DNA from: Actinomyces sp. AC-20-1
GTDB taxonomy: Bacteria > Actinomycetota > Actinomycetes > Actinomycetales > Actinomycetaceae
DNA length: 64,000 nt
Reading direction: 5' to 3'
Assembly (NCBI RefSeq): GCF_023369555.1
Contig: NZ_JACJVC010000007.1
Coordinates: 62,001 to 126,000, forward strand
The first letter of the stretch is position 1. Every line of letters begins with the position of its first letter. A program made the translations under genes and the position numbers. Below the pieces are notes generated by a model. The model had not been told where the DNA came from, ran no database searches, and saw only the letters and a program-made list of their open reading frames with translations. Below, piece after piece: positions 1-64,000 of this stretch.

Positions 1-1829
1 CCATGAAGGCCGCCCTGGCCAAGGCCTTCACCGCCGTGTCCTCGGCCTCGCTCACCACCTTCGTCGGCCTGCTCATGCTCACGCTCATGAGCTTCCGCAT
101 CGGTGAGGACCTGGGCATCGTGCTCGCCAAGGGCGTGCTCATCTCCCTGCTGTGCGTCCTGACCCTCCTGCCCGCGCTGCTCATCTGGTGCGACGGCCTC
201 ATCACCCGCACCGCCAAGCCCTTCCTCGAGCCGCACCTGGGCGGCCTCGCCCGGGCCGAGCACCGGGGACGGTGGGCGATCACGGCGGTTTTCGTCGTCC
301 TGCTCGCCGGTGCCGGCCTCGCCCAGGGCCAGGTCACCACCGCCTACACGCTCGAGCGCGATGACGCCGTCGCCGAGGTCTTCGCCAAGGACAACCAGGT
401 GGTCCTCGTCTACGCCAACGAGGACGAGGCCGCCGCCACCGCCCTCGGCGAGCAGCTCGCCGCCGACGATGACAGCCGGGTCCGCTCCGTCCAGGGCTAC
501 GGCACCACCCTCGGCGCCCCGCTCACCGCCCAGCAGATGCAGGCCTCCCTCACCGCCCAGGCGGGCCAGTCCGACGGTGCCCCCGCCCTGGACGCGCAGT
601 CCCTCGCCCTCATCTACTACCGCTACCACGGCGGCGAGGCCGGCACGATGAGCGTCAATGACCTCGCCGCCTACGTCACCGAGCTGCAAGCCGCCCAGGC
701 GGAGGGCGCCGCCGGGGGGCAGGCGCCGCCGTCGGCCCTGACGCAGGAGGACGCCGCCGCCCTGGCCGGGCTGTCCCAGCTCGGCGACGCCGCAGCCGCC
801 GGCCTCATCGACCCCGCCCTGCTCACGGCGCCGCTCACCCCCGAGGAGATGGCCGCCACCCTCACCCGCATCCAGGTCTTGCAGGCCCAGGCCGCCGCGG
901 CCCAGCAGGGCACGGTCCTGGACGAGGCGAGCGCCGCCGCCACGGTCGGGCCGGGCGTCGACGCCGCCACCCTCGAGATGCTCTACCTCAACCGGGCGGC
1001 CGCCACCTCATCGGACCCCGCCTGGACGATGAGCACCGACGAGCTGCTCACCTACGTCACCTCCACCGTGCTCGCGGACCCCGCCTACGCCGATCTCGTG
1101 AGCCAGGAGCAGGCCGATGCGCTCACCGCGGCCAAGGAGCAGGCCGACGCGGCCCGCGCCGAGCTCGTCGGCCAGAGCCGCTCGCGCATGGTCATCACCA
1201 CCGGGTACCCGGAGGAGAGCCCCGAGACGAGCGCCTTCATCGAGGACCTCACCGCCCGGGCCGACGACGCGCTCAGCGCCCCGCACTGGACCATCGGCTC
1301 CTCCGTCATGGTCCAGGAGATGCGGTCCGGCTTCGCCTCGGAGAACCTGCGCATCGCCCTGCTGACGGCGCTGGCGATCTTCGTCATCGTCGCCCTCACC
1401 TTCCGCTCGCTCGCCGTGCCGGCGATCCTCGTCCTGCTCGTTGAGTGCGGCGTGCTCGTGACCGTCGCCGCCTCCGGCCTGGTGGCGGGCTCCATGTACT
1501 ACCTGGCGATGCTCGTCGTGCAGTGTATCCTCATGGGCGCCACCATCGACTACGCCATCGTGCTGACGACCTACTACCGCCAGCACCGGCGCACTGAGGA
1601 CGTCATCGACTCCCTCAAGGGCGCCTACGACGGGGCCATCCACACGATCCTCACCAGCGGTCTCATCATGGTCCTCGTCACCGGTGTCCTCGGCTGGCTC
1701 TTCGAGAACCCGACCGTCGGCCAGATCTGCCAGACGATCTCCGTCGGCGCGCTCAGCGCGGTCCTGCTCATCGTCCTCGTCCTGCCGGCCCTGCTGGCGG
1801 TCAGCGACCGGTGGGTGAGGGGGCGCTGA
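1..1829 (+). CDS. MMPL/RND-family transporter, C-terminal part (5' end outside window)
   Basis: The gene is cut by the window edge; the readable frame begins at base 3 and gives 608 residues, whereas MMPL proteins usually exceed 700. Residues 10-65 hold two hydrophobic segments. A soluble, Ala/Gln-rich extracytoplasmic domain follows (about 110-445), then about five membrane segments (about 450-600). The last group contains GATIDYAIVLTTYYR, which matches the conserved Gly-Asp-Tyr membrane motif of MMPL/RND pumps that couples proton flow to export. The cargo (lipid, drug or other hydrophobic molecule) cannot be told. The stop lies only 9 bases before a 120-bp inverted-repeat element, which may end the transcript. 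Confidence 0.85.
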   Translation, partial: MKAALAKAFTAVSSASLTTFVGLLMLTLMSFRIGEDLGIVLAKGVLISLLCVLTLLPALLIWCDGLITRTAKPFLEPHLGGLARAEHRGRWAITAVFVVLLAGAGLAQGQVTTAYTLERDDAVAEVFAKDNQVVLVYANEDEAAATALGEQLAADDDSRVRSVQGYGTTLGAPLTAQQMQASLTAQAGQSDGAPALDAQSLALIYYRYHGGEAGTMSVNDLAAYVTELQAAQAEGAAGGQAPPSALTQEDAAALAGLSQLGDAAAAGLIDPALLTAPLTPEEMAATLTRIQVLQAQAAAAQQGTVLDEASAAATVGPGVDAATLEMLYLNRAAATSSDPAWTMSTDELLTYVTSTVLADPAYADLVSQEQADALTAAKEQADAARAELVGQSRSRMVITTGYPEESPETSAFIEDLTARADDALSAPHWTIGSSVMVQEMRSGFASENLRIALLTALAIFVIVALTFRSLAVPAILVLLVECGVLVTVAASGLVAGSMYYLAMLVVQCILMGATIDYAIVLTTYYRQHRRTEDVIDSLKGAYDGAIHTILTSGLIMVLVTGVLGWLFENPTVGQICQTISVGALSAVLLIVLVLPALLAVSDRWVRGR

Positions 1830-1838
1830 GGGCATGGC

Positions 1839-1958
1839 TGTCACGATCCAGGCCATTGCCCCGTCCTGACGCGACGTAGCGCCGAGGCGCCCGCGGAGTC
1901 ACGCGGCATGGCAGCGCGCTGGGCGGGTGGGGCAGCGGCAATGGCCTGGATCGTGACA
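1839..1958. repeat. 120-bp inverted-repeat element, copy 1
   Basis: The element starts with TGTCACGATCCAGGCCATTG (1839-1858) and ends with its exact reverse complement (1939-1958). The complementarity continues two bases inward, giving a 22-bp perfect stem. The interior is about 76 bases. A second element of exactly the same length and with identical 20-bp ends lies at 2559-2678. The two bracket the oxidoreductase gene at 1980-2525. It could be a palindromic dispersed repeat (MITE or REP-like) or a long-stem terminator; no transposase is present. Confidence 0.85.
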
Positions 1959-1979
1959 CTGACGCAGCAGGCGCGCCGG

Positions 1980-2525
1980 TCAGACCTCGAGGTCGCCCAG
2001 GACCTGCCGCGGGGCGGTGAGGGCCTCGGCGTACTCGACGGCGCGGGCGGCCAGCGCGTCGTCGGAGATGCTCATGGTCCCGGCGGTGACGAAGGGGCGC
2101 AGGAAGGTGGTGCCGATGAGGTTGCTCGTCGCCTGCAGGGGACGCAGCAGCTCGGCCACCTCGTAGCGGTAGGCGCCGTCGCGGCGGTACCTGTCCGCCC
2201 CGGCGCCCGGGGAGACCGCCACCAGCAGCTCCTTGCCGTGCAGGGCCGTGCCCCTCGAGCCGTAGGCCCAGCCCCAGGTGAGGACGTCGTCCTGCCACTG
2301 CTTGAGCAGGGCGGGCGTGGAGTACCAGTACATGGGGAACTGCAGGACGATCCGGTCCGCGGCCTCGAGGACGGCCTGCTCGGCGGCCACGTCGATGCGG
2401 AAGTCCGGGTAGAGGTCGTAGAGGTGGCGCACCTGGACGCCGGCGGCCTGGGCGGAGGCGGCGAGGGCGGCGTTGACGCGCGAGGTGCTGCGGTGCGGGT
2501 GGAAGACGAGGACGGTGGTGGTCAT
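1980..2525 (-). CDS. NAD(P)H-dependent oxidoreductase, flavodoxin-like fold (KefF/MdaB/NQO type)
   Basis: This 181-residue protein has the Flavodoxin_2 layout. The N-terminal strand and phosphate-binding region is VLVFHPHRSTSR. The family-typical stretch around residues 62-89 (FPMYWYSTPALLKQWQDD, then a Gly-Trp-Ala-Tyr-Gly turn) lines the flavin and substrate site. Such enzymes use FAD or FMN to reduce quinones or other electrophiles by two electrons in the cytoplasm; some are ancillary subunits of potassium efflux systems, but no Kef channel is nearby. The ATG at 2525 is preceded by a rather distant GGAG. The gene stands alone between two 120-bp inverted-repeat elements. The substrate is unknown. 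Confidence 0.82.
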   Translation of the reverse strand: MTTTVLVFHPHRSTSRVNAALAASAQAAGVQVRHLYDLYPDFRIDVAAEQAVLEAADRIVLQFPMYWYSTPALLKQWQDDVLTWGWAYGSRGTALHGKELLVAVSPGAGADRYRRDGAYRYEVAELLRPLQATSNLIGTTFLRPFVTAGTMSISDDALAARAVEYAEALTAPRQVLGDLEV

Positions 2526-2558
2526 GGTGCTGATGGTGCTCCGGGTCTCAGGTGCGGC

Positions 2559-2678
2559 TGTCACGATCCAGGCCATTGTCCCTCGGTCTGGCGGCCCGGC
2601 GCTCAGCCGACCGTGGAACCACGTGGGGCAGCGGCGCGCGCGACGGCTGGGGCAGCGCCAATGGCCTGGATCGTGACA
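2559..2678. repeat. 120-bp inverted-repeat element, copy 2
   Basis: The ends are the same 20-bp inverted repeat as copy 1 (2559-2578 and 2659-2678) and the length is again exactly 120 bases, 720 bases downstream of copy 1. The interior is diverged but still alignable: both copies have GGGGCAGCG just inside the right arm and a related CCG(C/T)GGA...CACG(C/T)GG block in the middle. It lies between the divergent starts of the oxidoreductase and the alkyltransferase gene. Confidence 0.85.
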
Positions 2679-2732
2679 CGAGGGCCGTGCCCCGTAGGAT
2701 CCACGCAGGACTGCCACCAGGAGGAGGACCCC

Positions 2733-3260
2733 GTGCGCACCGTCACCACCGCCTACGACTCGCCGCTCGGGCCCATGACGCTCGCCGCGGGGCAGGGCCT
2801 GCCCGACGGCGACGCCCTCACCGGCTGCTGGTTCGACGGCCAGCGCCACGACCGGGCCGGGCTGAACGAGGACGCGGCCGCCGGCACGCCGGACGAGGTG
2901 CCCGTCCTGGCCGAGGCCACCGCCTGGCTCGACGCCTACTTCGCCGGGCGCGACCCCGGCCCCCGCCCCGCCCTCGCCGCCCGGGGCACGCCCTTCCAAC
3001 GGCTCGTGTGGGACGCGCTCCTGGCGGTCCCCGCAGGGCAGACCCGCACCTACGGCGAGCTGGCGCGCGCCCTCGAGGCCCGCACCGGACGGCGCACCTC
3101 CGCCCGGGCCGTCGGTGGGGCCGTCGCCCGCAACCCGGTGAGCGTCATCGTCCCTTGCCACCGCGTCCTCGGCGCCGACGGCTCCCTCACCGGCTACGCC
3201 GGCGGCGCAGAGCGCAAGGCGCACCTGCTGCGCCTCGAGGGCGCTGACCCCGGGCTGTGA
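2733..3260 (+). CDS. ogt: Methylated-DNA--protein-cysteine S-methyltransferase
   Basis: The protein (175 residues) is a suicide DNA repair enzyme that moves the alkyl group from O6-alkylguanine to its own cysteine. The C-terminal half carries the active-site motif PCHRVLG followed by GSLTGYAGG, and the helix-turn-helix region FQRLVWDALLAVPAGQTRTYGELA precedes it. The arrangement is the usual Ogt/MGMT size without an Ada domain. The GTG at 2733 is chosen because a strong AGGAGGAGG lies just upstream; longer in-frame readings run back through the repeat element. It stands alone. Confidence 0.93.
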   Translation: MRTVTTAYDSPLGPMTLAAGQGLPDGDALTGCWFDGQRHDRAGLNEDAAAGTPDEVPVLAEATAWLDAYFAGRDPGPRPALAARGTPFQRLVWDALLAVPAGQTRTYGELARALEARTGRRTSARAVGGAVARNPVSVIVPCHRVLGADGSLTGYAGGAERKAHLLRLEGADPGL

Positions 3261-3284
3261 CCGGCCCGCGCCCCCTGACCGTGC

Positions 3285-3785
3285 TCACTGCGACATGCGC
3301 GCGATGACGCCGTCCTCGACCGTGAGACGGTAGACGCGCGAGTCCGCCGGCTCGCGCGTGCCCTCGCCGCCCAGGTGCGCGTAGGTGAAGGTCAGCGTGG
3401 TCTCGCCGTCGGCAACCGCCTCGAGCACCCACCAGGCGGTCCCCCCCCCGAGGCCGGACATCCCCTCGGGGTTGGGCTCCGGCGTGTACCCGGAGTCGAC
3501 CTCGGCGAGCACGCCCTCGGGCTGCGCGGTGTAGCGCCACTTGAACGGGGTCGTGTTGTTCGCTCCCAGGCTGAGGCGCACCGCGGTCGCGTCGCTCGAG
3601 AGCTCGACCCCGGGGGCTGCGCCCACCCACGCGGTGGGCAGCGGGTCGGACGTGGGGGAGGGGGACGCCGGGCTCGCGCCCCGCCCACCGCCCGTGCCCT
3701 CGCTCCCGCAGGAGGTGAGCGTGAGCGCGGTGAGGACCGTGGCGCACAGGTGGCCCAGGCCACGGCGGTTGAGGTGGGTGGTCAT
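3285..3785 (-). CDS. Secreted lipoprotein with chagasin-like (I42 inhibitor-type) domain
   Basis: This is a 166-residue precursor. Arg residues at 7-8 and a hydrophobic stretch end in a lipobox LTSC (Cys26), so the mature protein should be lipid-anchored outside the membrane. After a Ser/Pro/Gly-rich linker, the domain has features reminiscent of chagasin-family cysteine-protease inhibitors: an Asn-Thr-Thr-Pro-Phe-Lys-Trp segment near residue 77, a Gly-rich GLGGGTAWWVLEAVADGETTL segment split around residue 120, and a final beta strand. The assignment rests on motif pattern only. AAGGAG precedes the ATG at 3785. It is convergent with the alkyltransferase and divergent from the ABC fusion. Confidence 0.65.
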   Translation of the reverse strand: MTTHLNRRGLGHLCATVLTALTLTSCGSEGTGGGRGASPASPSPTSDPLPTAWVGAAPGVELSSDATAVRLSLGANNTTPFKWRYTAQPEGVLAEVDSGYTPEPNPEGMSGLGGGTAWWVLEAVADGETTLTFTYAHLGGEGTREPADSRVYRLTVEDGVIARMSQ

Positions 3786-3974
3786 GCGGCTCCTTCGACG
3801 GCGGGACGGCGTGCCCCAGCCTGCCCGAGGCCCGCGCCGGTCGGCGACGGGCTGCTCTCCCCACCGGGCGGGTGCTCGGTCTGCCCGTCCGCTGCGGGCT
3901 GAGCGCAGGGGCCACCGGCCCGCGCGCCCCCGTAGGCTGAGGAGCGCACCACTGACCCCACGGGAAGAGGCACT

Positions 3975-6900
3975 GTGCTCGAGCTGCGCTCCGTCACCAA
4001 GGCCTACCGCACGGCCTCCCTCACGCAGACCGCCCTCGACGGCGTGACGCTGGCCTTCCGGGACAACGAGTTCGTGGCCGTCCTGGGCCAGTCGGGCTCC
4101 GGCAAGACCACGATGCTCAACGTCATCGGCGGGCTCGACCACTTCGACTCCGGCGACCTCGTCATCGACGGCGTGTCCACGCACGACTACAAGGACCGGG
4201 ACTGGGACACCTACCGCAACAACCGCATCGGCTTCGTCTTCCAGTCCTACAACCTCATCCCCCACCAGAGCGTCCTGGCCAACGTCGAGCTGGCGCTGAC
4301 CCTCTCCGGCGTCCGGCGCGCCGAGCGCCGCCGTCGGGCCCTTGAGGCCCTGGAGCGGGTGGGGCTGGAGGACCACGTCCACAAGCGCCCCAACCAGCTC
4401 TCCGGCGGGCAGATGCAGCGCGTCGCCATCGCCCGCGCCCTCATCAACGACCCCGAGATCCTGCTGGCAGACGAGCCCACCGGCGCCCTCGACTCCGCCA
4501 CCAGCGTCCAGGTCATGGACCTGCTGCGCGAGGTCGCCTCCGACCGCCTCGTCATCATGGTCACCCACAACCCGGAGCTCGCCCACGAGTACGCCACCCG
4601 CATCGTCGAGCTCGCGGACGGGCGGGTGCGCTCCGACTCGCGCCCCCTGGACCCCGCCACCGAGCCGGCCCGCGCCGCCAAGGAGCCGCGCCGCACCCGC
4701 ATGGGCCCCCTGACGGCCCTCGCCCTGTCCTTCGACAACCTCATGACGAAGAAGGGCCGCACGGTCATGACCTCCTTCGCGGGGTCCATCGGCATCATCG
4801 GCATCGCGATGATCCTCGCCCTGGCCAACGGCGTCAACGCCTACATCGCCCGCACCGAGGAGGAGACCCTGGCCTCCTACCCCCTGAGCATCCAGGCCAC
4901 CGGCTTCGACATGTCCTCGGTGCTCACCTCGCCGCCGTCGGACACCGAGCCCGCCACCGAGGGCACGGTCAGGACCCAGGCCGGCTTCACCGCGACGATG
5001 GGCTCGCAGACCAGCAACGACCTCACCTCCCTCAAGGCCTACCTCGACCGCGACGGCGGGGGCGTCAGCGCCCACACCAACGCCATCGAGTACACCTACG
5101 ACATCGCCCCCCAGATCTACCGGGTGGACACCTCCGACGGCGTCGTCCAGCTCCACCCCGAGCAGGCCTTCGCCCAGATGGGCGCCGCGATGGGCGGGGC
5201 GGGCATGTTCTCCTCCCTCGTCTCGGTCGACGCCTTCCGCCAGCTGCCGGAGCAGTCCAGCCTGTACGAGTCCACCTACGACGTCGTGGCCGGACGCTGG
5301 CCCCAGGCGGCGGACGAGCTCGTGCTCGTCGTCCCCGAGTCCGGGCAGATCGAGGACGTCTACGAGTACACCCTCGGGCTGCGCGACCACGCCGAGCTGG
5401 ACGAGCTCATGGCCGCCTACATGGCCGGGGAGGCCCCCGAGGACAGCGAGGGCCGCGGCGAGCAACGCAGCTACACCTACGCGCAGATCATCGGGCGCAG
5501 CTTCTCCCGGGTGGCCGCCAGCGACCGGTACACCTACGACGAGGCCTACGGGGTGTGGACGGACCGCTCCAAGGACACCGCCTTCATGCGTCAGGCGGTG
5601 GCCGACGGCGAGCGGCTGAGCATCGTCGGCGTCGTGCGCGCCAACGACGACTCCGCGCTGCTGGGTCAGGGCGTCTACTACACGCCCGCCCTCACCCACC
5701 TGGTCATGGAGGAGGCGGCCGCCTCCCAGGTGGTGCGCGACCAGATCGCCCGCCCCGGCACGGACGTCTTCACCGGCCGCACCTTCGAGGACCTGGCCTC
5801 CGGCGAGGGCGCCACCTCCTTCGACATGTCCTCCTTGTTCACCATCGACGGCGCGGCCCTCGAGGCGGCCTTCACCATCGACCCCACCGCCCTCCAGCTC
5901 GACCTGTCCGGCCTCGACCTGTCCGGCGTGGGCCCGGGATCCCTCGACCTCGCCGGCCTGGACATGTCCGGCATCGACATCTCCGCCCTGGACCTGTCCA
6001 GCGTGGGCGCGGTGGACATGAGCGGCGTGGACCTGTCCTCCCTCGACCTGTCCGACCTCACCACCCGCTACCCCCAGCTCGCCGAGGTCGACTACCAGAC
6101 GATCATCACCCGGGCCCTGGCCGCCGACGGCGTCATCCGGCCCGACGCGGGCCAGAGCCTGTCCACCGCCGCTGTCGCCCTCCTGCAGGACCTCCTGCCC
6201 TGGGTCCAGGCCGAGATGCAGGCGGACCTGGCCGACACCACTGCCCCGGACCGCACCGTCGTCCAGCTCGTCACCGCCTACCTCGCGCAGCCCGCTGACC
6301 CGACCCAGCCCGACGGGCCGGACAAGGCCCAGCCCCTGCGCGACGCGGCCGCCTCCGCCATCGACACCTCAGTGCTCACCGAGCAGCTGCTGGCGGGACT
6401 GGGGCAGGACGAGGCCCTGTCCGCCGTCGCCACGGACGTCTCCCAGCAGGCCGCCACGGCCATCGGCACCCAGATCGCCACCCAGCTCGGCACCCAGCTG
6501 GCGGGCGCCGTCGGGGACCTGGTCTCGGGCTACGTGTCCACCACGATGACCACCGCCCTGACCCAGATGATGACCTCGGTCCAGACGGCCCTGGCGACCC
6601 AGATCGAGCAGGCGATGGGGCAGCTGGCCACCTCCATGGCCTCCGCCATGAGCATCGACGAGCAGGCCTTCGCGGCCGCCTTCCAGCCGAGCATGGACGA
6701 GCAGGACCTGGCGGCCCTCATGTCCACCCTCATGACGACGACGGTGCCCACCTATGAGGGCAACCTGGCCTCGCTGGGGTGGGCCGCCGTCGACTCGCCC
6801 AGCAAGATCGACATCTACCCCGCCTCCTTCGAGGACAAGGACGCGGTCAAGACCATCCTCGAGGACTACAACCAGGCGGCCGAGGCCGCCGGCGAGCAGG

Positions 6901-7370
6901 ACCGCGTCATCACCTACTCGGACCTCGTGGGCACCCTCATGAGCTCGGTGACGCGCATCGTCAACGTCATCTCCTGGATGCTCATCGCCTTCGTCGCGAT
7001 CTCGCTCGTGGTCTCGAGCATCATGATCGCGATCATCACCTACATCTCCGTCCTGGAGCGCAAGAAGGAGATCGGCGTGCTGCGGGCCATCGGCGCCTCG
7101 CGCTCGGACGTGCGGCACGTGTTCAACGCGGAGACGGTCATCGAGGGGCTGCTGGCGGGCCTGCTGGGCGTGGGGGTGACGGTGCTGCTGTCGGTGCCGG
7201 CCAACGCCCTGGTGGACGCGCGCTTCGGGGTCTACCCGATCGCCCACCTGCCGGTGACCGCCGGGGTCGTGCTCGTGCTCATCTCCGTGGGCCTGACGGT
7301 GCTGGCCGGCATCATCCCCTCGGGCAAGGCGGCCCGTGAGGACCCGGTGGAGGCGCTGCGCAGCGAGTGA
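3975..7370 (+). CDS. MacB-like ABC transporter, ATPase-permease fusion with giant extracytoplasmic domain
   Basis: The 1131-residue protein begins at a GTG (3975) after AAGAGG. Residues 1-235 form a LolD/MacB-type ATPase with Walker [10 protein letters not shown], signature [15 protein letters not shown] and Walker [15 protein letters not shown] membrane segment follows near 260. A very long outside region (about 290-990) comes next, then an FtsX-type C-terminal domain with three membrane segments and the [20 protein letters not shown] motif. MacB-family proteins drive extracytoplasmic work or export by mechanotransmission. Usual lengths are about 650 residues, so this outer domain is unusually large. 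It includes DLSxL-type repeats around residues 640-697 and long Ala/Gln/Thr-rich helical stretches. Cargo is unknown. Confidence 0.85.
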
Positions 7371-7449
7371 CGGCCGGTCGCGGGCCCGCTCATCGCCCCA
7401 GTGCCCCAGTGCGAGGCCGTCGGCGGCATCCGGTGCCGGGCTCGCCGTG

Positions 7450-7670
7450 CGGGTCGCACGCTCATGCGGGCAGGCGGTGGGCGCGATCCGCGGGATCCCG
7501 CCGTTTCCCGGCTCAGGCGTTTCGGGTCGTGCGGCTCCCACGTGCGTGCGTGTCACCCACGCACGTGGGAGCCACGGCAACCGGTTCCCGTGCCAGGACG
7601 CAAACCTTGAGATCCCAGTGAAAACCCCGGATCGCCAGAACCACATGCGTAACATGAGCGTGCCACCACC
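7450..7670. repeat. Dispersed intergenic repeat, copy 1 (palindromic, with second arm)
   Basis: The gene-free stretch 7371-7738 is largely this element. Read on the minus strand from about 7663, it has GCACGCTCATGT, then GCGATCCGGGGTTTTC about 25 bases on, then 91 bases from its start a hairpin made of GCTCCCACGTGCGTG and its complement. The same order and the same 91-base spacing occur at 31031-31165. On the plus strand at 7453-7493 a related, inverted arm (GCACGCTCATGC ... GCGATCCGCGG) follows the hairpin, so this copy is palindromic overall. Short frames through it are not convincing genes. Confidence 0.7.
7533..7573. terminator. Perfect 16-bp hairpin inside the dispersed repeat
   Basis: Bases 7533-7548 (GGCTCCCACGTGCGTG) pair perfectly with 7558-7573, leaving a 9-base loop. 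It lies between the ABC fusion and the DJ-1 gene and could act as a terminator for the former, although there is no T-run. The matching hairpin in copy 2 (31125-31154) has mismatches. Confidence 0.55.
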
Positions 7671-7738
7671 CCAACCCGGCGCACGGGCGCCGTTGGAGGC
7701 ACGCTCCACCGTCGCCCCCCACCGCCCGAGGAGGAACC

Positions 7739-8335
7739 ATGCCCACGCCCGACACCCTCGCCACCGGTAAGAAGGTCGCCGTCCTCGTCGCCCCCGGCCT
7801 GGAGGAGGTCGAGGCCCTGGCTGTCGTCGACGTCCTCTACCGCGCCGGTGTGCGCACGGACCTCGTGGCCGTGGCCGACTCGCTGGAGGTGACGAGCTCG
7901 CACCGCGTCACCTTCCTCGCCGACGTGCTGCTGGCGGACACGGACCTGGCCGCCTACGACCTCGTGCTGCTGCCGGGCGGGATCCCGGGCACCCCCAACC
8001 TGCGCGCCTCGCAGGCCGTCACCCGTGAGGTGCGCCGGCGCCTGGAGGCGGGTGAGCCGCTGGCGGCGATCTGCGCCGCCCCGTCGGTCCCGGCCGAGCT
8101 CGGCCTCCTGCGCGGGCGCCGGGCGACGGCGAACCCGGCCTTCATGCAGGTGCTGGCCGAGCACGGGGCCGAGGTGAGCGAGGAGGGCGTCGTCGTGGAC
8201 GGCAACCTCCTCACGAGCCGGGGCATGGCGACGGCGACGGACCTGGGCCTGGCGGTCATCGAGCACCTGCTCGACGCCGAGGCCGCCGACCGCGTGCGCA
8301 CCGCCATCGTCTACGGCTCGCGCCTGCCGTCCTGA
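7739..8335 (+). CDS. DJ-1/PfpI family protein
   Basis: The 198-residue protein matches the YajL/DJ-1 branch: acidic Glu22/Glu23 in the APGLEEVEALAVVD start, GGIPG near 80-84, and the nucleophile-elbow cysteine Cys112 in AAICAAPSVPAELG. These cytoplasmic proteins sense or repair oxidative and glyoxal damage; chaperone and deglycase roles have been proposed and are debated. GAGGAGGAACC precedes the ATG. The neighbours are aldo/keto reductases and a glutathione peroxidase, which fits a carbonyl/peroxide stress role, but each gene has its own transcription unit. Chemistry cannot be fixed from sequence alone. Confidence 0.88.
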   Translation: MPTPDTLATGKKVAVLVAPGLEEVEALAVVDVLYRAGVRTDLVAVADSLEVTSSHRVTFLADVLLADTDLAAYDLVLLPGGIPGTPNLRASQAVTREVRRRLEAGEPLAAICAAPSVPAELGLLRGRRATANPAFMQVLAEHGAEVSEEGVVVDGNLLTSRGMATATDLGLAVIEHLLDAEAADRVRTAIVYGSRLPS

Positions 8336-8439
8336 CCGGCTGGGACACGGACGGGGCCCCGAGCGGCCGGGGGCGGCGGGCCGCCGGCTGGCACCCAGGG
8401 CCGGTGAGGGCCTACGGCCCCACGGCTCGCGCTACCGCC

Positions 8440-9306
8440 TCAGAAGGTCACCTGGTCGGGGTCGTGGTGCTCGGCGCCGTCGTCGATCGCGGCCACGGCT
8501 GCCATCTGCTCGTCGCTGAGCTCGAAGTCGAAGAGCTCGGTGTTGGCCACGATCCGCTCGGGCGTCACCGACTTGGGCAGGACGACGACGTCCTGCTGCA
8601 GGAGCCAGCGCAGGGCCACCTGGGCGGGCGTGCGCCCAACCTCGGCCGCCACCGCGGTGAGCGCCGGGTCGCCCAGGACCGCGCCGGAGCCGAGCGGGCT
8701 CCACGCCTCGACGACGAGGCCGGCCTGACGGGAGGCCTCGGCGGCCTGCCACTGGCCGAAGCCGGGGTGCAGCTCGAGCTGGTTGACGACCGGCTGCTCG
8801 TGGGCAACGGCGAGCAGCGCCTGGAGGTGGCGGGGCATGAAGTTCGACAGGCCGATGGAGCGCGCACGGCCCTCCGCCTTGAGCTCCTCGAAGGCCCTCC
8901 AGGTGGCGGCGTTGACCTCGGCCCAGTCCTCGGGGTGCTGTCGGGAGCTCGCGGGCCAGTGGATGAGGTAGAGGTCGACGTGGTCGAGTCCGAGCAGGCG
9001 GGCGGACTCGTCGAAGGCGCGCAGGGCCTCGTCGTGGCCGCGGCGGGAGTTCCACAGCTTGGTGGTGACGAACAGGTCCTCACGGACCAGGCCGTTGTCC
9101 TCGAGCGCCTCGGCGATGGCGCGCCCGACCGCCGCCTCGTTGCCGTAGGCGGCGGCGGTGTCGATGTGGCGGTAGCCGGCGGCGATGGCGGCCTTGACAG
9201 CGGCGACGGCACGCTCGCCGTCGGCGACCTGCCAGGTGCCGTAGCCGATCGCCGGGATGGCGTTGCCGTCAGCGAGCGGGAGCGTGCCGGACAGGGAGGT
9301 GATCAT
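8440..9306 (-). CDS. Aldo/keto reductase (first copy)
   Basis: This intact 288-residue AKR uses NADPH to reduce aldehydes or ketones. The TIM-barrel catalytic tetrad is visible: Asp49 and Tyr54 in HIDTAAAYGNE, Lys83 in VTTKLW, His116 in YLIHWP. The phosphate-binding end has the family-typical LPKSVTPERIVAN. Closest in style to 2,5-diketo-D-gluconic acid reductases, a label that rarely predicts substrate. A GGAAGGA lies 9 bases before the ATG. It is divergent from a second AKR gene 177 bases away, and convergent with the DJ-1 gene. Confidence 0.9.
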   Translation of the reverse strand: MITSLSGTLPLADGNAIPAIGYGTWQVADGERAVAAVKAAIAAGYRHIDTAAAYGNEAAVGRAIAEALEDNGLVREDLFVTTKLWNSRRGHDEALRAFDESARLLGLDHVDLYLIHWPASSRQHPEDWAEVNAATWRAFEELKAEGRARSIGLSNFMPRHLQALLAVAHEQPVVNQLELHPGFGQWQAAEASRQAGLVVEAWSPLGSGAVLGDPALTAVAAEVGRTPAQVALRWLLQQDVVVLPKSVTPERIVANTELFDFELSDEQMAAVAAIDDGAEHHDPDQVTF

Positions 9307-9483
9307 TGTGGTGTCCTTCCGTGGTCGGGTGCCGTCGTCTCACGCGGCCCTGGGACGCCCCCACCGTACTCGAGCGCTGCCCGCGCCCCGGGTGTTGCGA
9401 GACTCCTCCGAGACGCCGCCCGCGCCCTCTAACCTGCCCGTGGTGACGCCCGGCGCCGCCAGCCGCGCGACCCAAGGTGCCCC

Positions 9484-10251
9484 ATGACCCTCGCCGACCT
9501 GGACCAGCCCACCTGCCTGCTCAACGACGGGCGCACCATCCCGCTCATCGGCTACGGCACCTACCTCACCACGGACCCCGACGAGTGCGTCGCGGGGGTC
9601 CTCAGCGCCCTCGAGGCCGGCTACCGCCACATCGACACCGCTGAGGGCTACGGCAACAAGTCCCTCATCGGCCGGGCCCTGGCCGGCTCCTCGGTGGTGC
9701 GTGAGGACTACTTCCTCACCACGAAGGTCTCGCCGCGCTCCTTCGAGGACGCGCGCTCCCACGTCCTGGCCTCCCGCGACCGCCTGGGCGTGGACTACCT
9801 CGACCTCGTCCTGCTGCACTGGCCCTTCGCGAACTACTACAAGGCCTGGCGCGACCTTGAGGCGTTTCAGCGGGAGGGGGTCGTGCGCTCCATCGGCGTG
9901 TCCAACTTCGAGCCCAGCCAGCTCATCGACCTCATCGAGTTCAACGAGGTCGTCCCGGCCGTCAACCAGGTGGAGATGAACGTCATCTGCCAGCGGGTGG
10001 CCGAGCGCGGCTGGATGGAGCGCTACGACGTCGTCCCCGGGGCATGGGCGCCGCTGGGCCAGTGGTACCGCCGCGAGGTCATCGGCAACAGCACCGTCGC
10101 GGACGTCGCCCGGGCCCACGACGCCACGCCCGCCCAGGTGGCGCTGTCCTACCTCCTCGAGCAGGGCGTCGTCGTCCTGCCCAAGTCCGTGACCCCCTCG
10201 CGCATCGAGGAGAACCTCGCCGCCGCCTCGCCGCCGCCTCGCTGCGCCTGA
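9484..10251 (+). CDS. Aldo/keto reductase (second copy), C-terminus frameshifted by an 11-bp duplication
   Basis: The frame gives 255 residues with a complete AKR catalytic set: Asp51 and Tyr56 in HIDTAEGYGNK, Lys81 in LTTKVS, His112 in LLHWPF. LPKSVTPSRIEENLAAAS follows near the end. It then stops after SPPPRCA. The expected C-terminal helices are read in another frame (10241-10358). The shift is explained by a perfect tandem duplication of 11 bases (10219-10240); with one copy removed the frame would run to 10358 and give about 287 residues, like the neighbouring AKR. The catalytic residues are retained, but the C-terminal tail that closes the substrate pocket is lost. Confidence 0.85.
   Translation: MTLADLDQPTCLLNDGRTIPLIGYGTYLTTDPDECVAGVLSALEAGYRHIDTAEGYGNKSLIGRALAGSSVVREDYFLTTKVSPRSFEDARSHVLASRDRLGVDYLDLVLLHWPFANYYKAWRDLEAFQREGVVRSIGVSNFEPSQLIDLIEFNEVVPAVNQVEMNVICQRVAERGWMERYDVVPGAWAPLGQWYRREVIGNSTVADVARAHDATPAQVALSYLLEQGVVVLPKSVTPSRIEENLAAASPPPRCA
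10219..10240 (+). repeat. Perfect 11-bp tandem duplication in AKR gene
   Basis: GCCGCCGCCTC occurs at 10219-10229 and again at 10230-10240. Eleven is not a multiple of three, so the second copy shifts the AKR frame. Slipped-strand change between one and two copies would switch the full-length protein on and off. Confidence 0.9.
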
Positions 10252-10358
10252 GCGAGCAGGAGCGGGCGGCCCTGCGCGTGCTCGACCGGGGCCGGGCCAT
10301 CGGCGGGCGCCCCAACGACCCGGACATGACCTACGCCGCGATGTCCTGGGGCAGGTGA
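10241..10358 (+). other. Displaced C-terminal coding segment of the second AKR
   Basis: Read in the shifted frame this segment encodes SLRLSEQERAALRVLDRG, then a Gly-Arg-Pro-Asn-Asp-Pro-Asp stretch ending at a TGA at 10356-10358. It is the expected AKR C-terminus (compare FELSDEQMAAVAAIDDG in the neighbouring AKR). Whether it is translated depends on the 11-bp duplication. Confidence 0.8.
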
Positions 10359-10414
10359 GCACCCGGACCAAGGACCCCGCGGCGCAGCGGGCGGTGTGAG
10401 CCCGGTGCGCCGCC

Positions 10415-10960
10415 TCAGAGGGCGGCGACGACGGCGGCCTCGACCTCGGACATCGGCGCGGTCGGCTCGAAGCGGGCCAGGACCTCGCCCTGGCGCGAGA
10501 CGAGGAACTTCGTGAAGCTCCACTTGATGTCGGGCGAGGAGGCGTAACCGTGGTCCTGCGCCTTGAGCAGGGCCCGCATGGCCAGCGCCCTGGCGGAGGA
10601 GCCCAGCCCCTCGAAGCCCTTGGCGACCTTGAGCCAGGTGAAGACCGGGGACTCGTCCTCGCCGTTGACCTCCACCTTGGAGAACTGGGGGAAGGTGGTG
10701 CCGTAGGTGAGGGTGCAGAACTCTCGGATCTCGGCGTCCGTGCCCGGGGCCTGCCCCCGGAACTGGTTGCACGGGAAGTCGAGGGCCTCGAGACCGGCCT
10801 CGCGGTGGGCCTCGTAGAGGCGCTCGAGGTCCTCGTACTGCGGGGTGAAGCCGCAGCCCGTCGCCGTGTTGACGATGAGCAGGACCTTGCCCTCGTAGCG
10901 GCCGAGGTTGACGTCGGTGCCGTCCTGGGCCCGGACGGTGAGGTCGCGCAGCTGTGCCAT
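10415..10960 (-). CDS. Glutathione peroxidase-family thiol peroxidase
   Basis: The 181-residue protein is a cysteine-type GPx (BtuE/Gpx class) that probably reduces hydroperoxides using thioredoxin. Peroxidatic Cys36 sits in NTATGCGFTPQY, a second Cys in FPCNQFRGQAPG, and the Trp motif in KWSFTKFL. The usual Trp-Asn-Phe-Thr is Trp-Ser-Phe-Thr here, so the catalytic-tetrad Asn is replaced by Ser. Length is normal to slightly long because of an insert around residues 110-130 (GFEGLGSSARALAMRALLK). The gene is convergent with the frameshifted AKR. Confidence 0.88.
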   Translation of the reverse strand: MAQLRDLTVRAQDGTDVNLGRYEGKVLLIVNTATGCGFTPQYEDLERLYEAHREAGLEALDFPCNQFRGQAPGTDAEIREFCTLTYGTTFPQFSKVEVNGEDESPVFTWLKVAKGFEGLGSSARALAMRALLKAQDHGYASSPDIKWSFTKFLVSRQGEVLARFEPTAPMSEVEAAVVAAL

Positions 10961-11004
10961 GGGGACGAGTCTGCCTCCGGCACCGACTCAGCGGACGCCG
11001 TGCC

Positions 11005-11574
11005 TCAGGCCCCCGAGCGGTCCGAGCCTCGCTGGGGCAGCAGCGCCAGCACGAGCAGGAGCACCCCGAGCGCTCCGAGCACGCTGATGCCGGCGGTGGC
11101 GAGGTTGATGCGCGCGCCCAGACCGATGAACAGGGTGATGAGCCCGATGCTCACGAGCAGCACGCCCCAGGTGAGCGTCCACGGCCGGACGGCGCGCGGG
11201 GCCTCAGGCTCGGGCAGGCTCGAGGCCGACCACACGCCGCCGACGACGCGTGCGGCGGGGGCGGGCTGCGCGGGGGCCGCGGGCCGGGCAGTGGGGCCGC
11301 CGGGGCCGGTGGACCCGGGCTGTGCGGCGCCCAGGGGCTCGGGGAGGGGCTCAGCCGACGGCTCGGCGAAGGGCCAGGCGGACGGGTCGGTGCGCTGCTC
11401 AGCCGGCTCCCCGGTCTGCTCTGTCTGCTCGGGCAGCGTGACAGTGGGTGGCTCGGCGGAGCCGGTGGACCCGGTGAGCTCAGCGGTCTCAGCGGGCTCT
11501 GCTGTCTCAATGCCCTCAGCGGGTCCGGTGGTGTCAGCGGTCCCGTCGGGGGAGGGGACGGAGGTGGTGGTCAT
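11005..11574 (-). CDS. Small membrane protein with disordered N-terminus, PspC-module partner
   Basis: I do not recognise a named family. The 189-residue protein has about 120 residues rich in Pro, Ala, Glu and Thr, then two hydrophobic segments (about 133-153 and 158-178) and a short basic tail. The cytoplasmic, disordered N-terminus followed by a membrane hairpin resembles small partner proteins often seen downstream of PspC-domain genes in actinobacteria. The ATG at 11574 is chosen for the AGGAG 9 bases upstream. It follows the PspC protein in the same direction 54 bases on and is probably cotranscribed. Confidence 0.6.
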   Translation of the reverse strand: MTTTSVPSPDGTADTTGPAEGIETAEPAETAELTGSTGSAEPPTVTLPEQTEQTGEPAEQRTDPSAWPFAEPSAEPLPEPLGAAQPGSTGPGGPTARPAAPAQPAPAARVVGGVWSASSLPEPEAPRAVRPWTLTWGVLLVSIGLITLFIGLGARINLATAGISVLGALGVLLLVLALLPQRGSDRSGA

Positions 11575-11628
11575 GTCTCTGGCTCCTGTCAGCGTCAGGC
11601 GACGTCGTGCGACGTCCTCCAAGTGGGG

Positions 11629-13986
11629 TCACGGGGCGGTGGTGGCGGCGGTCGGTCCCGCCGACGCGGTAGCGGGCTCCGGGGTGGCGGTGGGCGCCGC
11701 GGTGGGCTCAGTGGTGGGTGAGGCCTCAGTCTCGGCACTGTCCGGCAGCTGCCCCGTGCGCACGCCGATCCGGGTGAGGACGCAGGCGTCGACCTGGGAG
11801 CGCGCGTTGTCCGGCAGCGTGTCGAGGCTGTCGGGACCCCGCGTCCAGACGTCGTCCTCCTCCCAGGTCTCGTCCTGGGCGAGCAGGTCGACGGCCTGCT
11901 CGGAGCACTCCCACACGTCGTCGGAGGACACGGCGGGGAAGGTCATGCCGGGCACGGGCAGCTCGTCGCCGCCGTGGACCGAGCCATCCGGCTCCTGCCA
12001 GGAGTCGACGACCCAGTAGGAGTCGTACATCCAGCCGGACCAGGTGACCTCGTTCCTGCGCTCGTCCACCCGGACACTGCCGATACCGACCTCGGCGTTG
12101 ACCTGGAGGGCCTCGGCCGTGCTGCCGGCCTGGGCGGCGGGGGAGGAGATCTGCGCCTCGATGTCGAGGCCGCTCTGGAAGAGGCTGGTGCCCGGCCGGT
12201 TCTCCCCGGTCACCGAGTAGGTCGGCGCCCAGGGGAAGTAGCCGGTCTGGGACTGCTGGACGCCGGTGGAGTGCCACGTCTCGGCGAGGGTCCCGGTGGT
12301 CTCCCCGACCCCGACCTCGGCGTTGAGCGTCACGGCCTGGCCCTGCTGGGTCCACACCCGCACGCTGCCGACACCCACCGAGACGTCGATCGTCACCCCG
12401 CGGGCCGCCTCGGCGGACAGGCTCCTGAGGTCGATGGACACGTTGCCGGCGGCGTAGCTGCCCAGGTCGAGGCGGCCTCCCGTGCCCTCGAGCACGGCCT
12501 CGGTGACGACGATCCTCTCCTCATGGCTCGCGATGGTCCCGTCGAGGGCGCCCGCGCCGCTGACGACGGAGCCGACGACGAGGGAGGGCGCGGCGGACAT
12601 GAGGGTGAGGAGGCCCCAGAAGGACATCCAGCCTCCGCGACGTCCCCGCAAGGCGCTGATGACGACGCCGGCGCCGAGGACGGTGGCGAGCAGGCCCGCG
12701 CAGGCGATGAGCGCGCTCATGGGGCCGAGACGGCCGGTGGTGGCGGCCCAGCCGGTGGCCGCCAGGGAGAACATCACGACGGCGAGGGCCAGGAGGCTGA
12801 GGGTGCGGCCGGGGCCGGGCACCCGCGGCCGACGGGGGGCGACGGGGGCGGGCGCTGGGGTCGCGGGCGCCTGCCACGCGGGCGGGGTGGCGGGGGCGCC
12901 CGTCCCGGGGCCGGCGGGGGCTGAGGGGCCGACGGGGGCTGAGGGGCCGACGGCGGGGGAGGGGGGCCAGGCCGTGGGAGCGGGGCCGGGGGCCGGCTCG
13001 TAGGGGGCGTGGAAGGCCCCGGTGCTCGCGGGGGCCACGGGCTGCGCCGGGCTCACGACCGGGTTCACGTCAGGTGCTGAGCCCGCTGCCTCTACGGCAC
13101 CTGTCACGTCAGTGGTGCCCGCTGCGTCATCGGCGTCTGCTGTGCTCATGGTGTCCCCGGTGGTGCTGTCCGTGGTCATGGTGGAGGTCGCGGGGGCCGG
13201 CTGGGCCGGTCCATCGGGCTGTGCGAAACCGGTCGGTGCGCCTGGCTGCGGCGCACCGGGCTGCGGGGCCCTGCGCGCCCGGTGCACCTGGGTCAGCGCC
13301 CACAGCACGAGCATGATGAGCCCCACCCAGAACAGTGTGATGAGCACCCGACCGAAGGAGGAGGTGGTCCAGCCCAGCACGAACCAGGCCGGGACGAGGC
13401 CGCGCTCGCCCAGGCCGCAGCCGGTGATGAAGGCGACGACCGCGCCGGCGAGCCCGGCGTTGATGTCCCCGCCAGCCGCCTGCTCGACGTGGATGCGCCC
13501 GTCGCGCTCCTCCGGCAGGAGCGCCCAGGCCAGGCCGTAGAGCACGAGGCCGAGCCCGGAGAAGATCATGAGCACGACCCACACGCAGCGCACGAGCACC
13601 GGGTCGAGGTCCAGCCGCCGGGCGAGGCCCCCGGCGACGCCACCCACCCACCGCTCCTCGGAGCGGAACAGGCCGGTGCGCCGCACCGAGGCGAAGAAGG
13701 AGCGCAGCGGGCTCGTCCTGGGCGGGACCGCGCCGGCGCCCGGCGGGACGGCGCCCGGCTGCTGGTACCCGCCGCCCGGCGGGTACGGGCCGGCCTGCTG
13801 CCGGTACGGGTCATCCGGCTGCTGGTACGGGACCTGGTACGGCTGCCGGTAGGGGCCGTGCTGACCAGGTCGGGCACAGGGGTCCTGAGCAGCCGCGGGG
13901 CCCGGCTGCGCCTGACTGGCTCCTGCCGGGCCGGGCTGCGCGGCGCTGTCGGCCTGCTCGGGGGTGGGGATCGGGGTCTCGTCCAT
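11629..13986 (-). CDS. PspC-domain membrane protein with C-terminal beta-rich domain
   Basis: The 785-residue protein begins with a Pro/Gln/Tyr-rich disordered region. A PspC domain follows at about residues 110-165 (SEERWVGGVAGGLARRLDLDP then a membrane span ending ALLPEE). Further membrane spans, a second long Pro/Ala linker and a cluster of four hydrophobic segments come next. The C-terminal domain has repeated Gly-Val-Gly-Ser/Glu-Val turns (ARGVTIDVSVGVGSVRVW), like the beta-helical LiaF/DUF4097-type fold. PspC-type proteins sense or damp envelope stress. The gene is divergent from a histidine kinase that has its own PspC domain, which suggests one signalling module. Confidence 0.78.
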   Translation of the reverse strand: MDETPIPTPEQADSAAQPGPAGASQAQPGPAAAQDPCARPGQHGPYRQPYQVPYQQPDDPYRQQAGPYPPGGGYQQPGAVPPGAGAVPPRTSPLRSFFASVRRTGLFRSEERWVGGVAGGLARRLDLDPVLVRCVWVVLMIFSGLGLVLYGLAWALLPEERDGRIHVEQAAGGDINAGLAGAVVAFITGCGLGERGLVPAWFVLGWTTSSFGRVLITLFWVGLIMLVLWALTQVHRARRAPQPGAPQPGAPTGFAQPDGPAQPAPATSTMTTDSTTGDTMSTADADDAAGTTDVTGAVEAAGSAPDVNPVVSPAQPVAPASTGAFHAPYEPAPGPAPTAWPPSPAVGPSAPVGPSAPAGPGTGAPATPPAWQAPATPAPAPVAPRRPRVPGPGRTLSLLALAVVMFSLAATGWAATTGRLGPMSALIACAGLLATVLGAGVVISALRGRRGGWMSFWGLLTLMSAAPSLVVGSVVSGAGALDGTIASHEERIVVTEAVLEGTGGRLDLGSYAAGNVSIDLRSLSAEAARGVTIDVSVGVGSVRVWTQQGQAVTLNAEVGVGETTGTLAETWHSTGVQQSQTGYFPWAPTYSVTGENRPGTSLFQSGLDIEAQISSPAAQAGSTAEALQVNAEVGIGSVRVDERRNEVTWSGWMYDSYWVVDSWQEPDGSVHGGDELPVPGMTFPAVSSDDVWECSEQAVDLLAQDETWEEDDVWTRGPDSLDTLPDNARSQVDACVLTRIGVRTGQLPDSAETEASPTTEPTAAPTATPEPATASAGPTAATTAP

Positions 13987-14101
13987 GACTCCATGCTCGC
14001 GCCCGCCGCCGCACCCCGACGATGGGGGGACACCCTGAACGTTCCCTGGTCGGCACCCCGGGAGAGAGGCCGGGGCCCCGGCCGCGTGCCACGATAGGCC
14101 C

Positions 14102-15505
14102 ATGACGACGACCCCGGGACCCGTGCGCCTGCAGGGACCCCCGAGCAGCCAGGGCACCGCGGTCGGCGCGCCCGCAGCCCGGCCGCCCCTGCGCCGTCCA
14201 CCGCGCTACCCCGCCCCCGCGCCCCTGCTCACCGGGCCGCGTCCCGGCCGGCTCCTCGCAGGCGTCTGCGCGGGCGTCGCCGCGCACCTGGGCGTCAGCG
14301 CCGCCCTCGTGCGCGCCGCCTTCGCGCTCGCGGCCCTCGTCGGCGGTGCGGGCCTCATCCTGTACGCGCTGCTGTGGGGCCTCGTGCCCTCCGGGGACCC
14401 CTGGGAGGAGGCCGCCGGACGCGTCCCGCCCGCCCGGGCCCGCCTGGCCTCCCGGCTGCAGGCCTCCGGTGGCGTCCCCCGCCTGAGCCCGCGCCTGGCC
14501 ACGCTCCTCGGCGGTGGCGCCTTCCTCGCCGCCGCCCTGCTCGCCCTCGCCTGGCGCGCCGGGCTCCTCGACCCGGACTCCGTGCTCCTGCCCGTGCTCG
14601 TCAGCGGCGCCGGCGCGGCGCTCGCCTGGTCCCAGGTCGAGGCCGTCATCGCCCCCGACCGCGACCGCGGCGCCGTGCTGCGCCTGGCGGGCGGCGTCGT
14701 GCTCACCGCCGTCGGCATCCTCCTGTGGCTCGCCGCGGACACGCCGCCACGCGCCCTGCTCACCGGGGTGCTGACCGGTGGCGCCCTCATCCTCGGCGTC
14801 GGCCTCGTGCTCGCCCCCGTGTGGCTGTCCGCCAGCCGCGCCGTCACCCAGGCGCGGGCCGCCGAGGTCCGTGAGGCCGAGCGGGCGGACATCGCCGCGC
14901 ACCTGCACGACTCCGTCCTGCAGACCCTCACCCTCATCCGCCGCCGTGCGGACGAGCCGGAGACGGTGGCCCGCCTGGCCCGCTCCCAGGAGCGCGAGCT
15001 GCGGGCCTGGCTCTACACGGACCGCCCCGCCGTGGGCACCTCCGCGGCCGACGCCGTGCGCGACCTCGTCGGAGAGGTCGAGGACCGCTACGGGGCGGAG
15101 GTCGAGCTCGTCGTCGTCGGCGACCGGCTGCCGGACCGCGACACCGAGGTGGTCGTCGCCGCCGCCCGCGAGGCACTGACCAACGCCGTCAAGCACGGGG
15201 CGCCGCCCGTGAGCGTCTACGCTGAGATGAGCGGGGACAGGCTCGAGGTCTTCGTGCGCGACCGGGGCCCCGGCTTCAGCCTCGAGGACGCCGACGCGGT
15301 CCCGGCGGACCGCCACGGCGTGCGCGAGTCCATCGTGGGCCGCATGGCGCGCCACGGCGGCACCGCGACCATCCGCCGCCTGGCCGCCGGCACCGAGGTC
15401 CACCTCGACCTGCCCGCCTCCCCGACCTGCACGGCCGCCTCCCCGGCAGCGGCCCCGACCATCCCGACCAGCCCGACCGTCCCGACCCCCTCAGGAGCAG
15501 CATGA
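14102..15505 (+). CDS. PspC-domain sensor histidine kinase
   Basis: The 467-residue protein has an N-terminal PspC domain (about 38-98, RPGRLLAGVCAGVAAHLGVS), several membrane segments up to about 245, then a HisKA_3-type dimerisation helix with the phospho-acceptor His in ERADIAAHLHDSVLQTL. A HATPase domain has N box EALTNAVKHG and G box DRGPGFSLED. It should autophosphorylate and pass phosphate to the regulator encoded next. The sensor domain is the same PspC type as in the divergent membrane protein starting 115 bases away, so envelope stress is the likely input (inference). Confidence 0.9.
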   Translation: MTTTPGPVRLQGPPSSQGTAVGAPAARPPLRRPPRYPAPAPLLTGPRPGRLLAGVCAGVAAHLGVSAALVRAAFALAALVGGAGLILYALLWGLVPSGDPWEEAAGRVPPARARLASRLQASGGVPRLSPRLATLLGGGAFLAAALLALAWRAGLLDPDSVLLPVLVSGAGAALAWSQVEAVIAPDRDRGAVLRLAGGVVLTAVGILLWLAADTPPRALLTGVLTGGALILGVGLVLAPVWLSASRAVTQARAAEVREAERADIAAHLHDSVLQTLTLIRRRADEPETVARLARSQERELRAWLYTDRPAVGTSAADAVRDLVGEVEDRYGAEVELVVVGDRLPDRDTEVVVAAAREALTNAVKHGAPPVSVYAEMSGDRLEVFVRDRGPGFSLEDADAVPADRHGVRESIVGRMARHGGTATIRRLAAGTEVHLDLPASPTCTAASPAAAPTIPTSPTVPTPSGAA

Positions 15506-16242
15506 GCGCCGCCCCCACCCCGACCGGCACGCCCCCGGACCCGGCCGACCCGACCGGCCCCCTCCCGGGGACGCCGCCCGCCGCCCGCCGCCTGCGCGTC
15601 ATCGTCGTCGACGACCACGCCCTCGTGCGCGCCGGGGTCCGCGCCGAGCTCGACCTCAACGCCCCCGACCTCGAGGTCGTGGCCGAGGCCGACGACGTCG
15701 AGGGCGCCGTCGCCGCCGTCCACGCCCTCGTCCCCGACGTCGTCCTGCTCGACGTCCACCTGCCCGGGGGCAACGGCGGGGGAGGGGCCGAGGTCGTCGC
15801 CTCCTGCCACGACGTGCCCGCCACCCGCTTCCTCGCCCTGAGCGTGTCCGACGCGAGCGAGGACGTCGTCAGCGTCATCCGGGCCGGGGCCCGCGGCTAC
15901 GTCACCAAGGCGATCTCCGCCGCGGACCTGGCCCAGGCGGTGCGCCGCGTCGCCGCCGGGGACGCCGCCTTCTCCCCGCGCCTGGCCGGCTTCGTCCTCG
16001 ACGCCTTCGGCGCCGGCACCGGGGAGGTCGCCGTCGCCGACTCCGAGCTCGACCGCCTCTCCCAGCGCGAGCGCGAGGTCATGCGCCTCATCGCCCGCGG
16101 CTACACCTACAAGGAGTGCGCCGGCGAGCTCTTCATCTCCGTCAAGACGGTCGAGACCCACGTCTCCGCCGTGCTGCGCAAGCTCCAGCTGTCCAACCGC
16201 AACGAGCTCACCCGCTGGGCCGCCGCCCGCCGGATCGTCTGA
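15502..16242 (+). CDS. LuxR/NarL-family response regulator
   Basis: The 246-residue regulator has a Thr/Pro-rich tail of about 30 residues, then a receiver domain with the acidic pair Asp37-Asp38, phospho-acceptor Asp84 in VVLLDVHLPGG and conserved Lys in GYVTKA. A LuxR helix-turn-helix follows (LSQREREVMRLIARGYTYKE and VKTVETHVSAVLRKL). Its start overlaps the kinase stop by four bases (ATGA), so the two are translated together. Targets probably include the divergent PspC gene. Confidence 0.94.
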   Translation: MSAAPTPTGTPPDPADPTGPLPGTPPAARRLRVIVVDDHALVRAGVRAELDLNAPDLEVVAEADDVEGAVAAVHALVPDVVLLDVHLPGGNGGGGAEVVASCHDVPATRFLALSVSDASEDVVSVIRAGARGYVTKAISAADLAQAVRRVAAGDAAFSPRLAGFVLDAFGAGTGEVAVADSELDRLSQREREVMRLIARGYTYKECAGELFISVKTVETHVSAVLRKLQLSNRNELTRWAAARRIV

Positions 16243-16270
16243 GCCCCGCCCCGCCCACCGCCCTGCGACC

Positions 16271-17536
16271 GTGACCCAGAGCCCCGACACCCCCGTGACC
16301 ACCACTGCGACGACCCCTGCGACCACCGTCCTGACCGCCGCCGACGTCGCCCCCGTGACCGGCCGCGCCACCCCCGGCGCCGCCCTGCGCGTGCCCGCCC
16401 TCCTGCGCCACCCGGCCACCGGACGCCTCCTGCTCGCCCACGACCTGCGGCCCGCCACCACCGCCGGCAGCGCCTGGCGGACCAGCGGCGGCGCCCTGCC
16501 GGGGGACCTGCCCAACCCCAACTCCCTGTGGCTGCGCACCAGCGACGACGACGGCGCCACCTGGTCCGCCCCCTCGCCCCTGGCCCCGGACCCCGCCACC
16601 CTGCCCGGCGTCGTCGGCCTGTCCGACCCTGTCCTCATGGCCGCCGCCACCGGCGCCCTCCACCTGCTCGCCGCCGCGAGCACCGACGTCGGGCTCTTCG
16701 GGGCCCACGCGCCCACCCGCCCCTGGCGCGCCGGCGAGGCGCCCGAGCCCGGTACCCTGCGCCTGCTGCACGCCACCAGCCACGACGCAGGCGCCACCTG
16801 GGCCTGGACGGACCTCACCGACCTGTGCCTGCCCGGCTCGGTCCTCCCGCACGGCTGCGTCCTCTTCCCCGCCTCCGGCCACGGCACCGCGCTCACCTGC
16901 GGCCCCGCCGCCGGCCGGCTCATCGCCCCGCTCGTCGCCGCCCTGCCCACGGCCCCGCAGGACGTCCTCATGCGCTCCCTGTGCCTGCTGTCCGACGACG
17001 ACGGGGCCACCTGGCGCCTGGGAGAGCCCGTCCCCGTGGCTGCCGGCGCCGGACGCTCCCTCGCCGGGGGCGCGCGCACGGCCGGCACCGACGAGCACGC
17101 CGTCGCGGTCCTCGACGGCGCCACCGTGCTCATGAGCGCCCGCGACGGCTCCTACGGCGGCACCCGACTGACCAGCCTGTCCCAGGACGGCGCCACCACC
17201 TGGAGCCCCGCACAGCGCGATGAGGACGTCCCGGACCCCGGCTGCAACGCCGGCCTCGTCGCCCTCGACGGCGGCCGGGCCCTGCTGTCCCACGCCGCCG
17301 ACCCGGCCGGGCGCCGCGCCGGACGCCTGAGCCTGCGCACGGCCCGGGGGCACTGGCGCGTCCTCCACGAGCTGGGCGAGGGCCCCTTCGGCTACTCCGA
17401 CCTCGCCCTCCTGCCCGACGCCGACGCCCTCGTCGTCTGGGAGGCCCCCGGCCCCGACGGCTCCGGCGCGCTGCACCTCAGGCGCGTGCCCCTCGCCCGG
17501 GTGCGGACGAGGCCGGGCCGAGTCGTGGGAGGATGA
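16271..17536 (+). CDS. Exo-alpha-sialidase-like protein (GH33 type), without signal peptide
   Basis: The 421-residue protein carries sialidase landmarks: LRVPALLRHP (Arg40, equivalent to the FRIP motif), AHDLR (Asp58 and Arg60, acid/base region), four Asp-box-like turns (SDDDGATW at 91-98, SHDAGATW, SDDDGATW, and a variant SQDGATTW), and a late GEGPFGYSDLALL with the probable Tyr nucleophile. Sialidases release terminal sialic acid. No secretion signal or LPXTG anchor is present, so this one appears cytoplasmic, unlike the surface sialidases of oral actinomycetes. The GTG start has a weak ribosome site and is uncertain. The stop overlaps the next start (ATGA). Confidence 0.8.
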   Translation: MTQSPDTPVTTTATTPATTVLTAADVAPVTGRATPGAALRVPALLRHPATGRLLLAHDLRPATTAGSAWRTSGGALPGDLPNPNSLWLRTSDDDGATWSAPSPLAPDPATLPGVVGLSDPVLMAAATGALHLLAAASTDVGLFGAHAPTRPWRAGEAPEPGTLRLLHATSHDAGATWAWTDLTDLCLPGSVLPHGCVLFPASGHGTALTCGPAAGRLIAPLVAALPTAPQDVLMRSLCLLSDDDGATWRLGEPVPVAAGAGRSLAGGARTAGTDEHAVAVLDGATVLMSARDGSYGGTRLTSLSQDGATTWSPAQRDEDVPDPGCNAGLVALDGGRALLSHAADPAGRRAGRLSLRTARGHWRVLHELGEGPFGYSDLALLPDADALVVWEAPGPDGSGALHLRRVPLARVRTRPGRVVGG

Positions 17537-18252
17537 CCGCCGTGGACCAGCGCCTGAGCCCCCCCGCCCTCGCCGCCGCCCGCCACGTGCGCGCCTCAGG
17601 GCTGCTCGTGCTGCCCACCGACACGGTCTACGGCATCGGCTGCCTCGCCGGCGACGCCGGGGCCGTGGCCCGCCTGCTCGCCGCCAAGGGCCGCGGCCGC
17701 CAGATGCCGCCGCCCGTCCTCGTCGCCGGCCCCGACCAGCTCGACAGGATCATCGCCCACGTGCCCGCCACCGCCCGCGCCCTCATGGAGGCCTGCTGGC
17801 CCGGTGCCCTCACCCTCGTCCTCGACGCCGCCCCCGGGCTCGGCTGGGACCTAGGTGAGACGGGCGGCACCCTCGCCGTGCGCATGCCCAACCACCCCCT
17901 CGCCCTCGCGCTCCTGCGCGAGGTGGGGCCCATGGCCGTCACCAGCGCCAACCCCACCGGTGATCCCCCCGCCACCGACGCCGCCTCCGGCCGCGCCGCC
18001 TTCCCCGGCCGCGTCACCGACGCCGCCCGGACCACCGGTGAGGCCCCGGCCGACATCCTCCTGCTCGACGGCGGCCCCACGCCCGGCCCCGTGCCCTCCA
18101 CCATCGTCTCCCTGGCGGGCGAGCACGCCCTCGCCCCCCTCGTCCTGCGCGAGGGCGTCATCGCCCGCGCCGCGCTCGCCGCCGTGCTCGACCCCGTCCT
18201 CACCGAGGCCGGAGCCGCCCCGCTCGCCCACGACGAGGACGCCCGCGGGTGA
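17533..18252 (+). CDS. L-threonylcarbamoyladenylate synthase (Sua5/YciO/TsaC family)
   Basis: The 239-residue enzyme makes threonylcarbamoyl-AMP from threonine, bicarbonate and ATP for the t6A37 modification of ANN-decoding tRNAs. The nucleotide-binding start LPTDTVYGIGCLA, the basic KGRGRQMPPPVLV segment and the later SANPTG motif are all visible. A short C-terminal extension lacks a full Sua5 domain. It overlaps the sialidase upstream by ATGA and the glycosyltransferase downstream by GTGA. Location ahead of wecA and atp is a common actinobacterial arrangement. Confidence 0.92.
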   Translation: MTAVDQRLSPPALAAARHVRASGLLVLPTDTVYGIGCLAGDAGAVARLLAAKGRGRQMPPPVLVAGPDQLDRIIAHVPATARALMEACWPGALTLVLDAAPGLGWDLGETGGTLAVRMPNHPLALALLREVGPMAVTSANPTGDPPATDAASGRAAFPGRVTDAARTTGEAPADILLLDGGPTPGPVPSTIVSLAGEHALAPLVLREGVIARAALAAVLDPVLTEAGAAPLAHDEDARG

Positions 18253-19400
18253 AGGTCTACCTCCTCGTCCTGCTCATCGCCGCTGCGGTCACCTACGTCA
18301 CGGTGCCCGTCGTGCGGCACGTGGCGCTCGTGTCCAACGCCCTGACCCCCGTGCGCGCCCGCGACGTGCACACCGTGCCCATCCCCAGGCTCGGCGGCGT
18401 CGCCATGTTCGCCGGCTTCGCCACCGCCATCACCCTGGCCTCCCGCGTGCCCTACCTGCAGGCCTCCATCGACGACTCCGCCTGGGCCGTCGTCATCGGC
18501 GCCGGGATCGTGTGCCTGCTGGGCGTCGTGGACGACCTGTGGGACCTGGACTGGATGACCAAGCTCGCCGGGCAGGTCCTGGCCGCCGGCGTCATGGCCT
18601 GGCAGGGCGTCCAGCTCATCACCTTCCCCATCGGCGGGCTCACCATCGGCTCCTCGCGGCTGTCCCTCGTCTCCACCGTCCTCGTTGTGGTCGTGGCGAT
18701 GAACGCCGTCAACTTCGTCGACGGGCTCGACGGGCTCGCCGCCGGCATCATCGGCATCGGCGCGGTCGCCTTCTTCGCCTACGTGTACGTGCTCACCCGC
18801 ACCACCTCGCCGGAGTCCTACACCTCGCTGGCCGCCACCGTCGTCGCCGCCCTCATCGGCGTCTGCCTGGGCTTCCTGCCGCACAACTTCCATCCGGCGA
18901 CGATCTTCATGGGCGACTCCGGCTCCATGCAGCTCGGGCTCGTCTCCGCCGCCGGGACCATCATCGTCACCGGCCAGGTCGACCCCGCCACCTTCGAGGG
19001 CACCACCGCCGTGCCCGTCTTCCTGCCCGTGCTGCTGCCCCTGGCCGTCCTCCTGCTGCCCCTGACCGACATGGTCATGGCCGTCGTGCGACGCACCCGC
19101 GCCGGGCACAGCCCCTTCCACCCCGACCGCATGCACATGCACCACCGCCTGCTGGCCGCCGGCCACTCCCACCGCCGGGCCGTGCTCGTCATGTACGTGT
19201 GGGCCGCGGCCGTGTCCTTCCCCGCGGCGGCCCTGGCCTTCCTGCCCTGGCGGCAGGTCGCCGTCGGCGCCGTCGTGGCCGCCTTCGCCGCCCTGCTGGT
19301 CACCGCCGACCTCATGCCCGGGGTGCGCCACGTCCTGCGCGGCGGCCGCGGCCCCGGCAGGCACGCCGCCCCTGCCCGCAGCGACCAGGAGGAGCCGTGA
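18249..19400 (+). CDS. wecA: WecA/TagO-like polyprenyl-phosphate GlcNAc-1-phosphate transferase
   Basis: The 383-residue integral membrane enzyme has about eleven hydrophobic segments. It carries the family signatures NFVDGLDGLAAG (catalytic Asp region), FMGDSGSMQLG and the cytoplasmic His loop HPDRMHMHHRLL. It should transfer a GlcNAc-1-P (or related sugar phosphate) to a polyprenyl phosphate, starting cell-wall polymer or arabinogalactan-like synthesis. The start is a GTG overlapping the previous stop, and its own stop overlaps the next GTG. It is transcribed into the atp operon. Confidence 0.92.
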   Translation: MKVYLLVLLIAAAVTYVTVPVVRHVALVSNALTPVRARDVHTVPIPRLGGVAMFAGFATAITLASRVPYLQASIDDSAWAVVIGAGIVCLLGVVDDLWDLDWMTKLAGQVLAAGVMAWQGVQLITFPIGGLTIGSSRLSLVSTVLVVVVAMNAVNFVDGLDGLAAGIIGIGAVAFFAYVYVLTRTTSPESYTSLAATVVAALIGVCLGFLPHNFHPATIFMGDSGSMQLGLVSAAGTIIVTGQVDPATFEGTTAVPVFLPVLLPLAVLLLPLTDMVMAVVRRTRAGHSPFHPDRMHMHHRLLAAGHSHRRAVLVMYVWAAAVSFPAAALAFLPWRQVAVGAVVAAFAALLVTADLMPGVRHVLRGGRGPGRHAAPARSDQEEP

Positions 19401-19840
19401 GCCGGGCCCCGCGTCCCGCCACCGAGACCCACGGACGGGTCTTCCGCACCGCCGCCCGGCGCGTGGGCATCGTGGGGGCCGTCCTCGTCGCCCTCAGCCT
19501 GGCCGCCGGGGCCCTGAGCGGGGGGCCGGCCTGGTCCGGCGCCCTCTGGGGCGCCGGGGCCGGGGCCGCCCTGACCGCCATCACCGTCCTCGCCCTGTGG
19601 TTCCCGTGGGAGCGCCACCCCCTGCTCGCCTCCAGCGGCGTCATGCTCTCCTTCGCGGGCAAGGTCGCCGTCATGGTCGTGGTCGTGCTCCTGCTCGGGC
19701 CCCACCGCGAGTCCATCGACCCGGTGTGGTTCTTCGTGCCCCTGGCGGCCGTCCTGCTCACCGTCACCGGTGTCGAGATCGTCACACTGGCGGCCGGCCG
19801 GACCCTCACCGTCGAGCCCGTCGCCCGCCCGGAGGACTGA
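19397..19840 (+). CDS. AtpI-like small membrane protein at head of ATP synthase operon
   Basis: The 147-residue protein has four hydrophobic segments (about 23-42, 48-68, 76-101, 108-132) with basic N-terminal residues. Sequence similarity to AtpI is not obvious, but size, topology and place directly before atpB are those of AtpI, which helps assemble the c-ring. The GTG start overlaps the wecA stop. A 177-base gap with several GC-rich hairpins separates it from atpB. Confidence 0.65.
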   Translation: MSRAPRPATETHGRVFRTAARRVGIVGAVLVALSLAAGALSGGPAWSGALWGAGAGAALTAITVLALWFPWERHPLLASSGVMLSFAGKVAVMVVVVLLLGPHRESIDPVWFFVPLAAVLLTVTGVEIVTLAAGRTLTVEPVARPED

Positions 19841-19971
19841 GGCTGCGCCCGCAGGAGCGGGAAGGGGCCCCTCGGGGCCCGCGCCGCCCCCACGGGGGCG
19901 CTCCCGGAGGGGCGGGCGCGGCGCCCGGCCCCGCTCCGCAGGGACCTGCGACCTGGGCTATGGTTGGCCGC

Positions 19972-19999
19972 GGCGCCGTCCCCAGGAGGCGACGGCGCC
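19972..19999 (+). promoter_or_regulatory. Leader hairpin before atpB
   Basis: GGCGCCGTC at 19972-19980 pairs perfectly with 19991-19999 around a 10-base loop. It ends 8 bases before the AAGGAGG of atpB. It may stabilise the atp mRNA or tune initiation. The rest of 19841-20017 is very GC-rich with smaller inverted repeats. Confidence 0.4.
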
Positions 20000-20017
20000 C
20001 ATCAACAAGGAGGTCTG

Positions 20018-20854
20018 GTGATCACGAGCGCGAGCCTCGCAGCGAGCCTGACGGCGGCCGTCGGCGCCCGCCTGCCGATGTCCGACGCCGGTGGCTTCAC
20101 ACCGCCGTCGATCGACGACTTCTACCCCGAGCCCTTCGCCTTCCTCGGCACCCCCCTTGAGATGAACCGGGTCATGATGGTCCGCATGCTCATGGCGGTG
20201 GCCCTCGTGCTCGTCTTCGGCATCGGCGCCTCGCGCGCCCGGCTCGTGCCCGGCCGCCTCCAGAACATCCTCGAGATGCTTATCGGCTTCGTGCGCGTCA
20301 ACATCGCCGAGGAGATCCTCGGCAAGAAGCACGGCACCCAGTACGCCCCCGTGCTCACCACGATGTTCCTGGGGATCCTCTTCCTCAACATCTCCGGTGT
20401 CATCCCCGGCCTCCAGATCGCCTCCACCGGCGTCGTCGGCATGCCCCTGGTCTTCGCCCTCGTGTCCTACGTCGTCTTCATCTACGCGGGCATCCGGGCC
20501 AACGGCGTCGGCAGGTTCCTCAAGGGCACGGTCCTGCCCTCCGGCGTGCCCGGCTTCCTCGCCCCCCTCATCATCCCCATCGAGTTCCTCTCCAACCTCG
20601 TGCTGCGCCCGCTCACGCTCACCATCCGACTCATGGCCAACATGATCTCCGGGCACCTGCTGCTGAGCCTGTGCTTCATCGGCACGAACTTCCTGTTCGT
20701 CTACGCCTCCGCCGAGCTCAAGGCCGTCGGGGTCGTCACCCTGGCGGCCGGCATCGCCTTCATCCTGCTGGAGTCCTTCATCGCCGCCCTGCAGGCCTAC
20801 ATCTTCACCCTGCTCACCGCCGTCTACATCGAGTCCTCCGTCCACGTCCACTGA
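20018..20854 (+). CDS. atpB: F0F1 ATP synthase subunit a
   Basis: The 278-residue membrane subunit forms the proton half-channels beside the c-ring. The essential Arg is in the LRPLTLTIRLMANMISGH motif, and five to six hydrophobic segments are present. GTG at 20018 is chosen for the ideal AAGGAGG 5 bases upstream; the longer frame from 19964 has no ribosome site. It is the first structural gene of the operon B-E-F-H-A-G-D-C. Confidence 0.96.
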   Translation: MITSASLAASLTAAVGARLPMSDAGGFTPPSIDDFYPEPFAFLGTPLEMNRVMMVRMLMAVALVLVFGIGASRARLVPGRLQNILEMLIGFVRVNIAEEILGKKHGTQYAPVLTTMFLGILFLNISGVIPGLQIASTGVVGMPLVFALVSYVVFIYAGIRANGVGRFLKGTVLPSGVPGFLAPLIIPIEFLSNLVLRPLTLTIRLMANMISGHLLLSLCFIGTNFLFVYASAELKAVGVVTLAAGIAFILLESFIAALQAYIFTLLTAVYIESSVHVH

Positions 20855-20947
20855 CCGGCGCGAGACCCACCGCCCGCCCGGCACCCCGCCGGCACCCGAC
20901 CACCACGACCCTCCCGCCCTCAGGCGCCACCACCACAAGGAGACACC

Positions 20948-21157
20948 ATGAACATCACCGGCTCGATCACCGTCATCGGCTACGCCCTCGCCACCCTCGG
21001 CCCCGCCCTGGGCATCGGCATGGTCGTGTCCAAGACCCAGGAGGGCACCGCCCGCCAGCCCGAGGTCGCCGGCGCCCTGCGCACCAACATGTTCATCGGC
21101 GCCGCCCTCATCGAGGCCCTCGGCCTGCTCGGCTTCGCCGCCGGCTTCGTCTTCTGA
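20948..21157 (+). CDS. atpE: F0F1 ATP synthase subunit c
   Basis: This 69-residue hairpin proteolipid has two membrane helices and a polar loop (RQPEVAGALR). The ion-carrying carboxylate is Glu56 in GAALIEALGLLG. The Ala after Glu, in place of the Ser/Thr used by sodium rotors, favours proton coupling, although a Gln (Gln31) occurs in the first helix end. CAAGGAGACACC precedes the ATG. Confidence 0.96.
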   Translation: MNITGSITVIGYALATLGPALGIGMVVSKTQEGTARQPEVAGALRTNMFIGAALIEALGLLGFAAGFVF

Positions 21158-21171
21158 CCGAAGGCCCCGCC

Positions 21172-21771
21172 GTGACCATCGCTACCGCGGGCCCCGTGCT
21201 CGCCACCGTGCTCCCGGCGAGCGGTGCACCCGAGGGCATCGGCCTGTTCATCCCCCACCTGCCGGACCTCATCTGGGGAACGGTCGCCTTCGCGCTCATC
21301 GCCGTCGTGCTCATCAGGTACGCCCTGCCCCGCTTCAACGCGGTGCTCGACGAGCGCACCCGGACCATCGAGGAGGGCCTGGCCCTCACTGAGAAGGCCA
21401 AGGGGGACCAGAAGGACGCCGAGCTCAAGGCCGCCCGCATCGTCGAGGAGGCCCGCCGCGAGGCCGCCTCCCTGCGCGAGAGCGCCCAGGCAGAGGCCAA
21501 GGAGATCGTCACCGCCGCACGCACCGAGGCCCAGGGCGAGGCCGCCCGCGTCCTCGAGGCCGCCCGGCGCCAGGTCCAGGCCGACAGGCAGGCGGCCCAG
21601 ATGAGCCTGCGCACCGACGTCGGCCTGCTCGCCTCGACCCTCGCCGAGAAGATCGTCGGGGAGCAGCTGACGGACACCGCGCTGTCCGCCCGCGTCATCG
21701 ACCGCTTCCTCGACGAGCTCGACGCCCAGACCACCACGGTGGCCGCCGGCGCTGCGGGGGAGCCCCGGTGA
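21172..21771 (+). CDS. atpF: F0F1 ATP synthase subunit b
   Basis: The 199-residue peripheral-stalk subunit has a membrane helix at about 33-52 (DLIWGTVAFALIAVVLI) followed by a long charged coiled coil (about 60-180). GTG at 21172 is the best in-frame start, 14 bases after atpE, with only a weak GAAGG before it. Its end overlaps atpH by GTGA. Confidence 0.93.
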   Translation: MTIATAGPVLATVLPASGAPEGIGLFIPHLPDLIWGTVAFALIAVVLIRYALPRFNAVLDERTRTIEEGLALTEKAKGDQKDAELKAARIVEEARREAASLRESAQAEAKEIVTAARTEAQGEAARVLEAARRQVQADRQAAQMSLRTDVGLLASTLAEKIVGEQLTDTALSARVIDRFLDELDAQTTTVAAGAAGEPR

Positions 21772-22583
21772 ACACCGGTACCGCCGCCTCCCGGGCCGCC
21801 GCGAGCCAGGCGTGGACCCCCGTCCTGCTCGCCGCCGGCGCGCAGGGGCTCGAGCTCGGTGAGCAGATCCTCCAGGTCGCCCACCAGGTCGCGGTCCGCT
21901 CCCTGCGCGGACCGCTCACCGACCCCGCCCGCACCGCCGACGACAAGGCGGCCCTCGCCGCGCGGCTGCTCACCGGCAGGGTGGACGAGCGCGTCGTCGC
22001 CCTGCTCCAGGCGCTCGTGCGCGGACGCTGGTCCAAGCCGGTCGACCTCGTCAGCGCCCTGCACGACCTCGGCATCGAGGCCGTCCTGTCCGGCGCCCGC
22101 ACCGGCGGCACCATCAGCGCCGTCGAGCAGGAGCTCTTCGACGTCGCCGAGGTCCTGGGCCGGGACCGCGAGCTGCGCAGCGCCCTCGGGCCCTCGCGCC
22201 GCACCGAGACCGAGGCGCGCGTGCGCCTGGCCCACCGGGTCTTCGGCCCCCACCTGAGCGCCTCGGCCCTGAGCCTGCTCACCTGGTGCGTGCGCCACCA
22301 CGCCGAGGGGGGCGTGCCCGCCAACCTGCGCCGCGTCACCGAGCTCGCCGCTGCCATGCAGCAGCGGGTCATCGCCGACGTCGTCACCGCGGTGCCCATG
22401 ACCGCCGCCCAGGAGGAGCGCCTGCGCGCCCTGCTGGCCCGCCGTGCGGGCAGCGAGGTCGAGCTCAACACCCTCGTCGACCCCCAGGTCGTCGGTGGGG
22501 TCAAGGTCACCGTCCGTGACACCGTCATCGACTCCACCGTGCGCTCCACCGTCCTGGGACTGCGCAGCGCCCTGGTGGGCTGA
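21768..22583 (+). CDS. atpH: F0F1 ATP synthase subunit delta
   Basis: The 271-residue stator subunit is long, as usual in actinobacteria. The N-terminal helical bundle (about 20-125) is followed by the conserved C-terminal region with [19 protein letters not shown] and a Gly-Gly-Val-Lys-Val turn before the last helix. It links subunit b to the alpha3beta3 head. GTG start overlaps the atpF stop. Confidence 0.93.
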
Positions 22584-22657
22584 GCCCACCGCACCCCACA
22601 GACACCCGCCGGGCCGCACCCGCCGACCGGCACACACGAACCACAAGGAGACGACAG

Positions 22658-24289
22658 ATGGCAGAGCTGACCATCAGGCCGGAGGAGATCCGCTCCGCGC
22701 TCGACGAGTTCGTCGAGTCCTACACGCCCGCCGAGGTCGCCGCCGAGGAGGTCGGGCACGTCGTCTTCACCGCCGACGGCATCGCCCACGTCGAGGGCCT
22801 GCCCGGCGTCATGGCCAACGAGCTGCTCACCTTCGAGGACGGCACCGCCGGACTGGCCATGAACCTCGACGAGCGCCAGATCGGCGTCGTCATCCTCGGT
22901 GACTTCACCGGCATCGACGAGGGCCAGACCGTGCGCCGTACCGGCGAGGTCCTGTCCGTGCCCGTCGGCGACGGCTACCTCGGGCGCGTCGTCGACCCGC
23001 TGGGCCGCCCCATCGACGGCCTGGGCGAGATCGCCTCCGAGGGCCGCCGCGCCCTCGAGCTCCAGGCCCCCGGCGTCATGGCCCGCAAGTCCGTCCACGA
23101 GCCGCTGCAGACGGGCCTCAAGGCCATCGACTCGATGATCCCGGTCGGCCGCGGCCAGCGCCAGCTCATCATCGGTGACCGCAAGACCGGCAAGACCGCC
23201 ATCGCCCTGGACACCATCCTCAACCAGAAGGCCGCCTGGGACACCGGCGACCCGGCCCAGCAGGTGCGCTGCATCTACGTCGCCACCGGCCAGAAGGGCT
23301 CGACCATCGCCTCGGTGCGCGCCACCCTCGAGGAGCGCGGCGCCCTGGAGTACACGACGATCATCGCCTCCCCGGCCTCCGACCCCGCCGGCTTCAAGTA
23401 CCTGTCGCCGTACACCGGCTCCGCCATCGGCCAGCACTGGATGTACGCCGGCAAGCACGTCCTCATCGTCTTCGACGACCTGTCCAAGCAGGCCGAGGCC
23501 TACCGCGCCGTCTCCCTGCTCCTGCGCCGTCCGCCGGGCCGCGAGGCCTACCCGGGTGACGTCTTCTACCTGCACTCGCGCCTGCTGGAGCGCTGCGCCA
23601 AGCTCTCCGACGAGCTCGGCGCCGGCTCGATGACCGGCCTGCCGATCATCGAGACGAAGGCCAACGACGTCTCGGCATACATCCCGACCAACGTCATCTC
23701 CATCACCGACGGCCAGATCTTCCTGCAGTCGGACCTGTTCAACTCCAACCAGCGTCCCGCCGTCGACGTCGGCGTCTCCGTCTCGCGAGTCGGAGGCTCC
23801 GCCCAGATCAAGGCGATGAAGAAGGTCGCCGGCACGCTCAAGATCACGCTCGCGCAGTACCGCTCGATGCAGGCCTTCGCGATGTTCGCCTCCGACCTGG
23901 ACGCCGCCACCCGCCAGCAGCTCACCCGCGGTGAGCGCCTCATGGAGCTGCTCAAGCAGCCCCAGTTCACGCCCTACCCCGTCGAGGAGCAGGTCGTCAG
24001 CGTCTGGACCGGCACCAACGGCTACCTCGACGACCTCGAGGTAGCCGAGGTCCTGCCCTTCGAGGAGTCCCTCCTGGGCTACCTGCGCCGCAGCTCCACC
24101 GTGCTCGCCACCATCCGTGAGACCGGACAGCTCACCGAGGAGACCGAGGAGCGCCTGCGCGCCGACGTCGAGGCCTTCCGCGCGTCCTACGCGGCCGGCG
24201 GCCGCCTGCTCCCGGGCGAGGTCTCCCTCGAGGAGGACGAGGCCCCCGCTGAGCGCACGGCCGAGCGGATCGTCCGCAAGAGGGGCTGA
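22658..24289 (+). CDS. atpA: F0F1 ATP synthase subunit alpha
   Basis: The 543-residue subunit carries the regulatory nucleotide site with P-loop [13 protein letters not shown] near residue 173 and the downstream [15 protein letters not shown] signature. Length and order fit the family. The start ATG follows CAAGGAGACGAC. It forms the hexameric head with AtpD. Confidence 0.97.
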
Positions 24290-26737
<2,448 letters not shown>

Positions 26738-26754
26738 GCACGGGTGGCACGCAG

Positions 26755-27099
26755 ATGAGCTCCTCCCGCACGCTCGTAGTCGAGGTCGTCTCCCGGCGCG
26801 GCGGCACCGCCTTCGCCGGCCGGGCCGCCAGCGTCTCGGTGCCGCTGGACGACGGCGAGCTGGGCGTCCTGCCCGGGCGCCAGCCGATCCTCGCCCTCCT
26901 GGGGCGCGGCGCCGTGCGCGTGACGCTGGCCGACGGCACCACCGAGCGCATCGAGGTCGCCGGCGGCTTCTGCTCGGTGGACCACGACGTCGTCACCGTC
27001 GCCGCGGACCGCACCGGGGACGAGATCACCGGCACCGCCGCCGACTTCGACCTCATGGCCGAGCACGTGGTGGACACCGCCTCCGAGGACCTGGACTGA
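26755..27099 (+). CDS. atpC: F0F1 ATP synthase subunit epsilon
   Basis: The 114-residue protein contains the N-terminal beta sandwich (LGVLPGRQPILALLGRGAVRV). It lacks most of the C-terminal inhibitory helix pair found in longer epsilon subunits, as is common in actinobacteria. It begins 17 bases after atpD and ends the ATP synthase set. Confidence 0.95.
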   Translation: MSSSRTLVVEVVSRRGGTAFAGRAASVSVPLDDGELGVLPGRQPILALLGRGAVRVTLADGTTERIEVAGGFCSVDHDVVTVAADRTGDEITGTAADFDLMAEHVVDTASEDLD

Positions 27100-27100
27100 C

Positions 27101-27505
27101 ATGGCGACGGCCGGGTGGTGCGCGCTGGGGCTGGTCGCCCTCGTGCTGCTGCTCGCCGTCGCCTTCCTCCTGAGGATCCGGGTCCTGGCCTCCAGCGTGG
27201 GCTCCTTCGAGTGCGCGCTGCGCCCGGCGGGGACCGCCCGGCTCATGAGCGGGGTCGCCGCCTTCGGGGACGAGGCCATCACCTGGCACCGGCTTGTGTC
27301 CCTCAGCCCCTGGCCGCGCTACCGCATGGCCCGAGAGGTCTTCGAGATCAACGAGTCCCACCCGCGGGGCGCGGACGGGCGGGTCATCGACGTCAGCTGC
27401 ACGGTCGGCGGCCAGAGGCTCGAGCTGGCGATGCTCGAGGACTCCCACTCGGCGCTCGTGGCCTGGCTCGAGTCCGCCGCTCCCAGCCAGCCGCGGCTGT
27501 TCTGA
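27101..27505 (+). CDS. DUF2550 membrane-anchored protein
   Basis: This 134-residue protein has one N-terminal membrane helix (about 5-25) and a cytoplasmic domain with HRLVSLSPWPRYRMAREVFE and the later VIDVSCTVGGQRLELAM. It matches the actinobacterial DUF2550 family, which is almost always found right after atpC. The function is unknown. It begins one base after the atpC stop and must be cotranscribed with the atp genes. Confidence 0.85.
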   Translation: MATAGWCALGLVALVLLLAVAFLLRIRVLASSVGSFECALRPAGTARLMSGVAAFGDEAITWHRLVSLSPWPRYRMAREVFEINESHPRGADGRVIDVSCTVGGQRLELAMLEDSHSALVAWLESAAPSQPRLF

Positions 27506-27599
27506 GCGCGGTCCGCCGGGAGAACGAGGCGGGCCGGGTGGGTCGGGACCCGTGCCCGGGGCGTCCGGGGGCCGGCCCGGCAGCCGGTAGGCTGCGCGG

Positions 27600-28295
27600 G
27601 TGCGCGTCGTCATTGCCTCCTGCTCCGTGGACTACTCCGGCCGCCTGGACGCCCACCTGCCCCAGGCGCGCCGCCTCATCATGGTCAAGGCCGACGGCTC
27701 GGTCCTCGTCCACTCCGACGGCGGCTCCTACAAGCCGCTGAACTGGATGAGCCCGCCCGCGCGGCTGAGCGAGGTCGAGCCCGACGAGGAGGACCTCGAG
27801 GCCGGCGTCACCGCCCGCTGGGAGGTGCGGGCCGCCAAGAGCGACGACCGCCTCGTCATCCGGATCTTCGAGGTCGTCTCCGACTCCAGTGTGGACCTCG
27901 GCGTCGACCCGGGCCTGACCAAGGACGGCGTGGAGGCCCACCTGCAGGAGCTGCTGGCGGACCAGCCCGAGGTGCTGGGAGCCGGCTGGCACACCGTGCG
28001 CCGCGAGCACCCCACGCCCATCGGGCCCGTCGACCTGCTCGTGCGCGACGCTGACGGCGGCTCCTGGGCCGTGGAGGTCAAGCGCGTGGGCGGCATCGAC
28101 GGCGTCGAGCAGCTCACCCGCTACCTCAGCATGCTCGAGCGCGACCCCCTGCTCGCCCCCGTGCGCGGGGTCTTCGCCGCCCAGACCATCAAGCCGCAGG
28201 CCCGCGTGCTCGCTGAGGACCGTGGCATCCGCTGCGTCGTGCTCGACTACGACGCCATGCGCGGCCTCGACGACCCCACGACCCGCCTCTTCTGA
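27600..28295 (+). CDS. nucS: Mismatch-specific endonuclease NucS/EndoMS
   Basis: The 231-residue nuclease replaces MutS/MutL mismatch repair in most actinobacteria by cutting both strands at mismatches. The C-terminal PD-(D/E)xK core shows catalytic GPVDLLV (Asp) and WAVEVKR (Glu, Lys). The N-terminal dimerisation domain starts [21 protein letters not shown]. It starts at GTG 27600. The C-terminus ends in TRLF, compatible with clamp binding. Confidence 0.95.
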
Positions 28296-28340
28296 GGCGT
28301 CGTCGCCTCCGACGCACCGACGCCACGGCAGGAGCCTCCC

Positions 28341-29660
28341 GTGCCCGCACCCTCGACCACCGCAGCCGCCTCCACCACCCCGACCGCCTCAGTCACCGGC
28401 TCGCCGTCGGCCGCCCTGCGGGAGGTGTCCCTGCTGCGCATCGTCGCCCAGGGCCTCGTGAGCGCCACGAGCGCGCCCGACGTCGCCGAGGCGGTGCGGC
28501 GCCAGCTGGCCATCCAGGGCCAGCAGGTCTCCGCCGTCCCGCACGCCCTGCTCTCGCGCACCACGGGCACCCGGATGGCCGAGGTCGAGCGGGCCTTCGC
28601 CTCCGGCCGGCTCGTGCGCTCCTGGCCCATGCGCGGCACGGTCCACATCACCACGGCCGAGGACCACCACTGGTTGCGCGAGGCCCTCGCCCACCGCACC
28701 GACTCGTGGGCTGCGGCCTCATGGCAGCACCTGGGACTCACCCCCGCCGACGTCGACCGGGCCGGCGAGACGGCGCTCGCTCTCATCGCCGAGGAGGGAC
28801 CGCTCACCCGCTCCCGGCTCATGGGGGCCTGGGGCGAGACCGGTCTGCTGGGCGCTGTCGGGGAGGCGGCATCCGCCACCAGCGCCGGGCGGCGGCGCCA
28901 CCTCCTCGTGCACCTGCACCGCCTCGGCGTCCTGGTCCAGGGGCCGCGCGGCACCAACGAGCACCTCGTCGTCGACGCCCGCAGCCTGCCGGCAGCCTCG
29001 ACCGGACCGGGCGGGGCGAACGGGGCCCGCCGCGGCTCCGACGGTCACCGTGCCGCCCTGGCGGAGATCGCGCGCCGCTACGCCACGAGCCACGGCCCGG
29101 TGACGGCGGCGGACCTGTCGCGCTGGACGACCCTCCCCCTGGGGGAGGCCGTGCGGGCGCTGGAGGACGCCCTCGAGATGACGAACGCTGCCGGCTACGC
29201 GGCGGGGGAGGTGCGCGCCGCTGAGCGCGGGCTCGTGCCCCTGAGCCGTGCCCGGGTGGAGGAGGGGCCCCGCGGTGGCCTCGTCGTGACGGGGGCCGGG
29301 GGCGCGGCGGCGCCGTCGGCGCGCGAGCGCGCCACGACCCTCTACCTGCGCGCGGACCTGCCGGACCTGCTGGAGGCCTCACGGCGCCAGGCCCGCGCCA
29401 CGCTCTTCCTCCCCTCCTTCGACGAGCTGCACGTGGGTTACAAGGACCGCAGCTGCCTGACGGATGAGGCGGGTGAGCGGCTCATCTGCCCGGGGGCCAA
29501 CGGCATGTTCCGGCCACTGCTCGTCGACCGTGGGCGCGTGGTTGCGGTGCGGCCGGTGGGGCAGGGGCTCATCTGGGACCGGTCGGTGCGGCGCTCGGCG
29601 CGCCTGGAGACGGACGTGGAGCGGGCGGTGGGGCGCATGGAGAGGCGGCTGTCCTCCTGA
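28341..29660 (+). CDS. Winged-helix DNA-binding domain protein (HTH_42/YcaQ-like superfamily)
   Basis: The 439-residue protein fits the PF06224-type family: an N-terminal AEAVRRQLAIQGQQV region, the RTVHITT-like segment MRGTVHITTAEDHHWLREAL, and a C-terminal LFLPSFDELHVGYKDRS motif that is diagnostic for the family. Relatives include DNA glycosylases of the YcaQ/AlkZ type, so a DNA repair role is possible next to nucS, but the catalytic QxQ/QxD pattern was not checked by alignment. The GTG at 28341 follows GGCAGGAGCCTCCC. Confidence 0.75.
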   Translation: MPAPSTTAAASTTPTASVTGSPSAALREVSLLRIVAQGLVSATSAPDVAEAVRRQLAIQGQQVSAVPHALLSRTTGTRMAEVERAFASGRLVRSWPMRGTVHITTAEDHHWLREALAHRTDSWAAASWQHLGLTPADVDRAGETALALIAEEGPLTRSRLMGAWGETGLLGAVGEAASATSAGRRRHLLVHLHRLGVLVQGPRGTNEHLVVDARSLPAASTGPGGANGARRGSDGHRAALAEIARRYATSHGPVTAADLSRWTTLPLGEAVRALEDALEMTNAAGYAAGEVRAAERGLVPLSRARVEEGPRGGLVVTGAGGAAAPSARERATTLYLRADLPDLLEASRRQARATLFLPSFDELHVGYKDRSCLTDEAGERLICPGANGMFRPLLVDRGRVVAVRPVGQGLIWDRSVRRSARLETDVERAVGRMERRLSS

Positions 29661-29718
29661 GGCGCCGCGTGCTCCACGCCCCTCGCGTGGGCCCTTCCCA
29701 CCAGTAGGCATCAGACGT

Positions 29719-29748
29719 CAGACAACTCGTGGTCGGGAGGCGTATGCT
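29719..29748 (+). promoter_or_regulatory. Candidate nagA promoter, possibly leaderless
   Basis: TATGCT at 29743-29748 lies 6 bases before the nagA ATG. A CAGACA at 29719-29724 is placed 18 bases upstream of it. Initiation 6-7 bases after the -10 would fall at the A of the ATG, so the transcript may lack a leader. A GGGAGG at 29735-29740 is too far (14 bases) to be a good ribosome site. Confidence 0.4.
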
Positions 29749-29754
29749 CGCCCC

Positions 29755-30981
29755 ATGAGCACCGTCGCTTTCACCGGCCGAGTCGTCACCCCCTTCCAGA
29801 TCATCGAGGACGGCGCCGTCGTCCTCTCCGGCTCCCACATCGCGTGGGTCGGCCCCTCCGAGGACGCCGAGCGCTTCGGCTTCACCGAGGCCATGGCCGG
29901 CGCCACCCCCGCCCCCGAGGGCGGCTACCTCCTGCCCGGCCTCGTGGACGTGCACTGCCACGGCGGCGGCGGCGAGTCCTTCCCCAACGCCGAGACCCCC
30001 GAGCAGGCCATGGTCAGCGTCCTCGAGCACCGCCGCCACGGCACCACCAGCCTCGTCGCCTCCTGCGTCACCGCAGCCCCGGACGTCCTCAAGGAGCGCA
30101 CCAAGGTCCTGGCGGACCTGTGCGACGCCGGAGAGCTCGCCGGCATCCACTTCGAGGGCCCCTTCGTCTCCCACGAGCGCTGCGGCGCCCAGGACCCCAC
30201 CTACATCATCGACCCCGACGCCGCCCTGACCCGCGAGCTCATCGAGCTCGGCCGCGGCCACGTCGCCACCATGACCATCGCCCCGGAGAAGCCCGGCATC
30301 ACGGGCGACGACGGCGTCGTCGCCGCCCTCATCGAGGGCGGGGCCCTGCCCTCCTTCGGGCACACCGACTCCGAGGCCGCCCCTGTGCGCGCCGGCATGG
30401 CCGACGCCTCTGAGCGCATCCGCGCCCGCGTCGAGGCCGGCCTGCCCGTGCGCTCGGGCCGCTCGACCGCCACCCACCTGTTCAACGGCATGCGCCCCAT
30501 GCACCACCGCGCCCCCGGCCCGGTCCCGGAGTTCCTGGCGGCCGCCGTCAGCGGCGACTGCGTCCTGGAGATGATCGGCGACGGCACCCACCTGAGCCCG
30601 GCCATCGTCCTCGACATGTTCGAGACGCTGGGGCGCGAGAACGTCGTCCTCGTCACCGACGCCATGGCCGCCGCCGGCATGGCCGACGGCGACTACGTCC
30701 TGGGCCCGGCGTCCGTCAAGGTCGAGGACGGGGTCGCCTACGTGGCCGGCACGGACACCATCGCCGGTGGCACCGCCCACCTCATCGACGTCGTCCGCAC
30801 GACCTGGAAGGGCGGGGTCGACCTCGTCGACGCCGTCTTCGCCGCCTCCTGCCAGGGCGCCGAGATCCTCGGCGACGACTCCGTGGGCGCCCTCGAGCCG
30901 GGCATGTGGGCCGATGTCGTCGTCACCGACGCCGACCTGCGCCCCGTGACCGTCGTGCGCCGCGGCGAGACGGTGGTCTGA
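29755..30981 (+). CDS. nagA: N-acetylglucosamine-6-phosphate deacetylase
   Basis: This 408-residue amidohydrolase converts GlcNAc-6-P to GlcN-6-P and acetate. The metal-site start GLVDVHCHGGGGESF, the GIHFEGPFVS motif with catalytic Glu, FGHTDSEA, THLFNGMRPMHHR and the VLVTDAMAAAG region with the catalytic Asp are all present. It sits alone here; with the sialidase upstream and the GlcNAc-using wall enzymes it belongs to amino-sugar use and recycling. No nagB is in the window. Confidence 0.94.
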   Translation: MSTVAFTGRVVTPFQIIEDGAVVLSGSHIAWVGPSEDAERFGFTEAMAGATPAPEGGYLLPGLVDVHCHGGGGESFPNAETPEQAMVSVLEHRRHGTTSLVASCVTAAPDVLKERTKVLADLCDAGELAGIHFEGPFVSHERCGAQDPTYIIDPDAALTRELIELGRGHVATMTIAPEKPGITGDDGVVAALIEGGALPSFGHTDSEAAPVRAGMADASERIRARVEAGLPVRSGRSTATHLFNGMRPMHHRAPGPVPEFLAAAVSGDCVLEMIGDGTHLSPAIVLDMFETLGRENVVLVTDAMAAAGMADGDYVLGPASVKVEDGVAYVAGTDTIAGGTAHLIDVVRTTWKGGVDLVDAVFAASCQGAEILGDDSVGALEPGMWADVVVTDADLRPVTVVRRGETVV

Positions 30982-30991
30982 TCCGGCGTTG

Positions 30992-31014
30992 CCCGTCCCC
31001 GTGGTGGGGGCGGG
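30992..31014 (+). terminator. Hairpin after nagA
   Basis: CCCGTCCCC at 30992-31000 pairs with 31006-31014 (one G-T pair) around a 5-base loop, 10 bases after the nagA stop. Confidence 0.5.
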
Positions 31015-31030
31015 GCGCTCGGCGCGGACG

Positions 31031-31165
31031 GTTGCACGCTCATGTGAGGCACGTGATTCGAGCGATCCGGGGTTTTCGCTGGTGTCACGCGGTTCGGCCG
31101 CCGATGCCGACTGCGGTCGCCGACGCTCCCACGTGCGTGAGCGACCGGCGCGCACATGGGATCTG
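31031..31165. repeat. Dispersed intergenic repeat, copy 2
   Basis: On the plus strand this reads GCACGCTCATGT at 31034, then GCGATCCGGGGTTTTC at about 31062, then GCTCCCACGTGCGTG at 31125 with an imperfect complement ending near 31163. Order and the 91-base spacing match the minus strand of the copy at 7450-7670. The second arm of copy 1 is missing. It fills the gap between convergent nagA and the carbonic anhydrase gene. Confidence 0.7.
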
Positions 31166-31209
31166 AAGGGCGCGACAACGAACGAGAGAATCGCGCGGTC
31201 ATGCCCCAG

Positions 31210-31776
31210 CTACTGACCGGCGCGCACCTCGGTGAGGCTGCCGTCGACGACGTCGTAGACGAAGCCCCGGGCCGTCGCGCCCGCGGGGACGTGCGGGTCC
31301 CGGGCCAGCGAGGCCAGGGCCCGGCGCAGGTCCTCCTCGAGGTCGGCGAAGCCACCAGGGCGCCAGGTGGGACGCTGCCCGGTGGCCTCGGTGAGCGCGG
31401 ACAGGAGGGCCTCGTCGTCCAGGCCGTGCATCCCGCAGTCCGTGTGGCGCACGAGGAGGACCTCCTCCACGCCCAGCGCGTGCTGGGCCACGGCCAGGGA
31501 GCGGCGCACGTCCTCGGTGACCAGGCCCCCGGCGTTGCGGATGACGTAGGCCTCCCCGGCGCGCAGGCCGAACAGGCTCATGACGTCGAGACGGCGGTCC
31601 ATGCAGGCGACGACAGCCACGCGCGCGCCTGCGCCCCGGGCAGGGGTGAAGGCCTCGGCATGGCGGCGCGCGGCCTCGAGCATGGAGGCGCTGGTCACCC
31701 CGCCGTCGCCCGGCGTGTGGTCGCTCGTGCCCGCGGGGCGGGCCCGACCGGTGCTGTGAGACGGCGGGGTGGGCAT
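31210..31776 (-). CDS. Beta-class carbonic anhydrase
   Basis: The 188-residue zinc enzyme interconverts CO2 and bicarbonate. Zinc ligands Cys58, His111 and Cys114 are in ACMDRRLD and VRHTDCGM; the Asp60-Arg62 dyad follows the first Cys. Short, type-II beta CAs of this kind often work as dimers. AGGAGG precedes the ATG. It lies 125 bases downstream of the flavin reductase in the same direction. Confidence 0.93.
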   Translation of the reverse strand: MPTPPSHSTGRARPAGTSDHTPGDGGVTSASMLEAARRHAEAFTPARGAGARVAVVACMDRRLDVMSLFGLRAGEAYVIRNAGGLVTEDVRRSLAVAQHALGVEEVLLVRHTDCGMHGLDDEALLSALTEATGQRPTWRPGGFADLEEDLRRALASLARDPHVPAGATARGFVYDVVDGSLTEVRAGQ

Positions 31777-31901
31777 CACGTGGTCCTCCTGGGCGGGGGC
31801 GGTGGTTGGGGCCAGCCTGCCACGTGGGCGGCCCCGCGGGCGCACGACCACGGGAGGGCGCCTGCAAGGCCGGGGCGCAGGCTGGCGCCCCGGCCCCCTG
31901 C

Positions 31902-32504
31902 TCAGCGCCTTCTTGGGGTGCGCAGGCGTACCAGGTCGGCGAAGGACTGCGTCCAGGTGGCCAGGAACCTCTGCGTGTCGGGGCGGGTGAGGTTGCCCTC
32001 CTCGTCGAGGAAGGAGCCCGTGGAGCCGAGGAAGGCCTCGGGCTGGCCCGTCATCGGCATGTCGAAGTAGCTCAGGGCCAGGCGCAGGTTCTTGTGCGCG
32101 CTGTAACCGCCCATGCGCCCGACCGAGTGGCTGACGATGCCCGCGGGCAGGTCGAGCCACACGCTCTCGCCGTTGGGCTTGGAGCCGACGTCGACGGCGT
32201 TCTTGAGGCAGGCGGGCACGGTGTGGTTGTTCTCCGGGGTGACGAACAGGACGCCGTTGGCACCCGCCAGGGCCCAGCGGAAACGCTGGTACTGCTCAGG
32301 AAGGGGCTTGTCCTCGACCGCCGGGTCGTCGTAGTCGGCGTCGTAGAGCGGCAGGCCGCCGATCTCGACGACCTCGGTCTCGAAGCCCGGGGGCAGCATG
32401 TCCGCCACCACGCGGGCGATGGCCCGTGAGCGCGAGCGGCGTCGCAGACTGCCGAGGATGACGGCGACGTGCAGGGGACGGTCGTAGGTCGGTGCGCTCG
32501 TCAT
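31902..32504 (-). CDS. NAD(P)H-dependent FMN reductase family protein
   Basis: The 200-residue flavodoxin-fold protein has the phosphate-binding start AVILGSLRRRSRSRAIAR and the family motif NGVLFVTPENNHTVPACLKNAVD, with GRMGGYSAHKNLRLALSYFDM later. It reduces FMN, quinones or other acceptors with NAD(P)H. Its start lies one base after the nrdF stop, so it is translationally coupled to nrdI-nrdF. It may therefore keep NrdI reduced (inference). Confidence 0.85.
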   Translation of the reverse strand: MTSAPTYDRPLHVAVILGSLRRRSRSRAIARVVADMLPPGFETEVVEIGGLPLYDADYDDPAVEDKPLPEQYQRFRWALAGANGVLFVTPENNHTVPACLKNAVDVGSKPNGESVWLDLPAGIVSHSVGRMGGYSAHKNLRLALSYFDMPMTGQPEAFLGSTGSFLDEEGNLTRPDTQRFLATWTQSFADLVRLRTPRRR

Positions 32505-32505
32505 G

Positions 32506-33543
32506 TCACAGCTCCCAGTCGTCGTCGTCGGTCTCCTCGGTCCGCCCGATGACGTAGGAGGAGCCGGAGCCGGAGAAGAAGTCGTGGTTCTCGTCCGCGC
32601 TGGGGGACAGGGCGGCCAGGACAGCGGGGCTGACCTGGGTCTGCGAGGAGTCGAAGGGGGCGTCGTAGCCCAGGTTCATGAGGGCCTTGTTGGCGTTGTA
32701 GCGCACGAAGGCGGCGACGTCGTCCATGAGGCCGAAGGGCTCGTAGAGCTGGCCGGAGTAGTCGAGCTCGAGCTGGTAGAGCTCATGCATGAGGCCGTGG
32801 GTGAAGTCGTGCATCTGTGCGACCCGGTGGGGCTTGGACTCGAGGCTGCGCTGGTACTTGTAGCCGGAGTAGTAGCCGTGCACCGCCTTGTCCCGCAGGA
32901 TGAGGCGGACCATGTCGGCGGTGTTGGTCAGCGTCGCGTGCACCGACAGGTACAGGGGCAGGTAGAAGCCGGCGTAGAGCAGCAGGGAGGACAGCAGGGT
33001 CGAGGAGGCCTTGCGCTTGAGGGGGTCGTCGCCCTCGTAGTGGACGAGGACCTTCTTGGCGCGCTCCTGCAGGACGTCGTTGCCGACGGCCCACCTGTAG
33101 GCGTCGTCGATCTCCTGGCTCGAGCACAGGGTGGAGAACACCGAGGAGTAGGAGCGGGCGTGGATGGCCTGCATGAAGGCGATGTTCGTGTACACGGCCT
33201 CCTCGTGCTCGGTCTGGGCGTCCTGGATCTGGCTGACCTCGCCGACGCTGGCCTGGACCGTGTCGAGGAGGGTCAGGCCGGTGAACACGCGCATGACGAG
33301 GGTCCGCCACTCGGGGTCGAGCTCGCGCCAGGAGGGTTGGTCGTTGGACAGGGGGACCTTCTCGGGCAGCCAGAAGTTGGCGGTGAGGCGGTTCCACACC
33401 TCGAGGTCCTTGGGGTCCTGCAGGAGGTTCCAGTTGACGGGGCGGATGCGGGCCGTGGGGTCGCGGTGGAAGCCGCGCGGTGTGACGGACCAGGCGGTGT
33501 AGGGCAGGTGCTCGCTGCTGCTCGGGACAGGGGCTGTCGGCAT
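32506..33543 (-). CDS. nrdF: Ribonucleotide reductase R2 protein NrdF, metal-free class Ie (Gln-Ser-Lys) type
   Basis: The 345-residue protein is a full-length class I small subunit of the NrdF branch, but the metal site is altered. Asp94, His128 and His222 are kept (LTLLDTVQ, FMQAIHARSYSS, RDKAVHGYY). The three Glu ligands are Gln125 (usual Glu in FMExVH), Ser185 (usual Glu in TLLES) and Lys219 (usual Glu in RDESVHGYY). The radical Tyr132 remains. This Gln-Ser-Lys set is known from class Ie R2 proteins, which bind no metal and carry a DOPA radical made from the Tyr with NrdI. Start ATG 33543 follows AGGAG. nrdE is not in the window. Confidence 0.92.
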   Translation of the reverse strand: MPTAPVPSSSEHLPYTAWSVTPRGFHRDPTARIRPVNWNLLQDPKDLEVWNRLTANFWLPEKVPLSNDQPSWRELDPEWRTLVMRVFTGLTLLDTVQASVGEVSQIQDAQTEHEEAVYTNIAFMQAIHARSYSSVFSTLCSSQEIDDAYRWAVGNDVLQERAKKVLVHYEGDDPLKRKASSTLLSSLLLYAGFYLPLYLSVHATLTNTADMVRLILRDKAVHGYYSGYKYQRSLESKPHRVAQMHDFTHGLMHELYQLELDYSGQLYEPFGLMDDVAAFVRYNANKALMNLGYDAPFDSSQTQVSPAVLAALSPSADENHDFFSGSGSSYVIGRTEETDDDDWEL

Positions 33544-33581
33544 GGTGGTCTCCTGGTGTGGTGTGTGCTGGTGGTGAGTGG

Positions 33582-34049
33582 TCAGGCGGCGAGGGGGCTC
33601 GTCGCCCAGAAGCGCTCGAGCCCCTGGCGGACCGTGGCGACATCGTCGTCCGTCCCCAGCAGCTCGAAGCGGTACATGTCGGGGACGTGGCACTTGCCGG
33701 CGATGATGGGGCCGGCCGCGCAGTAGGCGGTGCCGAAGTTGGTGTTGCCCGACGAGATGACGCCGCGCAGGAGACGGCGGTTGGCCGGGATGTTGAGGAA
33801 CTGCGCGACCTGGCGCGGCAGGGCCTTGGAGAGGTCGCCGCCGCCGTAGGTGGGCACGAGGATGACGTAGGGGCGGCTGACCTGGATCATCCCCTCAGTG
33901 CGGGGGCGCAGCGGGATGCGGGTGGCGGGCCGTCCCACGCGCTGGACGAAGCGGTGGGTGTTCTGTGAGGCGCTGGAGAAGTAGACGAGGTCGTGGGACT
34001 CGTCCTCGGGCAGGACGGTGACGGCCGACGGCGTGGCGGGGCTGGGCAT
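33582..34049 (-). CDS. nrdI: NrdI flavodoxin-like RNR activase
   Basis: The 155-residue protein has the NrdI signatures [36 protein letters not shown] and [15 protein letters not shown]. In class Ib systems reduced NrdI supplies the oxidant for the dimanganese centre; in class Ie it is needed to make the DOPA radical. AAGGAG lies 10 bases upstream of the ATG at 34049. nrdF follows 38 bases on. nrdH and nrdE, usual operon partners, are absent here. Confidence 0.95.
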
Positions 34050-34097
34050 GGGAGCACGACTCCTTCCGGGCGGTGCTGAGGACCTTCTGGCGCCCAG

Positions 34098-34146
34098 ACA
34101 CAACATCTGGTGGGGTGCTGACCTGTTGGGCGCAAGATCTAGTAGT
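34098..34146 (-). promoter_or_regulatory. Pair of NrdR-box-like sites upstream of nrdI
   Basis: ACACAACATCTGGTGG (34098-34113) and CGCAAGATCTAGTAGT (34131-34146) both resemble the partly palindromic 16-bp NrdR box. Their starts are 33 bases apart, about three helical turns, which is the usual spacing of NrdR pairs. The region 34130-34215 is clearly richer in A+T than its surroundings, as expected of a promoter. Confidence 0.5.
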
Positions 34147-34231
34147 AGCAGGTTTGCCGCCAATGCTCGATGAGGCGAAGAGTGAAGTACGTCTACACGA
34201 ACTTTTGAGAATGTGATCGCGTCATGAGCCA

Positions 34232-34245
34232 GCACTGATCAGTGC
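34232..34245. promoter_or_regulatory. Perfect 14-bp palindrome
   Basis: GCACTGATCAGTGC is fully self-complementary. It lies 14 bases beyond the stop of the DtxR-family gene and 183 bases before nrdI. It may be an operator or part of a terminator; without a loop it is not a good hairpin. Confidence 0.35.
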
Positions 34246-34258
34246 CGGGCCGCTGGGC

Positions 34259-34975
34259 TCAGGGAGCCCGGGACGGCTCCGGCGAGATCAGCACGCGCTC
34301 GCAGTCCTCACGGCTCAGCGTCAGCCGCCGCCCGTCCTCGGCACCACCGTCGTCATCGGTGGCGCTGACGACGCTGACGACGGCGACGTCCTCGAAGGGG
34401 GAGGAGGGCTCCACCACGACCAGGGTCCCTAGCCCGACCCCCGCCTCGCGCAGGCGGCGCAGAAGCCCGGCGTCGCGGTCGTCGACCCGGCGCACGCGCA
34501 GGCGCTCGCCCGCACCCGCGTCCGCGAGCGGAGCCAGGCCCAGGTGCTCGACCGCGCCGTCCGCCGAGGGGATCGGGTCGCCGTGAGGGTCGAGGCGGGG
34601 GAAGCCGAGCGCGGCGTCGATGCGCTCGACCATGAGCGCGGACACCGTGTGCTCGATCGCGTCGGCCTCGGCGTGCACCTCGTCCCAGGCGTAGCCCAGC
34701 GTCCTCACGAGGAAGAGCTCGAGCAGCCGGTGGCGCCTGACGAGCGCGAGCGCCTGCGCCACCCCCTGCTCGGTCAGGGTGACGGAGCCGTAGGGGGCGC
34801 GCTCGATGAGCCCGGCCGCCTGCAGCCGCCTGAGCGCGTCGGAGACCGTCGAGGGGCGCACCCCGGTGCGGGCGGCGAGGTCGCCCGGCGCAGTGGGGGA
34901 CCCGGACCACTCCTGCAGGGTCCACAGGGTCTTGAGGTACTCCTCGTTGCTCGCGCTCAGGCCGCCGCGTGCCAC
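34259..34975 (-). CDS. DtxR/MntR-family metal-dependent transcriptional regulator
   Basis: The 238-residue protein has an N-terminal winged helix (SNEEYLKTLW to YGSVTLTEQG), the dimerisation/metal domain (RRHRLLELFLVRTLGYAWDE) and a C-terminal SH3/FeoA-like domain. In the metal motif DtxR reads HxEACxxEH; here it is HAEADAIEH, so the Cys102 equivalent is Asp. The Met10 equivalent is Glu. Acidic residues at these places are typical of Mn-responsive members. It precedes nrdI in the same direction and follows purU by 9 bases. Confidence 0.88.
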   Translation of the reverse strand: MARGGLSASNEEYLKTLWTLQEWSGSPTAPGDLAARTGVRPSTVSDALRRLQAAGLIERAPYGSVTLTEQGVAQALALVRRHRLLELFLVRTLGYAWDEVHAEADAIEHTVSALMVERIDAALGFPRLDPHGDPIPSADGAVEHLGLAPLADAGAGERLRVRRVDDRDAGLLRRLREAGVGLGTLVVVEPSSPFEDVAVVSVVSATDDDGGAEDGRRLTLSREDCERVLISPEPSRAP

Positions 34976-34984
34976 ACGGGCCCC

Positions 34985-35872
34985 TCAGGCGAAGACGACC
35001 GTGCGCCGGCCGTTGAGCAGCACGCGGTGCTCGGCGTGCCACTTGACGGCCTGCGCCAGGACCCGGCGCTCGACGTCCTGGCCCTTGCGCTGCAGCACGA
35101 GGGCGGAGTCGGCGTGCGAGGCGCGGGTGACGTCCTGCTCGATGATGGGGCCCTCGTCCAGGTCCTCGGTGACGTAGTGGGCGGTGGCCCCGATGAGCTT
35201 GACCCCGCGCTCGTGGGCCTGGTGGTACGGCTTGGCGCCCTTGAAGGACGGCAGGAAGGAGTGGTGGATGTTGATGACGTTGCCGTGCAGGCGCGCGCAC
35301 AGGGCGGGGGAGAGGATCTGCATGTAGCGGGCCAGGACGACGAGCTCGACGCCCAGCTCCTCCACCAGCCGCAGCAGCTCGGCCTCGGCGGCCTCCTTGG
35401 TCTCCCGGGTCACGGGGACGCAGTGGAAGGGGACCTCGTAGAACTCGGCGACGTCCCGCAGTGTCTCGTGGTTGCCGACGACGCCGACCACCTCGATGGG
35501 CAGGCCCTGGCTCTTGGCGCGAAAGAGCAGGTCGGACAGGCAGTGGCCCTCCTTGGACACCATGAGCAGGGTCCGCACGCGCCGGTCGGCCTCGTCCAGG
35601 GCCCAGGTCATCTCGTAGGTGGTGGCCAGCTCGGCGAGGTCCGCCTCGAGCTCGCTGCGCGGCACGCGGGTGAGGACCGCCACGCGCATGAAGAACAGGC
35701 CGGTCTCGTCGTCGCCGTACTGCTGGGACTCGGTGATGTTGCCCCCGCGGCGGGCGAGCGCGCCGGTGACGGCGTGGACGATGCCGGGACGGTCCGGGCA
35801 GGACAGGGTGAGGACGAGGTGCTGCGCGTCGGCCGCGGTGCCGGCCGCGGCGGGGGAAGCGGAGATGGTCAT
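34985..35872 (-). CDS. purU: Formyltetrahydrofolate deformylase
   Basis: The 295-residue enzyme hydrolyses 10-formyl-THF to THF and formate, balancing one-carbon pools and feeding formate to PurT. An N-terminal ACT domain (about 18-95, CPDRPGIVHAVTGALARRGGN) precedes the formyltransferase fold with NIHHSFLPSFKGAKPYHQA and HYVTEDLDEGPIIEQ (catalytic Asn, His, Asp). It is 9 bases upstream of the DtxR-family gene, probably in one transcript. Confidence 0.95.
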   Translation of the reverse strand: MTISASPAAAGTAADAQHLVLTLSCPDRPGIVHAVTGALARRGGNITESQQYGDDETGLFFMRVAVLTRVPRSELEADLAELATTYEMTWALDEADRRVRTLLMVSKEGHCLSDLLFRAKSQGLPIEVVGVVGNHETLRDVAEFYEVPFHCVPVTRETKEAAEAELLRLVEELGVELVVLARYMQILSPALCARLHGNVINIHHSFLPSFKGAKPYHQAHERGVKLIGATAHYVTEDLDEGPIIEQDVTRASHADSALVLQRKGQDVERRVLAQAVKWHAEHRVLLNGRRTVVFA

Positions 35873-35916
35873 GGCCAGAGGGTAGCCGCCGCGTGCGGGC
35901 GCGCCGAGCCGGGGTG

Positions 35917-35945
35917 CCGTCCGGGGCGCTGCGTGCCCCGGACGG
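35917..35945. terminator. 11-bp hairpin between ribosomal operon and purU
   Basis: Bases 35917-35927 pair perfectly with 35935-35945 (CCGTCCGGGGC arm) around a 7-base loop. Transcripts reading leftward from the zinc-free ribosomal operon would meet it before purU. Confidence 0.6.
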
Positions 35946-36018
35946 GCTGCGCGGGCCGGACCGCCCCACGGCCTTGGGGTGGCCCCGGGGGTCGCCGTCG
36001 GTCATCCCATGAGGGGGC

Positions 36019-36064
36019 GGGCCGACGGCGGCCGACCCGCTGAGGGGATGGTCGCCGTCGGCCC
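36019..36064. terminator. 12-bp inverted repeat after rpmJ
   Basis: GGGCCGACGGCG at 36019-36030 pairs with 36053-36064 around a 22-base loop, 42 bases beyond the L36 stop. It is the first candidate terminator for the leftward ribosomal operon. GTCGCCGTCGG is also directly repeated here. Confidence 0.45.
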
Positions 36065-36105
36065 GTGGCGCGACAGGGCGCCGGGTGCCTGCGCTGCGGC
36101 GCCGG

Positions 36106-36228
36106 TCAGCCCTGGCGGGCCTTGAGGTGGGGGTTCTTCTTGTTGATGACGTAGGTGTGCCCGCGGCGTCGGACCACCTTCGAGCCGGGCTGGCGGGCGA
36201 GCGAGCGGATCGAGGCTCGGACCTTCAT
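36106..36228 (-). CDS. rpmJ: 50S ribosomal protein L36, zinc-free (YkgO-type)
   Basis: This 40-residue protein ([20 protein letters not shown], then a basic tail) has no cysteine, so it lacks the Cys-Cys-Cys-His zinc ribbon of standard L36. It is the last gene of the Zur-controlled operon of cysteine-free paralogues and would replace the zinc form on the large subunit when zinc is scarce. A GGAGG-type site (AGGAGGAGCAC) precedes the ATG. Confidence 0.93.
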
Positions 36229-36281
36229 GTGCTCCTCCTGGGGTGCGGGGGTAGTGGGGTGTGGTCGCGCCTGCGGCGGTC

Positions 36282-36545
36282 TCAGCGCGTGCGGCGGCCG
36301 TAGCGGCGCTCGAAGCGCTCGACCCGTCCGGCCGTGTCGAGGACGCGGCCCCTGCCGGTCCAGAACGGGTGCGAGGCGCTGGAGACGTCGACGTCGACGA
36401 CGGGGTAGGTGTGCCCGTCCTCCCACTCGATGGTCTGCCCCGGCGGGACGCGCGGAGCGAGGGTCGAGCGGGTGAGGAAGGCGAAGTCGGCGGCCTTGTC
36501 GCGGAAGACGACGGGGCTGTACTCGGGGTGGATGCCGGGGCGCAT
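36282..36545 (-). CDS. rpmE2: 50S ribosomal protein L31 type B (zinc-free)
   Basis: The 87-residue protein begins [20 protein letters not shown] and carries the [29 protein letters not shown] end typical of L31B. There is no CxxC pair. Swapping this for zinc-containing L31 frees zinc from ribosomes. It lies between rpsN and rpmJ. Confidence 0.95.
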
Positions 36546-36632
36546 GGTGCTCCTACGGGTCGTGGCTGTGCTCTGTGGCGTTCAGCGGCGTTCGGTGGCG
36601 TTCGGTGGTGGGGCGGCGGTGCTGGGCGGCCG

Positions 36633-36938
36633 TCACCAGGACGACTTGGTGATGCCGGGCAGCTCGCCGCGCAGGACCATCTGGCGGAAGCGCACCCGGG
36701 AGGTGCCTGTGACGGCGAGGTAGCCGCGCGGGCGGCCGTCGACGACATCCCGGTTGCGCAGGCGGGTGGGGGAGGCGTCGCGGGGCAGGGCGTGCAGCGC
36801 GCGCATGGCGGCGGCGCGCTCCTCGGCGCTCAGGTGCGGGCTGGTGCTGGCGCGCTTGAGCTCGGCCCTGCGCTCGGCGTAGCGGGCGACGACCTCGCGG
36901 CGCTGGGCGTCGCGGGCGATCTTGGACCTCTTGGCCAT
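36633..36938 (-). CDS. rpsN: 30S ribosomal protein S14, long zinc-free form
   Basis: The 101-residue S14 has the long form ([20 protein letters not shown] ... [17 protein letters not shown]) with no cysteine. The usual actinobacterial housekeeping S14 is the short zinc-binding type. Its ATG overlaps the rpmG stop by one base (TGATG). Confidence 0.95.
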
Positions 36939-37108
36939 CAGCGGGACTCCTTGAACTCGACGTGGCGGCGCACGACGGGGTCGAACTTGCGCAGGACGAG
37001 GCGGTTGGGCGTGTTGCGCCGGTTCTTGCGGGTGACGTAGGTGTAGCCGGTGCCGGCGGTGGAGACCATCTTGATGATGGGGCGCAGGTCCTTGGTGCGG
37101 GCCGCCAT
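36938..37108 (-). CDS. rpmG: 50S ribosomal protein L33, zinc-free
   Basis: This 56-residue protein ([20 protein letters not shown] ... [16 protein letters not shown]) has no cysteine, unlike zinc-ribbon L33. Both ends overlap neighbours by one base: the L28 stop with its ATG and its stop with the S14 ATG, so L28-L33-S14 are tightly coupled. Confidence 0.95.
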
Positions 37109-37344
37109 CACAGACGCTCCCCCCGGGCGAGCATGCGGGCCACGGCGACGTCGATGCCGATCTTGTCGATGGTCCTGATCCCCTTGGCGGACACCGTCAG
37201 GCGCACGGTGCGGCCCAGGGAGGGCACCCAGTAGCGCTTGGTCTGGAGGTTGGGGTCCCAGCGGCGGCTCGTGCGCCGGTGGGAGCGGGAGACGCTCTTG
37301 CCGAAGACCGACTTGGCTCCTGTGACTTGGCAGTAGGTGGTCAT
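37108..37344 (-). CDS. rpmB: 50S ribosomal protein L28, zinc-free paralogue
   Basis: The 78-residue protein ([20 protein letters not shown] ... [16 protein letters not shown]) keeps only one Cys (Cys5), not the two CxxC pairs of zinc L28. ATG 37344 is chosen; the longer frame begins inside the Zur box. It is the first gene of the operon L28-L33-S14-L31-L36, and starts 12 bases from the operator. Confidence 0.94.
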
Positions 37345-37355
37345 GGCGGCACAAT

Positions 37356-37370
37356 AGAGAATGATTCTCA
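37356..37370. promoter_or_regulatory. Zur box between rpmB and the CobW-like gene
   Basis: On the minus strand the 15 bases read TGAGAATCATTCTCT, which matches the Zur consensus TGAAAATCATTTTCA at 12 of 15 positions and is a palindrome of GAGAAT and ATTCTC around one base. It sits in an AT-rich island (37351-37383) between divergent rpmB and cobW-like starts, so Zur with zinc would shut both units off. Confidence 0.88.
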
Positions 37371-37393
37371 TCATTATCAAGTTGGAGCCAGGT

Positions 37394-38563
37394 ATGCCCC
37401 GTCACGCCCTCGTCCTCGTCAGCACCGTCGAGCCCCTGCTGCGCGACCTCGCCGCCCTCACCCTCGGGCCCGAGGCCCCCGCCCTCATCCAGGTCGACGT
37501 CCTCGCCTGCGCCACCGCCTGCGACGACCCCGCCGACAACGGCGCCCCCGCCGTCCGCCTCCAGGGCGAGGCCGGCGTCCTCGACGTCCCCATGGAGCGC
37601 GAGTGCTGGACCTGCTCCGTGCGCGAGACCCTCCTGAGCGTCGCCGCCGAGAGGGCCGACGGCGACGGCTGGTCGGGCGGGGCCGATGACGCGGGCGGGT
37701 CCGACGACGACGGCCGGGAGGACACCGCTGCCGCCGTCCCCGAGGGCACCACCGTCATCCTCCTGCCTCCCGGCCTCGAGCTCGTCCACCTCGTGCCCGC
37801 CCTGGCGACCGCGCTCGCCGAGCACGTGCCCGGGGCCCGTCTCGCCGGCGTCGTCCACGTCATCGACGCCTCCACCGCCGCCTCCACGCTCCTCGAGCAC
37901 CACCCGCTCAGCGAGGTCCTGGCCCATCTCGCCCCCGGCGACGAGCGCTGCAGCGGGGAGGTCCACATGAACGCCCTCGGCTACGCCGACCTCGTCCTGC
38001 GCCTGGGCGAGGACCCCGTCGGCTCCGACCTCATCGAGCACCTGCGCCCCCACGACACCCTCCTCCTGCCGGGGCTCGACAGCCCGGTCCTGGCCGAGGC
38101 CCTCGCCGTCGACCACGACGCCCAGGCCGCCCTGGCCCGCGTCCACCCCGCCACCACCCGGGCCTGGGGCGGCCCCGACGACCACGGCGTGCGCACCCTC
38201 GACCTGTCCTCCGACCTGCCCTTCCACCCCGGGCGGCTGCGCGAGCTCGTCGGGGACCTCGCCGGCAGGGGACTGCTCGCCCGCGGCTGCTTCTGGGTCC
38301 CCACGCGCCCCGGACGCGTCTGCGCCTGGGAGGTCGCCGGAGGCGTCGTCTCCGTGGGCGACGCCGGCACCTGGGGTCAGGCGGGCGACGGCACCGCCCG
38401 CAGCCACCTCGTCGTCACCGGCCTCGCCGACGACGCCGAGTGCGAGGCCGTGAGCCGGGCCTTCTCCCGCATCCTCCTGCGCTCCGACGAGCTCGTCGAG
38501 GCTCTCGCCTGGCCGCGCTACCCCGACGGGCTCGAGGACTGGCTCGGCGTCGCCGAGGCCTGA
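37394..38563 (+). CDS. CobW/COG0523-like protein without recognisable P-loop (Zur-regulated)
   Basis: The 389-residue protein has the COG0523 Cys motif as [12 protein letters not shown] near residue 75, and a CobW C-terminal domain with [31 protein letters not shown] and VVSVGDAG. The expected N-terminal GTPase P-loop (GFLGAGKTT) is not there; the first strand reads [19 protein letters not shown]. Some actinobacterial Zur-regulated members, for example mycobacterial ones, also lack it. Proposed role: zinc trafficking under zinc limitation. ATG 37394 follows GGAG; an earlier ATG at 37361 lies inside the Zur box. Confidence 0.82.
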
Positions 38564-38670
38564 GGACCCGGGCGGCCGAGGGGCCCGGGGAGGCTGAGGG
38601 GCCCGGCCGGCGCCCGTCCGCGCCCCGCCGGACGGCCCCGGCAGCACCACCACCCGGCGCGGGCTAGCAT

Positions 38671-38772
38671 GGGCCACGCCGTCGCGACTGGCGCAGGTGG
38701 GCCAACCACCGGGGAGCGGCGGTGCTGCCGGGCCACCGGCAAGGAGCAGTTGGTCGCCCGCCTGGGCCGATG
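38671..38772 (+). promoter_or_regulatory. ZTP (pfl) riboswitch upstream of glyA
   Basis: The leader contains the pfl-motif signatures in order: CGCGACTGGCG (38683-38693), the CCACCGGGGAGCG block (38707-38719) after a short helix, and CCGCCTGGGCC (38758-38768) after a variable hairpin. ZTP/ZMP accumulates when 10-formyl-THF is short; the riboswitch then raises one-carbon genes. It fits glyA and folD downstream. The rest of 38564-38670 shows only GC-rich spacer. Confidence 0.88.
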
Positions 38773-38779
38773 CCGCAGC

Positions 38780-38800
38780 CGCCGGCGCACCACGCCGGCG
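38780..38800 (+). promoter_or_regulatory. Probable expression-platform hairpin of the ZTP riboswitch
   Basis: CGCCGGCG at 38780-38787 pairs with the same sequence at 38793-38800 around the loop CACCA. It starts 8-9 bases after the aptamer and ends 13 bases before the AAGGAG of glyA. There is no U-run, so control of translation or Rho-type termination is likelier than intrinsic termination. Confidence 0.5.
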
Positions 38801-38823
38801 AAGTCCGGACACCAAGGAGAAGC

Positions 38824-40128
38824 ATGACCGCCCCCACGACCCTCAACACCATGCCCCTGGCGCAGTTCGACCCCGAGATCGCCGCCGTCCTCGACGGCGA
38901 GCTCGCCCGCCAGCGCGGCACCCTCGAGATGATCGCCTCGGAGAACTTCGTGCCCCGCGCCGTCCTCCAGGTCCAGGGGTCCGTGCTCACCAACAAGTAC
39001 GCCGAGGGCTACCCCGCCAAGCGCTACTACGGCGGCTGCGAGGTCGTCGACGTCGCCGAGTCCCTGGCCATCGAGCGCGCCCTGGCCGTCTTCGGCGGCG
39101 ACTACGCCAACGTCCAGCCGCACGCCGGCGCCCAGGCCAACGCCGCCGTCCTGCACGCCCTGGCCGACCCCGGCGACACCATCCTCGGCCTCGCCCTTCC
39201 CCACGGCGGCCACCTCACCCACGGCATGAGGATCAACTTCTCCGGCCGCCTCTACCGCGCCACCGCCTACGGCGTGGACGAGACCACCCACCGCATCGAG
39301 ATGGACCAGGTGCGCGAGGCCGCCCTGCGCGAGCGCCCCAAGGTCATCATCGCCGGCTGGTCCGCCTACCCCCGCCACCTCGACTTCGAGGCCTTCCGCT
39401 CCATCGCCGACGAGGTCGGCGCCTACCTGTGGACGGACATGGCGCACTTCGCCGGCCTCGTCGCCGCCGGCCTGCACCCCAGCCCCGTGCCCCACTCCGA
39501 CGTCGTGTCCACCACCGTGCACAAGACCATCGGCGGGCCGCGCTCCGGCATGATCCTGTCCAGCCGCGGTGAGGCGCTGGGCAAGAGGCTCGACTCCGCC
39601 GTCTTCCCCGGCCAGCAGGGCGGCCCGCTCATGCACGTCGTCGCCGCCAAGGCCGTCGCCATGCGGATCGCCCAGACCGACGAGTTCCGCGACCGCCAGG
39701 CCCGCACCATCGAGGGTGCGGCGATCCTCGCCGAGCGCCTGCTCGCCGACGACGTGCGCGCCGCCGGCATCAGCCTCGTCACCGGGGGAACGGACGTCCA
39801 CCTCGTGCTCGTGGACCTGCGCGAGGCCGCCCTCGACGGCCAGCAGGCCGAGGACCTCCTCCACGCCGCGGGCATCACCGTCAACCGCAACGCCGTCCCC
39901 TTCGACCCGCGCCCCGCGCGCGTGACCTCCGGCCTGCGCATCGGCACCCCGGCCCTGGCCACCCGCGGCTTCGGCGCCGCCGAGTTCACCGAGGTCGCGG
40001 ACATCATCGCCACCGCCCTCGTCGCCGGTGCCGCCGGACGGGCCGACGACGAGCTGCTCGCAGGCCTGCGCGCGCGCGTCGAGGCCCTGACCGAGGCCTT
40101 CCCGCTCTACGACGGGCTCGAGCAGTGA
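38824..40128 (+). CDS. glyA: Serine hydroxymethyltransferase
   Basis: The 434-residue PLP enzyme converts serine and THF to glycine and 5,10-methylene-THF. Signatures are [29 protein letters not shown], and the PLP-lysine motif [17 protein letters not shown] 38824 follows CAAGGAGAAGC; upstream in-frame Met codons fall in the riboswitch. Its stop overlaps the folD GTG. Confidence 0.97.
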
Positions 40129-41030
40129 GGGCCCCCTGGACGGGCGCCGCACGGGTCCTGGACGGGACCGCCGCGGCCGGCGCCATCAAGGCCGAGCTGA
40201 GGCAGCGGGTGGACGCCCTGCGCGCGCGCGGCGTCGTGCCGGGCCTGGGCACCGTGCTCGTCGGTGAGGACCCCGGCAGCGTGCGCTACGTGGCTGGCAA
40301 GCACGCCGACTGCGCCGAGGTCGGCATCGAGTCCATCCGCGTGGACCTGCCCGCCACGGCCACCCAGGCCGAGGTCGAGGCGGCTGTCGACCGGCTCAAC
40401 GAGGACCCGGCCTGCACCGGCTACATCGTCCAGCTGCCGCTGCCCCGGGGCATCGACACCAACGCCGTGCTCGAGCGCATCGACCCGGACAAGGACGCCG
40501 ACGGCCTGCACCCGACCAACCTCGGGCGCCTCGTCCTGCGCGGCAGCGAGCCCATCACCTCGCCGCTGCCCTGCACGCCGCGCGGGTGCCTCGAGCTCCT
40601 CACCCGCCACGGCATCGACCTGGCGGGCAAGGACGTGTGCGTCGTCGGGCGCGGCGTGACGGTCGGCCGCTCCATCGGGCTGCTGCTCATGCGCAAGGAC
40701 GTCAACGCCACCGTCGACGTCTGCCACACGGGCACGGCGGACCTGGCCGGGCACGTGCGCCGCGCGGACGTCGTCGTCGCGGCCGCCGGCAGCGCCGGGA
40801 TCATCACGGCCGACATGGTGCGCCCCGGCGCCGTCGTCCTCGACGTCGGGGTCTCGCGCGTGGTGGACCCGGCCACCGGCAAGGGCCGCATCATGGGGGA
40901 CGTGGCCGACGGCGTCGACCAGGTCGCCTCGTGGCTGTCCCCGAACCCCGGGGGAGTGGGGCCGATGACCCGCGCGCTGCTGCTCGCGAACGTCGTCGAG
41001 ACGGCCGAGCGCCTGGCCGCCGGGGCCTGA
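40125..41030 (+). CDS. folD: Bifunctional methylene-THF dehydrogenase/methenyl-THF cyclohydrolase
   Basis: The 301-residue FolD oxidises 5,10-methylene-THF made by GlyA and hydrolyses it to 10-formyl-THF. The catalytic Tyr-Lys pair is in [10 protein letters not shown], followed by [27 protein letters not shown], the dinucleotide-binding [13 protein letters not shown] and [18 protein letters not shown] 40125 overlaps the glyA stop (GTGA), so both answer to the ZTP riboswitch. Confidence 0.96.
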
Positions 41031-41065
41031 GCCACCCGCTTCCCGCCCACTGAGGTTGGTGCTGA

Positions 41066-41110
41066 CGCCGGCGGGTCCCGGGTCCTTCGCGGGCCCGGGA
41101 CCCGCCGGCG
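41066..41110. terminator. Strong bidirectional terminator between folD and xth
   Basis: A perfect 17-bp stem (41066-41082 with 41094-41110) closes an 11-base loop. It lies 35 bases after folD and 20 bases after the end of the convergent exonuclease gene. Confidence 0.8.
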
Positions 41111-41130
41111 CGCGGTGTGGGCGGAGCCCG

Positions 41131-41964
41131 TCAGCCCGCGTAGTCGACGACCAGCGGCGCGTGGTCGCTCCAGCGCTCGGCGTAGGAGGCCGCCCGGTTC
41201 ACCCTCGCCGACGAGGCGCGCGCGGCCAGGGCCGGCGTGGCCACCTGGTAGTCGATGCGCCAGCCGGCGTTGTTGTCGAAGGCCTGGCCCCTCTGGGACC
41301 ACCACGTGTAGGGGCCCTGCTCCTCGGGGGCGAGGGCCCGGGCGACATCGGTCCAGCCCGAGGAGAACCAGGACTCGAGGTGGGCGATCTCCTCGTCCAT
41401 GACCCCGGCGATCTTGTTGTGGTTCGGCTTCCAGTTCTTGATGTCCTGCTCGGAGCGCACGACGTTGAGGTCACCGGCCATGAGGACCTGGGGGCCGCCG
41501 TCGGCGGCGCGGGCGAGCAGGGCCGCCATGCGCGCGTCGACGAGGTCGAGGTGGGCGTACTTCTGGTCCATCTTCTCGGTGCCGAGCTGGCCCGAGTGCA
41601 GGTAGGCGGACACGACGGTGAGCGCGGCCCCCTCCTCGGCCCCGGAGGGCAGGAGGTCCACCTCGAGCCAGCGCCCGGAGTCGACGTCGGGCTCCTCGGT
41701 GCCGGGCGCGGCGACGCCGTAGCGGACCTCGCCCGCGGTGAGGGGACCGTCCTCGCGCACGGCCACGGCGACGCCCGCACGGCCCTTGACTCGGCAGGGC
41801 CAGACGATGGAGGTGTAGCCGGGCAGGAGCGCGGCGGCCGTCTCCTCGTCGGCGCGGACCTCCTGCAGGAGCAGGACGTCGGGGGCGCAGGACTCGATCC
41901 AGGAGGCCATGCCCTTGCGGGCGGCGGCACGGATCCCGTTGACGTTGGCAGTGGCGATACGCAT
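41131..41964 (-). CDS. xth: Exodeoxyribonuclease III (AP endonuclease family)
   Basis: The 277-residue enzyme acts in base-excision repair, cutting at abasic sites and trimming 3' blocks. Motifs are MRIATANVNGIRAAARKG, LLLQEVRA (metal Glu), GDLNVVRSEQDI and the C-terminal SDHAPLVVDY catalytic Asp-His. Length is normal. It is convergent with folD and divergent from the acylphosphatase gene. Confidence 0.95.
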   Translation of the reverse strand: MRIATANVNGIRAAARKGMASWIESCAPDVLLLQEVRADEETAAALLPGYTSIVWPCRVKGRAGVAVAVREDGPLTAGEVRYGVAAPGTEEPDVDSGRWLEVDLLPSGAEEGAALTVVSAYLHSGQLGTEKMDQKYAHLDLVDARMAALLARAADGGPQVLMAGDLNVVRSEQDIKNWKPNHNKIAGVMDEEIAHLESWFSSGWTDVARALAPEEQGPYTWWSQRGQAFDNNAGWRIDYQVATPALAARASSARVNRAASYAERWSDHAPLVVDYAG

Positions 41965-41997
41965 GGCGCCAGGGTACGTGCCGCCAGGAGGTGGACA

Positions 41998-42342
41998 ATG
42001 ACCCGCATGAGGCGATCAACAGGACAGCAGGCGGCCGCCTCCGGGGCCGGTGGCCCTGACGGGCGCAGCCGCACGGTGCGCGCCGTCGTGTCAGGGATGG
42101 TCCAGGGGGTGGGTTTTCGCTGGTCCTGCCTGCAGGAGGCCAGCTCCCTCGGGCTCGTCGGCTCCGTGAGCAACCTCGACGACGGCACCGTCGAGGTCCT
42201 CGCCCAGGGGCCGTCCGACGACGTCTCCCGGCTCATCGCCTGGCTCTACCGCGGCCCGGGCTGGGCCCGGGTCGACGGCGTGCTCGTGGAGGAGAGGGCG
42301 CCCGGCTCCCTGACCGGCAGCGCCTTCGAGGTCGCCCGATGA
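41998..42342 (+). CDS. Acylphosphatase
   Basis: The 114-residue protein has a short basic Ser/Gly-rich extension (about 30 residues), then the acylphosphatase fold with VSGMVQGVGFRWSC (phosphate-binding Arg) and GSVSNLDDGTVEVLAQG (catalytic Asn). It hydrolyses acyl phosphates such as carbamoyl or acetyl phosphate. AGGAGG 6 bases before ATG 41998 fixes the start. Its stop overlaps the next ATG. Confidence 0.92.
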   Translation: MTRMRRSTGQQAAASGAGGPDGRSRTVRAVVSGMVQGVGFRWSCLQEASSLGLVGSVSNLDDGTVEVLAQGPSDDVSRLIAWLYRGPGWARVDGVLVEERAPGSLTGSAFEVAR

Positions 42343-42569
42343 GCCGGGCGGTGTCCAGCCCCGGCCGCGGGCTCATGGTCGGCGGCGCGCTGCTCATGGT
42401 GGTCGCCGCGCTCCTGCCGGTGGCCGCCAGCCTGCTGCCCGTCGGCGCTGCGGCCACGGTCCTGTGGCTGGTCTCCATGCCCGGCTGCCTGGCCGGCGCC
42501 GCGCTGACGGCCGCCGGGCTCCTGCGCCGACGCCGCGGCCAGCCCGACCGCGATGAGGGCTGGGGCTGA
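42339..42569 (+). CDS. Small two-helix membrane protein of unknown function
   Basis: The 76-residue protein has two hydrophobic helices (about 12-34 and 38-61) and a basic, charged C-terminal tail (LRRRRGQPDRDEGWG). It overlaps the acylphosphatase stop by ATGA and so is probably real and cotranslated. I recognise no family. Confidence 0.65.
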   Translation: MSRAVSSPGRGLMVGGALLMVVAALLPVAASLLPVGAAATVLWLVSMPGCLAGAALTAAGLLRRRRGQPDRDEGWG

Positions 42570-42600
42570 GCCCCGGGCGCCAGTGGCGCACCCCCGGTTG

Positions 42601-42675
42601 CCCGGCTGCGTGGGCCCGGCCACCGCGCCGTCGAGCACACGGCACCCCATGAGGCGGGTCCCCGGCTGCGTGGGC
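42601..42675 (+). repeat. 15-bp direct repeat, 60 bases apart
   Basis: CCCGGCTGCGTGGGC occurs at 42601-42615 and 42661-42675. The gene-free stretch 42570-42977 consists of this repeat, the seven-site array at 42708-42833, and about 140 bases before the nuclease gene in which I see no clear promoter. Confidence 0.6.
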
Positions 42676-42707
42676 GCAGCCCGAGTCACGGCTGCGCGCT
42701 CGCTCAA

Positions 42708-42833
42708 GGACAACCTTCTCGCGCTAGGACAACGTGCGCACAGCAGGACAACCGTGTGGAGGCACATAGGTTGTCCACGCAGCGCCAGGTTGTCCTGCTG
42801 CACAGAGGTTGTCCATCCAGGGCGAGGTGGTCC
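42708..42833. repeat. Seven-site 19-bp-phased array 1 (GGACAAC / GTTGTCC)
   Basis: GGACAAC occurs at 42708, 42727 and 42746, exactly 19 bases apart. After a 24-base step its complement GTTGTCC occurs at 42770, 42789 and 42808, and the variant GTGGTCC at 42827, again every 19 bases. The 12-base spacers differ in sequence. The central 17-base spacer holds a small hairpin (42755-42766, TGTG GAGG CACA). The whole is a dyad: outer and inner heptamers can pair in nested fashion. An array with identical spacing lies at 43953-44078 on the other side of the nuclease gene. Confidence 0.92.
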
Positions 42834-42977
42834 GTGGGCGGGCGCGGTGGGAAGGACACGGAGACCAACGGGCCGCCGGGCTCCACAGGGGCCCTCCGCG
42901 ACAGGCAGGGCGGTCAGCCATCCACACCCGGGGGCCGCGGGCTGCGAGCCGGTGAGCAACAGAGCCACGATCACGGC

Positions 42978-43913
42978 ATGTGGACCGCACCCGCACCGAT
43001 CCTCCTCAGCCGGGAGCAGACCCGGCTCGGTCTCTCAGCGCACGCACTGTCGCATGCTGCGAGAGGGCCGGGCAGCCGCCTCGTGCGACTGGTCCCTGGC
43101 GCCTACGCCAGGCGCGGCGACGTCGAGAGGCTGAGCCGGGCGGAGCGCCACCGGTTGCTCGTCGTGGCCGGGCGCCTGACCGGGCTCCTCGACGGCGAGG
43201 CCGTCCTCGCTCGGGAGTCGGCCGCGGTGGTCCACGGCCTGCCGCTCGTCGGGGCCCTGCCCTCGCGCATCGAGCGGGCCCAGCGCGGTCGGGACGGCGG
43301 CCGACGCACCAGCTGCTGCCGCACCCTGCGCGCCTACGAGGGCTGGCAGACCACGGAGAACGACGGGCTGAGCATCGCCTCCGTCGGGCAGACCCTCGTC
43401 GACCTGGGGCGGCGCCGCTCGCTCGCCTCCAACCTGGCGAGCCTCGACCACGCCCTGCGCAACGGGCTGGTGAGCCGGGAGGAGGTCAAGGACCTGGCGT
43501 CCCGGCGCCCAGGGGCTCGTGGGAACCCGGCCCTGCTCTTCGCGCTCGAGCGCGCCGACCCCCGCGCCGAGTCGCCCGGGGAGAGCCTCAGCCGCGCCGT
43601 CATGATCGAGAACCACCTGCCGGAGCCCGGTCTTCAGACCGAGGTGCACGACCATCGCGGGCACCTGGTGGGACGCGTCGACTTCATGTGGCCGCAGCAC
43701 GGGGTCATCGGGGAGTTCGACGGGTACGTCAAGTACGCGCGGGAGATGACGGGCAGGCCCGTTGAGGACGTCATCCTGGCGGAGCGGCGACGGGAGATCG
43801 AGATCGAGAACGTCACGGGGATGCGGGTGGTGCGCTGGACGTGGCGGGACGCCTACAGGGTCGACGGAATGCTCAACGCGCTCGCCGAGGCGGGGATCCG
43901 GCCCCTGCACTGA
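42978..43913 (+). CDS. AbiEi-like/DUF559-like protein: wHTH N-terminus with PD-(D/E)xK-type nuclease C-terminus
   Basis: The 311-residue protein starts with a helix-turn-helix-like region and the LVRLVPGAYARRGDVERLSR segment typical of AbiEi-type antitoxin N-domains. A middle domain follows (SIASVGQTLVDLGRRRSLA). The C-terminal 110 residues look like a Vsr/DUF559 restriction-nuclease fold, with acidic residues Asp235 (VGRVDFMWP), Glu246 and Asp248 (GVIGEFDGYVKY, Lys252) and a last strand MRVVRWTWRDA. No toxin partner is adjacent. The ATG has a weak ribosome site. Two mirror-like 7-site arrays flank the gene 144 bases upstream and 39 bases downstream. Confidence 0.72.
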   Translation: MWTAPAPILLSREQTRLGLSAHALSHAARGPGSRLVRLVPGAYARRGDVERLSRAERHRLLVVAGRLTGLLDGEAVLARESAAVVHGLPLVGALPSRIERAQRGRDGGRRTSCCRTLRAYEGWQTTENDGLSIASVGQTLVDLGRRRSLASNLASLDHALRNGLVSREEVKDLASRRPGARGNPALLFALERADPRAESPGESLSRAVMIENHLPEPGLQTEVHDHRGHLVGRVDFMWPQHGVIGEFDGYVKYAREMTGRPVEDVILAERRREIEIENVTGMRVVRWTWRDAYRVDGMLNALAEAGIRPLH

Positions 43914-43952
43914 GCCTCGGCGCTCGTCGCGCTGCGCCCGGTGCCCGCTGAC

Positions 43953-44078
43953 GGACCACTGTCCTGCAGCAGGACAACGTGCGTGCAGCAGGACAACGTG
44001 CGGGAGCACTTCACGTTGTCCTGCTGCCGACAGGTTGTCCTTGCGAGAAGAGGTTGTCCTGGGGACGGCAGGTTGTCC
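43953..44078. repeat. Seven-site 19-bp-phased array 2 (GGACAAC / GTTGTCC)
   Basis: GGACCAC at 43953 (variant), then GGACAAC at 43972 and 43991; after a 24-base step GTTGTCC at 44015, 44034, 44053 and 44072. All other steps are exactly 19 bases. Total length is 126 bases, identical to array 1. The centre holds a small hairpin (43998-44009, GTGC GGGA GCAC). Spacer resemblances (for example GCGAGAAG) align array 2 with the reverse complement of array 1. In both arrays the variant heptamer is the site nearest the gene. Confidence 0.92.
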
Positions 44079-44111
44079 GTGTGCCAGGAGGGGGGCCGAG
44101 ATCGGGGGAGG

Positions 44112-44178
44112 GGGCCGGGGCAGACGCCGGAGCCGCCCAGCCCGGGCCCCGGCCTGGGCTGGGCGTCTGCCCCGGCCC
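44112..44178. terminator. 17-bp hairpin after the ABC permease gene
   Basis: Bases 44112-44128 pair perfectly with 44162-44178. An alternative inner 8-bp stem (44136-44143 with 44156-44163) overlaps the right arm. It lies 6 bases beyond the permease stop (leftward) and just outside array 2. Confidence 0.7.
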
Positions 44179-44183
44179 AGGCG

Positions 44184-45518
44184 TCAGAAGCGGATGGCGT
44201 CGATGGGGCGGATGCGCACGGCGACGACGGCGGGGATGATGCCCGCCAGGGCACCGACGCCGGAGGCCGCCACCAGGCCGATGAGCGCCGCCGACATCGG
44301 GAAGGGCGGCCGGTTCGACACCGTGTAGCCGTTGAACAGGACCTCCAGCGGCACGAAGCGCATCGCCACGATGGCGACACCGATCCCGATGACGCCCGCG
44401 ACGACCGTCGCCACCACCGACTCGAGCATGATGGAGAAGAAGACACGCCGGCTCGTCGCCCCGAAGGAGCGGCGCACACCGATCTCGTGGATGCGCTGGC
44501 GCACCGTCACCATCGAGATGTTGATGAGCCCCAGGGCGCCCAGCACCATGATGAACACGCCGGCGGAGGTCACCACGAGCGTGAAGGTCCGGTCGAACTC
44601 CTCCATCGAGTCGAACTCGTTGTTCCAGGCGGAGGCCGCGTTGTGCCCGAAGATGGCGTTGAAGTGGTCCTTCATGAGGTCCCCCATCTCGCTGCCCTTG
44701 CCCACCCCGGCCCACACCTCGAGCGTCGGGGCCGAGCGCTCGACGGTGGACGGCAGGAGACGGTAGTAGGGCTCGGAGAGCACCATCGCCGTCATCGGCG
44801 CGTCGCACACGTCCTCGCCGGTCTCAGGATCCGAGTAGCAGGAGACCGAGCCGTCCCCCTTGAGCACCCCGACGATCGTGTAGGTCGTCTCCACCGGGGC
44901 CAGCCCGCGTACGCGCAGCGGGGCGTGGAGCTCGGGCACCCCGAGCGCGTCGAGGACACCCTGGCTGACGAGGATCGAGGGGGACAGGTCGTCCTCGTCG
45001 TCGGCGCTGAACCACCGGCCCTGGAGCACCTGGGTGCGGTGCAGGATCCCGTAGCCGCCCGAGACGACCTGCGTCTGCACGTTGGTGGGCATGCCGCCCA
45101 GGCTCAGGCGCAGCGTCGTGCGCTCATTCGTCGCCCAGTGGCTGATCTTGTAGCGCTCGACGAAGTCGGTGTAGGCCTTGTCGACCTTCTCGGCAGCGCT
45201 GAGCGCGGTCGGGTCCGCCGCCTGGCCGCCGCCGGCCTGCGCCGGAGTGTCGGGGCCCGTGCCACCGGGGCCCGTGCCGTCGGAGTCCTCCGACGACGGC
45301 GTCACGTTGAGCATGACCGTGCCCGGACGGCCGTTCCACTGCTGCATGAGCTCGGCCTGGACGGCGGCGGAGACCTGGCCGAAGGCGATGACGAAGGTCA
45401 TCGCGGCCACGGCCACCCCCACGCCGACCAGGGACAGCAGGACACGCAGCTTGCCGATGCGCAGCTGGGTCCAGGCCTCGACGAGGGCGCCGACGGTCCC
45501 GGTGAGGAAGCCGTTCAC
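44184..45518 (-). CDS. MacB/FtsX-type ABC transporter permease
   Basis: The 444-residue protein has a membrane helix at about 27-48, a large outside domain with a Gly/Thr/Pro-rich insert (about 75-105), and a C-terminal FtsX core with three membrane helices and VRQRIHEIGVRRSFGATSRR. It is the membrane part of a MacAB-like tripartite system: ATPase and adaptor genes lie just upstream with 4-base overlaps. Typical cargoes are peptides, lipoproteins or antimicrobials; none can be named. Confidence 0.9.
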   Translation of the reverse strand: MNGFLTGTVGALVEAWTQLRIGKLRVLLSLVGVGVAVAAMTFVIAFGQVSAAVQAELMQQWNGRPGTVMLNVTPSSEDSDGTGPGGTGPDTPAQAGGGQAADPTALSAAEKVDKAYTDFVERYKISHWATNERTTLRLSLGGMPTNVQTQVVSGGYGILHRTQVLQGRWFSADDEDDLSPSILVSQGVLDALGVPELHAPLRVRGLAPVETTYTIVGVLKGDGSVSCYSDPETGEDVCDAPMTAMVLSEPYYRLLPSTVERSAPTLEVWAGVGKGSEMGDLMKDHFNAIFGHNAASAWNNEFDSMEEFDRTFTLVVTSAGVFIMVLGALGLINISMVTVRQRIHEIGVRRSFGATSRRVFFSIMLESVVATVVAGVIGIGVAIVAMRFVPLEVLFNGYTVSNRPPFPMSAALIGLVAASGVGALAGIIPAVVAVRIRPIDAIRF

Positions 45519-46255
45519 GCTCCCACCTCCTCAAGCCTCTCGAGCGAGCCCTGCTCGCGCTCACCGACCGCGATGGGCGTGAGCACGCCGTGCTCCAGCC
45601 GGTACTGGCTGCGTGCGCGGCTGGCGACCGCCAGGTCGTGGGTGATGATGATGAGGGCGGCGCCGGTCTCGTGGCACTGGCGCTCGAGCAGGCTCATGAC
45701 GCTCGCGCCCGTGTCGACGTCCAGGGCCCCGGTGGGCTCGTCCGCCAGGATGACGCGGGGGCGGCGGGCGATGGCCCGGGCGATGGCGACGCGCTGCTGC
45801 TCACCGCCGGAGAGTCGGTCGATCCGCCCGCCGGCCTTGTCGGCGAGCCCGACGGCGTCGAGCAGCTCCTCGGCGCGGGCCGTGCGCCCCCAGAAGGCGA
45901 GGCCGCGGTCGTACAGCAGCGGCGCGGCGACGTTCTCGGTCGTCGTCAGGCCGGGGATGAGGTTGAAGGACTGGAAGACGAAGCCGAAGGTCGCCCCGCG
46001 CAGGAGGGCGCGGCGGCTCTCGCCCAGGCCGGAGGTGTCCTTGCCGTCGAGGAGGTAGGAGCCCCCCGAGGGGTGGTCGATGAGACCGAGGATGTTGAGC
46101 AGCGTGGACTTGCCGGTGCCGGATCGGCCGACGATGGCCACGTGCTCGCCCTCGTGCACGTCGAGGTCGACGCCGGTGAGGATGTGCAGCGGGCCCGAGT
46201 CGGGGACCTCGAAGGTCCGTGCGACGCCCCTCAGGCTGAGGATGGGGTCGCTCAC
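45515..46255 (-). CDS. MacB/LolD-type ABC transporter ATP-binding protein
   Basis: The 246-residue ATPase shows Walker A GRSGTGKST (residues 43-51), Q-loop FQSFN, signature [14 protein letters not shown] (148-161), Walker [13 protein letters not shown] and the switch His in IIITHDLAV. GTG 46255 overlaps the adaptor stop, and its own stop overlaps the permease ATG. It powers the permease encoded next. Confidence 0.94.
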   Translation of the reverse strand: MSDPILSLRGVARTFEVPDSGPLHILTGVDLDVHEGEHVAIVGRSGTGKSTLLNILGLIDHPSGGSYLLDGKDTSGLGESRRALLRGATFGFVFQSFNLIPGLTTTENVAAPLLYDRGLAFWGRTARAEELLDAVGLADKAGGRIDRLSGGEQQRVAIARAIARRPRVILADEPTGALDVDTGASVMSLLERQCHETGAALIIITHDLAVASRARSQYRLEHGVLTPIAVGEREQGSLERLEEVGA

Positions 46256-47292
46256 AGGTACTCCTGGCCGTTCTCGTCGTAGCAGGCGTACTGGTCGCAG
46301 GAGTTGGGCTCGCCGGTGCGCACGACGTCCTTGCCGGGCACGAACAGCAGGATCTCGTCTCCCTCGCTCAGCCCGTCGGTCACCTGGATGGAGGTGCCGT
46401 CGTTGATGCCGAGCGTGACCTCGCGCTTCTCGGCGAGGTCCGGGTTGGCCGGGTCGGTCACCACCCAGACGTTGCCGGTGGTGGTCGAGCCCTCGACGGC
46501 GGTCACGGGGACGATGAGCGCCCCGGTCGCCGAGCCGGCGTCGATGCCGATGGTCACGGGCAGCCCCGGGAAGACCTGCTGGGAGGAGGGGATGGGGCAG
46601 CGGACCTCGACGCTGGTGCCGTCCGAGGGGGTGCTGGCGGAGCCCTCCGGCGTGGTCGTCTTCTGCGTCTTGGTGCCGATGGTGAGGTTCTGGCACTCGA
46701 AGGGGGCGGGGCCGCCCTCGAGGGTGAGCATGGCGGTGGAGGGGGCGTTGGTCAGCTGGTACTGCTGGGAGGGGGTGATGGTCCCGACGGCGGAGTAGGT
46801 GCCCGGGGAGACGGTGGCGACGACCATGCCGATGGTCGTGTCCTGCCCCTCGATGACGTTGTAGGAGACGATGCCGTCCGCGGGGGCGTAGACGGTGGCC
46901 CAGGTGACCTTGTCCGCCACCGGGATGGTGGTGACGGTGCCGTCCTCGCCGACCTCCTGGATGGGCTCCTGGGGCTCGACCTTCTTGAGGTAGATCAGGG
47001 GCGCCCCGGCGGTGACGTAGGAGCCCTTGGCGACGTCGAAGGAGTCGACGACGCCGTTGAGGGTGGCCTGTGCCTGGACGGCGGCGTCCTCGACCACCTG
47101 GCCCTTGACGCCGACGGTGTTGGAGATGTCCCCGATGACCGCCTGGGTGGTCTGGGTGGCGACCTCGTAGGAGGGGGTCGGCCCCGTGGAGGTCTCGTCA
47201 CCGCCGTCGGGGAAGAAGGCGATCTTGGCCAGCGCGACGGCGATGACCAGCGCGATGAGGACCTTGACGGTGGGAAGGACGTAGCGCTTCAC
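46252..47292 (-). CDS. Efflux adaptor (MacA/HlyD-like membrane fusion protein)
   Basis: The 346-residue protein has one N-terminal membrane helix (about 8-25) and a lipoyl/barrel-sandwich region (VVEDAAVQAQATLNGVVDSF ... VYAPADGIVSYNVIEGQ) with C-terminal beta domains (LIVPVTAVEGSTTTGNVWVV). The C-terminal end is Cys-containing (PNSCDQYACYDENG). GTG 47292 follows GGAGGAG. It is the first gene of the adaptor-ATPase-permease operon and links the permease to the cell surface. Confidence 0.87.
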   Translation of the reverse strand: MKRYVLPTVKVLIALVIAVALAKIAFFPDGGDETSTGPTPSYEVATQTTQAVIGDISNTVGVKGQVVEDAAVQAQATLNGVVDSFDVAKGSYVTAGAPLIYLKKVEPQEPIQEVGEDGTVTTIPVADKVTWATVYAPADGIVSYNVIEGQDTTIGMVVATVSPGTYSAVGTITPSQQYQLTNAPSTAMLTLEGGPAPFECQNLTIGTKTQKTTTPEGSASTPSDGTSVEVRCPIPSSQQVFPGLPVTIGIDAGSATGALIVPVTAVEGSTTTGNVWVVTDPANPDLAEKREVTLGINDGTSIQVTDGLSEGDEILLFVPGKDVVRTGEPNSCDQYACYDENGQEYL

Positions 47293-47417
47293 AGGGCTCC
47301 TCCGGGGAACGGCGAGGACGCGGACGGGACAGTGGCAGGCTAGGGCAGGGGCGGCTGGACGGGTCTCATCCCCTGGGAGGAGATCACCCTGAGGCGCCCC
47401 TGTCTTGTCCCTGAGAC

Positions 47418-47453
47418 GGTGGGTGGGCTCCCCCTCAGGGGAGCCCACCCACC
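47418..47453. terminator. Terminator downstream of galK
   Basis: A perfect 16-bp stem (47418-47433 with 47438-47453) with a CTCA loop lies 32 bases beyond the galK stop in the leftward direction. It also insulates the exporter operon promoter. Confidence 0.8.
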
Positions 47454-47484
47454 GGAGCCCCGGTGCCCCGGGGCGGGTCCCGGG

Positions 47485-48798
47485 TCAGGCCAGACGGCCG
47501 GCGGGCGCCGAGGGCACGGCGTCGAGGAAGGCGGGCGGCGTGAAGCCGGCCTCGGCGTAGGCGGCGACGACGGCGCGCGCCACCTCGTCCACCTTGTCCG
47601 CGTCCACCAGCGCGATGGCGGAGCCGCCGAAGCCGCCTCCCGTCATCCGGGCCCCGTGGGCCCCGGCCGCGCGGGCGGTGTCGACGGCGAGGTTCAGCTC
47701 CGGGCAGGTGCACTCGTAGTCGTCCCTGAGCGAGTCGTGCGAGCCGTCCAGCAGCGCGCCGACCTCGGCGAGCGTGTCCCCGGCGAGCGGGCGCCCGTCC
47801 TGCAGGAGCGCGACGAGGCGCTGCGTGCGGTCGATCTCGGTGACGACGTGGCGCGTGCGCCTGACGAGCTCGGCGGCGTTGTCCTCTCCGGAGGCCGCCA
47901 GGCGCTCCAGGGCCTCGTCGAGGCCGGCGACGTCGATGTCCGCGAGCAGCTCGACGCCCAGGACCTCGGCGGAGCGCTCGCAGGCGGCGCGGCGGGCGCC
48001 GTACTGCCCGTCCACGAGGGAGTGCTTGGCCTTGGTGTCGATGACGAGCAGCGCCAGCCCGGCGGCGGCCAGGTCGAAGGGCACCTGGGCGGCCTCGCCG
48101 GTGCGGCAGTCGAGCTCGAGGGCGTGGCCCGCGCGGCAGCGCAGGGAGGCGGACTGGTCCATGCCCCCGGTGGGGGCGCCGGCCATCTCGTTCTCCGCGC
48201 GCACGCAGGAGCTCACCAGGCGGGCGCGCCCGGCGTCGTCGGGCTCCTCGACGGTCCCTGCCAGGCCCAGGCCGCAGACCTCGTCCAGGGCGACGGCGGT
48301 GGAGGCCTCCAGGGCCGCGGAGGAGGACAGGCCGCCGCCCAGCGGCACGCAGGAGTACAGGGCGGCGTCGAAGCCGGTGAGGGGGCCGAGGCCGTCCTGC
48401 TCGAGGGCCCAGGCGACGCCCGCCACGTAGGCGTTCCAGTGGCGGACCTCCCCGGGCGTGCCCTTGGGGCCGATGGCGTCGAGGTCGAGCACGTCCACGC
48501 TCTGGCGGGTCTGGGGGGAGACGAGACGGATCGTGCGGTCCTCGCGCCGGCGCAGCGCCAGGTGGGCGCGGTGGGGCAGGGCGATGGGCAGGGCGAGCCC
48601 GCCGTTGTAGTCCGTGTGCTCACCGATGATGTTGACGCGGCCGGGGGCGTACCACACGCCGTCGGGCTCGCCGCCGAAGACCTCGCGGAACAGGTCGGTG
48701 GCCGCGGCGACGCCCTCGTCGGGCGTGAGCGCGGGGGAGAAGACGGGGGCGGTGGCTGCGGTGCTGGTGCCGGGGGCGGGTGTGCTCTCGTAGGACAT
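47485..48798 (-). CDS. galK: Galactokinase
   Basis: The 437-residue GHMP kinase phosphorylates galactose at C1 (Leloir pathway). Motifs are GRVNIIGEHTDYNGG, the ATP-binding PLGGGLSSSAALE, GGMDQSASL with the catalytic Asp, and MTGGGFGGSAIAL. The length is slightly above average because of an N-terminal Ala/Pro/Thr tail. The ribosome site is weak (AGGAT). galT and galE are not in the window; the gene stands alone with its own terminator. Confidence 0.95.
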   Translation of the reverse strand: MSYESTPAPGTSTAATAPVFSPALTPDEGVAAATDLFREVFGGEPDGVWYAPGRVNIIGEHTDYNGGLALPIALPHRAHLALRRREDRTIRLVSPQTRQSVDVLDLDAIGPKGTPGEVRHWNAYVAGVAWALEQDGLGPLTGFDAALYSCVPLGGGLSSSAALEASTAVALDEVCGLGLAGTVEEPDDAGRARLVSSCVRAENEMAGAPTGGMDQSASLRCRAGHALELDCRTGEAAQVPFDLAAAGLALLVIDTKAKHSLVDGQYGARRAACERSAEVLGVELLADIDVAGLDEALERLAASGEDNAAELVRRTRHVVTEIDRTQRLVALLQDGRPLAGDTLAEVGALLDGSHDSLRDDYECTCPELNLAVDTARAAGAHGARMTGGGFGGSAIALVDADKVDEVARAVVAAYAEAGFTPPAFLDAVPSAPAGRLA

Positions 48799-48988
48799 GG
48801 GCACATCCTGCCAGAGCACCGCCCGGCGGTCCCCTGCGCCGGGGCGCTTGCGCCCGGCCCCCGCAGGCTCGGGCGGACCGCCCCCGGTCCGATAGGCTTC
48901 GGCGCGGGCCGGCACGTCGCGGTCCGCCCGGGCCCGGCCGCCCCCGGGCCCCCGGGCACGGCTCGCGCCGCGCAGGCAAGGAGGTGCT

Positions 48989-49549
48989 GTGGAGGTTCCT
49001 GAGACCGACGCGCACCAGTGCGTCGTGGGCGTCACCGTCCCCCTGCCGCAGCCGTGGGCGGCCCAGGTGCGGGTGGTCCGGCTCGACGCCGGGGACCCCC
49101 TGGCCCTGTCGATCCCACCGCACGTCACCCTGGTCCCGCCCACCGCTGTCGACGCCCGGCGCCTGGGGGAGGTGCGCTCCCACGTGGCCCGCGTCGCCGG
49201 GGCCGCGGCCCCCTTCCTGTGCGAGGTCGGGGGAGCGGCCTCCTTCCGCCCGGTGAGCCCCGTCGCCTACCTGGCCGTCGGCGACGGCGCCGCCGAGCTC
49301 GACGCGCTGCAGGCCGCCCTGCGCGCCGGGACGGGCCCCCTGGCCGGGGACCTGCGCTTCCCCTTCCACCCCCACCTCACGCTCGCCCACGAGGTCGACG
49401 ATGACGCCCTGGACGACGCGCTCGCCGCCGGGGAGGGCATCCACGGCCAGTTCGTCGTCGACTGCGTGCGCCTGGACCGGATGGGGGACGACGGCGTCTG
49501 GCACCTGCTCGACGTCGTGCCCCTGGGCCGCGTCCCGGGGCGGGACTGA
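48989..49549 (+). CDS. 2H phosphoesterase (2'-5' RNA ligase/LigT-like)
   Basis: The 186-residue protein has the two HxT/S motifs of the 2H superfamily: IPPHVTLVPP near residue 44 and FHPHLTLAH near residue 131, spaced as in LigT-like phosphodiesterases. These act on 2',3'-cyclic or 2'-5' phosphodiesters; the natural substrate is unknown. GTG 48989 follows AAGGAGG. It precedes YihY by 84 bases. Confidence 0.85.
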   Translation: MEVPETDAHQCVVGVTVPLPQPWAAQVRVVRLDAGDPLALSIPPHVTLVPPTAVDARRLGEVRSHVARVAGAAAPFLCEVGGAASFRPVSPVAYLAVGDGAAELDALQAALRAGTGPLAGDLRFPFHPHLTLAHEVDDDALDDALAAGEGIHGQFVVDCVRLDRMGDDGVWHLLDVVPLGRVPGRD

Positions 49550-49633
49550 GCACGCCGGGGCCGGGTCCGAGAGGGGCGGGGCCCGGGACGCCACGACACC
49601 GAGACCACCACCGATGCCACGAGAGGGACGTCG

Positions 49634-50884
49634 ATGACTGACCACCCCACCCGCACGAGGACGGGCCACCGGGCTGAGGACGACGGTCCCCGGGACCGCA
49701 CCCACCGGGCAGCCGCGTCCCGGGACGGCGGGAGCCGGGCAGACGGGGACCGGGACGCGGCAGGAGCCGCCCCCAGGGCCCTCGGGCGGGCGGTCGCCAC
49801 CGTCCAGCGCCTGGGCGCCGCGGCCATGGCCTCGCGCCCGGGCCGCACCCAGGCCCGCTACACCAGCGCTCGCGGCCCCCTGCTGGCGGGAGGCATCGCC
49901 TACACCGGCCTCTTCTCCGTCTTCGCTGCGCTCGCCATCGGGGTCACCGCCCTCATGACGGCCCTGGGCAGCCACCCCGGGCTGCGCGACGCGGCGATCA
50001 GCGCCATCGACGACATGCTCCCGGGCGTGCTCGACGACGGCTCGGGCAACGGCATCGTGAGCATCGACCAGCTGACCCTCGACTCCGCCCTCAACCCGGG
50101 CTCGGTCATCGCCCTCCTCGCCCTGCTGTACTCCGCGCTGGGGCTCATGCGCGCCCTGTCCAGCGGAGTGCGGGCCATGTTCGGCATCGTGCGCGTGCCC
50201 CGCAACATCGTCGTCGCGGAGCTGACGAACCTCCTGGGCTTCCTCGTCATCATGGTCTCGGTCGTCGTCACCGCCGCGGCCTCCCTCGTCACCGGGGCGC
50301 TCGTGGGCGCCTTGGAGCCCCTGCCCGGGTGGCTGCCGTCGTGGGTCGCCGGAGGGAGCACACGGGTGCTCACCCTGGCCGTCTCCCTCCTCATCGACTC
50401 GGCGGTCCTCGCGCTGCTCATCCGCTCCTGCGGTGTGCGCGTGCCCCGCAACGACCTCCTGCGGGGAGCCGCCCTCGGCGGCCTCGCCTTCGGGGTCCTG
50501 CGGGCGCTGGGAACGGGCGCCGTCGGGTCGGCGGGGGCCAACCCGCTGCTCGCCTCCTTCACGGCGCTGGTCGTGCTCGTCCTGTGGCTGCACCTGGCCA
50601 GCCGCGTCGTGCTGTACGTGTGCGCCTGGACGGCCAACCCACCGGCCCCCGCCGTCATCGACCACCCCGACGAGGTCCACGCCTCCCAGACGCCCAACTA
50701 CGTCACCCTGTCCGCACCCGAGACCCTTTCCTGGCCCCGCCAGGACATCACCGGAACCCTCGAGGTCGACCCGACGGCGCACCCCGACTACGAGTCCGAC
50801 GACGGCGCCCACGACAGTGCCGATGACAGCGCCGACGGCGATGCCGGTGCCGAGCCCTCCGGCGGGCGTCCGGGCAGCCGGTAG
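49634..50884 (+). CDS. YihY/BrkB-family membrane protein
   Basis: The 416-residue protein has a charged, disordered N-terminus (about 60 residues), then six hydrophobic segments (about 80-350) with YTSARGPLLAGGIAYTGLFSVFAALAIG and later YVCAWTANPPAPAV, as in the YihY/UPF0761 family. The C-terminal tail is acidic (Asp/Ala repeats). The once-used RNase BN label for this family is wrong; function is unknown. It precedes manC by 9 bases. Confidence 0.85.
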   Translation: MTDHPTRTRTGHRAEDDGPRDRTHRAAASRDGGSRADGDRDAAGAAPRALGRAVATVQRLGAAAMASRPGRTQARYTSARGPLLAGGIAYTGLFSVFAALAIGVTALMTALGSHPGLRDAAISAIDDMLPGVLDDGSGNGIVSIDQLTLDSALNPGSVIALLALLYSALGLMRALSSGVRAMFGIVRVPRNIVVAELTNLLGFLVIMVSVVVTAAASLVTGALVGALEPLPGWLPSWVAGGSTRVLTLAVSLLIDSAVLALLIRSCGVRVPRNDLLRGAALGGLAFGVLRALGTGAVGSAGANPLLASFTALVVLVLWLHLASRVVLYVCAWTANPPAPAVIDHPDEVHASQTPNYVTLSAPETLSWPRQDITGTLEVDPTAHPDYESDDGAHDSADDSADGDAGAEPSGGRPGSR

Positions 50885-50893
50885 CCTGGGGCG

Positions 50894-52072
50894 GTGACAG
50901 AGACCACCGCCGCGGGCCTGGGCGCCCCCCTCATCCACGCCATCATCCCCGCCGGAGGCGCAGGCACCCGGCTGTGGCCGCTGTCGCGGCGCCACCACCC
51001 CAAGTTCCTGCTCGACCTCACCGGGGCGGGGCGGACCCTCATCCAGGGCACCGTCGCCCGGCTGGAGGCGGTGACCGTCACGACGACGGTCGTCACCGGC
51101 AGCGCCCACCTGGCGGCCGTGGCCGACCAGCTGCCGGGCGTGCCGCGCGAGAACCTGCTGGCCGAGCCCAGCCCGCGCGACTCCATGGCCGCCATCGGCC
51201 TGGCCGCCGCCGTCATCGCCCGCCGCCACGGGCGCGAGGCCGTCGTCGGCTCCTTCGCCGCGGACCAGACCATCGCCGACGAGGCCGCCTTCCACGGCGC
51301 CGTCCGCCAGGCGGCCCTCCTGGCCGAGGCCGGCTGGGTCGTCACCATCGGCATCGAGGCCACCGGCCCCTCCACCGCCTTCGGCTACATCCGCGCCGGC
51401 GAGCCCACCGAGGTGCCCGGCGCCCCCGACGGGCGCCGCGTGCTCGGCTTCACCGAGAAGCCCGACGCCGCGACCGCCGCCCAGTACCTGGCCACCGGTG
51501 ACTACCGGTGGAACGCCGGCATGTTCGTCACCCGCGCCGGCGTCCTGCTCGACCACCTCGCGCGGCTCAGGCCCGCGCTGGCAGCGGGCATCGAGCAGAT
51601 CGCCGCCGCCTGGGACACCCCGCAGCGCGAGGAGGTCCTTGAGCGCGTGTGGCCGGGCCTGGAGAGGATCGCCATCGACCACGCCATCGCCGAGCCCGTC
51701 GCCGCAGCCGGGGGCGTGGCGACCGTGCCCGCCTCCATGGGCTGGGACGACGTCGGCGGCTTCGACGCGCTGGCCGGTCTCGTCCCGGTGCGGGCCGGGG
51801 GACCGGCCGCCGGGACCGCCGTCCTGGCAGCCGGCACGGGCGGCACAAGCGGTAAAGACGGTGCCGGTGACCCCGGCCGGGTGACGGCCGTGGGCTCGCC
51901 CGGTGCGCTCGTGGCCTCCACCACGCACCGCCGGGTCGTGCTGCTGGGCGTGCCGGGCCTCGTCGTCGTCGACACGCCGGACGCGCTGCTGGTCACCACC
52001 CCGGAGCAGTCGCAGGCCGTCAAGGGCGTCGTTGACGGCCTCCGGACCGAGGGCCGCGACGACCTCCTGTGA
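50894..52072 (+). CDS. manC: Mannose-1-phosphate guanylyltransferase
   Basis: The 392-residue nucleotidyltransferase makes GDP-mannose for wall glycans. The signature is IIPAGGAGTRLWPLSRRHHP followed by KFLLDL; FTEKPD and NAGMFVTRAGVLL also match. It lacks the C-terminal isomerase domain of bifunctional AlgA-type enzymes. GTG 50894 has only a weak upstream site and may be translated by coupling from yihY. Confidence 0.92.
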   Translation: MTETTAAGLGAPLIHAIIPAGGAGTRLWPLSRRHHPKFLLDLTGAGRTLIQGTVARLEAVTVTTTVVTGSAHLAAVADQLPGVPRENLLAEPSPRDSMAAIGLAAAVIARRHGREAVVGSFAADQTIADEAAFHGAVRQAALLAEAGWVVTIGIEATGPSTAFGYIRAGEPTEVPGAPDGRRVLGFTEKPDAATAAQYLATGDYRWNAGMFVTRAGVLLDHLARLRPALAAGIEQIAAAWDTPQREEVLERVWPGLERIAIDHAIAEPVAAAGGVATVPASMGWDDVGGFDALAGLVPVRAGGPAAGTAVLAAGTGGTSGKDGAGDPGRVTAVGSPGALVASTTHRRVVLLGVPGLVVVDTPDALLVTTPEQSQAVKGVVDGLRTEGRDDLL

Positions 52073-52087
52073 GCCTGCGGGCGCGAA

Positions 52088-52107
52088 CCGGGCCCGGCAC
52101 GGCCCGG
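52088..52107 (+). terminator. Short hairpin after manC
   Basis: CCGGGCC at 52088-52094 pairs with 52101-52107 around a 6-base loop, 15 bases after the manC stop. It is a weak candidate terminator. The remaining 180 bases to the BMP gene show no other clear element besides the GGAGG before the GTG. Confidence 0.4.
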
Positions 52108-52284
52108 GTGCGTGACTGCCCACACAGGTGGCCGTGCGTGTGCGAGCATGGTCCCCTTGGCCCCACCACGTGACCACCGGCCCTGGACCTGGCAGGATCA
52201 CCCTCTATCCTGAGGGTGAACGTCCCAGGCCGAGTGCCAGTGCCACGGGGCCGGTCCCCACCACCCCCGACCGGAGGTCCCACA

Positions 52285-53376
52285 GTGAAGACGAAGAAGC
52301 CTTACTACGCCCTGGTGCTCGGCCTGGCCGCCGCCCTGGGCCTGGCCGCCTGCGGCAGCGCGCCGACAGACTCCACCACCACCCAGACCGCGGGCTTCAA
52401 GGCCTGCATGGTCTCCGACGAGGGCGGCTTCGACGACCAGTCCTTCAACCAGTCCGGCATGGAGGGCCTGCAGCGCGCCAAGGACGAGCTCGGCGTCGAC
52501 ATCGTCGGCGTCGAGTCCAGCTCCGACGCGGACTTCCAGCCCAACATCGACTCCCTCATCCAGCAGAACTGCAACCTCATCATCGGCGTCGGCTTCGTCA
52601 TCGCCCCCGCCCTGACCGAGGCCGCCCAGGCCAACCCGGACGTCCAGTTCGCCATCATCGACTCCTCCTTCCAGAGCGCCGACGGCCAGACCGTCGAGCT
52701 GGAGAACGGCAAGCCGCTGTCCTTCAACACGGCCGAGGCCTCCTACCTCGCCGGCTACGTCGCCGCGGGCACCACCAAGACCGGCACCGTCGCCACCTAC
52801 GGCGGCGTCGCCATCCCGACCGTCCAGATCTTCATGGAGGGCTTCGCCCAGGGCGTCGCCAAGTACAACGCGGACCACGGCACCAACGTCCAGGTCCTCG
52901 GCTGGGACCCCGCCAACCCTGACGCGGGCTCCTTCACCGGTGACTTCACCGACACCGCCAAGGGCCAGCAGCTGACCCAGCAGTTCCTGTCCCAGGGCGC
53001 GGACATCATCCTGCCGGTCGCCGGCCCCGTCGGCCAGGGCACCCTCGCCGCCCTCCAGGACAGCGGCTCCACCACCAGCGCCGCCATCTGGGTCGACGCC
53101 GACGGCTACAACACCACCGAGTTCGGCTCCTACATGCTCACCAGCGTCATCAAGGAGATCGGCAACGCGGTCTACGACACCGTCGAGCAGTCCGCCAACG
53201 GCAAGTTCACCAACGAGCCCTACGTCGGCACCCTCGAGAACGGCGGCGTGTCCATCGCCGACTTCCACGACTGGGACGCCAACGTCAGTGCCGACCTCAA
53301 GAAGGAGGTCGAGGAGATCAAGCAGCAGATCATCGACGGCACCCTGGACGTGTCCACCGCCTACGACCCCTCCTGA
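52285..53376 (+). CDS. BMP-family nucleoside-binding lipoprotein
   Basis: The 363-residue precursor has a lipoprotein signal (KTKKPYYALVLGLAAALGLA then lipobox Cys23). The mature domain is a BmpA/PnrA-type type-I periplasmic-binding fold: VSDEGGFDDQSFNQSGMEGL, the central LVIGVGFV-like LIIGVGFVIAPALTEAA, and VATYGGVAIPTVQIFMEGF. PnrA-type proteins bind purine or pyrimidine nucleosides. The downstream ATPase, two permeases and nucleoside-salvage genes support that substrate. GGAGG precedes GTG 52285. Confidence 0.93.
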   Translation: MKTKKPYYALVLGLAAALGLAACGSAPTDSTTTQTAGFKACMVSDEGGFDDQSFNQSGMEGLQRAKDELGVDIVGVESSSDADFQPNIDSLIQQNCNLIIGVGFVIAPALTEAAQANPDVQFAIIDSSFQSADGQTVELENGKPLSFNTAEASYLAGYVAAGTTKTGTVATYGGVAIPTVQIFMEGFAQGVAKYNADHGTNVQVLGWDPANPDAGSFTGDFTDTAKGQQLTQQFLSQGADIILPVAGPVGQGTLAALQDSGSTTSAAIWVDADGYNTTEFGSYMLTSVIKEIGNAVYDTVEQSANGKFTNEPYVGTLENGGVSIADFHDWDANVSADLKKEVEEIKQQIIDGTLDVSTAYDPS

Positions 53377-53425
53377 CCGGGAGCCCCGCACCCACCGGTG
53401 CACAGGTCCCTCACGAGACATGACC

Positions 53426-53484
53426 CCCTGACCCGCCGCTGACGCCGCCGCCCGTGGGGCGGCGGCGTCAGCGGCGGGTCAGGG
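53426..53484 (+). promoter_or_regulatory. 28-bp perfect hairpin between BMP lipoprotein and its ATPase
   Basis: Bases 53426-53453 pair without a mismatch with 53457-53484 around a 3-base loop (GTG). It starts 49 bases after the lipoprotein stop. There is no T-run. It is probably a partial terminator or 3' mRNA stabiliser that lets the binding protein be made in excess over the membrane components. Confidence 0.8.
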
Positions 53485-53558
53485 CCGTCGCGTGAGGCGG
53501 CGACCCATCCCCCCCTGCCCTTGACGGGGCACCCGACCCACGACGGAAGCGAGCACAC

Positions 53559-55108
<1,550 letters not shown>

Positions 55109-55109
<1 letters not shown>

Positions 55110-56374
55110 TGAGCGAGAGCACCACCCCCGCCGCGGGCAGGGACGAGTCCCAGCCCGGCCTGGCGCGCCAGATCGCCGAGTCCAACGGCCTCATGGGCCT
55201 CCTGGCCGTCGTCAGCGCCCTCATCGTCGGCTCCGTCCTCATCCTCATCGCCGACGCTGACGTGCGCATGACCGCCGGCTACCTCATGGCCCGGCCCTCC
55301 GACTTCCTGGGGGCCTGCGCCACCTCCCTCGGCGAGGCCTACTCCGCGCTCCTGCGCGGCGGCCTCTTCGACTGGCAGGCCTCCTCCACGGCCCGCATGT
55401 GGCGCCCGCTGACCGAGACGCTGGTCAACGCCACCCCGCTCATCTTCGCGGGCCTGGGCATGGCGGTCGCCTTCCGCGCGGGCCTGTTCAACGTCGGCGG
55501 CCAGGGGCAGCTCATCCTCGGCGCCGTCGTCGGCGGCTACGCCGGATTCGCCTGGGACCTGCCTGCCGGGCTGCACCTGGTCGTGGCGATCCTCGGCGCG
55601 ATCGTCGGCGGTGCCCTGTGGGGCGCGGTCCCCGGCGTCCTCAAGGCCACCACCGGGGCGAGCGAGGTCATCACGACCATCATGCTCAACTCCATCGGCG
55701 CCTACCTCATCGCCCACATGCTCACCCTCAAGACCTTCATCGGTGAGGGCAACTCCAACCCCCGCTCCCTGCCCGTGGGCTCCGGCGCCACCTACCCGCT
55801 GCTGCTCGGCCCCTCCTTCCGGCTGCACGCCGGCTTCATCCTGGCGCTGCTGACCGCCTGGTTCGTGTGGTGGCTCCTGGAGCGCTCCACCCTCGGCTTC
55901 CAGTTCCGCGCCACCGGCCTCAACCCCGAGGCGGCCCGCACGGCGGGCGTCAACGTCCCCCGCGTTACCGCCCTGGTGATGATCGTCTCCGGCGCCCTGT
56001 GCGGCCTGGCCGCCACCGGCCCGGTCCTGGGAACCCAGAAGTACCTCACCGCCTCCATCGCCGGCTCCATCGGCTTCGACGCCATGACCGTGGCGCTGCT
56101 GGGCCGCTCCAAGCCCCTGGGGACCGTGCTCGCCGGCATCCTCTTCGGCGGGCTGACCGCCGGCGGCACCCTCATGCAGGCCGCCACCGGCACCCCCATC
56201 GACATCGTCCTCATCCTGCAGTCCACCATCGTGCTGTTCATCGCGGCCCCGCCGCTCGTGCGCGCCATCTACCGGCTGCCGGCCCCCGGCTCCTTCAAGC
56301 GCGCCCAGGAGAGCAAGCGCCTGGAGGCCGAGACCGCGGCCGCCGCCACCGCCGCACCCGGACAGGAGGCCTGA
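55109..56374 (+). CDS. Nucleoside ABC transporter permease (first subunit)
   Basis: The 421-residue permease (MSESTTPAAGRDESQPGLAR) has about ten hydrophobic segments and the family motif region GLGMAVAFRAGLFNVGGQGQ followed by GASEVITTIMLNSIGAYLI. ATG 55109 is preferred over the adjacent GTG 55106 because the GAGGAG spacing is better; it overlaps the ATPase stop (TGATG). Pairs with the second permease. Confidence 0.94.
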
Positions 56375-56377
56375 GCC

Positions 56378-57661
56378 ATGCCCGTCACCACCACCCGGAC
56401 AGCTACCCGGACCGACGGCGGCGCAGCTGCCGCGGCCCTCGCCCCCGTCTCCTGGAAGATGCCGGTCACCGGCGCCGTCGTCGTGCTCCTCGCCGCCCTC
56501 ATGGCGGCCACCGCCCACGGCCGCACCCGCTTCCAGCTCGCCACCAGCGCCGACTTCTTCCAGCTGCCGGTCCTCACCCTCGCCGCCCGCCCCGTCATCC
56601 TCCTCATGGCGCTGGCGGCCGCCGCCGCCACGGCCCTGGCCTACCGGCGGGCCGTCGCCCGCGCCAAGGTGCCCGCCTGGGTCGTCGCCACCATGGGCGC
56701 CGCCTTCGTCGTCGCCTTCCTCACCTGGGCCGGGGCCGGCCGTGACACCCTCATCCCCCTCGTGACGATCCTCGCCTCGACGGTCGCCCTGAGCGTGCCC
56801 CTCGTCTTCGGCGGCCTCGCGGGCGTCGTCGGAGAGCGCTCGGGCACGATCAACATCGCCATCGAGGGCCAGCTCCTCGGCGGCGCCTTCTTCGCCGCCG
56901 TGGCCGCCTCCGTGACCTCCAACGCATGGATCGGCCTGCTCGCCGCCCCCTTCGCGGGCATGCTCGTGGCCCTGCTGCTGGCCCTGTTCGGCCTGAGGTA
57001 CCGCGTCAACCAGGTCGTCGTCGGCGTCGTGCTCAACGTGCTCGTCTCCGGCCTCACCGGCTTCTTCTTCTCCACCTTCCTCGCGGACTCCCCCACCCTC
57101 AACCGGGCCATGCGCCTGCCCACCCTCGCGATCCCGCTGCTGAGCCACGTGCCGGTCCTCGGCCCGGTGCTGTTCAAGCAGACGATCCTCGTCTACGCCC
57201 TCTACGCCGTCGTCGGGGTCCTGTCCTTCATGCTCTTCCGCTCCCGCTGGGGACTGCGCATGAGGGCCGTCGGCGAGCACCCCAAGGCGGCGGACACGGT
57301 CGGCATCAAGGTGATGCGCACCCGCGTCAACAACCTCGTCCTCGGCGGCGCCCTCGCCGGCCTGGGCGGTGCCTTCTTCACCGTCGGCTCCGGCCTGCGC
57401 TTCACCGAGGACATGAGCGGCGGCAACGGCTACATCGCCCTGGCCGCCATGATCCTGGGCGCGTGGAACCCGCTGGGGACCCTGTACGCCTCGCTCCTGT
57501 TCGGCTTCGCCACCGCCGTCGGCCAGACCCTGGGCGTCATCGGCTCGCCCATCCCGGCGAACTTCGTCCTCATGATCCCCTACGTCGTGACGATCCTCGC
57601 CGTCGCCGGGTTCGTCGGCAAGGTCCGCGCACCCGCCGCGGAGGGCGTGCCCTACCCGTGA
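56378..57661 (+). CDS. Nucleoside ABC transporter permease (second subunit)
   Basis: The 427-residue permease has about ten hydrophobic segments and the matching motif GLAGVVGERSGTINIAIEGQ, with YRVNQVVVGVVLNVLVSG downstream. It completes the importer. It begins 3 bases after the first permease. Nucleoside salvage enzymes follow directly. Confidence 0.94.
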   Translation: MPVTTTRTATRTDGGAAAAALAPVSWKMPVTGAVVVLLAALMAATAHGRTRFQLATSADFFQLPVLTLAARPVILLMALAAAAATALAYRRAVARAKVPAWVVATMGAAFVVAFLTWAGAGRDTLIPLVTILASTVALSVPLVFGGLAGVVGERSGTINIAIEGQLLGGAFFAAVAASVTSNAWIGLLAAPFAGMLVALLLALFGLRYRVNQVVVGVVLNVLVSGLTGFFFSTFLADSPTLNRAMRLPTLAIPLLSHVPVLGPVLFKQTILVYALYAVVGVLSFMLFRSRWGLRMRAVGEHPKAADTVGIKVMRTRVNNLVLGGALAGLGGAFFTVGSGLRFTEDMSGGNGYIALAAMILGAWNPLGTLYASLLFGFATAVGQTLGVIGSPIPANFVLMIPYVVTILAVAGFVGKVRAPAAEGVPYP

Positions 57662-57759
57662 CACAGGGCGGTGCCGCAGCGGCCCCCACCAGCGAGGTGA
57701 GGGCCGCTGCGGTGTATGTTCACGTCAGCGACACACCTCGGACAGGAGCCGGCACCCGC

Positions 57760-58272
57760 ATGAGCACCGACACCGCAGGGACGGCCGCCACCACCGGCGG
57801 CAGCCTGGGCCACAGCGTCGGCCCACAGGACGTCGACGACGCCCTGTGGGCGCGGCTGACCGACCTGGCCCGCGAGGCCATGACCCACGCCTACGCCCCC
57901 TACTCGCGCTTCAAGGTCGGGGCCGCCGCCGTCACCGACGACGGCCGGCTCGTCTCCGGCTGCAACGTCGAGAACGCCGGCTACGGCCAGACCCTGTGCG
58001 CCGAGTGCGGGCTCGTCTCCGAGCTCGTGCGCACCGGCGGCGGGCGGCTCGTCGCCTTCGCCTGCGTCGACGGGCGCGGCGAGCGCTGCGCCCCCTGCGG
58101 GCGCTGCCGCCAGACCCTGTCCGAGCACGCCCACCCGCAGATGCGGCTGCTCATGCCCAGCGGGACCATGACCATCGACGAGGTCCTGCCCGGACGCTTC
58201 AGCGTCGAGGACATGGCGCTGGTCGACGGCGCCGTCGCACCCGCAGACGCCACCGGCGTCCCCGAGCCCTGA
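57760..58272 (+). CDS. cdd: Cytidine deaminase
   Basis: The 170-residue zinc enzyme converts cytidine and deoxycytidine to uridine forms. Zinc and catalytic residues are in TLCAECGLVSEL (Cys, Glu) and APCGRCRQTL (two Cys), with CNVENAGYG before. An N-terminal Thr/Gly-rich tail of about 25 residues is extra. AGGAG lies 11 bases before the ATG. Confidence 0.95.
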   Translation: MSTDTAGTAATTGGSLGHSVGPQDVDDALWARLTDLAREAMTHAYAPYSRFKVGAAAVTDDGRLVSGCNVENAGYGQTLCAECGLVSELVRTGGGRLVAFACVDGRGERCAPCGRCRQTLSEHAHPQMRLLMPSGTMTIDEVLPGRFSVEDMALVDGAVAPADATGVPEP

Positions 58273-58301
58273 GCCGGGCCACGACCCACGAGGAGCACCA
58301 C

Positions 58302-59639
58302 ATGACCACCACCTCCGCCGTCGAGCCCTTCGACGCCGTTGACGTCATCGCCGCCAAGCGCGACCGCCAGCGCCTGACCGACCCCCAGATCGACTGGGTC
58401 ATCGACGCCTACACCCGCGGCGTCGTCGCCGAGGAGCAGATGGCCGCCCTGGCGATGGCGATCTACCTCAACGGCATGGAGCCGCAGGAGATCGCCCGCT
58501 GGACCGACGCCATGATCCGCACCGGCGAGCGCATGGACTTCTCCGGCATCGGCCGGCCCACCGCGGACAAGCACTCCACCGGGGGCGTGGGCGACAAGAT
58601 CACCCTGCCGCTGGCCCCGCTCGTCGCCGTCTTCGGCGTGAGCGTGCCCCAGCTCTCAGGCCGCGGCCTGGGCCACACCGGCGGCACCCTCGACAAGCTC
58701 GAGGCCATCCCCGGCTGGCGCGCGGCCCTGAGCAACGAGGAGGTCCTCGACATGCTCGGCGAGGGCGGGCCCGGCGCCGTCATCTGCGCCGCCGGCAGCG
58801 GGCTCGCCCCGGCCGACAAGAAGCTCTACGCCCTGCGCGACACCACCGGCACCGTCTCCTGCGTGCCGCTCATCGCCTCCTCGATCATGAGCAAGAAGAT
58901 CGCCGAGGGCACCGGCGCCCTCGTCCTGGACGTCAAGGTGGGATCCGGGGCCTTCATGCGGCAGATGCCGATGGCGCGCGAGCTCGCCGAGACGATGGTC
59001 GCCCTGGGCAGGCAGGCCGGTGTCACCACCCGTGCGCTGCTGACCGGCATGTCCACCCCACTGGGGCTCACGGCCGGCAACGCCCTCGAGGTGCGCGAGT
59101 CCCTGGAGGTCCTGGCCGGTGGCGGTCCCGAGGACGTCGTCGAGCTCACGCTGGCGCTGGCCGGCGAGATGCTGGACGCCGCCGGGCGCCCCACGGGCGA
59201 GGACGAGCTGCGCGCCGCCCTCGCGGACGGGCGGGCCATGGACGTGTGGCGCGAGATGGTCCGCCGCCAGGACGGCGACCCCGACGCCCCCCTGCCCGTC
59301 GCACCCGACACCGAGGTCGTCACCGCCGACGAGGACGGCGTGCTCACCGGGCTCGACGCCCTCAAGGTCGGGGTCGCCGCCTGGCGCCTGGGAGCGGGGC
59401 GCGCTCGCAAGGAGGACCCGGTCCAGGCGGTGGCCGGGGTCGAGATGCACGCCAAGCCGGGCGACACCGTCACCAAGGGGCAGGCGCTGCTCACCCTCCA
59501 CACCGCCACGCCCGAGCGCTTCGCACGGGCCGTGGAGGCCCTTGAGGGCGGTGTCACCATCAGCCCGGCCGGCTCGCCCGCCGCCGCTGACGCCCTCGCC
59601 CGCCGCGAGGCCGGCGTCGTGCTCGACCGGATCGTCTGA
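58302..59639 (+). CDS. deoA: Thymidine (pyrimidine-nucleoside) phosphorylase
   Basis: The 445-residue enzyme splits thymidine or deoxyuridine with phosphate into base and deoxyribose-1-phosphate. Motifs are KHSTGGVGDKITLPL, SGRGLGHTGGTLDKLE and LVLDVKVGSGAFM. The deoxyribose product feeds DeoC encoded downstream (after a phosphomutase not seen here). AGGAG precedes ATG 58302. Confidence 0.96.
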   Translation: MTTTSAVEPFDAVDVIAAKRDRQRLTDPQIDWVIDAYTRGVVAEEQMAALAMAIYLNGMEPQEIARWTDAMIRTGERMDFSGIGRPTADKHSTGGVGDKITLPLAPLVAVFGVSVPQLSGRGLGHTGGTLDKLEAIPGWRAALSNEEVLDMLGEGGPGAVICAAGSGLAPADKKLYALRDTTGTVSCVPLIASSIMSKKIAEGTGALVLDVKVGSGAFMRQMPMARELAETMVALGRQAGVTTRALLTGMSTPLGLTAGNALEVRESLEVLAGGGPEDVVELTLALAGEMLDAAGRPTGEDELRAALADGRAMDVWREMVRRQDGDPDAPLPVAPDTEVVTADEDGVLTGLDALKVGVAAWRLGAGRARKEDPVQAVAGVEMHAKPGDTVTKGQALLTLHTATPERFARAVEALEGGVTISPAGSPAAADALARREAGVVLDRIV

Positions 59640-59667
59640 GCCCCCGGGCCTCCACGAGGAGCCGGTG

Positions 59668-60420
59668 GTGAGAGTGCGCGCGCGGGTGGACTCGGGCCGG
59701 CTCGTCCTCGGCCCGGGACCCGGCCCGCAGGAGCGGGACGTCCCCCTCGTCCAGGAGGACCCGAGGACCTGCGGGGCCACCTGCCTGCTGGCCGCACGCC
59801 TCCTGTGCGAGCGCGACGGCGGCGCCGCCGCGCGCCTGGGCTCTCTCACGGGGCCCGCGGGCGGGCTGCGCGGGGCCCTGCGCGCCGAGCAGCTGCGCCT
59901 GCAGGCGCTGATGAACCGGCGTGCCCGCGGCCCGCTGGGACCGCTGCCCTGGCCCCGGGGCCTGGGCTCGACCCCCTGGGCCGTGGCCGGGCTCCTGGAC
60001 CGGGCCGTGCCCCGGGGGCGCGGCGGCCGGGCCGCCTACGCTGTCACCTGGGTGGGGGACGCCGGCCCGCGCTGGGCCGCAGCAGTGGTGCGCCTGCGCG
60101 GCCACCTGGCCGACGGCGCCCCCGTGCTCCTCGTCGTCGGTGGCCCGCTGCCCGTGCCCCGTGAGGGCGGCGGCCCGGTGGCCCGTGCGCTCAGGCGGGC
60201 CGCCGGCCGTCTGCCCGCGGTACCGCGCCACTACGTCCTCGCCCTGCCCTGGACGCTGCTGGGGCGGGCGGACCCGGGGGAGGGACGCGTCCACGTCTAC
60301 GACCCGGCCTCGGGCTCGGTGGGCCCGCTCGACCTCATGGCGGCGCGCGACCCGCGCCGTCCGGGCCCGCGCGGGCTCGGCTACTGGCCGCGGGTGCTCG
60401 CCCTCGTCGAGCCGTCCTGA
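59668..60420 (+). CDS. Uncharacterised C39-like cysteine peptidase, no signal peptide
   Basis: The 250-residue protein shows the C39/papain-like pattern: oxyanion Gln29 and nucleophile Cys35 in VQEDPRTCGATCLLAARLL, general base His188 in PRHYVLALPW, and Asp212 in VHVYDPASG. The Gln-to-Cys spacing of six fits C39 peptidases of bacteriocin exporters. Between these the sequence is Arg/Gly/Pro-rich and unlike anything I know. There is no secretion signal. GTG 59668 follows AGGAG by 7 bases; GTG 59665 and 59674 are alternatives. It sits between deoA and deoC, apparently in the same transcript. Confidence 0.65.
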   Translation: MRVRARVDSGRLVLGPGPGPQERDVPLVQEDPRTCGATCLLAARLLCERDGGAAARLGSLTGPAGGLRGALRAEQLRLQALMNRRARGPLGPLPWPRGLGSTPWAVAGLLDRAVPRGRGGRAAYAVTWVGDAGPRWAAAVVRLRGHLADGAPVLLVVGGPLPVPREGGGPVARALRRAAGRLPAVPRHYVLALPWTLLGRADPGEGRVHVYDPASGSVGPLDLMAARDPRRPGPRGLGYWPRVLALVEPS

Positions 60421-60506
60421 GGGTGCTGCGCGCCCGGAGGTGCTGCCGGTGCGGCTCCGGCGCCGTAGGCTCTCCCAGAGCCCTCCCCTGACGAAAGGAC
60501 GCCCCG

Positions 60507-61160
60507 ATGACGACCCGCCGCGAGATCGCCGCCATGATCGACCACACCCTCCTCAAGCCCGAGGCCACGGGGGAGCAGGTGGCCGCCCTCGTGGCCCAGG
60601 CCGCCGAGCTCGGCACCTGCTCGGTGTGCGTGAGCCCGAGCCAGCTGCCCCTCGAGGTGCCCGAGGGCCTGAAGGTGGCCACGGTCTGCGGCTTCCCCTC
60701 GGGCGCCCACGCGAGTGCCGTCAAGGCGGCCGAGGCCGCCGACTCGGTCGCCAAGGGCGCTGACGAGGTGGACATGGTCGTCAACCTCCGCCAGGTCAAG
60801 GAGCACGACTGGGACGCCGTCGAGGCGGACGTGAGGGCCGTCAAGGAGGCCGTCGGCGCCGCCCTGCTCAAGGTCATCATCGAGTCCGCGGCGCTCACCG
60901 ACGAGGAGGTCGTCGCCGTCTGCCAGGCCTGCGAGCGCGCCGGCGCGGACTACGTCAAGACCTCCACGGGCTTCCACCCCGCCGGCGGCGCCAGCGTCCA
61001 CGCGGTGCGCCTCATGCGCGAGACGGTCGGTGAGCGCCTGGGCGTCAAGGCCTCGGGCGGCATCCGCACGGCTGAGGACGCCCTGGCCATGGTCGAGGCC
61101 GGGGCCTCGCGCCTGGGCGTGTCCGCGAGCGTCGCGATCCTCGACGGCCTGGAGGCCTGA
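60507..61160 (+). CDS. deoC: Deoxyribose-phosphate aldolase
   Basis: The 217-residue class I aldolase splits deoxyribose-5-phosphate to glyceraldehyde-3-phosphate and acetaldehyde. Motifs are [20 protein letters not shown] (catalytic Asp), the Schiff-base Lys in YVKTSTGF and KASGGIRT. It closes the nucleoside catabolic cluster. GAAAGGACG precedes ATG 60507. Confidence 0.96.
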
Positions 61161-61359
61161 GAGCCCCGACCGCCCCTGGCGGTGCCCGGTGGCACCCGTC
61201 ACGGGGCGGCCGGCACGACTGGTACGGCGTCGGCGCCTGACACGAGCAGGAGGTGCCGGCGCCGTCGGCGTGCGGCGGTCCTGGCACGGCGCCGCGCGCA
61301 GGGCCTCAGGAGGGCGGTGAGAGACGGAGCACATCGCCGGTGGAGGGCCGGACCCTCAG

Positions 61360-61388
61360 TTGAATGTTTCGGGTCACCGAAATATTCT
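61360..61388 (+). promoter_or_regulatory. Operator-overlapped promoter of the Mn/Zn transporter, probably leaderless
   Basis: TTGAAT (61360-61365) and TATTCT (61383-61388) are spaced by 17 bases. A near-perfect palindrome lies across them: GAATGTTTCGG (61362-61372) and CCGAAATATTC (61377-61387), one mismatch, 4-base centre. The ATG at 61396 begins 8 bases after the -10 with no ribosome site, so the mRNA may start at the ATG. The operator does not resemble the Zur box at 37356. The gene-free 61161-61359 shows nothing else. Confidence 0.7.
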
Positions 61389-61395
61389 CAGCCGC

Positions 61396-62604
61396 ATGAG
61401 AACAGTTATCAGGTCATCCCGGCGCGCCGCCCTCGCGCTGGCCGCCCTCACCCTCGCCGCCCCGACCCTCGCCGCCTGTGGCTCCTCCCAGACCGGCACC
61501 GACGCCAACGTCAACCCCGAGGCCACCACCATCCACGCCGTCGCCTCCACCACCCAGGTCTGCGACTACGTCACACAGCTCGCCTCCGGCGGCGACGACC
61601 TGTCCTTCTCCCGCACCGGCGCCGACGGCACCACCGCCGAGCTCGGTGCCGACCCCGCCACCGCCCCCGCGCGCCTGACCCTCACCTGCCTCCTGGCCCC
61701 CAACGCCTCCGCCCACGAGCACGAGATGACCGCCGCCCAGTCCGCGGCCCTCGCGGAGGCCGACCTCTTCCTCGTCAACGGCGTCGACCTCGAGCACTTC
61801 CTCGACGACGCGGTCTCCTCCACCGGCTTCAAGGGCACCATGGTCGTCACCTCCGGGGTCCTCACCGCCGACGACGTCGACAACCCCGGCGCGAGCAAGG
61901 AGGCCGAGGCCACGCTGCCCTACACCATCGACCGCGGCACCCAGGCCGTCGAAGTCGCCCCCTGGCCCTTCGCCCCCGAGCCGGGCGAGGAGGCCGAGTT
62001 CCGCTACGACCCCCACGTGTGGACCAACCCCCGCAACGCCGCCATCCAGGTCGCCAACATCGGCGCCGCCCTGACCGCTGTCGCCCCCGAGGCCTCAACC
62101 ACGATCAACAGCCACGTCAAGGCCTACGCCGACCTCCTCGCCTCCCTCGACCAGTGGGCCGCGCAGAGCCTGGACACCGTGCCCGCCGAGCACCGCGTCC
62201 TGTTCACCAGCCACGACGCCTTCGGCTACCTCTCCAAGGCCTACGGCATCCGCTTCGAGGGCGCGGCCATGAGCGACTTCAACGCCCAGCAGGACGCCAC
62301 CGCCCAGAAGATCCAGGAGACGGCCGACGCCATCACCGCCTCGGGCGCCGTGGCGATCTTCGCCGAGAACTCCAACAACCCCGAGTCCGTCGAGAAGGTC
62401 GCGGCCCTCGCCGGCGTGCGCGCCGTCATCGGCGACGAGGCCCTGTACGGCGACTCCCTGGGCGAGCCCGGCTCCGATGGTGAGACCTACACCGGCTCGA
62501 TCCTGCACAACGTCACCAACCTCACCACCGCCTGGGGAGGTACCGTCTCCGAGGTGCCCGCCGAGCTGTCCCAGTGGGCCCCCACCGACGTCGTCAAGCC
62601 CTGA
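61396..62604 (+). CDS. Metal (Mn/Zn) ABC transporter substrate-binding lipoprotein
   Basis: The 402-residue precursor has a lipobox LAAC (Cys28). The mature part is a cluster A-I metal-binding protein with ligands His107 (ASAHEHEM), a His in YDPHVWTNP, a His in FTSHDAFGYLS and an acidic residue near the C-terminus. Three His ligands are typical of zinc binders; manganese binders usually have Glu at the third place. No His-rich loop is present. Metal therefore stays open. Oral-streptococcal homologues were first described as adhesins. Confidence 0.9.
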   Translation: MRTVIRSSRRAALALAALTLAAPTLAACGSSQTGTDANVNPEATTIHAVASTTQVCDYVTQLASGGDDLSFSRTGADGTTAELGADPATAPARLTLTCLLAPNASAHEHEMTAAQSAALAEADLFLVNGVDLEHFLDDAVSSTGFKGTMVVTSGVLTADDVDNPGASKEAEATLPYTIDRGTQAVEVAPWPFAPEPGEEAEFRYDPHVWTNPRNAAIQVANIGAALTAVAPEASTTINSHVKAYADLLASLDQWAAQSLDTVPAEHRVLFTSHDAFGYLSKAYGIRFEGAAMSDFNAQQDATAQKIQETADAITASGAVAIFAENSNNPESVEKVAALAGVRAVIGDEALYGDSLGEPGSDGETYTGSILHNVTNLTTAWGGTVSEVPAELSQWAPTDVVKP

Positions 62605-62622
62605 CCCTCGGAGAGAGACTGC

Positions 62623-63507
62623 ATGACCACCGCTGAGCAGCCGCACGCAGCCGCGAGGCACGAGCCCGGCACCACCGCCGTCGAGCTCACGGACCTCGCC
62701 CTGGCCTACGGGCGCGACCCCGTCCTCACCGGCGTCACCGGCACGCTGCGTGCGGGCCAGGCGCTGGCGCTCGTCGGCCCCAACGGCTCAGGCAAGACCA
62801 CGCTGCTGCGTGCGCTGCTCGGCACGGTCCGCGTCGTCCACGGCTCCGCCCGCGTCAACGGCCAGGCTCCCGGCCGCGCCCCGGCCGGGAGCATCGGCTA
62901 CGTCCCGCAGGTCGCCGACCTCGACCCGACCTTCCCCGTCACGGCCCTCGACGTCGTCGTCATGGGTACCATCTCCGCCCTGGGACCGCTGCGGCGTCCC
63001 GGGCGCAGGGAGCGCGAGCGCTCCCGCCGGGCCCTGGAGGCCGTCGGGCTCTCCCACGTCGCCGGACGGCGCTTCGGAGAGCTCTCCGGGGGCCAGCAGC
63101 AGCGCGTCCTGCTCGCCCGCTGCCTGGCCTCGCGCCCCCGCCTCGTCCTGCTCGACGAGCCCTTCAACGGCCTCGACCAGCCCAACCGGGACGCCCTGCT
63201 GCGCATCCTGGCCGGCCTGAAGTCCGACGGCGTCGCCGTCGTCGTCTCCACCCACGACCTCGTCCTGGCCCGCGAGGTCTGCGAGCAGGTCGCCCTCCTG
63301 GCGGGGCGCCAGGTCGCCTTCGGGCCCCGTGAGGAGGTCCTCGTCCCCGCGCTCGTCGAGCAGGCCTACGGCGCCGGCCGCGAGCACGCCGCCCGGCTCC
63401 TCGGCCTGCCCGTCACCCTGCCGACCGTGACGACGGCGGGCCCCGCCCCCTCCCGCGAGGGCGGGGCCGCCGCCCCCGCCGGCCCCCTGCCCGTGACCGC
63501 CGTATGA
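62623..63507 (+). CDS. Metal (Mn/Zn) ABC transporter ATP-binding protein
   Basis: The 294-residue ATPase has Walker A GPNGSGKTTLLRA, the family-specific YVPQVADLDPTFPVTALDVV, signature LSGGQQQRVLLARCLA and Walker B LVLLDEPFNGLD. A Pro/Ala-rich C-terminal tail is extra. The start follows GGAGAGAC; the stop overlaps the permease ATG (ATGA). Confidence 0.94.
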   Translation: MTTAEQPHAAARHEPGTTAVELTDLALAYGRDPVLTGVTGTLRAGQALALVGPNGSGKTTLLRALLGTVRVVHGSARVNGQAPGRAPAGSIGYVPQVADLDPTFPVTALDVVVMGTISALGPLRRPGRRERERSRRALEAVGLSHVAGRRFGELSGGQQQRVLLARCLASRPRLVLLDEPFNGLDQPNRDALLRILAGLKSDGVAVVVSTHDLVLAREVCEQVALLAGRQVAFGPREEVLVPALVEQAYGAGREHAARLLGLPVTLPTVTTAGPAPSREGGAAAPAGPLPVTAV

Positions 63508-64000
63508 GCACCGCCGACGCCCTCACGCACCTCGTGGCCGCAGCGGTCGAGGCGCTGCGCACGACCCTGTCCGGCGTCCCCGGCATCGCCCCCCTGGCCA
63601 CGGCCCCCTTCCTGTTCCGGCCCCTCGTCCTGCTCGTCGTCCTGGGCTGCGTGTGCGCCCTGGTGGGCACGCTCGTCAACCTGCGCCGCGCCGAGTTCCA
63701 CGCCGAGGCCCTCGTCCACGCCGTCTTCCCCGGCATCGTCGTCGGCGCCGTCACCGCGGGGACGGACATGATCGTGCCCGCCGGTGCCGTCGCCGGGGCG
63801 CTCGCCGCCGCCGCCCTGACCTGGGTGGACCACCACTCGCGGCGCGACGCCTCCGAGGCCGGGACCGCCGTCGTCCTCACCGGGTTCTTCTCCGTCGGCA
63901 TGGTCGTCCTGCTCGCCAGCGGGGACATGTCCGGCCAGCTCGAGGCCCTCATGTTCGGCAGGCTGCTCGAGGTCACCGACCTGCGCCTGGCCCAGGCCCT
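63504..64000 (+). CDS. Metal (Mn/Zn) ABC transporter permease, 5' part (runs off window)
   Basis: ATG 63504 overlaps the ATPase stop. The 165 visible residues hold an N-terminal amphipathic region, then hydrophobic segments including FRPLVLLVVLGCVCALVGTL, followed by NLRRAEFHAEALVHAVFPGI, which is the ABC-3 family motif after the first helix. The frame is open to the last base. Confidence 0.9.
   Translation, partial: MSTADALTHLVAAAVEALRTTLSGVPGIAPLATAPFLFRPLVLLVVLGCVCALVGTLVNLRRAEFHAEALVHAVFPGIVVGAVTAGTDMIVPAGAVAGALAAAALTWVDHHSRRDASEAGTAVVLTGFFSVGMVVLLASGDMSGQLEALMFGRLLEVTDLRLAQA

What the first reader, a model, noticed from the sequence alone, without database searches (positions are those of the whole stretch)
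32506..34049. nrdI-nrdF encodes a metal-free class Ie (Gln-Ser-Lys) ribonucleotide reductase R2
Seen: in the NrdF translation the Glu of FMExVH is Gln125, the Glu of TLLES is Ser185 and the Glu of RDESVHGYY is Lys219, while Asp94, His128, His222 and Tyr132 remain. I checked the three codons on the minus strand (CAG, TCC, AAG). Established: this triple change defines the QSK type of class Ie R2, which holds no metal and uses a DOPA radical made with NrdI. Inference: this organism can make deoxynucleotides without iron or manganese. The R1 partner (nrdE) is not in the window.
Basis: partly seen in the sequence, partly recalled or inferred. Interest (0 to 1): 0.85.

Follow-up and report, generated by a model that had tools for sequence, protein, structure and literature searches.

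The report
Metal-free DNA-precursor enzyme with helper genes
An Actinomyces-like bacterium carries the metal-free version of the enzyme subunit that makes DNA building blocks, a known type, in an operon with a flavin-reductase gene and a regulatory DNA palindrome that often accompany this type in related bacteria and suggest how it is powered and when it is switched on.

Summary
NrdF (32506-33543, minus strand) has Gln125, Ser185 and Lys219 at the three glutamate ligand positions; Asp94, His128, Tyr132 and His222 are kept. Its best solved relative is the Gardnerella (Bifidobacterium) vaginale class Ie QSK R2, so it is a new member of a published kind (John et al. 2025). The only R1 (nrdE) found lies elsewhere in the genome; a class Ib nrdF and a class III nrdD are also present.

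The less expected part is around it. A ChrR/YieF-like flavin reductase starts one base after nrdF. Its ortholog is in 19 of 21 QSK genomes and 10 of 130 others of the same family (12 of the 19 adjacent); outside the family, in 6 of 22 and 0 of 251. A palindrome (AASTWCG-N6-CGWASTT) lies upstream of nrdI in 34 of 55 QSK loci; its only exact copy in this genome is here. Tandem NrdR-like boxes and an MntR-type regulator gene lie beside it. Proposed: a manganese-shortage R2 whose NrdI is recharged by the reductase. Class membership is well supported. The reductase link is statistical, and its role as NrdI electron donor is inference. No experiment was run.

The parts
32506..33543 (-). nrdF, class Ie R2 (QSK type), 345 aa; Gln125, Ser185, Lys219 replace the metal-ligand glutamates; Asp94, His128, Tyr132, His222 kept
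   Evidence: translation; alignment with 83 other R2 rows; best PDB hits 8rag/8rah
33582..34049 (-). nrdI, flavodoxin-like activator, 155 aa
   Evidence: TIGR00333 142.5 bits over the 74.65 cut-off; PF07972
31902..32504 (-). NADPH-dependent FMN reductase family protein (ChrR/YieF-like), 200 aa; starts one base after the nrdF stop codon
   Evidence: PF03358 100.8 bits; closest PDB chains are chromate reductases 4hs4/3s2y/4h6p, with YieF 3svl further down; association with QSK R2
34185..34204 (.). candidate operator AAGTTCG-TGTAGA-CGTACTT (minus-strand reading), about 135 bp upstream of nrdI
   Evidence: only exact match to AASTWCG-N6-CGWASTT in the genome; the family recurs upstream of nrdI in 34 of 55 QSK loci
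34130..34145 (-). NrdR-like box 1 (CTACTAGATCTTGCGC)
   Evidence: 10 of 16 to the recalled NrdR consensus, 32 bp from box 2
34098..34113 (-). NrdR-like box 2 (CCACCAGATGTTGTGT)
   Evidence: 12 of 16 to the recalled consensus; pairs with the same 32-bp spacing upstream of own nrdH and own nrdD
34259..34975 (-). MntR-type DtxR-family regulator, 238 aa, directly upstream of nrdI on the same strand
   Evidence: NF047407 MntR 149.5 bits (below its 350 cut-off) against NF053665 DtxR 78.5; closest PDB 5zr4 173 bits against IdeR 79.5 and DtxR 57
61363..61386 (.). second site with the TWCG-N6-CGWA core in the window, inside the near-perfect palindrome GAATGTTTCGG-GTCA-CCGAAATATTC; possible member of the same regulon (flanks differ from the nrdI site)
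   Evidence: only two core sites in 64 kb; palindrome
61396..62604 (+). ZnuA/MntA-type substrate-binding protein of a metal ABC transporter; ATPase follows at 62623-63507
   Evidence: PF01297 204 bits and ABC_tran

Best explanation
nrdI-nrdF encodes a metal-free class Ie (QSK) R2 and its activator NrdI. As in the B. vaginale enzyme, Tyr132 is expected to be hydroxylated to DOPA with NrdI and O2, and the DOPA radical to drive the R1 subunit NrdE, which is encoded on another contig and shared with a class Ib R2. The third gene encodes a flavin reductase that most likely supplies electrons so that NrdI can be re-reduced for each activation. The operon sits under two controls: NrdR-like boxes (nucleotide-pool control) and a QSK-associated palindrome most likely bound by the adjacent MntR-type repressor, so it would be switched on when manganese is short and the class Ib R2 cannot be metallated. 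Shown here by sequence: residues, gene order, associations, motifs. Inferred: DOPA, metal-freeness, shared R1, MntR binding, electron donation. My odds: class Ie QSK 0.97; shared R1 0.85; reductase a functional partner 0.7 and specifically the NrdI electron donor 0.45; manganese-responsive MntR control 0.7 (raised from 0.65 after one search mended a count).
For: Residues and nearest structure. One R1 only, beside class Ib nrdI on C47; the genome's other R2 reads DEHYEEH. PMC11846895 finds 104 nrdIF stretches and says virtually all genomes lacking nrdE there have one elsewhere; it also says it has no protocol for constantly replenishing reduced NrdI, a possible limit on activity. Reductase linkage: within the fetched flanks of 17 of 41 QSK and 0 of 42 class Ib loci (Fisher 7e-7). 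By genome: 19 of 21 QSK against 10 of 130 others (Fisher 6e-15); leaving out the 12 adjacent cases, 7 of 9 against 10 of 130 (4e-6); genus-stratified shuffles reach the count in 0 and 23 of 20000; QSK calls confirmed by a separate codon pattern. Order-wide outside the family: 6 of 22 against 0 of 251; those six are QSK by residues. Gene order varies: reductase downstream of nrdF here, upstream of it with no adjacent nrdI in Actinotignum. Palindrome: 34 of 55 QSK nrdI loci at up to 2 mismatches (30 permuted arms: mean 0.8, max 5); within 1150 bp at up to 1 mismatch 18 of 54 against 0 of 39 class Ib. MntR link: MntR-like gene within the fetched flanks of 14 of 41 QSK and 0 of 42 class Ib loci; of 9 metal-transporter binding-protein genes in QSK loci, 6 have the palindrome (up to 2 mismatches) within 600 bp upstream, five of them in a stretch shared with divergent nrdI and one (L011) 9 kb from nrdI. 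In C. diphtheriae nrdI-nrdF2 and mntABCD are tabulated as MntR-regulated (PMC13001254 passages).
Against: No biochemistry. 10 of 130 non-QSK genomes carry the reductase ortholog and 2 of 21 QSK genomes lack it, so it is neither QSK-specific nor indispensable. Outside the family 16 of 22 QSK genomes lack it at the cut-off used. The published B. vaginale system was active without it, and none of the fetched Bifidobacterium, Gardnerella or Streptomyces QSK loci has it in the flanks. Its closest solved relatives are named chromate reductases, not protein-flavin reductases. The known NrdI reductase of B. cereus is a different, TrxR-like FNR (PMC10294844 passages). Regulation: 3 of 9 transporter genes in QSK loci have no palindrome within 600 bp and only 1 of 17 mntR genes has a core site within 300 bp; the second core site in the window is near chance by count. 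In 4 of the 7 QSK genomes with an unlinked reductase the best site upstream has 3-4 mismatches. Whether C. diphtheriae NrdF2 is QSK I could not check.
Confidence: 0.6

Rival explanations
1. The flavin reductase is a general quinone/oxidative-stress reductase that travels with the QSK genes on mobile islands without working with them.
For: A QSK island about 99% identical over 4-8 kb is shared by Pseudoglutamicibacter (L028), Helcobacillus (L030/L206), G228 and G090 of the window's family. No neighbour recurs in more than 4 of 17 loci of unlinked reductase genes, and the unlinked gene exists in 10 genomes without QSK. The closest solved relatives are ChrR/YieF-type.
Against: Unlinked orthologs are also enriched in QSK genomes (7 of 9 against 10 of 130, and within genera). 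The order differs between clades. Adjacency needs 8 changes on the reductase tree (2 forced by well-supported branches). In 2 of 7 unlinked QSK-genome cases the reductase carries the palindrome with 1 mismatch, against 0 of 10 in non-QSK genomes (not significant alone, p=0.15) and 0 of 616 background windows (p=1e-4).
Confidence: 0.25
2. The reductase acts on R2 or the oxidant rather than on NrdI: it reduces over-oxidised DOPA-quinone back to DOPA, or supplies superoxide/peroxide or free FMNH2.
For: ChrR/YieF kin reduce quinones (recalled; the PDB names say chromate reductase). In Actinotignum the reductase sits next to nrdF while nrdI is elsewhere.
Against: The modified tyrosine lies inside the R2 helix bundle. 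NrdI suffices for DOPA formation in B. vaginale R2 made in E. coli (PMC11846895), though E. coli has its own flavin reductases.
Confidence: 0.2
3. The protein is an inactive or metal-binding R2 remnant.
For: A class Ib R2 and R1 are present in the same genome.
Against: Intact frame with the seven active-site residues of the active B. vaginale enzyme, tandem NrdR-like boxes, conserved operon; PMC11846895 counts over 60 species with QSK as their sole RNR.
Confidence: 0.03
4. The palindrome upstream of nrdI is bound by another metal or redox regulator, not MntR, and the operon answers another signal.
For: Only 1 of 17 mntR genes in QSK loci has a core site within 300 bp, 3 of 9 transporter genes have no palindrome within 600 bp, and the own transporter site at 61363 shares only the core.
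Against: MntR-like gene within the flanks of 14 of 41 QSK loci, directly upstream of nrdI in the window, L004 and L008-L012; palindrome upstream of 6 of 9 metal-transporter genes in QSK loci; C. diphtheriae nrdI-nrdF2 is tabulated as MntR-regulated.
Confidence: 0.27

Closest known systems
Class Ie R2 QSK of Bifidobacterium (Gardnerella) vaginale, PDB 8RAG/8RAH (PMC11846895: Results and Discussion read)
   Same: Same Q/S/K triad, Asp, two His and Tyr; closest solved sequence; NrdI in the same operon.
   Different: There the operon is nrdHIEF; here nrdI-nrdF plus a flavin reductase, with nrdE elsewhere. DOPA and metal content untested here.
nrdIF-type QSK loci of Actinomycetota (104 in PMC11846895)
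   Same: Gene order nrdI-nrdF without nrdE, and a separate nrdE.
   Different: The paper's neighbourhoods are RNR genes at most 300 nt apart (Methods passage); in the sections and passages I read it does not mention the reductase, regulator or operator.
Class Ib R2 NrdF, e.g. C. ammoniagenes 1kgn and E. coli-type 3n37 (organism names recalled)
   Same: Homologous over nearly the whole chain, NrdI partner; 63% identity to the own class Ib R2.
   Different: Ligand glutamates E/E/E instead of Q/S/K.
B. cereus NrdI reductase FNR2 (PMC10294844, abstract and passages seen)
   Same: Would have the same job: electrons to NrdI.
   Different: TrxR-like FAD enzyme; the gene here is a small FMN_red (PF03358) protein.
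MntR regulon of C. diphtheriae (PMC13001254, passages seen; primary paper Peng 2021 not held)
   Same: nrdI-nrdF2 and mntABCD under MntR.
   Different: Whether that NrdF2 is QSK, and its operator sequence, could not be checked here.

Membership tests
Class Ie R2, QSK variant | Gln, Ser, Lys at the three glutamate ligand positions | tested here: met
   Q125, S185, K219 in alignment
Class Ie R2, QSK variant | Remaining Asp, two His and radical Tyr conserved | tested here: met
   D94, H128, H222, Y132
Class Ie R2, QSK variant | Closest relatives are QSK R2s | tested here: met
Class Ie R2, QSK variant | No Fe/Mn bound in the purified protein | not testable with these tools
   needs purification and TXRF/ICP-MS
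Class Ie R2, QSK variant | Tyr converted to DOPA, NrdI-dependent | not testable with these tools
   needs mass spectrometry of residue 132
Class Ie R2, QSK variant | An R1 (NrdE) available | tested here: met
   single PF02867 match on C47, no stops inside
Class Ib R2 (dimetal NrdF) | Six metal ligands conserved | tested here: not met
   three glutamates replaced
FMN_red / ChrR-YieF flavin reductases (PF03358) | Family profile | tested here: met
   100.8 bits over cut-off 24; the PEYN motif of the more distant relative L161 reads PENN in the ortholog group
MntR (manganese-type DtxR regulators) | Closer to MntR than to IdeR/DtxR; no Met/Cys at the DtxR-type iron positions | tested here: inconclusive
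   5zr4 173 bits (recalled as M. tuberculosis MntR) against IdeR 79.5; Glu and Asp where the IdeR alignment has Met and Cys (positions recalled); but NF047407 149.5 is below its own cut-off 350
NrdR regulon member | Tandem NrdR boxes 31-33 bp apart | tested here: met
   32 bp apart here, in L004 and upstream of own nrdH and nrdD; consensus and spacing rule recalled; nrdR present; binding untested

The most novel reading that the evidence does not exclude
QSK class Ie systems have a dedicated electron-supply enzyme: the ChrR/YieF-like flavin reductase forms a functional unit with NrdI and R2e, recharging NrdI (or rescuing the DOPA centre) continuously. R2e, NrdI and reductase form a manganese-starvation regulon marked by the AASTWCG-N6-CGWASTT operator, together with a metal transporter in some genera, across several families of Actinomycetota. 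This would explain why purified QSK enzyme shows activity only when reduced NrdI is supplied.
Probability: 0.4. Interest if true: 0.75.

Novelty: new variant of a known kind. Interest (0 to 1): 0.55.

Why it matters
The R2 itself adds one member to a published kind. The operon adds a candidate answer to an open point stated in PMC11846895: QSK activity was seen only with reduced NrdI added, and no way to replenish it was at hand. A reductase that accompanies the QSK genes across genera can be made from this sequence and added to that assay. The operator gives a test of when bacteria turn to a metal-free enzyme: if MntR binds it, metal-free DNA-precursor synthesis is a programmed answer to manganese shortage in Actinomycetota, as inclusion of RNR genes in the MtsR regulon suggests for S. 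pyogenes (review PMC9253540, passage seen).

Tried and rejected
A first look within 300 bp found a core site upstream of only 1 of 9 transporter binding-protein genes in QSK loci, which I had read as evidence against MntR. Rechecked over 600 bp: 6 of 9 have the palindrome at up to 2 mismatches, 5 of them in a stretch shared with divergent nrdI. mntR genes themselves mostly lack a core site (16 of 17 within 300 bp). The own ABC-transporter site at 61363 shares only the core, and two core sites in 64 kb is near chance by count.

Looked for conserved neighbours of unlinked reductase genes that would give another function: apart from the gene itself and its antisense frame, no cluster in more than 4 of 17 loci. 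Looked for superoxide dismutase beside them with a recalled motif: no match. The K-signature hits in G344 and G275 were rejected as unrelated proteins. A sigma-70 promoter scan of 31700-34300 found none.

The first comparison of the palindrome at class Ib nrdI was unfair, because in nrdHIEF operons the promoter lies upstream of nrdH; repeated with 1000 bp upstream: 1 of 39 at up to 2 mismatches, 0 at up to 1. The motif was derived partly from loci then counted, and the 55 loci hold near-copies; collapsing NrdI at 97% and leaving out the discovery clusters leaves 19 of 38 against 0 of 38. A genome-wide scan at up to 2 mismatches gives 46 places per strand against 87 for the reversed pattern, so only the exact match is informative in one genome. 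In the unlinked-reductase promoter test one QSK value (L173) lies inside the reading frame; counted as 4 mismatches the Mann-Whitney p is 0.0015 instead of 0.0006. The NrdR tandem score of 20 is reached by the best of 60 shuffles in a number of loci, so single loci at 20-21 are weak. Papers not held: Srinivas 2018, Blaesi 2018, Peng 2021, Do 2019, Schmitt 2002. No structure prediction was run: Gardnerella relatives of the solved enzyme are 66% identical, so I judged it redundant.

Full report
What is there. On the minus strand, nrdI (34049-33582), nrdF (33543-32506) and a 200-aa protein (32504-31902) follow one another; the last starts one base after the nrdF stop codon. NrdF has Q125, S185 and K219 where 43 class Ib rows of the same alignment have glutamate, and keeps D94, H128, Y132 and H222. 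The top solved relatives are 8rag/8rah (500 bits), identified by PMC11846895 as the unmodified and DOPA forms of the B. vaginale QSK R2.

Other RNR genes in the genome. G000 (2.70 Mb, 47 contigs, 100% complete by the tool's figure) has two R2 genes, one R1 beside a class Ib nrdI and an nrdH frame (named by eye) on C47, one class III NrdD and one NrdR. The second R2 reads DEHYEEH, so it is class Ib. A class II enzyme would be expected to match PF02867 too (recalled); only one match was found. R2e must therefore share NrdE with class Ib R2, an arrangement PMC11846895 reports for virtually all QSK stretches that lack nrdE (some of those genomes have a second nrdF, some not).

What is published. 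PMC11846895 (outline, Results and Discussion read; other passages by word search) counts 275 QSK genes in 266 genomes, all Actinomycetota, shows DOPA formation needing NrdI, trace metal only, and activity only with DOPA and reduced NrdI. Its neighbourhood analysis covered RNR genes not more than 300 nt apart. I searched for class Ie with DOPA radical, NrdI reductase, nrdF with FMN reductase and MntR with RNR. No title or abstract start in these listings names this reductase as a class Ie partner; I opened only some of the listed papers, by passages, and the library lacks most subscription papers, so this is not proof of absence.

The third gene. P0003 is an FMN_red protein (100.8 bits), closest in the PDB to chromate reductases, with YieF further down. 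Of 80 loci kept from genome contigs (best 80 of 593 stretches), 40 are QSK, 41 with the window. A P0003 homolog lies within the fetched flanks (up to 8 kb, shorter at contig ends) of 17 of 41, and of 0 of 42 class Ib loci (the 40 others plus two short overlapping stretches of the own genome); one more QSK locus, L016, has a copy cut by the contig end. In 151 genomes of the window's family, QSK R2 is in 21, by residues and by a DK..HGYY codon pattern that hits the same 21 genomes and no other. The P0003 ortholog (at least 51% identity) is in 19 of these 21 and in 10 of 130 others. It is adjacent in 12 of 21. Without those, 7 of 9 against 10 of 130 remains (p=4e-6), and shuffling within genera reaches the observed count in 23 of 20000 draws. 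An order-wide draw has 273 genomes outside the family: 24 pattern hits, 2 of which are unrelated proteins, leave 22 QSK genomes. The ortholog (E up to 1e-45) is in 6 of them and in 0 of 251 others. These six are QSK by residues; the other 16 rest on the pattern. Three of the six are adjacent, two lie about 6 and 9 kb away and one is on another contig. Two of the six carry a nearly identical transferred island; counted once, 5 of 21 against 0 of 251 (p=2e-6). So outside the family most QSK genomes do without this ortholog, but those that have it are QSK genomes.

Linkage is not a single frozen order. In Actinotignum the reductase is upstream of nrdF and nrdI is elsewhere in the genome. On the reductase tree the adjacency label needs 8 changes, of which starred branches force 2. 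Against a strict link: unlinked orthologs occur in 10 non-QSK genomes, two QSK genomes of the family lack it, and the fetched Bifidobacterium, Gardnerella and Streptomyces QSK loci have none in their flanks.

Control. Two NrdR-like boxes 32 bp apart lie upstream of nrdI; the same spacing is seen in L004 (A. bovis), upstream of own nrdH and upstream of own nrdD. 29 of 59 QSK loci score at least 20 for a tandem pair; shuffles average 14-18 and their best of 60 reaches 17-22, and some starts are over-extended, the window's own among them, so this count is rough. A palindrome AASTWCG-N6-CGWASTT lies within -250 to +150 of the nrdI frame start in 34 of 55 QSK loci at up to 2 mismatches; 30 permuted arms give 0.8 on average and at most 5. 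With near-copies collapsed and discovery loci left out: 19 of 38 against 0 of 38 class Ib. With 1000 bp upstream searched, to cover nrdH promoters: 1 of 39 class Ib at up to 2 mismatches, 34 of 54 QSK (window left out). In this genome the only exact match is the one at 34185-34204. Of unlinked reductase genes, 2 of 7 in QSK genomes have the palindrome with one mismatch 69-77 bp upstream, against 0 of 10 in non-QSK genomes and 0 of 616 background windows; 2 of 7 against 0 of 10 is not significant alone (p=0.15).

Who binds it. The neighbour P0004 is closest to 5zr4 (recalled as the M. tuberculosis MntR) and well above IdeR and DtxR. MntR-like genes lie in the flanks of 14 of 41 QSK loci and 0 of 42 class Ib loci, directly upstream of nrdI in the window, L004 and L008-L012. 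Nine QSK loci hold a ZnuA/MntA-type binding-protein gene; in 6 the palindrome (up to 2 mismatches) lies within 600 bp upstream of it. In five (L017, L020, L022, L203, L204) that stretch is shared with the divergent nrdI. In L011 the transporter gene is about 9 kb from nrdI and has its own one-mismatch site, while nrdI there has two exact ones. The TWCG-N6-CGWA core occurs at 0.06 per 600 bp in these loci. Several of these loci are close kin, so the independent number is smaller. In C. diphtheriae nrdI-nrdF2, mntABCD and an oxidoreductase are tabulated as MntR-regulated (PMC13001254, passages). Against: 3 of 9 transporter genes and 16 of 17 mntR genes lack a site in the stretch searched.

Mechanism proposed. 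NADPH to reductase (shown: family; inferred: donor) to NrdI FMN to superoxide or hydroperoxide, delivered to the metal-free R2 site, Tyr132 to DOPA and DOPA radical, then radical transfer to NrdE. Every step after the sequences is inference from the B. vaginale work. Rivals are hitchhiking, DOPA-quinone rescue and another regulator, listed with odds.

Novelty. The R2 protein is a new member of a known kind. The operon with a QSK-associated reductase and operator is a variant that I did not find described in the searches named above.

Noticed in passing
window 36282-38563: Zinc-starvation-type cluster: L31, S14 and L28 ribosomal frames divergent from an MRF/CobW_C-type GTPase (NCBIfam hits of the GTPase are below their curated cut-offs), with a Zur-box-like AGAGAATGATTCTCA at 37356-37370 beside the GTPase start (box recalled). 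Together with nrdIF it may make a metal-starvation neighbourhood.
   Followed up: partly
L028, L030/L206, L202, L183, L164: A QSK island about 99% identical over 4-8 kb in Pseudoglutamicibacter, Helcobacillus, G228 and G090 of the window's family: recent transfer between families of Actinomycetota.
   Followed up: partly
window 61362-63507: Metal ABC transporter (ZnuA/MntA-type binding protein, ATPase) preceded by the long palindrome GAATGTTTCGG-GTCA-CCGAAATATTC.
   Followed up: partly
window 31210-31770: Carbonic anhydrase frame (PF00484) downstream of the flavin reductase on the same strand.
   Followed up: no
P0003 and orthologs: The ortholog group has PENN..PA(C)LKNAVD.GSKPN where the more distant relative L161 has PEYN..PGVLKNAID.ASKP; this may mark a substrate change.
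   Followed up: no
L036, L037 (Actinotignum): QSK nrdF stands with the reductase but without nrdI; the genome's single NrdI match lies elsewhere.
   Followed up: partly
genus of the window (g1): Only the window's genome among 12 sampled genomes of its genus has QSK R2, so the operon is sporadic there and may have been acquired.
   Followed up: no
L017, L020, L022, L203, L204: A ZnuA/MntA-type transporter gene stands head to head with the QSK nrdI operon and shares the intergenic palindrome.
   Followed up: partly
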